IMG/VR virus record: IMGVR_UViG_3300021518_000102
Coordinates: 1-22,066 of that record
Length of the DNA: 22,066 bases
From: a virus
Direction: 5' to 3' (one strand)
Shown here: positions 1-22,066 of the stretch, in pieces
Position numbering within the stretch: position 1 is the first letter of the stretch
How the letters are laid out: every line of letters begins with the position of its first letter
Position numbers and translations under genes: made by a program
The notes under the pieces: generated by a model
What the model saw: the letters and a program-made list of their open reading frames with translations, nothing else
Told to the model about the DNA's origin: nothing
The model's database searches: none

Positions 1-2066
1 TCCGATCGCGGCTCGCCGAAGATCCCGTCGGAGACGACATACTCGGCAACCCCGCCGCCGCGCCCCATCTCCAGCGTCGAGACGTTCTGCGCATACTGGG
101 TCTCGGTGCGGGCGATCACCCGGGCGCGGGTTTCGGGGCTGTTCCAGATCCCGCCTTCGACCTGGTTGGCGATGCGGTTGGCGAGCGCGCGGATGCCCTC
201 GCCTTCCTCCAGCCCCTCGGCCAGCGCGGTGAAGACCGCATCGCGGGTCTGGCCCGACAGGTCTATCACCCCGGCACGGCGGCCGCCGGCCGCCACGATC
301 TCACGCAGCACCGGATCGGGCAGGCCGGTGCCAAAGCCTGCTTCCTGCAGCACCTCGGCCGTCTTGCGCGCGATCGCGACGTACTGCGCCTGGTAGCGGG
401 ACGAGAGGCCCTGCTCCCAGGCCTCGAGGTTGAGCAGGTCGATGATCTGCTTGATGAGGTCATCGTTCTTGGTGAAGACCTTCGACTTGGGTTCCCAGCC
501 CCGCGCACTCAGCACCTGCTCTGCGACCCTTTCGGCGGTGTCGCCCCACTCGGCGAACAGCGGCAGCAATACGGCGTTGAAGGCCTCCGCCTGCGCGCGC
601 GCTTCGCGGAACAGGCGCAGGGCGATCCGCTGGCTGCGCGCGATCGTCGCCTCGTCCGCATCGCGCGCACCGGCCGGCAGCCAGTCCTCGGGCAGGTTCT
701 TGGCCTCAGGCTCGGGCAGCGCCTTGGCAGGCGACGCCAGCTGGGGGTCGGGCTCGGGCAGGCCGCGCATCTCGCGCGGCTTTCCTGCCTCCGCCAGGGG
801 CACCTCGAGCTTGGCGATCGGGCGCAGGTAATACTTGTGGCTCTCGTCCGCCTCGCGGCCGGTTTCGACCAGGTAATCGTAAAGCGTGATCGCGCCTGCC
901 TCGAACTCCTTCAGCTTGCGTTCGGTCTGGCGGTTTTCGTCCTCCTGCAGGGCGAGCACTTCATCGGTGTCCCAGAACAGCTCAAGGGGGAGTTTTCCTC
1001 TGCCGGGCTTTTCGAAATCGGGCAGCAGGCTGCGCTGCAGCTCGTCGGCAAGGGCGCGGCCCAGCGGCAGCACGCCGTTGTGCCAGGCGAGCTTGCGCAT
1101 CTCCTCCATCGTCGCGCCGACCTTGGTAGACTGGAGCCCCGCGCCGAAGCCGACGACAGCGGACGGGATGCCCAGCGCCGCGCAAACCCGTTCCTCGGCC
1201 ACATCACGTGCCTCTGACAGGTTCATCTGCTGCGGGTTGAAACCATAGGGCTGCACATCGGTCGGCGCGCCCATCACCAGCGTGCCGCCGCGCCCGTCGC
1301 CGCTGAAGGTCTGCTGGAACCACGTTTTGGTCGCCTCGACATCATCGGTGCTGGCCATCGATCCGGCCTTGGGGCTGATCACCACGCCGGGCACGCCCAT
1401 GTTGCGCAGCAGGCTGGCGACGAAGTTGCTGCTTTCTATGTCGGCAAAGATTTCGCGGATCACGCTGCGCATCGGGGCATAGCCGCGCCGCAGATCGCGG
1501 GGATTGAGCCCGTTCCGAAAGTGCACGACATCGGCAGGATCGAGGTAGAGCCGACCGTAACCGGTGCCGGGCGAATATTCATAGTGCGACAGGAACTGGC
1601 TGCCATCGAGCCCCGCCTTCGGCTCGATCATGAATTGCGGCACATACCACAGCTCGCGCACGGTCCCGGCCAGATCTCGGACCTTGACCAGATAGGCATC
1701 GCCCCAGATGCAGAAATCGGCGATCACCCCGTTCCACAGCGCGATGTCTCCATAATGCGGGTTGGGGTGGCGGATCAGATCGAGCAGCGGATGCTCCTCG
1801 ACCTGCTCGAGCTTGCCGCCCTGCTTGCGCTCGCGCATCGCCAGCGTCGCCTCTGGCAGCGCCCGCTGGAGCCACATCACCGGGGCCATGACGACCGAGG
1901 CGTCGAGCATGTCGCCGACCTCGCGGGCATAGTCGAACCGGGTGCGGCGCAGCAGCCCGCCGAAGAACAGCGACTGCGCGGCGTGGCGCATCGTGGTCAG
2001 CGAGCTGCTGACGCGGGCGAGCGCCTTGGTGATGAAGTTGCCGCCGGTATTGGGGGAAGGCGTCAT
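1..2066 (-). CDS. HK97-type portal fused to Mu-F/SPP1 gp7-like head morphogenesis domain (3' end outside window)
   Basis: This leftward frame is open for 688 codons and runs off the window edge without a stop. Residues about 40-400 read as a phage portal of the HK97 type (WGDAYLVKV near 121-129, VVHFRNGLNPRD near 180-191, AALGIPSAVVGFG near 296-308). After a proline- and acid-rich linker near 420-460, residues about 560-688 look like a minor-head protein, with the hallmark ARVIARTETQYAQN near 645. The portal would form the DNA entry ring and the second domain would be an injected or morphogenesis protein. In Mu these are separate genes (gp29 and gp30). The start ATG overlaps the stop of the upstream 54-aa gene, indicating translational coupling. 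The domain calls rest on sequence reading; the C-terminus is unseen. Confidence 0.88.
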   Translation of the reverse strand, partial: MTPSPNTGGNFITKALARVSSSLTTMRHAAQSLFFGGLLRRTRFDYAREVGDMLDASVVMAPVMWLQRALPEATLAMRERKQGGKLEQVEEHPLLDLIRHPNPHYGDIALWNGVIADFCIWGDAYLVKVRDLAGTVRELWYVPQFMIEPKAGLDGSQFLSHYEYSPGTGYGRLYLDPADVVHFRNGLNPRDLRRGYAPMRSVIREIFADIESSNFVASLLRNMGVPGVVISPKAGSMASTDDVEATKTWFQQTFSGDGRGGTLVMGAPTDVQPYGFNPQQMNLSEARDVAEERVCAALGIPSAVVGFGAGLQSTKVGATMEEMRKLAWHNGVLPLGRALADELQRSLLPDFEKPGRGKLPLELFWDTDEVLALQEDENRQTERKLKEFEAGAITLYDYLVETGREADESHKYYLRPIAKLEVPLAEAGKPREMRGLPEPDPQLASPAKALPEPEAKNLPEDWLPAGARDADEATIARSQRIALRLFREARAQAEAFNAVLLPLFAEWGDTAERVAEQVLSARGWEPKSKVFTKNDDLIKQIIDLLNLEAWEQGLSSRYQAQYVAIARKTAEVLQEAGFGTGLPDPVLREIVAAGGRRAGVIDLSGQTRDAVFTALAEGLEEGEGIRALANRIANQVEGGIWNSPETRARVIARTETQYAQNVSTLEMGRGGGVAEYVVSDGIFGEPRS

Positions 2067-2227
2067 GCCAGCAGCTCCTTCAGCAGCGCGATCTGGTTGG
2101 CGGACAGGGTGATCTGGTGCTGGCGTCCCTTTCCGGCTTGCCGGATCAGCACCGATCCGCTGCTGACGGTCACCAGCGTGGTGTCGGCAAAGGCGTTGCC
2201 TCCAAGATTATGCGTGCCAGTCTTCAT
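2063..2227 (-). CDS. 54-aa phage protein of unknown function
   Basis: A short frame starting MKTGTHNLGG and ending ALLKELLA fits exactly between the terminase and the portal. Its ATG overlaps the terminase stop (ATGA) and its TGA overlaps the portal start (ATGA), which is the coupling used throughout this operon. The middle is beta-strand-like with alternating hydrophobic residues, followed by a short helix. There is no membrane segment or cysteine motif. Its position resembles that of small head-completion or connector-associated proteins, but no family is recognised and no function is assigned. Confidence 0.7.
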   Translation of the reverse strand: MKTGTHNLGGNAFADTTLVTVSSGSVLIRQAGKGRQHQITLSANQIALLKELLA

Positions 2228-3642
2228 GCCGGGATCCAGTTTGCATCGAGGTCAAGGACGCCGGGCGCAGGCGTCGGCGTGATCCCGGCGAGCGGCCGCC
2301 ACGGCGCGGACTTGCTGTCGCTGCCGGCATGGATCGCCAGTGCCAGCGCCCAGAAGCGGTCGGCGTGGCCATCGGGCGTGCGTTCGGCGGTGAAGCGGAT
2401 GTTGCCGGCACCGGTGACCTGCTTGGTGACGCTGCGCAGATCGCTGCGGATCTTGCCATCGTGCGGGATCCTGAGGCGGCGGTCCTCCATCGTGCCGCGC
2501 ACCGGGTAGGCCAGCGCCTCCTTCGACTGCGCGGTGAAGTTGACCCCTTCGACCCGGTATTTGCCGAATTTGCCTTGCGCATCGTCCACCCAGCCGATGC
2601 CGAGGCCGGTGTTGTCGATCGCCACCCGGCCGCCGCATTCTAGCACGCGGGCGATCCACGGCCAGATGACCTTTTCCTGATCGGGCTTGGTCATGTTCTG
2701 CAGAGCTTCGATGTGGCGGGTGTAGAACACGTCGCCCAGCTTCTCGACCACCCAGATCACCGTGAGGTCCTTCTTGCGGCCGATATCGATGCCGGCAAAC
2801 AGCGTGCCGCCCTCGATCTGCTGCCAGTCTGTGCCCTCGGGATATTCGCTGCGGGCGATCAGATCATATTCGAGGAACGCGGCATCATCATCCGCCGGCC
2901 GGCACATATATTCCTGCTGGAAGCTCTCCTCGTCGGCCGCGCCCTTGCGCACGAAATCGAAATAGGCGGCCTCGTCCATCGCCTGCTTTTCATCGTCCGC
3001 CGGGATCGACTGCTGGAGCTTGTAGAGGAAGCCCTGATCGAGCGCATCCTGCAGGGTGACGGTGTGCAGGCTGATGCCCTTGGGATTGCCCTGTTCCTTG
3101 ATCTCGCGGACCAACTGGTTGAAGAAGTTGGCGCTGCCGCGATGGGTGCTGATCACCTCCATCGAGCCGCCCCAGGTGATGCCGGGATAGGCGATCGCCC
3201 AGAGCTTGCGCGGATCGGGGTGGAGCGCGAACTCGTCGAGCACGCGCCCGCCGCGCTTGCCCGCCTGCGCGTTCGGGTTGGAGCTCATCGAATTGATCCG
3301 CTTCCCGTTGGCGAAGCGCAGCGTGTAGGACGTCTGCCGGTCGCGCGGGTCGAGCACGATCTCGCCGAGGTCCTCGGCCGCGATCGACAGGTTGCCCGCC
3401 CAGAACTTGCAATCCTCGAGGAACAGCTGCGCCTGGATATCGTCGCGCGAGCTGATCCACTGATCGAAGCGCGCGGTCACAAGCGCGGTGCGCGAGACGG
3501 TGGCGTAGGCGGTCGCCCAGCTAAGGCCGATCTGGCGGCCCTTCTCCATCAGCTTCAGCTGCGAATCGTCCTCGATCCAGCGCGCCTGATAGGGAAGGAA
3601 GATCGCGCCGGGCGCCGCGGGGATGCACTTGGCGTTACCCAT
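2224..3642 (-). CDS. Phage terminase large subunit (Mu gp28-like)
   Basis: The protein is 472 aa from the chosen ATG at 3642; the frame is open to 3705, but the 3642 start has a GGAG ribosome site 7 bases upstream and overlaps the upstream gene by only 8 bases. The ATPase domain shows a degenerate Walker A, KGRQIGLSW (34-42), and Walker B, RVLDEFAL (133-140). The RNase H-like nuclease domain has acidic residues in GIDIG (D286), AIDNTG (D343) and HADRFWAL (D428). It would package phage DNA into proheads by headful cutting, as in Mu. Its neighbours are gp27-like DUF3486 upstream and the portal downstream. Confidence 0.93.
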   Translation of the reverse strand: MGNAKCIPAAPGAIFLPYQARWIEDDSQLKLMEKGRQIGLSWATAYATVSRTALVTARFDQWISSRDDIQAQLFLEDCKFWAGNLSIAAEDLGEIVLDPRDRQTSYTLRFANGKRINSMSSNPNAQAGKRGGRVLDEFALHPDPRKLWAIAYPGITWGGSMEVISTHRGSANFFNQLVREIKEQGNPKGISLHTVTLQDALDQGFLYKLQQSIPADDEKQAMDEAAYFDFVRKGAADEESFQQEYMCRPADDDAAFLEYDLIARSEYPEGTDWQQIEGGTLFAGIDIGRKKDLTVIWVVEKLGDVFYTRHIEALQNMTKPDQEKVIWPWIARVLECGGRVAIDNTGLGIGWVDDAQGKFGKYRVEGVNFTAQSKEALAYPVRGTMEDRRLRIPHDGKIRSDLRSVTKQVTGAGNIRFTAERTPDGHADRFWALALAIHAGSDSKSAPWRPLAGITPTPAPGVLDLDANWIPA

Positions 3643-4018
3643 CGCTCGGCTCCGGGAAAGGCGGCAGCGGAACGGTCTGGCCCGCAAGCGCATGGGTGCA
3701 GTCACCGAGGAACTGGATCTGACCGTCGGTCACGAAGGTGTGGCAGACCGAGCACCCGAAGGGCCAATCCTCGCCATCCTCATCCTTGCTGCTGCACCAG
3801 CACTCCGGCGCCTGACAACCGGGCACGTAATGGCCCGAGCGGATCAGGATGGACGGCGTGAAAGTCGGGCGCTCGGGATCGCCATTGTAGCTCCAAGCCC
3901 TGCCCGGATCGCGCTGGGCGCTGACCGGGATGTGGTGGATTTCCTTGCACCCGGGGCACCAGAAGGCGACCCGATTAGGCTCCATGCGGCGCAAGATCGG
4001 GGAAAGCATCTCGCCCAT
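3635..4018 (-). CDS. DUF6527-like zinc-binding phage protein
   Basis: A 127-aa cysteine- and histidine-rich protein. Probable metal ligands are CPGC plus HH (21-29), a CxxxxCWC cluster (68-75), CSVC-H (89-93) and DCTH (106-109). The core SYNGDPERPTFTPSIL and the end FLGDCTHALAGQ match my recollection of DUF6527, a small family common in phage genomes. Its function is unknown. The start overlaps the DUF3486 stop (TGATG), and the end overlaps the terminase start by 8 bases, so it sits between the putative small and large packaging subunits. A later start at MEPNRV (3985) is possible. Confidence 0.82.
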   Translation of the reverse strand: MGEMLSPILRRMEPNRVAFWCPGCKEIHHIPVSAQRDPGRAWSYNGDPERPTFTPSILIRSGHYVPGCQAPECWCSSKDEDGEDWPFGCSVCHTFVTDGQIQFLGDCTHALAGQTVPLPPFPEPSDG

Positions 4019-4596
4019 CAGCCCTGCCCCATCAGCGCGCGGTTGATCTCGGCCAGCGCCTCGGGCGAGACGCCCTTCTTCTTGCCGATCTCGCCCGCCT
4101 GCTTGGCCGCCTCGGCAAGCCGGGCCTGCACTTCCTTCTCCAGACGCTCGCGGTACTCGGCGCTGGTCTTCTGGGCCGACACCGCCGATTGCAGCGCGCG
4201 GCTGATCTGCATCAGGCCCGAGGTCGAGACTTCACCCTCTTCGAGGATTTCGAACGCCGCGACCTTCACCAGCTCGGCGACAGCGACCGTGACCTCGTCG
4301 GGAGCCTTGGCGTCCATCGTCCGGGCGAGCTCGCCGCCCATCCGCTGGATTTCGTCGAGGCGGCGGAACTGGATCGCCTTCCTCACCGCGTAGCGGCCCC
4401 AGGCGCTCTTGCTGATTGGCTCGATGCCGACGTCGGCGAGCTTCTCGTTGAACTCGGCAAGGATCACCGCGCTGGGCAGCTTGCGCTCGCGCAGCGCATC
4501 GTTGGCCCAGACGATGGCGGCCTCGGCCTCGTCGGGCAACATGTCGATCGACGACAGGTGCCCGCGGCCCTCCTGACGCTTGCGCATGCGCGGCAT
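4018..4596 (-). CDS. DUF3486 family protein (Mu gp27-like, possible terminase small subunit)
   Basis: The protein is 192 aa from MPRMRKRQEGRGHLSSIDML; I prefer this ATG over the longer frame (to 4674) because it follows the upstream stop by one base and has GAGG upstream. The basic, glycine-containing N-terminus followed by a helical domain (LPDEAEAAIVWANDAL, FNEKLADVGIEPISKSAWGRY) is the signature of the Mu gp27 family. The C-terminal half is predicted to be long helices rich in Ala, Glu and Lys (coiled-coil-like, about 100-175). In Mu-like phages this gene precedes the large terminase and is thought to act in DNA recognition for packaging. Confidence 0.88.
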   Translation of the reverse strand: MPRMRKRQEGRGHLSSIDMLPDEAEAAIVWANDALRERKLPSAVILAEFNEKLADVGIEPISKSAWGRYAVRKAIQFRRLDEIQRMGGELARTMDAKAPDEVTVAVAELVKVAAFEILEEGEVSTSGLMQISRALQSAVSAQKTSAEYRERLEKEVQARLAEAAKQAGEIGKKKGVSPEALAEINRALMGQG

Positions 4597-4597
4597 C

Positions 4598-4906
4598 TCA
4601 GCGCGCCTCGGCCGGGCGCAGCACGCCCTCCAGCACGCTGCGCTCTTCCAGATGATCGCGGCCGGCGGGCACAAGCGTGGCGAAGATGACGTCCTCGGCC
4701 TCGGTCAGGGTCACCGCGCCCAGCGCCTCGAGCTTCCTCATCTGGGTGCGCACCCAGTCGCGATCGCGGCGGTAGCCGAAATAGTCTAGCGTCCGCTTCA
4801 GCAGCAGATCGGACAGGCTGCCATCGGTCTGCTCGGCCAGCACCCTCAAGATGCGCAGCCGCGCCTCGCGGGCGATGGCTTCAGCAAGGTTGGCCTTCAG
4901 GCTCAT
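4598..4906 (-). CDS. Small winged-helix-like phage protein (VpaChn25_0724-type)
   Basis: A 102-aa protein beginning MSLKANLAEAIAREARLRIL. The pattern of an N-terminal helix, a segment with LSDLLLKRTLDYFGY, then WVRTQMRKLEALGAV and a beta hairpin (TEAEDVIFATLVPAGRDHLE) resembles a winged helix of the ArsR/PadR sort. It matches my memory of a small conserved Mu-like phage family annotated VpaChn25_0724. Its ATG overlaps the stop of DUF2730 upstream (ATGA), and it is followed after one base by DUF3486. In Mu-like phages genes at this place lie before the terminase genes; the biochemical role is unknown. Confidence 0.72.
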   Translation of the reverse strand: MSLKANLAEAIAREARLRILRVLAEQTDGSLSDLLLKRTLDYFGYRRDRDWVRTQMRKLEALGAVTLTEAEDVIFATLVPAGRDHLEERSVLEGVLRPAEAR

Positions 4907-5319
4907 TTCTCCATCCCCTTCGGCACGACGACGGACATGATCAGCGTCAGGTTGCGGTCGATGTGATCGACCTTGGCGGCGGTCCCGGCCGAGATCGCGG
5001 CGTGCTCGGACTGCTTGTCGGCCAGCGCACGCTGGCGGGATTCGTGATCGGCCTGCTTGTTGGCCAGCCGGTCGATCGCCTTCTCCAGCCGCTTGATGTC
5101 GGCCGCGCTGGCTGTGTCGCCCTCGATCTTCTCGACCCGCGAAACCAGATCACCGACCTTCTCGTTGACGGCCTTCACCTCGCCCGAAAGGGCGTTGATC
5201 TTCCTGTCCAGCCCGCCGGTGCCGACCGGGTTCTTCGCCCCGCCGCGCCACGCTGCGATCGTGATGCCGATGACGATGAAGGCGATGATCGCCAGCTCGA
5301 GGAAGTTGCCGGAACTCAT
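4903..5319 (-). CDS. DUF2730 family membrane-anchored coiled-coil phage protein (Mu gp25/26 region)
   Basis: The protein is 138 aa from MSSGNFLELAIIAF at 5319; the longer open frame to 5481 runs through the upstream gene and is rejected. A single N-terminal transmembrane segment (about 7-24) is followed by a long charged coiled-coil (about 38-125) with heptad-like repeats such as VNEKVGDLVSRVEKIEGD. This layout is typical of DUF2730 proteins, which occur just upstream of the packaging genes in Mu-like phages. Its start overlaps the end of the holin-like gene (ATGA). Its function is not known. Confidence 0.83.
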   Translation of the reverse strand: MSSGNFLELAIIAFIVIGITIAAWRGGAKNPVGTGGLDRKINALSGEVKAVNEKVGDLVSRVEKIEGDTASAADIKRLEKAIDRLANKQADHESRQRALADKQSEHAAISAGTAAKVDHIDRNLTLIMSVVVPKGMEK

Positions 5320-5747
5320 TGCGGGGGGCCCTTGATCGTGTTGCTGGCCGCTTCGAAGGCGCGGCGCAGGAAATCTTTCACCTGCTGGCCGAACAGCTCG
5401 AGCAGTGAGAAGCCGGAAAAGCCGAGGCCGATGGCGACGACAAAGGCGAACAGCCACCCGGGGCGGCTCTCGATGATCCAAAGCTGGACCAGAACCAGCA
5501 TGATGAAGCTGACCAGCAGGCGCAGCTTCCAGCCGAGATCGGCCTCGGCCCGCATGGTGAAGGGCCGCGCGGCGATGATGCCGATCGCGCCCAGGACGCA
5601 GGTGACCACCGGGATCGGCAGGCCCCAGGCATCGATCAGGAAGCGATCGCCAAGCGGGGTTTCCACATCAGGCACCACCACCGCGACGGCGAGCGTCGGC
5701 AGCCAGAGACTGAGGAACTTGGCGAAGGACAGGGGCTCGGGGCTCAT
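5316..5747 (-). CDS. Holin-like membrane protein
   Basis: A 143-aa protein beginning MSPEPLSFAKFLSLW with four hydrophobic segments at about 11-26, 43-60, 74-92 and 98-115, and a charged, helical C-terminus. The size, topology and position among the lysozyme, spanin and TraR-like genes suggest the holin that would release the lysozyme, which has no signal peptide. No family match was recognised strongly enough to be certain; another inner-membrane phage protein is possible. The ATG shares a base with the upstream stop (TGATG). Confidence 0.62.
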   Translation of the reverse strand: MSPEPLSFAKFLSLWLPTLAVAVVVPDVETPLGDRFLIDAWGLPIPVVTCVLGAIGIIAARPFTMRAEADLGWKLRLLVSFIMLVLVQLWIIESRPGWLFAFVVAIGLGFSGFSLLELFGQQVKDFLRRAFEAASNTIKGPPQ

Positions 5748-5959
5748 CACCGCCTCCGCTCGAAATCGGCCTGGCAGGGCGCGCAGCGCCTGGCCGAGGG
5801 CAGCGCTATGCGGCGCGCTTCCTCGATCCGCTCGCCGCAGCTGATGCAGAACTCCTCGCCCAGCCCGTTGAGGTTGCCCTGGATGCGACGGACCGCCGAT
5901 TCCTTCGACAGCTGCTCGAAGGCCTCGGCCCACTCCAGCCCGCGCTCGCCGAAATCCAT
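5747..5959 (-). CDS. TraR/DksA-type zinc finger protein
   Basis: A 70-aa protein with a C-terminal four-cysteine finger, CISC (38-41) and CAPC (59-62), separated by 17 residues (GERIEEARRIALPSARR). This is the classic DksA/TraR C4 finger. Short TraR-like proteins are common in Mu-like and other phages and can bind RNA polymerase, altering host promoter use. The N-terminal half is a short helix pair. I chose the ATG at 5959, which overlaps the Rz stop (TGATG); an in-frame GTG lies one codon earlier. Confidence 0.88.
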   Translation of the reverse strand: MDFGERGLEWAEAFEQLSKESAVRRIQGNLNGLGEEFCISCGERIEEARRIALPSARRCAPCQADFERRR

Positions 5960-6576
5960 CACCGCGGCTCTTCGGGAACGAAGCGGACGGCGGACTGGGC
6001 GTTCACCCAGTCGATCAGCGCCTGCAGCTGCAGCGCCTGCTCAGATGCGATCAGCGCGTCGTCGAGGGCGAGGCCTCCGGTGGCAGGAAGTCGGTCTTCA
6101 CCGGTGGGCGCATCAGCTCGGCCGGCGGGGTCGGGAAGGCCGGACAGACCAGCTGCGTCGGCACGGCCGGGATCGGTTCGGGCCGTTCCTGCCCGCAGGC
6201 GGTCAAAGCGAGCGCGCAGGGCAGCAAGATCGCTGCGGTAGTCAGAGGTGATCGCATCGGTGATGGTCTCCTGTTCGCGGGCGACCCGCTGGGCATTGGC
6301 CTCGGCCTCTTTTTGAGCCTGCTTCGAGGCAGCGAGGAAAGCATTGACGGTGCCGAGGTGCGCAGCCTGTTCGGCGGCAAGGCTGGCCTCGGTCTCGGCA
6401 AGATCGGCGCGCAGGCCGGGGACGGTGACAAGCTGCGACCAGAGCAAGGCCGGGACGACGATCGCGAGGGCGAGGTTGCGCCAGTCGCTGGCGAGCCACT
6501 TACCGCCCGCTGAGAGGCCTCTCAGAACGTCCTCGATCATGCCTGAGAGGAAGATTTTCAGGATCGCCCAGGTCAT
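5959..6576 (-). CDS. Rz-like inner-membrane spanin (i-spanin)
   Basis: A 205-aa protein with a short cytoplasmic N-terminus, one transmembrane segment (about 34-50, LALAIVVPALLWSQLV) and a long periplasmic region predicted as coiled-coil (about 55-125; DLAETEASLAAEQAAHL, KQAQKEAEANAQRVAREQE). This is the architecture of an i-spanin, which spans the periplasm with its Rz1 partner to fuse the inner and outer membranes at lysis. The call is strengthened by an Rz1-like lipoprotein frame wholly embedded in this gene. The start overlaps the lysozyme stop (ATGA). Identity rests on topology and context, since spanins diverge quickly. Confidence 0.8.
   Translation of the reverse strand: MTWAILKIFLSGMIEDVLRGLSAGGKWLASDWRNLALAIVVPALLWSQLVTVPGLRADLAETEASLAAEQAAHLGTVNAFLAASKQAQKEAEANAQRVAREQETITDAITSDYRSDLAALRARFDRLRAGTARTDPGRADAAGLSGLPDPAGRADAPTGEDRLPATGGLALDDALIASEQALQLQALIDWVNAQSAVRFVPEEPR
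6051..6257 (-). CDS. Rz1-like outer-membrane spanin lipoprotein, embedded in Rz
   Basis: A 68-aa frame beginning MRSPLTTAAILLPC lies entirely inside the Rz-like gene in another frame. It has a basic start, a hydrophobic stretch (7-19) and a lipobox LTAC with the lipidated Cys at position 21. The mature part is short and very proline-rich (about 13 prolines in 47 residues, for example PEPIPAVP and FPTPPAEL). That is the Rz1 signature, and the nested arrangement is known from lambda and other phages. An earlier in-frame ATG gives a poorer signal sequence. Confidence 0.82.
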   Translation of the reverse strand: MRSPLTTAAILLPCALALTACGQERPEPIPAVPTQLVCPAFPTPPAELMRPPVKTDFLPPEASPSTTR

Positions 6577-7166
6577 GCCGCACCCGCAGCCTTGCGCAGC
6601 GCGGCGCGGACTTCATCCTTGATGTCGATCTCGCGTGCGCTGCGCCAGACGGGATTGCGCGGCCCGTTCGGATTGACCCGGTCGTAGATCGTGACGACGC
6701 CGTCATGCGACCAGCGCCCGTCGAAGAACAGCGCGCGCTCGGCCTTGCGGCGCGGGATGATCTCGCGCGGGCGGGACCAGTGCAGGAACTCGGTCCACGC
6801 CTTTTCGCGGCGGCCGAGCAGAAAGGACTGCACCCAGTCGGCCTGCCCGATCGCGCCGGTGTTCCAGTGGAAGCTCAGCGCGGCGGCCAGCTGCGCCTCG
6901 GACAGCGCGCGCCCGCGGAAGGCGGCCTGCACCTGCGGCAGGTATTTGGTGCGCAGCAGCCATTCGAACACCTCGACGGCGCGCTCGATGCTCGATCGCT
7001 GCCCGCCCCGGGTGGTGTCGTAGCGCTCGACCCGGTGGCCGCTGGCGTTGGTGACGCCAAAGCCCCAGGTGAGCACGCCGGCGCTGCACTTGTAGGCTTC
7101 GAGCACGAGGCCTTCGTGCTCGGCGACTTCGAGCAGGATCCGTTCGGAGAGAAGCGCGGTGGTCAT
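6573..7166 (-). CDS. Phage lysozyme, glycoside hydrolase family 24 (endolysin)
   Basis: The protein is 197 aa from MTTALLSERILLEVAEHEG. The catalytic triad follows the phage GH24 pattern E-x8-C-x5-T: E18 in AEHEG, C27 in AYKCSAG and T33 in VLTWGFG, with Cys in the position often held by Asp. The later motif AAALSFHWNTGAIG is also typical of the fold. It would hydrolyse the glycan strands of peptidoglycan at the end of infection. There is no signal peptide, so a holin is needed. The upstream ATG at 7187 lacks a ribosome site, so 7166 is preferred. It is the first gene after Mor and may head the lysis transcript. Confidence 0.88.
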   Translation of the reverse strand: MTTALLSERILLEVAEHEGLVLEAYKCSAGVLTWGFGVTNASGHRVERYDTTRGGQRSSIERAVEVFEWLLRTKYLPQVQAAFRGRALSEAQLAAALSFHWNTGAIGQADWVQSFLLGRREKAWTEFLHWSRPREIIPRRKAERALFFDGRWSHDGVVTIYDRVNPNGPRNPVWRSAREIDIKDEVRAALRKAAGAA

Positions 7167-7205
7167 AGCCGCCGTTGGATGGGGCAAATCAGGGGTTACC
7201 GCGCC

Positions 7206-7221
7206 CCGGACACCTGTCCGG
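7206..7221. promoter_or_regulatory. 16-bp dyad between mor and the lysozyme gene
   Basis: The sequence CCGGACA-CC-TGTCCGG is a perfect inverted repeat with 7-bp arms, lying 4 bp past the Mor stop and 39 bp before the lysozyme start. No T-run follows on the transcribed strand, so it is not a standard terminator. It could be the binding site of Mor for a middle or lysis promoter, since Mor/C proteins bind dyads, but no good -10 box follows. The function is inferred only. Confidence 0.45.
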
Positions 7222-7224
7222 CTG

Positions 7225-7632
7225 TCAGCTTTTGAACAGGTCGCCCTGCCGCGTATCGGCCAGCTCTTTCAGCCGGGCACGGCGGCGGCGGACCGTGCGG
7301 ATCGTGTATCTGAGCGCGAGCGCGATGTCACGTTCGCTGCGTCCGGCCAGCAGCATCGCATCGCAGCGGGCCTGCGCGCTGGCGATGAAGCCGACATCGC
7401 CGAGCGGGATTTCCAGCCGCAGCGGGCCGACCCCGGCGGTGAAGTGATCGGCGATCCGGCCTGCCGCCTCCAGCCCGACCAGCTGGCTGAGCCAGTGATC
7501 GGCGCCGGGGGCGGGCGGGATGTAGACCTGCGTCCCGCCGACCGCATCCGCCACCCGGCGCGCCGCTTCCTCGCCCGCGATCCGGACGATATCGGCAAGC
7601 ACCTGCGGGAGGGGATCGGCGGGCTGGGTCAT
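7225..7632 (-). CDS. mor: Mor-family transcription activator
   Basis: The protein is 135 aa from MTQPADPLPQVLADIVRIAG at 7632; the longer frame to 7881 shadows the upstream genes. The N-terminal dimerisation part ends in the GGTQVYIPP beta strand (32-40) typical of Mor/C, and the C-terminal HTH spans about 95-120 (LAGRSERDIALALRYTIRTV) with a very basic RRRRAR tail. In Mu, Mor activates the middle promoter and C the late promoters. Here the gene sits at the end of the early block, directly before the lysozyme gene, as expected for a switch to lysis and morphogenesis transcription. The start overlaps the zinc-ribbon gene stop (TGATG). Confidence 0.9.
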   Translation of the reverse strand: MTQPADPLPQVLADIVRIAGEEAARRVADAVGGTQVYIPPAPGADHWLSQLVGLEAAGRIADHFTAGVGPLRLEIPLGDVGFIASAQARCDAMLLAGRSERDIALALRYTIRTVRRRRARLKELADTRQGDLFKS

Positions 7633-7802
7633 CAGCCGGTGATAACGGCCTGCGCCAGCGGCAGCGGGTGGCTGCAGTGGCTGCATTCGGCGGTGGTGCG
7701 GCCGACATGCCAGCCCTTGCTGCCGCACTGCGGACAGCGGTTGGTCTCGCCCTCGTGGTAGCACAGCGGCGCGGGGCGATCGAAGCAGGTGCGCGCGTTC
7801 AC
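7632..7802 (-). CDS. 56-aa zinc-ribbon protein
   Basis: A small frame with a GTG start overlapping the GemA stop (GTGA) and a TGA overlapping the Mor ATG (TGATG). It contains CPQCGSKGW (23-31) and CSHC (40-43), a four-cysteine zinc ribbon, plus C6 and C14 nearer the N-terminus. The ribbon pattern (CxxC, W, then CxxC) resembles restriction-alleviation-like or 50S-ribosomal-type zinc ribbons. No specific family is claimed. Tight coupling on both sides supports that it is expressed. Confidence 0.72.
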   Translation of the reverse strand: MNARTCFDRPAPLCYHEGETNRCPQCGSKGWHVGRTTAECSHCSHPLPLAQAVITG

Positions 7803-8512
7803 TTCCCACCCCCCGCTGCGCGCAGCTTTTTGCCCAGGGCATTGGCGATGGTGTCGTAACCTTCGGCGGTGATCGGGCCATTCGCGCCCGGCTCTATGCC
7901 GCAAAGCCGGAAGGCGGCGATATCGATCGTCCAGTCGGCCGGGATCACGTCAGCTCCTTTGAGCTTCCAGAGGATCGCCTGGCACAGGTTTTCCTTGAGC
8001 TTCATCACTGTCCAGGCATTGCCGTTGGCATCGACCTGCGGCCAACCATGCCGCGCGGCCATCGCCTTCAGCGCCTCGATCAGGCGGTAGCCGTGCGACT
8101 GGTTGGCCCAGACCAGCCGCTCGCAGCCGAGCTGGCGCTTGGCGAAGGCCTCCAGCGCCTTTTCATCGGGGCTGCGCACCGCGCCAAGGTGATAAAGGCT
8201 GATCCACAGCGCCCGCGCCTTGCGGGCGACGGGATGCTGCGCCGGGCGGCCTGCCCCCTGCGCCCCGCCCGCCTTGGGCAGCGGCTTGAAGCCCTTGGCC
8301 TCGAACCGCTTGAGCGCCCGCTCCAGCTCGGCCTCGGTGCAGTCGCCTGCGCTGGTGCGGCCGGTTTCATCGAGCAGGATCTGGCGATAGTCGTCCTCGT
8401 CCAGCTGCAGCTGCTTTCTGGCGACATGGATCTTCGCCAGCATCGCGCGGCGGCGGGTGGCCGAACGATCGAACTGCGCCGGCGCGGCGTTGGTGTGGAG
8501 GGCAAGGCTCAT
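7799..8512 (-). CDS. gemA: GemA-like protein (Mu gp16, DUF1018)
   Basis: The protein is 237 aa from MSLALHTNAAPAQFDRSATR at 8512; the frame upstream to 8797 shadows other genes. The N-terminal segment (MLAKIHVARKQLQLDEDDY, about 27-45, then QILLDETGRTSAGDCTEAEL) is the DUF1018 signature. A basic Ala/Gly linker (about 95-110) and a helical C-terminal domain (ALWISLYHLGAVRSPDEKAL) follow. In Mu, gemA affects host gene expression and DNA supercoiling; its mechanism is poorly known. It lies between small membrane and zinc-ribbon genes and before Mor, as in other Mu-like phages. Confidence 0.88.
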   Translation of the reverse strand: MSLALHTNAAPAQFDRSATRRRAMLAKIHVARKQLQLDEDDYRQILLDETGRTSAGDCTEAELERALKRFEAKGFKPLPKAGGAQGAGRPAQHPVARKARALWISLYHLGAVRSPDEKALEAFAKRQLGCERLVWANQSHGYRLIEALKAMAARHGWPQVDANGNAWTVMKLKENLCQAILWKLKGADVIPADWTIDIAAFRLCGIEPGANGPITAEGYDTIANALGKKLRAAGGGK

Positions 8513-8670
8513 CAGGCGTCTCCAGTGATGGCGGCCAGCCCAATCGCGACGATTGCGAACAGGCTGAGGGTGACGACCATCCCGATTGCTTCGGATCGGG
8601 CGGTGCCGGGACCGCGCGCGGCATCGAGCGCGCGGGCGGTGTAGCGGCAGAGGGCGAGGAGGCGGATCAT
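8512..8670 (-). CDS. 52-aa small membrane protein
   Basis: A short frame beginning MIRLLALCRYTARAL with one clear transmembrane segment (about 29-47, IGMVVTLSLFAIVAIGLA) preceded by a positively charged region. Its ATG overlaps the upstream stop (TAATG) and its TGA overlaps the GemA ATG (TGATG). The family is not recognised. Coupling and a well-formed hydrophobic helix make it likely to be real; the role is unknown. Confidence 0.7.
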   Translation of the reverse strand: MIRLLALCRYTARALDAARGPGTARSEAIGMVVTLSLFAIVAIGLAAITGDA

Positions 8671-8858
8671 TAGTGATACTTCCCGATCCCCAGATCACGA
8701 TGCAGCTTTTCGCCCTTGGCCTGGAGCTTGTCGGCCGCAGCGCGCAGGCAGTCCGCTGCGCTGAAGAATGCCAGGTCTTCGGCGTAGTCGAACGCAAGAT
8801 CGACCAGCTCGGCGGCAGTCATGTCGGCCTCGGTGCGAGGCTTGCGAGGCGCGCTCAT
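8670..8858 (-). CDS. 62-aa helical phage protein of unknown function
   Basis: The protein is 62 aa from MSAPRKPRTEADMTAAELVD at 8858, a start that overlaps the MuB stop (ATGA); the longer frame to 8972 is a shadow inside MuB. A basic N-terminus precedes two predicted helices (about 12-30 and 33-52) and ends LGIGKYH. No domain was recognised. It lies between the transposition ATPase and GemA, where Mu-like phages carry variable small early genes. Confidence 0.72.
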   Translation of the reverse strand: MSAPRKPRTEADMTAAELVDLAFDYAEDLAFFSAADCLRAAADKLQAKGEKLHRDLGIGKYH

Positions 8859-9829
8859 GCCCGGATCCACCGCGTGGCGCGTTCGCGCTGGGCGTCGCGC
8901 AGGTCGGCGATCGACAGGCCGCGATCCTCGGCCACCGCCAGAATCGTCGCCGCCTCGATCAGCTGCTTGCATTCGCGCAGGCCGCCGCTGTCGGGCGTCA
9001 GCGCGATGTTCTGGAGGTAGCGCCGAATGTCCGGCTGCTCGATCCCCCAGGCGTCACAGAAAGCGGCAACATCCTCGGGCAGCGGGGTGCGCTGTTCGTG
9101 CATGTTGGCGATGCGGCTGAGCAGCCGGGCGAGCTGATCGCGCTTCGGCCCGGTCTTGATCGTCTGGATCAGCTGTTCGTTGCCGAAGATGCAGATGCCG
9201 ACGCCGGTGATGTCGTGCCAGTTACGCAGCTGCTCGATCGATTCGAGCGTCAGCCAGTTGCCTTCATCGATCACCAGCAGGCCCTTGCGGCCGCTGATCC
9301 GCGTGGTGACCATCGCGGCCGCATCGGCCTTGGAAAGGTAGCGCGGCTCGACGCCCAGCGCGGCCAGCACCGATTTGGTCATGGCCAGCAGGCTGCCGGT
9401 GGCAGGGCTCATCGTTGCCCGCCAGACCGATGCGGCGCGATCGGCATATTCGTCCATCGTGAAGGTCTTGCCGGTGCCCGGGCCGGTGCCGACGACAGTG
9501 ATCCGGCCCGAATGCGCAATCTCCAGCAGGTCCATCATCCGCAGCGAAGTGCGGGTGTCGAAATAGCCCGGGTTGGTGGGCAGCTGCGACTGGCGCATCG
9601 TCTGCGCCTCGACCATCTGGCGGAACTGGAACACCTTGCGGGCCACGTTGCTGCCCCCGTCCCTCGCGCCGTAAGTGCCGGCGGCGAAGGTGGTGATGGT
9701 GCCGAGCGCGATGCCCGATTCCTTCGCCAGCTGGCTCCACGGCATCGGCGGATCGCTGAGCTCGCGGTAGCTGTTGAGCCAGAAGCGCATCTCCTCGACG
9801 TCGACCGGCAGATCCTTCACGTTGATCAT
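8855..9829 (-). CDS. MuB-like transposition ATPase
   Basis: A 324-aa AAA+ ATPase. It shows Walker A GTGPGTGKT (114-122), Walker B GLLVIDEG (183-190) and a sensor-like FGNEQ (215-219). The N-terminal 60 residues hold a MuB-type HTH (WSQLAKESGIALGTITTFAAG). MuB binds DNA as ATP filaments, delivers target DNA to MuA and gives target immunity. The start has an AGGAGA ribosome site, and it follows the transposase gene by only 28 bases. The length is close to Mu B (about 312 aa). It is the second core gene that shows this element moves by replicative transposition. Confidence 0.93.
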   Translation of the reverse strand: MINVKDLPVDVEEMRFWLNSYRELSDPPMPWSQLAKESGIALGTITTFAAGTYGARDGGSNVARKVFQFRQMVEAQTMRQSQLPTNPGYFDTRTSLRMMDLLEIAHSGRITVVGTGPGTGKTFTMDEYADRAASVWRATMSPATGSLLAMTKSVLAALGVEPRYLSKADAAAMVTTRISGRKGLLVIDEGNWLTLESIEQLRNWHDITGVGICIFGNEQLIQTIKTGPKRDQLARLLSRIANMHEQRTPLPEDVAAFCDAWGIEQPDIRRYLQNIALTPDSGGLRECKQLIEAATILAVAEDRGLSIADLRDAQRERATRWIRA

Positions 9830-9857
9830 GATCCCTTGCTCTCCTGTTGTTGTCGGA

Positions 9858-11825
9858 TCAGTTGTTGGCAGCCGCGATCTTCGCGCGGCCGATGCGCATC
9901 CGTTCGAGCGTGCTCAGCGGCGTGGGCTCGGCGGATGAGGGATTGGTTTCAGGCCGGGGCAGGCCCACTGCGGTGCCGTGCGGCCGCACCGGGCGGACCG
10001 CACCGGCGCGCGGGGACGGCGCGGGCAGGACGCCCGCCTGCAGATCGGCCAACTGATCGGGCGCGATGAGATCGGCAGCGGCGGCCTGCGCCTTGGTTGC
10101 CTTCTTGAAATCGGCGGTGCGCTTGGCCGCTTCCCTGGCCCCGGCGGCATCGTGGAAGCCGGTGTCGGCAATCACATCGGCGGCGGCGATGTAGCGGCCC
10201 TCGAAATCGTAGACATGCACCTCGGCGTGCAGGTTGTCGGGATCGAAGCGCACCGTCACCCGCTCGCCCCGGCGGCTCGAAAGCTCGGGGTGCCAGTAGC
10301 GGTTGCCATGCAGCTCGATCTCGCCGGTCTGGCGGTTGATCAGCTTCTGGTCGGCCGCGAGCAGCGCCATCCGCAGCTGCTCCGGCGTGGCCTTGCCGAT
10401 CGGGCTGGCGGCGTAGCTTTCGAAGAACACATCATCGAAACTGCGCCCCAGCGCGGTCTGCGTGCGGCGACCCGGGCGGGCGTTGTGCGCGGCGATCTCC
10501 TCGTCCACCAGCGCCACGAAGCGGTCCCACGCCACCGCCTTGCTGCCGTAGTTCTCGGGCTTCGCCATCGGGCTGTTGCCGGTATAGGCGCCCTCGCACG
10601 CGGGATGCTTGGCGATGGAATCGCACAGATCGCGGAAAGCGCGCTCGATCGGCTTGGACTGGCCGCGGAACGGCATCGCCCAGTGGATCTTCACGCCCAG
10701 ACCGGTCAGCAGGCCGGTGGGCTCCTCTGGGCGGATCTTGAAGCGGAAGCGGCTCTTCGCCCCGCCGGTGATCCATTTGGAGGCGAAGGCCCGGCCGTTA
10801 TCCAGCACGCAGGCGGCAGGGATGCCGAAGTTGCGAAAGCAGTCGGCGAAGGCGAGCCGGGTCTGGATCGCGCTTTCCTCGGTCCCGACGCGCCAGGCGA
10901 GCAGCTTGCGGCTGTAGATGTCCTGGATTGCCACCATGATCGGGCGCACCACGCGGCCGTCGGCGGTTTTCACGAAGACATCTAACTTGTGCCCGTCGAT
11001 ATTGACGCATTCGAGCGCCCGCAGCTCTTCCACCGTGCGGCGCTGCGCGGGGGTCGAGCGGCGCAGCGCCTCTTCGCCCTCGCGCTTCAGGGTCAGCACG
11101 GCGGCGGGATATTCCCGCTCCACCCGCCGCCTGAAGGTGCGCTCGGACGCCATGAAGATGCCGCGCTGCTGCGCCATCCGCTGGACGCGGTAGTAGCAGC
11201 TGGTCAGCGTCGGCGCGCTGGGGCGCAGGTAATCGCTGATGAAGGCCTTCCACAGATCCGAGTGGATTTCGGCCTCGGCCCCGCCGCCCTGGCGGCGCGG
11301 GGCAAGCGCGGGCAGCCAGTCGGTCCGGGGGATGCCCTCGACTGCGCGCAGCCAGTTCCACAAGGTCGATCGGCCGACACCGTGCGTGTCCGAGGCATCG
11401 GCCACCGCGCTGCTGCGGGTTGCGCCGGCTTCGCACAGCAGCTCGATCGCATTGACGATATCGAGGCGACGCTGCGCTTCGGCCTTTACCTTGGCGCTCT
11501 GCTTGTCGAACCAGCCCCAGGCGGTGGTCTGTTCGGCCACCGCGATCGGGCGCAGCCGGATTTCGTCGGATTGCGCCAGCGCGATGCGTGCCTCGCCGGG
11601 CAGCAGGCTGCAGTGGAATTCCACCCCGCCGCCCCGCCCGGCGCGCTGGCGCACCAGCGGGCGATTGTCGCGGCCCAGGCGCGAGGCCCAGCGTTCGGTT
11701 GCGGCGCGGCGCTTGATCGAGCGCTTGTCGCCCGGCAGCCCGGGCAGGCCGAGCGTCTCCAGCTCACTGGCGGTGAACCAGGCGTCATCTTCGAACGGCA
11801 CCTGATGCGCTGCGAGTACGCTCAT
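9858..11825 (-). CDS. MuA-like DDE transposase
   Basis: A 655-aa protein, close to the 663 aa of MuA. The N-terminal winged helix (WFTASELETLGLPGLPGDKR, 16-35) is the MuA-type DNA-binding domain, followed by further helical DNA-binding domains (about 100-240). The RNase H-fold core has D277 (NIDGHK), D342 (LDNGRAF) and E394 (KPIERAF), matching the MuA DDE triad (269, 336, 392) in position and spacing. The C-terminal beta-barrel region follows, then a basic tail (LERMRIGRAKI) suited to contact with MuB and ClpX. It cuts the phage ends and joins them to target DNA. The start overlaps the upstream stop (ATGA). Confidence 0.96.
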   Translation of the reverse strand: MSVLAAHQVPFEDDAWFTASELETLGLPGLPGDKRSIKRRAATERWASRLGRDNRPLVRQRAGRGGGVEFHCSLLPGEARIALAQSDEIRLRPIAVAEQTTAWGWFDKQSAKVKAEAQRRLDIVNAIELLCEAGATRSSAVADASDTHGVGRSTLWNWLRAVEGIPRTDWLPALAPRRQGGGAEAEIHSDLWKAFISDYLRPSAPTLTSCYYRVQRMAQQRGIFMASERTFRRRVEREYPAAVLTLKREGEEALRRSTPAQRRTVEELRALECVNIDGHKLDVFVKTADGRVVRPIMVAIQDIYSRKLLAWRVGTEESAIQTRLAFADCFRNFGIPAACVLDNGRAFASKWITGGAKSRFRFKIRPEEPTGLLTGLGVKIHWAMPFRGQSKPIERAFRDLCDSIAKHPACEGAYTGNSPMAKPENYGSKAVAWDRFVALVDEEIAAHNARPGRRTQTALGRSFDDVFFESYAASPIGKATPEQLRMALLAADQKLINRQTGEIELHGNRYWHPELSSRRGERVTVRFDPDNLHAEVHVYDFEGRYIAAADVIADTGFHDAAGAREAAKRTADFKKATKAQAAAADLIAPDQLADLQAGVLPAPSPRAGAVRPVRPHGTAVGLPRPETNPSSAEPTPLSTLERMRIGRAKIAAANN

Positions 11826-12280
11826 TGTTCACAACCTTCACGGATCGGGGTTGCTTCGTTGCGCAGGCGGCGCTGCTCGTCCTTCAACTGGCTCATTAGT
11901 GTCTCGATCTGGCCGAGGCGCGCGGTCTTGACCTCGTCGCCGACCAGCAGGGCCGCGCCGAGCTTGCGCATGATCGGATCGAGCAGGTCCTGCCGGTCGG
12001 TCACCACCAGCAGCGCGAACAGGCGCGAGGCGGGCACCTTGTGATCGGGTCGCGCACCGCTCGAATAGGCATCGAGCATGGCCTTGCTGACCGTGTCGTC
12101 GAGCAGCACGCTCATCTCCGCCGCGATCACCTCGCGCGGGCGCGGATCGCTGGCAAGCACGCGGCCGACCAGCTCGGCAATCTGCCGTTCGAGGCCCGCC
12201 AGCTCGGCCACGCCCTTGGAAGGCGCGGGCGCTGCGAAGTCGAAGGGCAGCTGGCCCGGATGAGGCTTAGCCTTGGGCAT
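11822..12280 (-). CDS. 152-aa phage early protein of unknown function
   Basis: A soluble, mostly helical protein beginning MPKAKPHPGQLPFDFAAPAP. The N-terminal 24 residues are proline-rich and probably disordered, with a QLPFDF stretch that resembles a clamp-binding-type peptide (inferred, weak). The rest has helices with ELAGLERQIAELVGRVL and a C-terminal charged coiled-coil (LMSQLKDEQRRLRNE). Its stop overlaps the transposase start (ATGA), so it is translated together with MuA. It has no counterpart in phage Mu that I recognise. Confidence 0.78.
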   Translation of the reverse strand: MPKAKPHPGQLPFDFAAPAPSKGVAELAGLERQIAELVGRVLASDPRPREVIAAEMSVLLDDTVSKAMLDAYSSGARPDHKVPASRLFALLVVTDRQDLLDPIMRKLGAALLVGDEVKTARLGQIETLMSQLKDEQRRLRNEATPIREGCEQ

Positions 12281-12281
12281 T

Positions 12282-12575
12282 CTAGTCGCCTACCGCTTCG
12301 CTGCTTGAGGCCGGGGCCTCCGCGTCGTCGAACAGGGGATCGCGGCGCAGATCGAGCCGTCGGGTGCAGAAATCGCGCGGCAGGATCGTGATCACGTGGT
12401 TCTTGTCCAGCACCACCCGCTGCCCGCCCGGCAGGCGCACGAAGCGCGCGCCGAACTCGATCGCGATGCGAATCGCCGGGATATCCAGCGCCAGCCAGAT
12501 CGCGGCGGCCGGCACATCGGCCACCCGCTCGCGGTAACGCTGGATCGCGTGCCAGGTGAGGAAGATTTCAGTCAC
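12282..12575 (-). CDS. 97-aa phage protein, DUF4258-like or RelE-like fold possible
   Basis: Chosen start is a GTG at 12575, 10 bases after the upstream stop, because the longer frame to 12821 overlaps that gene completely. The protein begins with TEIFLTWHAIQRYRERV, followed by beta strands (FVRLPGGQRVVL, KNHVITILP). An H-A-x-x-R-Y-x-x-R start followed by a strand ending in VITILP is seen in small DUF4258-like and RelE-like proteins. No antitoxin partner is evident. The ribosome site is weak, so expression probably depends on coupling. Confidence 0.62.
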   Translation of the reverse strand: MTEIFLTWHAIQRYRERVADVPAAAIWLALDIPAIRIAIEFGARFVRLPGGQRVVLDKNHVITILPRDFCTRRLDLRRDPLFDDAEAPASSSEAVGD

Positions 12576-12585
12576 CTGCCCGCTC

Positions 12586-13032
12586 TCAGTCTTCGACCGC
12601 CAGCATCGCATCGGTGGCGGCAAACACCACGTGCATGGGCCGACCATCGACAGGCCGGATCGCCTCGAGGTTCTTGCGGTCGAACGGCTCGAACTCCATT
12701 GAAAACAGGCCGTCCGCCGTGTCCTCGTTGATGGTGAGCGAATAGCTGCCCTTCTTCGCCTTATTTGCGGCGAACTTGCCGCTGGTGTTGTCGACCAAGA
12801 TCTTGATCTTGCCCGCATCATTGCCAGTGCCGAACAGCAGGCGGACGTTGTGATTGTCCTGGTGAAGCGACAGCTTGCGGGCGAGGCCCGATCCGATGAC
12901 GATCCGGATAAAGCGGATGGTGCGCCCAGCCTTCTTGAGGTTGATCACCCGCGGCGACACCCGGACGCCGTCGATCGGGATGGGGTTGGCGGCAGCGGTC
13001 GGCTTGATGCAGTCGATGTTCTCAAAGGCCAT
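12586..13032 (-). CDS. 148-aa beta-rich phage protein of unknown function
   Basis: Starts MAFENIDCIKPTAAANPIPI with a strong GAGGAG ribosome site 8 bases upstream. The sequence reads as a series of beta strands (VRVSPRVINLKKAGRTIRF, VRLLFGTGNDAGKIKILVD, GSYSLTINEDTADGLFSMEF) with few cysteines and no membrane segment. It lies in the early block before MuA, where some Mu-like phages carry host-nuclease inhibitor or single-strand-binding genes, but it resembles neither Gam nor SSB by eye. No function is assigned. Confidence 0.78.
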   Translation of the reverse strand: MAFENIDCIKPTAAANPIPIDGVRVSPRVINLKKAGRTIRFIRIVIGSGLARKLSLHQDNHNVRLLFGTGNDAGKIKILVDNTSGKFAANKAKKGSYSLTINEDTADGLFSMEFEPFDRKNLEAIRPVDGRPMHVVFAATDAMLAVED

Positions 13033-13043
13033 GATCGTTCTCC

Positions 13044-13295
13044 TCAGTTCCTCATCATCCAGCGGGCGTCGAAGTCGTCGAAGGTCGGCGCGGGCTGCTC
13101 CTCAGGCCGCAGGCTGAGCGGCTGCAGGGCCGAGCGCAGGCCGCGGCGGGCCATCTTCGCACGGTGCGCCTCGCGCGCCTCGGCCGCCTTCATCCGCGCC
13201 TCGGCCTCGATCGGCGTGACGCCCAGCTCCATCGCCAGCAGCATCACCTTGCGATGGTGGCGGTAGTATTCGGCCTTGCTGGCAAAACGGGGCAT
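13044..13295 (-). CDS. 83-aa basic helical phage protein of unknown function
   Basis: Starts MPRFASKAEYYRHHRKVMLL. A GAGGAGG ribosome site 9 bases upstream supports this ATG at 13295. The first 55 residues are strongly helical and basic (MKAAEAREAHRAKMARRGL), suggesting nucleic-acid or protein binding, and the end is acidic and aromatic (TFDDFDARWMMRN). The gene overlaps by 194 bases the out-of-frame 3' part of the upstream HTH gene, which appears to have lost its own stop. The family is not recognised. Confidence 0.72.
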   Translation of the reverse strand: MPRFASKAEYYRHHRKVMLLAMELGVTPIEAEARMKAAEAREAHRAKMARRGLRSALQPLSLRPEEQPAPTFDDFDARWMMRN

Positions 13296-13518
13296 CAGCG
13301 GTGTCCTCCTCAGCCTGCAGGCGCGCGAGCAGCCGCCGCGAGCCGCGCTTCACCAGCGCCTCGCGGTGGCGATCGTGCGCCGGATTTTCGTCGAAGGTGG
13401 AGATGATCGCCTGCGCCCGGGCGACCGAGATTCCGAACTCGGCGGCGATATCGGCCTCAGGCCAGCCAAGATCGAAGCGCGCCATCACTGCCTGTTCACC
13501 GGGGGTCAGGTTGGACAT
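13102..13518 (-). CDS. Small HTH protein, second tandem copy; 3' end apparently frame-extended
   Basis: The first 70 or so residues (MSNLTPGEQAVMARFDLGWP, EADIAAEFGISVARAQAIIS) form a Myb/sigma-70-region-4-like HTH and align along their whole length with the 73-aa gene just upstream (L-x-P-x-E-x-AV at the start, then an HTH, then a basic RL-rich end). The paralogue ends HR-stop at a CACCGCTGATG junction. The same 11 bases occur here at 13293-13303, but two bases out of frame, so the frame runs on for about 65 residues of Gly, Pro and Arg-rich sequence shadowing the next gene. The native protein was probably about 73 aa. An assembly error, a recent indel or a genuine long tail are all possible. 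Confidence 0.65.
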   Translation of the reverse strand: MSNLTPGEQAVMARFDLGWPEADIAAEFGISVARAQAIISTFDENPAHDRHREALVKRGSRRLLARLQAEEDTADAPFCQQGRILPPPSQGDAAGDGAGRHADRGRGADEGGRGARGAPCEDGPPRPALGPAAAQPAA

Positions 13519-13739
13519 CAGCGGTGCCCTCCCGCCTGCCGCACCAGCTCGCCGAGGCGGGTGGTCTGGGTGCGAACGGCATCCTCGGCCCTCGCGTCCT
13601 GGGCGAGGTTGACATGGAACCGCTGCACGATGTTGGACACCGTCTCGCGCCGGAAGCCGGTGGCCCGGGTGATCTGGTCGATGGTTTCGCCGCGATCGTG
13701 CCGGTCAAGCACCGCCGCCTCGGTTGGATAGAGGCCCAT
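13518..13739 (-). CDS. Small HTH protein, first tandem copy
   Basis: The protein is 73 aa from MGLYPTEAAVLDRHDRGETI at 13739, with a GAGGG ribosome site 8 bases upstream; the longer frame to 13868 is a shadow of the LexA-like gene. A compact HTH (ETIDQITRATGFRRETVSNIVQ, about 18-38) is followed by a charged C-terminus. The stop overlaps the start of the paralogous next gene (TGATG). Such small proteins could act as phage regulators in DNA binding, but no family beyond HTH is claimed. Confidence 0.75.
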   Translation of the reverse strand: MGLYPTEAAVLDRHDRGETIDQITRATGFRRETVSNIVQRFHVNLAQDARAEDAVRTQTTRLGELVRQAGGHR

Positions 13740-13743
13740 CAGT

Positions 13744-14022
13744 CTAGCCCTCAATCCGCACGAAGTGCAGCGGCTCACCATCGGGGGCGCGCGGAATTGC
13801 GATAGGTGCCAGCACATCGATGCCACGGCTGACATTGGGGGTGACGCGGATCGCGCCGCGTTCCTCAAGGCTGCGGACCAGCCAGTCAGCGGTGAAGGCG
13901 GTCTGGCCCTTCAGGCCCAGGCCATCGGCGATCTCGCGCAGCGTCGGCGCGACGCCGAGGCTTTCCTTGAACCCGGCGATAAAGCGCAGGGCCTCCTGCT
14001 GGCGGGCGGTCAGGGTCATCAT
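13744..14022 (-). CDS. LexA-like winged-helix DNA-binding protein, second tandem copy
   Basis: The protein is 92 aa from MMTLTARQQEALRFIAGFKE, starting at 14022 with an ATGA overlap of the upstream stop. The N-terminal 70 residues resemble the LexA DNA-binding domain (LTARQQEALRFI, VAPTLREIADGLGLKG), which recognises operators by a winged helix. There is no S24 peptidase domain. The C-terminus PDGEPLHFVRIEG matches the preceding gene, so the two are tandem paralogues. A role as early phage regulators is inferred. The longer open frame to 14307 is a shadow. Confidence 0.8.
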   Translation of the reverse strand: MMTLTARQQEALRFIAGFKESLGVAPTLREIADGLGLKGQTAFTADWLVRSLEERGAIRVTPNVSRGIDVLAPIAIPRAPDGEPLHFVRIEG

Positions 14023-14300
14023 GCCGCCAGCCCTCCGGCGCGCACGAAATACAGCGGCTCGCCATCCGGTCCGCGCGGGATCGGCAGCTGGGTCAGCACC
14101 CGGATTGATCGCTCGCGCCGGGGTAGGCGACGCACGTGCCCGCCCTTCTCTAGCTGCTCGATCAGCCGGTGAACCGAATGCTTGCTGCCAAGCCCCAGGC
14201 CGTCGCCAATCTCGCGATAGCTCGGGCCATGGCCGTGCACCTGCAAAAAGCCGATGATGAAACGCAGCGCGTCCTGCTGGCGGGCGGGGATCGTCGTCAC
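14019..14300 (-). CDS. LexA-like winged-helix DNA-binding protein, first tandem copy
   Basis: The protein is 93 aa from a GTG at 14300 (TTIPARQQDALRFIIGFLQV), overlapping the stop of the 34-aa membrane gene (GTGA). The LexA-type winged helix (ARQQDALRFIIGF, GPSYREIGDGLGLGSKHSV, EQLEKGGHVRRL) is complete, and no catalytic domain follows. About half of its residues match the next gene, including the shared end PDGEPLYFVRAGG. It probably binds DNA as a small accessory regulator; the target is unknown. Confidence 0.78.
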   Translation of the reverse strand: MTTIPARQQDALRFIIGFLQVHGHGPSYREIGDGLGLGSKHSVHRLIEQLEKGGHVRRLPRRERSIRVLTQLPIPRGPDGEPLYFVRAGGLAA

Positions 14301-14401
14301 TGAACAATCCCCCACAGGATCATCACCCACCAGATCACTCCGGGCGCAATGATGGCGACAACCATCAGCGCGAGTGCGCAGTCGATCAACGTGTCCCGCA
14401 T
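14297..14401 (-). CDS. 34-aa single-pass membrane microprotein
   Basis: A tiny frame, too short for most gene callers, beginning MRDTLIDCALALMVVAIIAP. Residues about 8-32 form one long hydrophobic helix with three tryptophans (VIWWVMILW). A GAGG ribosome site lies 7 bases before the ATG. The frame overlaps the methyltransferase 3' end by 16 bases and its stop overlaps the next GTG start (GTGA), so it exactly fills a gap in an otherwise fully packed operon. The role is unknown. Confidence 0.6.
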   Translation of the reverse strand: MRDTLIDCALALMVVAIIAPGVIWWVMILWGIVQ

Positions 14402-15084
14402 GACGGGGCCTCCTCAAGTGACAGGATTTCGGAATTGCGGGCCAGCGGCGGCAGCCAGATCGTGCGCGTCTGGCCGCGCGGGGTCGGGCACTTCACGTCC
14501 CACACGATCCAGCAGTAATCGATCATGCCCCCGCGAAAGGCCCGCTTGCCCATCGCATCGATCAGGTCGCCCGGCGGCATCGAGGGACGCTGGCACAGGT
14601 GCAGCACCGCCTGCGGCGGATGATCGCTGAACAGCTGGTAACGCGCCTGCGCAGCGAGCCACTTGCTCGGCACAAGGGTGCAGACCCGAAGCGAGGTGAG
14701 GGTCAGCGCGTGGCGGACGAAGGCCTCAAGGATGCCTTTCCGGTAGCTATAGGGCGGGTTGAAGATCAGGCTGCAGGGAACCGGCGCGGCCTTGGTTTCG
14801 AGGAAGTCGCGCTGGTTGAAGATCATCGGCGCGCCGCCACCGAAATTCTGGTAGGCGACGTTCTCGACGAGGTCCGATCCGTAGGTGATGAAGTTCCGGT
14901 CGTGCGCGGCGAGCAGGGTGTTGCCCATCCCGCAGCACGGATCCCAGATACACAAGTCCCACGCGCGCTCAGCTGCGAAGTCCTCGAGCGCGAGCGCGAG
15001 CTGCTCGGCGCACCAGAACTCGTCAACATACCAGTCGAGCGGGTGGCGCTTCGAATGCCGGCCGGATGAGATTTCGCCCCTCAC
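14386..15084 (-). CDS. Phage DNA methyltransferase (adenine-N6 type motifs)
   Basis: The protein is 232 aa from a GTG at 15084 that overlaps the ParB-like stop (GTGA). It has a Rossmann-type SAM site DPCCGMGN (48-55), an acidic residue after the second strand (YGSDLVEN, D71) and the catalytic loop NPPY (109-112), typical of amino methyltransferases acting on adenine. The C-terminal part (GDLIDAMGKRAFRGGMIDYC) may take part in target recognition. There is no restriction partner nearby, so it is likely a solitary phage enzyme that guards DNA against host restriction. Specificity cannot be read. Confidence 0.8.
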   Translation of the reverse strand: MRGEISSGRHSKRHPLDWYVDEFWCAEQLALALEDFAAERAWDLCIWDPCCGMGNTLLAAHDRNFITYGSDLVENVAYQNFGGGAPMIFNQRDFLETKAAPVPCSLIFNPPYSYRKGILEAFVRHALTLTSLRVCTLVPSKWLAAQARYQLFSDHPPQAVLHLCQRPSMPPGDLIDAMGKRAFRGGMIDYCWIVWDVKCPTPRGQTRTIWLPPLARNSEILSLEEAPSCGTR

Positions 15085-16088
15085 TCGCCCAGCTCCTCGT
15101 TGAGCCGGTCGCGCAGCGCGCGCTTCATCTCGGGCGTGAGCATCGAGGCGAGTTTCGGGACGAACTGCCGCTTCTGGTCGAGGCTGAGCCGCGACCACGC
15201 GCCGGTGATCGCGTTGTAGTGCTTCTGGTGCGCCAACGGCGTGGCGAGCGGCACCGCCGCCCCGACGCCGACCGCGATCTTCGCGTCCTCGACCCCGATC
15301 TCGTGATCGGCGAGCAGCGCCTCGATCACCTTGCGGCGGATGCCCTCATCCTTGAGGTCGCAGATAGCCTTTAGCTGGCTGCCGTTGTTCCCCGCGACCG
15401 GGTGCTTCGCGAGCGCCTCTGCAAGGTCGGGGAACGGCTCGATGACAAGGCGCGAAAGTGCCAGATCACGGTGGATCGTGCGGCGCGACATATCGAGCGC
15501 TTCGCCGACCGATTCCTCCCACCCGTATGCTTGTGCCATCGTGGCACAAGCATCTTCGGTCTCTTCCCTTAGAGCCGCCTCAGCGGTCTCTTCGAAGTGC
15601 TTCACGCGGTCCCAGCGAGCCTTCGCGCCGCGCTGGTATTGGTCGAGGTTGCCGTGCGCCCGCGCGATCCGCTCCTGCGCGGCGGTCACCAGTGCGGCGG
15701 TGAACTTGGCGCGCTCGATCAGCCCCAGCGGGCGACGGTGGCGATTCTCCGAGGCCTCCAGATCGGCGAGGTCTTCGGGCTTGCCCTTCACCTCGATCGC
15801 GAAGACCGTGATGCATTCATAGGTCGCGCCCATCAGGCGGTGCATGCCGGTGACAAGCCGCCAAGGCTTCTTGCCCTCGGCAACAACAGCCTCGATCGAC
15901 TTGCTCGGCAGGTTGCGCGCCACCTTGATCGGGTCGCGCTGGCCATCGACGGCCATCAGACGGCCAAGCGCCGCAGCCTTGTCCTCGTGCAGGAAACCGA
16001 TCCGGTTGGGGATCAAAACGTCGGTGGGCGAAAGCTCCAGCACGGCGGCGCTGGTCAGCAGCGGGCGCCCGTTCGAACCAGCGTTCAT
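15081..16088 (-). CDS. ParB/Srx-domain protein
   Basis: The protein is 335 aa from MNAGSNGRPLLTSAAVLELS at 16088, preceded by GGGGG 7 bases upstream; an ATG at 16103 is possible. The N-terminal ParB-type domain has a PIKVARN segment, RLVTGMHRLMGA (77-88) and an EASENRHRRPLGLIERA stretch (111-127). An HTH follows (GEALDMSRRTIHRDLALSRL). The C-terminal region is helical and charged. ParB-like proteins in phages may be partition, transcription or nuclease factors; no ParA is present, so plasmid-type partition is unlikely. It couples to the methyltransferase downstream (GTGA) and the 142-aa gene upstream (ATGA). Confidence 0.85.
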   Translation of the reverse strand: MNAGSNGRPLLTSAAVLELSPTDVLIPNRIGFLHEDKAAALGRLMAVDGQRDPIKVARNLPSKSIEAVVAEGKKPWRLVTGMHRLMGATYECITVFAIEVKGKPEDLADLEASENRHRRPLGLIERAKFTAALVTAAQERIARAHGNLDQYQRGAKARWDRVKHFEETAEAALREETEDACATMAQAYGWEESVGEALDMSRRTIHRDLALSRLVIEPFPDLAEALAKHPVAGNNGSQLKAICDLKDEGIRRKVIEALLADHEIGVEDAKIAVGVGAAVPLATPLAHQKHYNAITGAWSRLSLDQKRQFVPKLASMLTPEMKRALRDRLNEELGE

Positions 16089-16513
16089 TTCGCACCCCCA
16101 CATAGACGGTGCGGAGCAAGCGCGGTCCGGTTAGCCTCCTCGTCACTCGCACAGGAGAACAGCCCATGCCGAATGCCGGTCTCAATTCGATCGAGCAGCT
16201 GCGCGACCAGCTTTACGCCCTCCAGCAGCTCGTCCTCGCGCAATGCGTGGCCCTCGGCACCGCCGACCGGCCCGCGCTCGATGCCACTCTGTTGATCGCC
16301 GCGGGGCAGGCCGACGCGCTGATCGCCAATGGCCGCCCCATCGCTGGCCAGCGGCTTGCGCTGCTGGTCGATGAGGTGCGCAAGTGCCTCGACTGATGCG
16401 CGCGTCTGCGCGACCGCTGCTTTCACGCGGATCGCCCGCAGCGTCAGCCGCACGACATTGGAGTCCGCGAAGCCGACATCGGCCAGCTTCTCGTGAAACG
16501 GTGAAACCCTCAC
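16085..16513 (-). CDS. 142-aa phage early protein of unknown function, with an antisense frame opposite its 3' half
   Basis: Starts at a GTG overlapping the Ner-like stop (GTGA) and ends at a TGA overlapping the ParB-like ATG (ATGA). This double coupling and about 78% G+C at third codon positions favour a real gene. The first 60 residues look like a natural helical protein (VSPFHEKLADVGF, VVRLTLRAIRVKAAV, ASVEALAHLIDQQRK). The C-terminal part is glycine-rich and less convincing, and it faces a good rightward frame at 16166-16396. No family is recognised. Confidence 0.62.
   Translation of the reverse strand: MRVSPFHEKLADVGFADSNVVRLTLRAIRVKAAVAQTRASVEALAHLIDQQRKPLASDGAAIGDQRVGLPRGDQQSGIERGPVGGAEGHALREDELLEGVKLVAQLLDRIETGIRHGLFSCASDEEANRTALAPHRLCGGAK
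16166..16396 (+). CDS. Possible antisense 76-aa helical protein
   Basis: A rightward frame beginning MPNAGLNSIEQLRDQLYALQ and ending EVRKCLD, with an AGGAG ribosome site 8 bases before the ATG and about 84% G+C at third positions. It reads like a natural helical protein. It lies wholly opposite the leftward 142-aa gene. Only one may be translated, or this may be a genuine antisense pair. An in-frame ATG at 16109 lacks a comparable ribosome site. Confidence 0.5.
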   Translation: MPNAGLNSIEQLRDQLYALQQLVLAQCVALGTADRPALDATLLIAAGQADALIANGRPIAGQRLALLVDEVRKCLD

Positions 16514-16758
16514 GCCGCCACCGCCTTCCCGCGACCGGAGAGCCGCGCAGCATCCTCGGCGTCGATCTTGTCGAGCTCGCGATAGAGCGCCCCGATCGAA
16601 TGCAGATTCGCGCCGGGTGGGTTCGGGTTCCGCTCGGTCTTCTTCCAGTTGTGGAAGGTGTCCTGATGGATGCCCGCACGGCGGCAGAGCTCGGCGATGG
16701 ATATCCGCGACGCTTTGGCGCGCCGCGCGATGTCTTGAACGATGGTTTGCTGGTCCAT
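16510..16758 (-). CDS. Ner/Cro-like HTH regulator
   Basis: The protein is 82 aa from MDQQTIVQDIARRAKASRIS at 16758. The frame is open to 16788, but the first operator and the proposed -10 box lie in that stretch, so the later start is preferred. The HTH (RISIAELCRRAGIHQDTFHNWKK, about 18-40) is of the XRE/Cro type, followed by TERNPNPPGANLHSIGALYR. As the first leftward gene facing the repressor it holds the place of ner in Mu, which turns down early and repressor transcription. Little or no leader lies between the proposed transcript start and this ATG. Confidence 0.75.
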   Translation of the reverse strand: MDQQTIVQDIARRAKASRISIAELCRRAGIHQDTFHNWKKTERNPNPPGANLHSIGALYRELDKIDAEDAARLSGRGKAVAA

Positions 16759-16765
16759 GACCAGG

Positions 16766-16794
16766 CGCATATCCGAGATTTCTCGCACTGTAAA
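16766..16794 (-). promoter_or_regulatory. Candidate early promoter
   Basis: On the leftward strand TTTACA (16794-16789) and TATGCG (16771-16766) are separated by exactly 17 bases. The -35 matches the consensus at five of six positions, the -10 at three of six. The first operator lies in the spacer and the second just upstream of the -35, so repressor binding would block polymerase. The inferred start of transcription is near 16759, almost at the Ner-like ATG. Confidence 0.6.
16774..16785. promoter_or_regulatory. Operator 1 (palindrome)
   Basis: CGAGA-TT-TCTCG is a perfect 5-2-5 palindrome between the two divergent regulator genes. It lies in the spacer of the candidate early promoter. A nearly identical copy is centred 22 bp away, about two helical turns, which suggests cooperative binding by repressor dimers. 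Confidence 0.7.
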
Positions 16795-16795
16795 C

Positions 16796-16807
16796 GGAGA
16801 TTTCTCG
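16796..16807. promoter_or_regulatory. Operator 2 (palindrome)
   Basis: GGAGA-TT-TCTCG differs from operator 1 by one outer base. It sits immediately upstream of the candidate -35 box and 37 bp before the repressor ATG, so it could serve both early repression and repressor autoregulation. Confidence 0.68.
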
Positions 16808-16844
16808 GCTACGTGTTCGGAACCGTCTTTGTTAGCTGTGCAGT

Positions 16845-17492
16845 ATGCCAGGGGTAGAGAAAGACGCTGCGCTGATCACTGCGTTGGTCGATTACGCGGG
16901 CGTGAGCCTGACGGAGGTGGCGAAGCGCGCCAAGGTCGACCCCGAAACCCTGAGGAAGCCCGTGAAGGGCATTGTCGACACACGCCTCAGCCAGCGCACT
17001 ATCGAAAAACTCGCCGACGCCTTCCCGAAGTTCCCAGGCTGGACCCGAGCTGGGGCTGCCGCGCTTGCCAGCTTCGATGAGCCCGATCTTGTCCCGGTCC
17101 GCGAGATCGACCTCAGCTTCGGCATGGGGGCAACCTATCTCGACGTGCCGATCACCGAGGAGGTCCACCACTTCCCCCGCGCCTGGCTGCGCCGCTACAC
17201 CCGATCCGCGCCAGACAAGCTGTTCTTCGCGCAAGGGATCGGTGACAGCATGGAGCCGACCCTCCACGACAGCGATCTGCTCCTGATCGACACCGCCCAG
17301 CGCCAGCTCACCAGCGCCGATCGCATCTGGGTGCTCACTTATGCCGATTGCGGCATGATCAAGCGCCTTCGCCCTGTTCCCGGCGGCGGCATCGAGGTAT
17401 GGTCTGACAAGAAGGAAGTCTCCCCCTTCACCGCCTATGACGGCGAGCTCGAGATCATCGGCCGCGTCGTCGCAGTCCAGAGGAAGCTATGA
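16845..17492 (+). CDS. Phage repressor, HTH plus S24 (LexA/CI-like) peptidase domain
   Basis: A 215-aa protein. The N-terminal domain holds an HTH (VSLTEVAKRAKVDPETLRKP, 20-39). The C-terminal S24 domain has the nucleophile S135 in GDSMEPTL and the general base K173 in MIKRL, 38 residues apart as in LexA. It would hold the prophage silent by binding the two operators just upstream. No Ala-Gly or Cys-Gly cleavage site is visible in the 85-110 linker, so SOS self-cleavage is uncertain. There is no clear ribosome site before the ATG, so it may be translated leaderless. The 107-aa gene overlaps its stop (ATGA). Confidence 0.88.
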   Translation: MPGVEKDAALITALVDYAGVSLTEVAKRAKVDPETLRKPVKGIVDTRLSQRTIEKLADAFPKFPGWTRAGAAALASFDEPDLVPVREIDLSFGMGATYLDVPITEEVHHFPRAWLRRYTRSAPDKLFFAQGIGDSMEPTLHDSDLLLIDTAQRQLTSADRIWVLTYADCGMIKRLRPVPGGGIEVWSDKKEVSPFTAYDGELEIIGRVVAVQRKL

Positions 17493-17812
17493 AGCCCCCG
17501 ATGATTGCAGCGCTTGCCGCCTGCACTGTCGCCCTGGCCACAGCCGGCTATTTCGCCAACGAATGGCGCGTCTGCAACAATCTCGAGGCGGAAGCGGTCG
17601 ATGCTGCCTACAGTATCAGGGGAAACTCCAAGCTGCGCTTCAACGGCGCTGCATTGGGTCTCGACCTGCCATATGAAGACCTAAAACGCATGGGCCAAAG
17701 AGATGAAAAGCTCATGATCGAGCGGCTCACGGCAGTCTATGATCGGTGCGGTATGCGCGCCGGTAGAGATGCCAATCACAAGCTGCAGGAAGTCATTGCC
17801 GGGGGTCTGTAG
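17489..17812 (+). CDS. 107-aa exported or membrane-anchored protein, co-transcribed with the repressor
   Basis: Starts MKPPMIAALAACTVALATAG with an N-terminal hydrophobic segment (about 5-22), then a hydrophilic region with Cys29 and Cys87. An LAAC lipobox-like sequence occurs at 9-12, but the hydrophobic stretch before it is too short for a normal lipoprotein signal, so a membrane anchor or cleaved signal is more likely. The ATG overlaps the repressor stop, so it should be made in the lysogen. Genes in this place often alter the host surface or exclude other phages; that is inference. The family is not recognised. Confidence 0.72.
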   Translation: MKPPMIAALAACTVALATAGYFANEWRVCNNLEAEAVDAAYSIRGNSKLRFNGAALGLDLPYEDLKRMGQRDEKLMIERLTAVYDRCGMRAGRDANHKLQEVIAGGL

Positions 17813-18143
17813 CCTTGGCTTTTAGGCTTGCTTCGGCAATCACGGCGTAGATACGGCCCAAGGCTGACCTCCCGGGTGCTCGTTCCTGCCCGAACTCCGA
17901 AATCAGAATGGCCGAAGCATCATTGATCGAGCATCGCCCGTAGAGGCTAAGGATGGCCGAACGAACCTGCGCGTCCTTCCAGTACGGTGATTGGCAGCGA
18001 ATGCGACTGGAGATATCAGTCGGGACAATCGGTTCATTGGAAATCGGGCTTGCTGGCTCACTATCCCCCGCCTCGATCAGGGCGATAGCCCGATCCAGGA
18101 GGGCAAGCGCACGGTTGATCTGTTGGTTACGTGATGGGCGCAT
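17793..18143 (-). CDS. 116-aa prophage protein of unknown function
   Basis: Starts MRPSRNQQINRALALLDRAI and overlaps the 107-aa gene tail-to-tail by 20 bases. The N-terminus is a helix, then a proline-rich linker (about 28-45). The C-terminal part (RSAILSLYGRCSINDASAIL, then SEFGQERAPGRSALGRIYAV) reads like a helical or HTH-like domain. It has its own candidate promoter and an inverted repeat around the start, so it may regulate itself. The G+C content is lower than that of its neighbours. No family is recognised. Confidence 0.62.
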   Translation of the reverse strand: MRPSRNQQINRALALLDRAIALIEAGDSEPASPISNEPIVPTDISSRIRCQSPYWKDAQVRSAILSLYGRCSINDASAILISEFGQERAPGRSALGRIYAVIAEASLKAKATDPRQ

Positions 18144-18177
18144 AGTGGGATACCCTTGGACTGGTTATTGTCCCACT
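18144..18177. promoter_or_regulatory. Inverted repeat just upstream of the 116-aa gene
   Basis: AGTGGGA (18144-18150) and TCCCACT (18171-18177) are perfect 7-bp inverted arms with a 20-base spacer. One arm ends against the ATG, the other overlaps the candidate -10. It could be an operator or an mRNA hairpin covering the start. Confidence 0.5.
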
Positions 18178-18195
18178 TAAACCATCGATCTGCAA
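18167..18195 (-). promoter_or_regulatory. Candidate promoter of the 116-aa gene
   Basis: On the leftward strand TTGCAG (18195-18190) and GACAAT (18172-18167) are 17 bases apart. The -10 agrees with the consensus at four of six positions. No other gene lies to its right until the host chromosome, so this gene needs its own promoter. Confidence 0.45.
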
Positions 18196-18640
18196 TCTCC
18201 TGGGTGCCAATATTTGCGCCCACTTTCACGAATGTAAGTAAGAGGCCATTTCAGCCTGAATGCGGCGGATTTCCTCGCGTTTTCGTCTGATCGACACACC
18301 CGCAGGCGAATGTCCAAGTTGTGTCCTAGTTCAGAGGCGTCTCGCGGGTCTCTCAGACGCCTTTCATCGGCCCGTTACAGGCCCATAAATGGCGGATTTC
18401 CGCGCCTCAGAGGCTTAATCCATCAGATCGCGCCACTCCAGCCGCTCGTGGCAATCCATCGTCTAAATGAGCCATGACTCTAGACACAGAACGCGATCGC
18501 CAATTTTTTGGCACTTAGGCCGAAGGCCAAGGAAATCAGTCACCTCTCGCCCGCACAAGCCCGAGCAATCCCGCAAAAACCCGCTCGACGCCACTCCAAA
18601 ACGTCCTGTCATCTAACATGCATGCCGTTCGCCCGGCGGT
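18178..18640. other. Non-coding prophage-end region with repeats and the host junction
   Basis: No convincing gene is present. The decamer GCGGATTTCC occurs twice on the same strand (18265-18274 and 18392-18401), and the second copy forms a 5-2-5 palindrome (18392-18403). TCAGAGGC-like octamers recur at 18331, 18353 and 18407. AGGCGTCT (18335-18342) pairs with AGACGCCT (18355-18362). GCCAA-TTTT-TTGGC (18499-18512) is a further palindrome. Transposase end-binding sites are expected here. The exact phage terminus is not resolved; it probably lies between 18400 and 18600. Confidence 0.5.
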
Positions 18641-19198
18641 TTACGGTCTGATCTCGATCACCGTGCCATCGGGCACGATCCGCCACAATTCCTCGATCTC
18701 GGCATTGGAAAAGGCGATGCAGCCATCGGTCCAGTCGCCCGGCATCCGCCCGAAAGGCAGGCCGTTGGGCTGGCCATGCAGGAAGATATTGCCCCCCGGC
18801 GAACGGCCATGGCTGGCGGCAAAGGCGCGGTCGGCGGCGTTGGGGTAGGACACTTTGAGGCTGAGGTGGAAGGCGCTTCCCGGATTGCGGCCTTCGATCA
18901 CATAGCGCCCCTCGGGCGTGCGTTCATCGCCTTCGAAACGCTTGTGGCCTTGCGGCTGGTCGCCGAATTGAAGCCCGCGCCACACCCGCACCGGCTGGCC
19001 CTCGGCATAGCCCACCATCATCCGTTCGGATTTGTCAATGAGAAGATAATCGACATGGGCATAGCGCCGCGCGGGCACGATCCGGGCCGCCTCGCGCGCG
19101 AGCGGCAATTGCTGCACAGCGGGCGCTTCGACCGCCTTGGGCAGCGGCGCGGCGCAGGCGGCAAGCGCCAGCAGCGGCAGGAGAGCGCGGCGGTTCAC
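18641..19198 (-). CDS. L,D-transpeptidase (YkuD-type) lipoprotein
   Basis: A 185-aa exported protein. The signal peptide ends in a lipobox, LAAC, with lipidated C15. The YkuD domain covers about 48-183 and has the catalytic set H141 in FLHGQPN and C160 in DWTDGCIAFSN, the usual H-x17/18-[ST]-x-G-C layout. It would form or modify cross-links in peptidoglycan in the periplasm. It lies 33 bp downstream of purA on the same strand and may share its transcript. The prophage begins within about 500 bp of its 3' end and has not broken it. Confidence 0.9.
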   Translation of the reverse strand: MNRRALLPLLALAACAAPLPKAVEAPAVQQLPLAREAARIVPARRYAHVDYLLIDKSERMMVGYAEGQPVRVWRGLQFGDQPQGHKRFEGDERTPEGRYVIEGRNPGSAFHLSLKVSYPNAADRAFAASHGRSPGGNIFLHGQPNGLPFGRMPGDWTDGCIAFSNAEIEELWRIVPDGTVIEIRP

Positions 19199-19231
19199 AG
19201 CCCGCAGGATAACCCCGCCGCGGGGGTCCGA

Positions 19232-20521
19232 TCAATCCACAAACGGATCGCGCATCAGGATGGTGTCGTCGCGTTCAGGCGAGGTCGAGACCAGCGCGAC
19301 CGGGCATTCGATCAGTTCCTGGATGCGCTGGATGTACTTGATCGCGTTGGCGGGCAGATCGGCATAAGAGCGCGCGCCTGCGGTGCTTTCGTGCCAGCCG
19401 GGCATGTCTTCGTAGATCGGCTCGCACCCGGCCTGATCGGCGGCGTGGCTGGGAAGGTAATCATAAACCTGTCCGCGCAGCCGGTATCCGGTGCAGATCG
19501 ACACCTTGTCGAGCCCGTCGAGCACGTCGATCTTGGTAAGCGCGATGCCGGTCACCCCGCTGATCGCGCAGGACTGGCGCACCAGCACCGCATCGAACCA
19601 GCCGACCCGGCGCTTGCGCCCCGTGACCGTGCCGAATTCGTGCCCGCGCTCACCCAGCCTTTGGCCGATGTTGTCTTCGAGTTCCGTCGGAAACGGCCCG
19701 CTGCCGACGCGGGTGGTGTAGGCCTTGACGATCCCGAGCACGAAGCCGGTCGAATTGGGGCCGAGCCCGCTGCCGCTCGCCGAGGTGCCGCTCACCGTGT
19801 TGGAGCTGGTGACGAAGGGATAGGTGCCGTGATCGACATCGAGCAGCACGCCCTGCGCGCCCTCGAACAGGATTTTCGCGCCCGCGCGGCGCACTTTTTT
19901 GAGCCGTTTCCACACCGGCTGGGCAAAGCGCAGCACGAAGGGGGCGATTTCGCGCAATTGGTCGAGCAGCGCCGCGCGGTCGACCGGGGGCTGACCGAAC
20001 CCGGCGCGCAGCGCGTCGTGGTGGGCGCACAGGCGATCGAGCTGCGCTTCGAGGCTGTCGACATGCGCAAGGTCGCACACCCGGATCGCGCGCCTGCCGA
20101 CCTTGTCCTCGTAGGCCGGGCCAATCCCGCGCCCGGTGGTGCCGATCTTGCCCTTGCCCGCCGCGGTTTCGCGCAAGGCGTCGAGATCGCGGTGGAGCGG
20201 CAAGATCAGCGGGCAATTGTCGGCCACGGCGAGATTATCGTCGGTGATGGTGACGCCCTGCGCCTCGACCTTGGCGACCTCGTCACGCAGCGCCCAGGGA
20301 TCGAGCACCACGCCGTTGCCGATCACCGAAAGCGTGCCCGAGACGATCCCCGATGGCAGCAGGCTGAGCTTGTAGGTCTTGCCATCGATTACAAGCGTGT
20401 GGCCGGCATTGTGACCGCCCTGGAACCGCACCACGGCGTCGGCGCGGCTCGCCAGCCAGTCGACGATCTTGCCCTTGCCCTCATCTCCCCACTGGGCGCC
20501 GATCACGGTGACGTTGGCCAT
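19232..20521 (-). CDS. purA: Adenylosuccinate synthetase
   Basis: The protein is 429 aa from [20 protein letters not shown] at 20521, with AGGA upstream; the frame open to 20653 is not needed. It contains the GTP-binding WGDEGKGK motif (11-18, catalytic D13), GGHNAGHT (with the catalytic His), [13 protein letters not shown], the [19 protein letters not shown] region and [11 protein letters not shown]. It joins IMP and aspartate with GTP to make adenylosuccinate, the first committed step to AMP. The length is the usual one for bacterial PurA, and all key motifs are intact. This is a core chromosomal gene. Confidence 0.98.
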
Positions 20522-20664
20522 CTCATTCCTTTGGCTGGTGGGCACAAACCGCGCGGACCTAGGCGCTCGGGGCTGGCGAGGCAAGCACCCGGACGCCCGG
20601 TGCGAAGGGTTGTCCACCCAGCCCCGTTCAGCAATGGTCGAATGCCATCGCATCAGGAACCATC

Positions 20665-21699
20665 ATGACCCGCGCCGCCACCTTCCTCTTCGCTGCCGCC
20701 ACTGCCGTCGCGCTCGCCGCCCCGATCCTTGCCCAAGAGCGCGAGGCGCGGCTGGCGCCCGAATGTCGTGCCGAAATCGCGAAGCTGTGCGGCACCGACC
20801 GCACCAGAATGCAAGCCTGCCTGCGCGAGCGGATCGGCGACCTGTCCGAACCGTGCGGCACTGCCCTGCGCGACCGGGTGGCAGCGCAGCGCGGCGGCGG
20901 GCTCGCAGGCCCGGGCGCCTATGCCAGCGCCCGGGTCAGCAGCACCGTGATCTATGGCGATCACCCGCGCCAGCAGGTCGATGTGTTCACCCCCGACGAT
21001 ACCGTTGGCGATGCCCCGCTGGTGGTGTTCGTCCACGGCGGGGGGTGGAGCTTTGGCAATCACAAGCTGGTTCAGGCCAAGCCCGATCATTTCAAGGCGC
21101 AGGGCTATGTCTTCGCCTCGGCCGGATATCGGGTGCTGCCCGATGCGCCGGTGGAACAGCAGGCTGCCGATCTTGGCGCCGCGCTGCGAGCCCTGCGCGG
21201 GCAGGCCGACAGTGGCGGGTTCGATCCCGCCCGGATCGTGCTCATCGGCCATTCGGCCGGGGCGCACCTCGCCGCGCTGGTCGCGACCGATCCCCAATAT
21301 GCAGGCGACGCCTTTGCCGCAATCCGGGGGGTGGTGCTGCTTGATGGGGCTGGCTATGATGTCGCACCCGCCGTGGCGCGCCCGACGATGGCGCTGCCGA
21401 CGCTTTACCGCGATGTCTTTGGCAGCGATCCGGCGCGGCACAAGGCGCTCTCGCCGCTGACCCATGTTGGCGGCAGGGACGCGGCCAACTGGCTGGCGCT
21501 CTATGTCGCCGAGCGGGCCGAATCGCAGGCGCAGTCCGTAGCGCTGATCGCCGCGCTCACCAAGGCCGGTGCGAGCGCGCAGGCGGCCGCGATCACCGGC
21601 ACCGATCACGGGCGGATGAACCGCGAACTCGGCACCGAAGCAGGCGCCGCCCAGACCCAGGCGGTCGATGCCTTCCTCAAACGCGTGTTCGCTGGCTGA
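20665..21699 (+). CDS. Secreted alpha/beta hydrolase with N-terminal four-cysteine module
   Basis: The protein is 344 aa. A signal peptide (1-23, ending ILAQ) is followed by a four-cysteine module (C34, C42, C52, C64; CRAEIAKLC, CLRERIGDL) resembling the Cys-rich repeats named after Golgi apparatus protein 1. The hydrolase domain (about 90-344) shows the oxyanion loop HGGGW (124-128), the nucleophile elbow GHSAGA with S197 and the catalytic His in GTDHGRMN (H315), as in the carboxylesterase/BD-FAE family; the acid is not assigned. AGGA lies 7 bases before the ATG. It is divergent from purA. The substrate is unknown. Confidence 0.86.
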   Translation: MTRAATFLFAAATAVALAAPILAQEREARLAPECRAEIAKLCGTDRTRMQACLRERIGDLSEPCGTALRDRVAAQRGGGLAGPGAYASARVSSTVIYGDHPRQQVDVFTPDDTVGDAPLVVFVHGGGWSFGNHKLVQAKPDHFKAQGYVFASAGYRVLPDAPVEQQAADLGAALRALRGQADSGGFDPARIVLIGHSAGAHLAALVATDPQYAGDAFAAIRGVVLLDGAGYDVAPAVARPTMALPTLYRDVFGSDPARHKALSPLTHVGGRDAANWLALYVAERAESQAQSVALIAALTKAGASAQAAAITGTDHGRMNRELGTEAGAAQTQAVDAFLKRVFAG

Positions 21700-21776
21700 G
21701 GCGGCCTCAACGCGGCAACCCCTTATGCATCAACGCCTTTCATCACTCTAACCCCCAAGCACGAAGGACCATTTCG

Positions 21777-22066
21777 ATGAACCGTCATACACCCCTGATT
21801 ATCGGCAGCATCGCCGCGGTGCTGGTCGCCAGCCCGATCCTTGCCCAGCAACAGCCGCGCGGCGGCGGGCTGCCGCCGCAATGCCGCGAGGAAATCATGG
21901 CGCTGTGCGGGCAGGATCGCACCCAGATGCGCGGCTGCCTTCGCGAAAAGGCCGATCAGCTTTCCGAAGGCTGCCGCGGCGAACTGCGCCAGCGCTTCGA
22001 GGAACGCCAGCAATTGCGCCAGCAGCGCAGCGGTGCGCCCGCAACCCCGGCGCCCAGCCCCGCCCC
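21777..22066 (+). CDS. Exported protein with the same four-cysteine module (3' end outside window)
   Basis: The frame is open for 96 complete codons to the right edge. It starts MNRHTPLIIGSIAAVLVASP with a signal peptide (ending ILAQ) and AAGGA 8 bases before the ATG. C36, C44, C54 and C66 have exactly the spacing of the upstream hydrolase (8, 10, 12), with shared text such as CREEIMALCGQDRTQMRGC. A Gln- and Pro-rich linker follows (GAPATPAPSPAP). It may be a second hydrolase or a short Cys-module protein. The window ends before that can be told. Confidence 0.8.
   Translation, partial: MNRHTPLIIGSIAAVLVASPILAQQQPRGGGLPPQCREEIMALCGQDRTQMRGCLREKADQLSEGCRGELRQRFEERQQLRQQRSGAPATPAPSPA

Follow-up and report, generated by a model that had tools for sequence, protein, structure and literature searches.

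In the early operon of a Mu-like phage, two small adjacent genes, here called A and B, encode LexA-type DNA-binding domains without the protease. We hold it to be somewhat better than an even bet that their products are SOS-blind regulators of phage promoters, most likely working as an A-B heterodimer, with neighboring genes C and D forming a second pair. The stretch of DNA analyzed, called the window below, is the whole 22,066-base virus record IMGVR_UViG_3300021518_000102.

The early operon and its genes

The virus is Mu-like and comes from Erythrobacter-type bacteria. Mu-like phage genes, lysozyme and terminase genes among them, fill the left part of the window and include both the MuA transposase and MuB that characterize a Mu-like transposable phage; a frame at 19232-20653 on the right side is purA-like, a name given from sequence only. 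After the Ner/Cro-like gene, the early operon runs through a ParB-like gene, a gene with methyltransferase-like motifs, A, B, C, D, E, MuA and MuB, and this order from CI/Ner to MuB is common to related phages. With MuA, MuB and GemA all present, the earlier account of a Mu-type early operon with paralogous DNA-binding genes in two neighboring pairs holds.

16845-17492, plus strand: CI-like S24 repressor, facing the minus-strand early operon
16510-16788, minus strand: Ner/Cro-like gene, first of the early operon
14297..14401, minus strand: predicted membrane peptide gene, 34 aa, just upstream of A and overlapping its start
14019..14300, minus strand: gene A, 93 aa, GTG start overlapping the stop of the membrane peptide gene
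13744..14022, minus strand: gene B, 92 aa, paralog of A, start overlapping the end of A
13518..13739, minus strand: gene C, 73 aa, LuxR/NarL-like HTH, then one long helix (model residues 31-68)
about 13312..13518, minus strand: conserved part of gene D, 69 residues, homologous to C, TGATG overlap start
13102..13311, minus strand: out-of-frame tail of D, from a one-base deletion versus relatives, running 194 bases into E in another frame
13044..13295, minus strand: gene E, 83 aa, conserved neighbor, 66-87% identity in most related phages
9858-11825: MuA (Pfam DDE_2 match, 3.7e-48)
8855-9829: MuB (Pfam Phage-MuB_C match, 4.1e-12)
about 7799-8509: GemA (GemA match, 8.7e-32)
about 7225-7635: Mor-like gene (weak Pfam match)

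Several features of this neighborhood were noted in passing. A 270-aa frame (14386-15198, minus strand) carries DPCCGMGN and NPPY motifs that by eye resemble an N6-adenine DNA methyltransferase; a family search gave no clear match. The 34-aa membrane peptide has relatives in several of the related phages. Between Ner and ParB, open frames overlap on opposite strands (16167-16396, plus; 16085-16513, minus), and the matching region is 91-98% conserved among phages L036, L038 and L021. For E, neither Pfam nor NCBIfam gave a family match, and none of the annotated phage records matched it.

A and B are LexA DNA-binding domains without a protease

The preliminary description had reported two LexA-like genes with a common end; genes and coordinates were confirmed, the ends reading PDGEPLYFVR and PDGEPLHFVR. 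BLASTP aligned A and B at 50% identity over 92 aa (E 6e-29), and their alignment score exceeded all 2000 shuffles (z = 41), so that by sequence they are true paralogs. Both match Pfam LexA_DNA_bind (PF01726) over their full length at E of about 1.5e-12, above the cut-off, and belong with the LexA N-terminal winged-helix domain. Neither matched the S24 C-terminal autoprotease with its Ser-Lys dyad, and proteins ending at 92-93 aa leave no room for an S24 core; against TIGR00498 they reach 47.7 of 110.95 bits, far under the cut-off. An AF2 model of A shows three helices and a two-strand wing, and LexA chains were its best solved matches in Foldseek (E 4e-5). From its identity to A, B would have the same fold.

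The most and the least variable parts of these proteins lie in two segments of A, both mapped approximately, to a codon:

14150..14186, minus strand: recognition helix, about residues 39-50, SKHSVHRLIEQL
14039..14083, minus strand: C-terminal tail, about residues 73-87, PIPRGPDGEPLYFVR

Among 35 phage A/B proteins, mean entropy was highest in the recognition helix (2.40 bits) and lowest in the tail (0.76 bits), with helix 1 at 1.32 bits. The constant tail reads PRAPDGEPLxFV. Pairs of tails differ at 39% of third codon positions, compared with 1% of first and 5% of second positions. This synonymous variation led us to reject a DNA or RNA element, and the codon pattern indicates that the tail is conserved as a peptide. 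In the model of A it is of low confidence (pLDDT about 51, residues 81-90). Aligning its R-A-P-D-G-E-P-L with the E. coli LexA cleavage region RVAAGEPL adds only about 2 bits; that the tail is a relic of the cleavage region is retained as no more than a lead. A variable recognition helix joined to a constant tail points to DNA targets that change and a protein partner of the tail that stays the same.

An old pair, sometimes fused

Copy number in relatives was surveyed with E, not A-D, as the anchor; seven Erythrobacteraceae genomes and 16 IMG/VR contigs gave 21 phages after near-copies were merged. Twelve have two A/B genes and nine have one. C/D genes number two in six phages, one in nine and none in six. 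The two-plus-two arrangement occurs in only 3/21. A row of four small DNA-binding genes is in this sense as unusual as first described, but all 21 phages carry one A/B gene or more. More widely, 401 genomes were sampled from the family to which E. tepidarius belongs, and in 9 of them an A/B match reached E 1e-15 or better. A/B relatives were also found in some phage contigs without a MuA match; by eye, those of L076 lie upstream of a large primase-like gene and those of L069 upstream of a serine-recombinase-like gene.

The order in two-copy phages is A then B. In the A/B tree (93 columns, with many weak forks), second copies largely cluster, first copies fall into several other groups, and single copies fall among both. 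This grouping suggests that the duplication probably predates the 21 phages and was followed by losses. A recent tandem duplication is rejected by the A/B tree and by the C/D tree, whose support is weak. The earlier label of tandem duplications is correct as to paralogy and misleading as to age, since the trees make the duplications ancient and the pair in the window a survivor of an old arrangement.

A and B are joined in a single polypeptide in three phages of two separate lineages (L013/L033 and L014/L029; separately, L030), each fusion retaining one tail. In L014 (3873-4835), the fused frame has no expected stop and continues through C in another frame into D, reaching 376 aa, possibly by a further frameshift or as a real fusion. 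Across the phages, A and B identities rise and fall together (Mantel r 0.56, p 0.0005), and neither covaries with Ner; the covariation may in part reflect adjacency and linkage of the genes. Taken together, fusion in two lineages and covariation suggest an A-B heterodimer. It cannot be obligatory everywhere, given the 9/21 phages with one A/B gene.

Exchange independent of the immunity region

At the CI-Ner boundary (16774-16807) lie two GAGAAATCTC-like near-palindromes, almost the same in L030 and different in most other phages; they are probably CI/Ner operators. The position of A-D in the early operon, and palindromic CI-Ner regions in relatives, would suit A/B and C/D acting as repressors or anti-repressors at the CI-Ner switch, of their own phage or of competing phages. 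Comparisons between phages speak against it for the phage's own switch; a role against competing phages is less affected by them. L036 and L038 have identical CI-Ner intergenic regions and identical Ner, with CI and MuA each 93% identical, yet their A proteins are only 47% and their B proteins only 52% alike. L021 and L036 show the reverse, with A at 98% and B at 90% but CI at 50% and Ner at 76%. The A/B pair is by these patterns not tied to the immunity region, and sequence comparison has it exchanged as a cassette independently of CI/Ner; its target is therefore probably not the CI-Ner operator. The suggestion in the preliminary description that these proteins bind at 16774-16807 is disfavored accordingly.

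Another reading treats the slot as a place where assorted small genes are carried as cargo; the chief task of the HTH proteins would then be to control the cassette itself, much as anti-CRISPR genes have their accompanying regulators. Between L036 and L038, likeness in CI, Ner and MuA is mostly 85-99% while the block from A/B to E diverges, and relatives carry other genes in the same slot: two unrelated small types, of about 102 and 140 aa, were seen beside A/B in several phages (L026 5343-5651, L031 4147-4572 and others). Neither type had a Pfam or PADLOC match, and for want of the latter defense genes were rejected. A/B genes are, however, too constant in E-carrying phages for pure cargo, and the genes overlap or nearly touch, with no obvious room for promoters inside the block in the window. 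We regard this explanation as unlikely, to about the same degree as the CI-Ner switch.

Replacement of Mor by A/B was rejected, as the Mor-like gene is conserved in most related phages whatever their number of A/B genes. A/B are unlikely to be a standard late activator.

Recognition helices and host SOS boxes

Identity to the 12-residue recognition helix of host LexA ranges from 1/12 to 9/12 across the A/B family. The helix is acidic and altered in some first copies (L021, L036, L020 and L028 type), whose DNA binding may not be LexA-like. A of the window keeps 8/12, compared with 12/35 outside the helix (residues 4-38), and A of L026 keeps 9/12. Such figures favor A, perhaps with B, occupying host SOS boxes instead of LexA and so holding the SOS response down or up during transpositional replication. 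We consider this the least probable of the explanations, since B shares 2/12 with the host helix and most of the family 1-5/12 despite an almost constant host LexA, A has HS for the host's SG at two neighboring helix positions (which we take to match residues that contact bases in E. coli LexA), the alphaproteobacterial SOS box GTTC-N7-GTTC is absent from all 22,066 bases of the window, and related A/B genes occur in phages without MuA. The same counts weaken an earlier proposal of decoys for host LexA sites, A being the exception: its host-like helix residues leave it a small chance of meeting LexA half-sites. The search for an A/B operator covered the CI-Ner region and SOS boxes only, and found none there.

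Genes C and D

Two HTH paralogs of about 73 aa had been described next to A and B. Homology and the length of C stand; the open frame of D in the window is 138 aa and overruns E. BLASTP gave no match between C and D. Their alignment did beat all 2000 shuffles (z about 7), and the family profiles match across all 73 columns (E 7.9e-22, probability 99.4%), from which C and D are homologous, weakly so as a pair. The model of C has an HTH followed by a 38-residue helix and is nearest to NarL/LuxR-type domains (Foldseek probability about 0.97, E only 0.26); the C/D profile matches NarL at E 0.001. Fold and profile agree on a NarL/LuxR-type HTH, and at 73-74 aa for the whole protein no receiver or sensing domain is attached. 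Of the checks that the preliminary description had proposed, alignment against shuffles came out in its favor for the A/B and C/D pairs, and structure prediction gave a LexA fold for A and an HTH, at a modest Foldseek E, for C.

The length of the D frame is explained by a one-base deletion near its end. Homologs of D in related phages, where intact copies are present, measure 73-74 aa, almost all with AGGHR as their last residues; in D of the window, one base is missing immediately ahead of the conserved ribosome-binding site of E. The deletion recurs in contig L003/L024, which is 99.99% identical over 10 kb and is no independent check. Contig and window may come from the same population, and the deletion could conceivably be an assembly error. 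The AGGHR end of the family comes from translation through the ribosome-binding site of the following gene, a site that the window retains. A 20-base repeat shared at 13290 and 13513 was, like the AGGHR ends, rejected as an operator, being mostly this conserved site (AGGAGGACACCGCTGATG).

Proposed role

Regulation, which the preliminary description had offered among other roles, is kept as the best reading. A and B would be LexA DNA-binding domains stripped of the S24 autoprotease that responds to RecA. As products of a Mu-like prophage's early operon, they would act on phage promoters as transcription regulators blind to SOS, most likely as heterodimers. Each subunit would read its own half-site through its fast-changing recognition helix, and the PRAPDGEPLxFV tail would hold a partner that does not change, be it the second subunit or the transcription machinery. 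A second old pair in the same exchangeable slot would be C and D, HTH proteins of the LuxR/NarL type whose long C-terminal helix lends itself to pairing. Heterodimer, tail role and transcription control are all inferred.

A more specific form is rather doubtful, if less so than the explanations set aside above: a two-part regulator derived from LexA, no longer sensing damage and exchanged between transposable and non-transposable phages, in which two diverged LexA domains dimerize asymmetrically, their recognition helices differ from phage to phage, and the constant tail docks one fixed partner. Candidates for that partner are RNA polymerase and an S24 repressor, the tail in the latter case mimicking the cleavage loop.

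Comparison with known systems

Bacterial LexA (PF01726 + PF00717) resembles A/B over the full length of the winged-helix domain. Without the S24 core A/B would not undergo RecA-stimulated self-cleavage, and their tail is faintly like the start of the cleavage region (GEPL). Profiles identify PHROG 3502, 24920 and 362 as the same small LexA-domain phage proteins; 362 is labeled 'transcriptional repressor', 3502 and 24920 have no assigned function, and the entries give no pairing or tail. C/D resemble NarL/LuxR-type C-terminal HTH domains in fold and profile but are whole proteins by themselves, lacking a receiver or ligand domain, and in the model C adds one long C-terminal helix. The Mor/C activators of phage Mu are likewise HTH regulators in a transposable phage; they differ from A/B in that the window already has its distinct Mor-like gene.

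The nearest known system is GIL01 gp6, a truncated LexA that directly activates the late promoter P3 (PMC6182141) and the one phage LexA domain without a protease studied in depth among the open papers we searched. A/B look like a variant of this kind, phage LexA domains no longer under damage sensing, and in those papers we found no earlier description of it. As an old family of pairs, fused in some phages, with a hypervariable recognition helix, a nearly constant tail, and operators and regulators naturally shuffled, they offer a convenient system for asking how a host stress repressor becomes a signal-free phage regulator and what the tail contacts. By its description (PMC6182141), gp6 of the betatectivirus GIL01 is of the same type as A/B, a small phage-encoded LexA DNA-binding domain alone, from an early gene of a temperate phage. 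On the same comparison by description, gp6, for which its coordinates give about 66 aa, is single and activates late P3 in a Bacillus phage, whereas A/B are an old pair with a conserved tail in a transposable phage.
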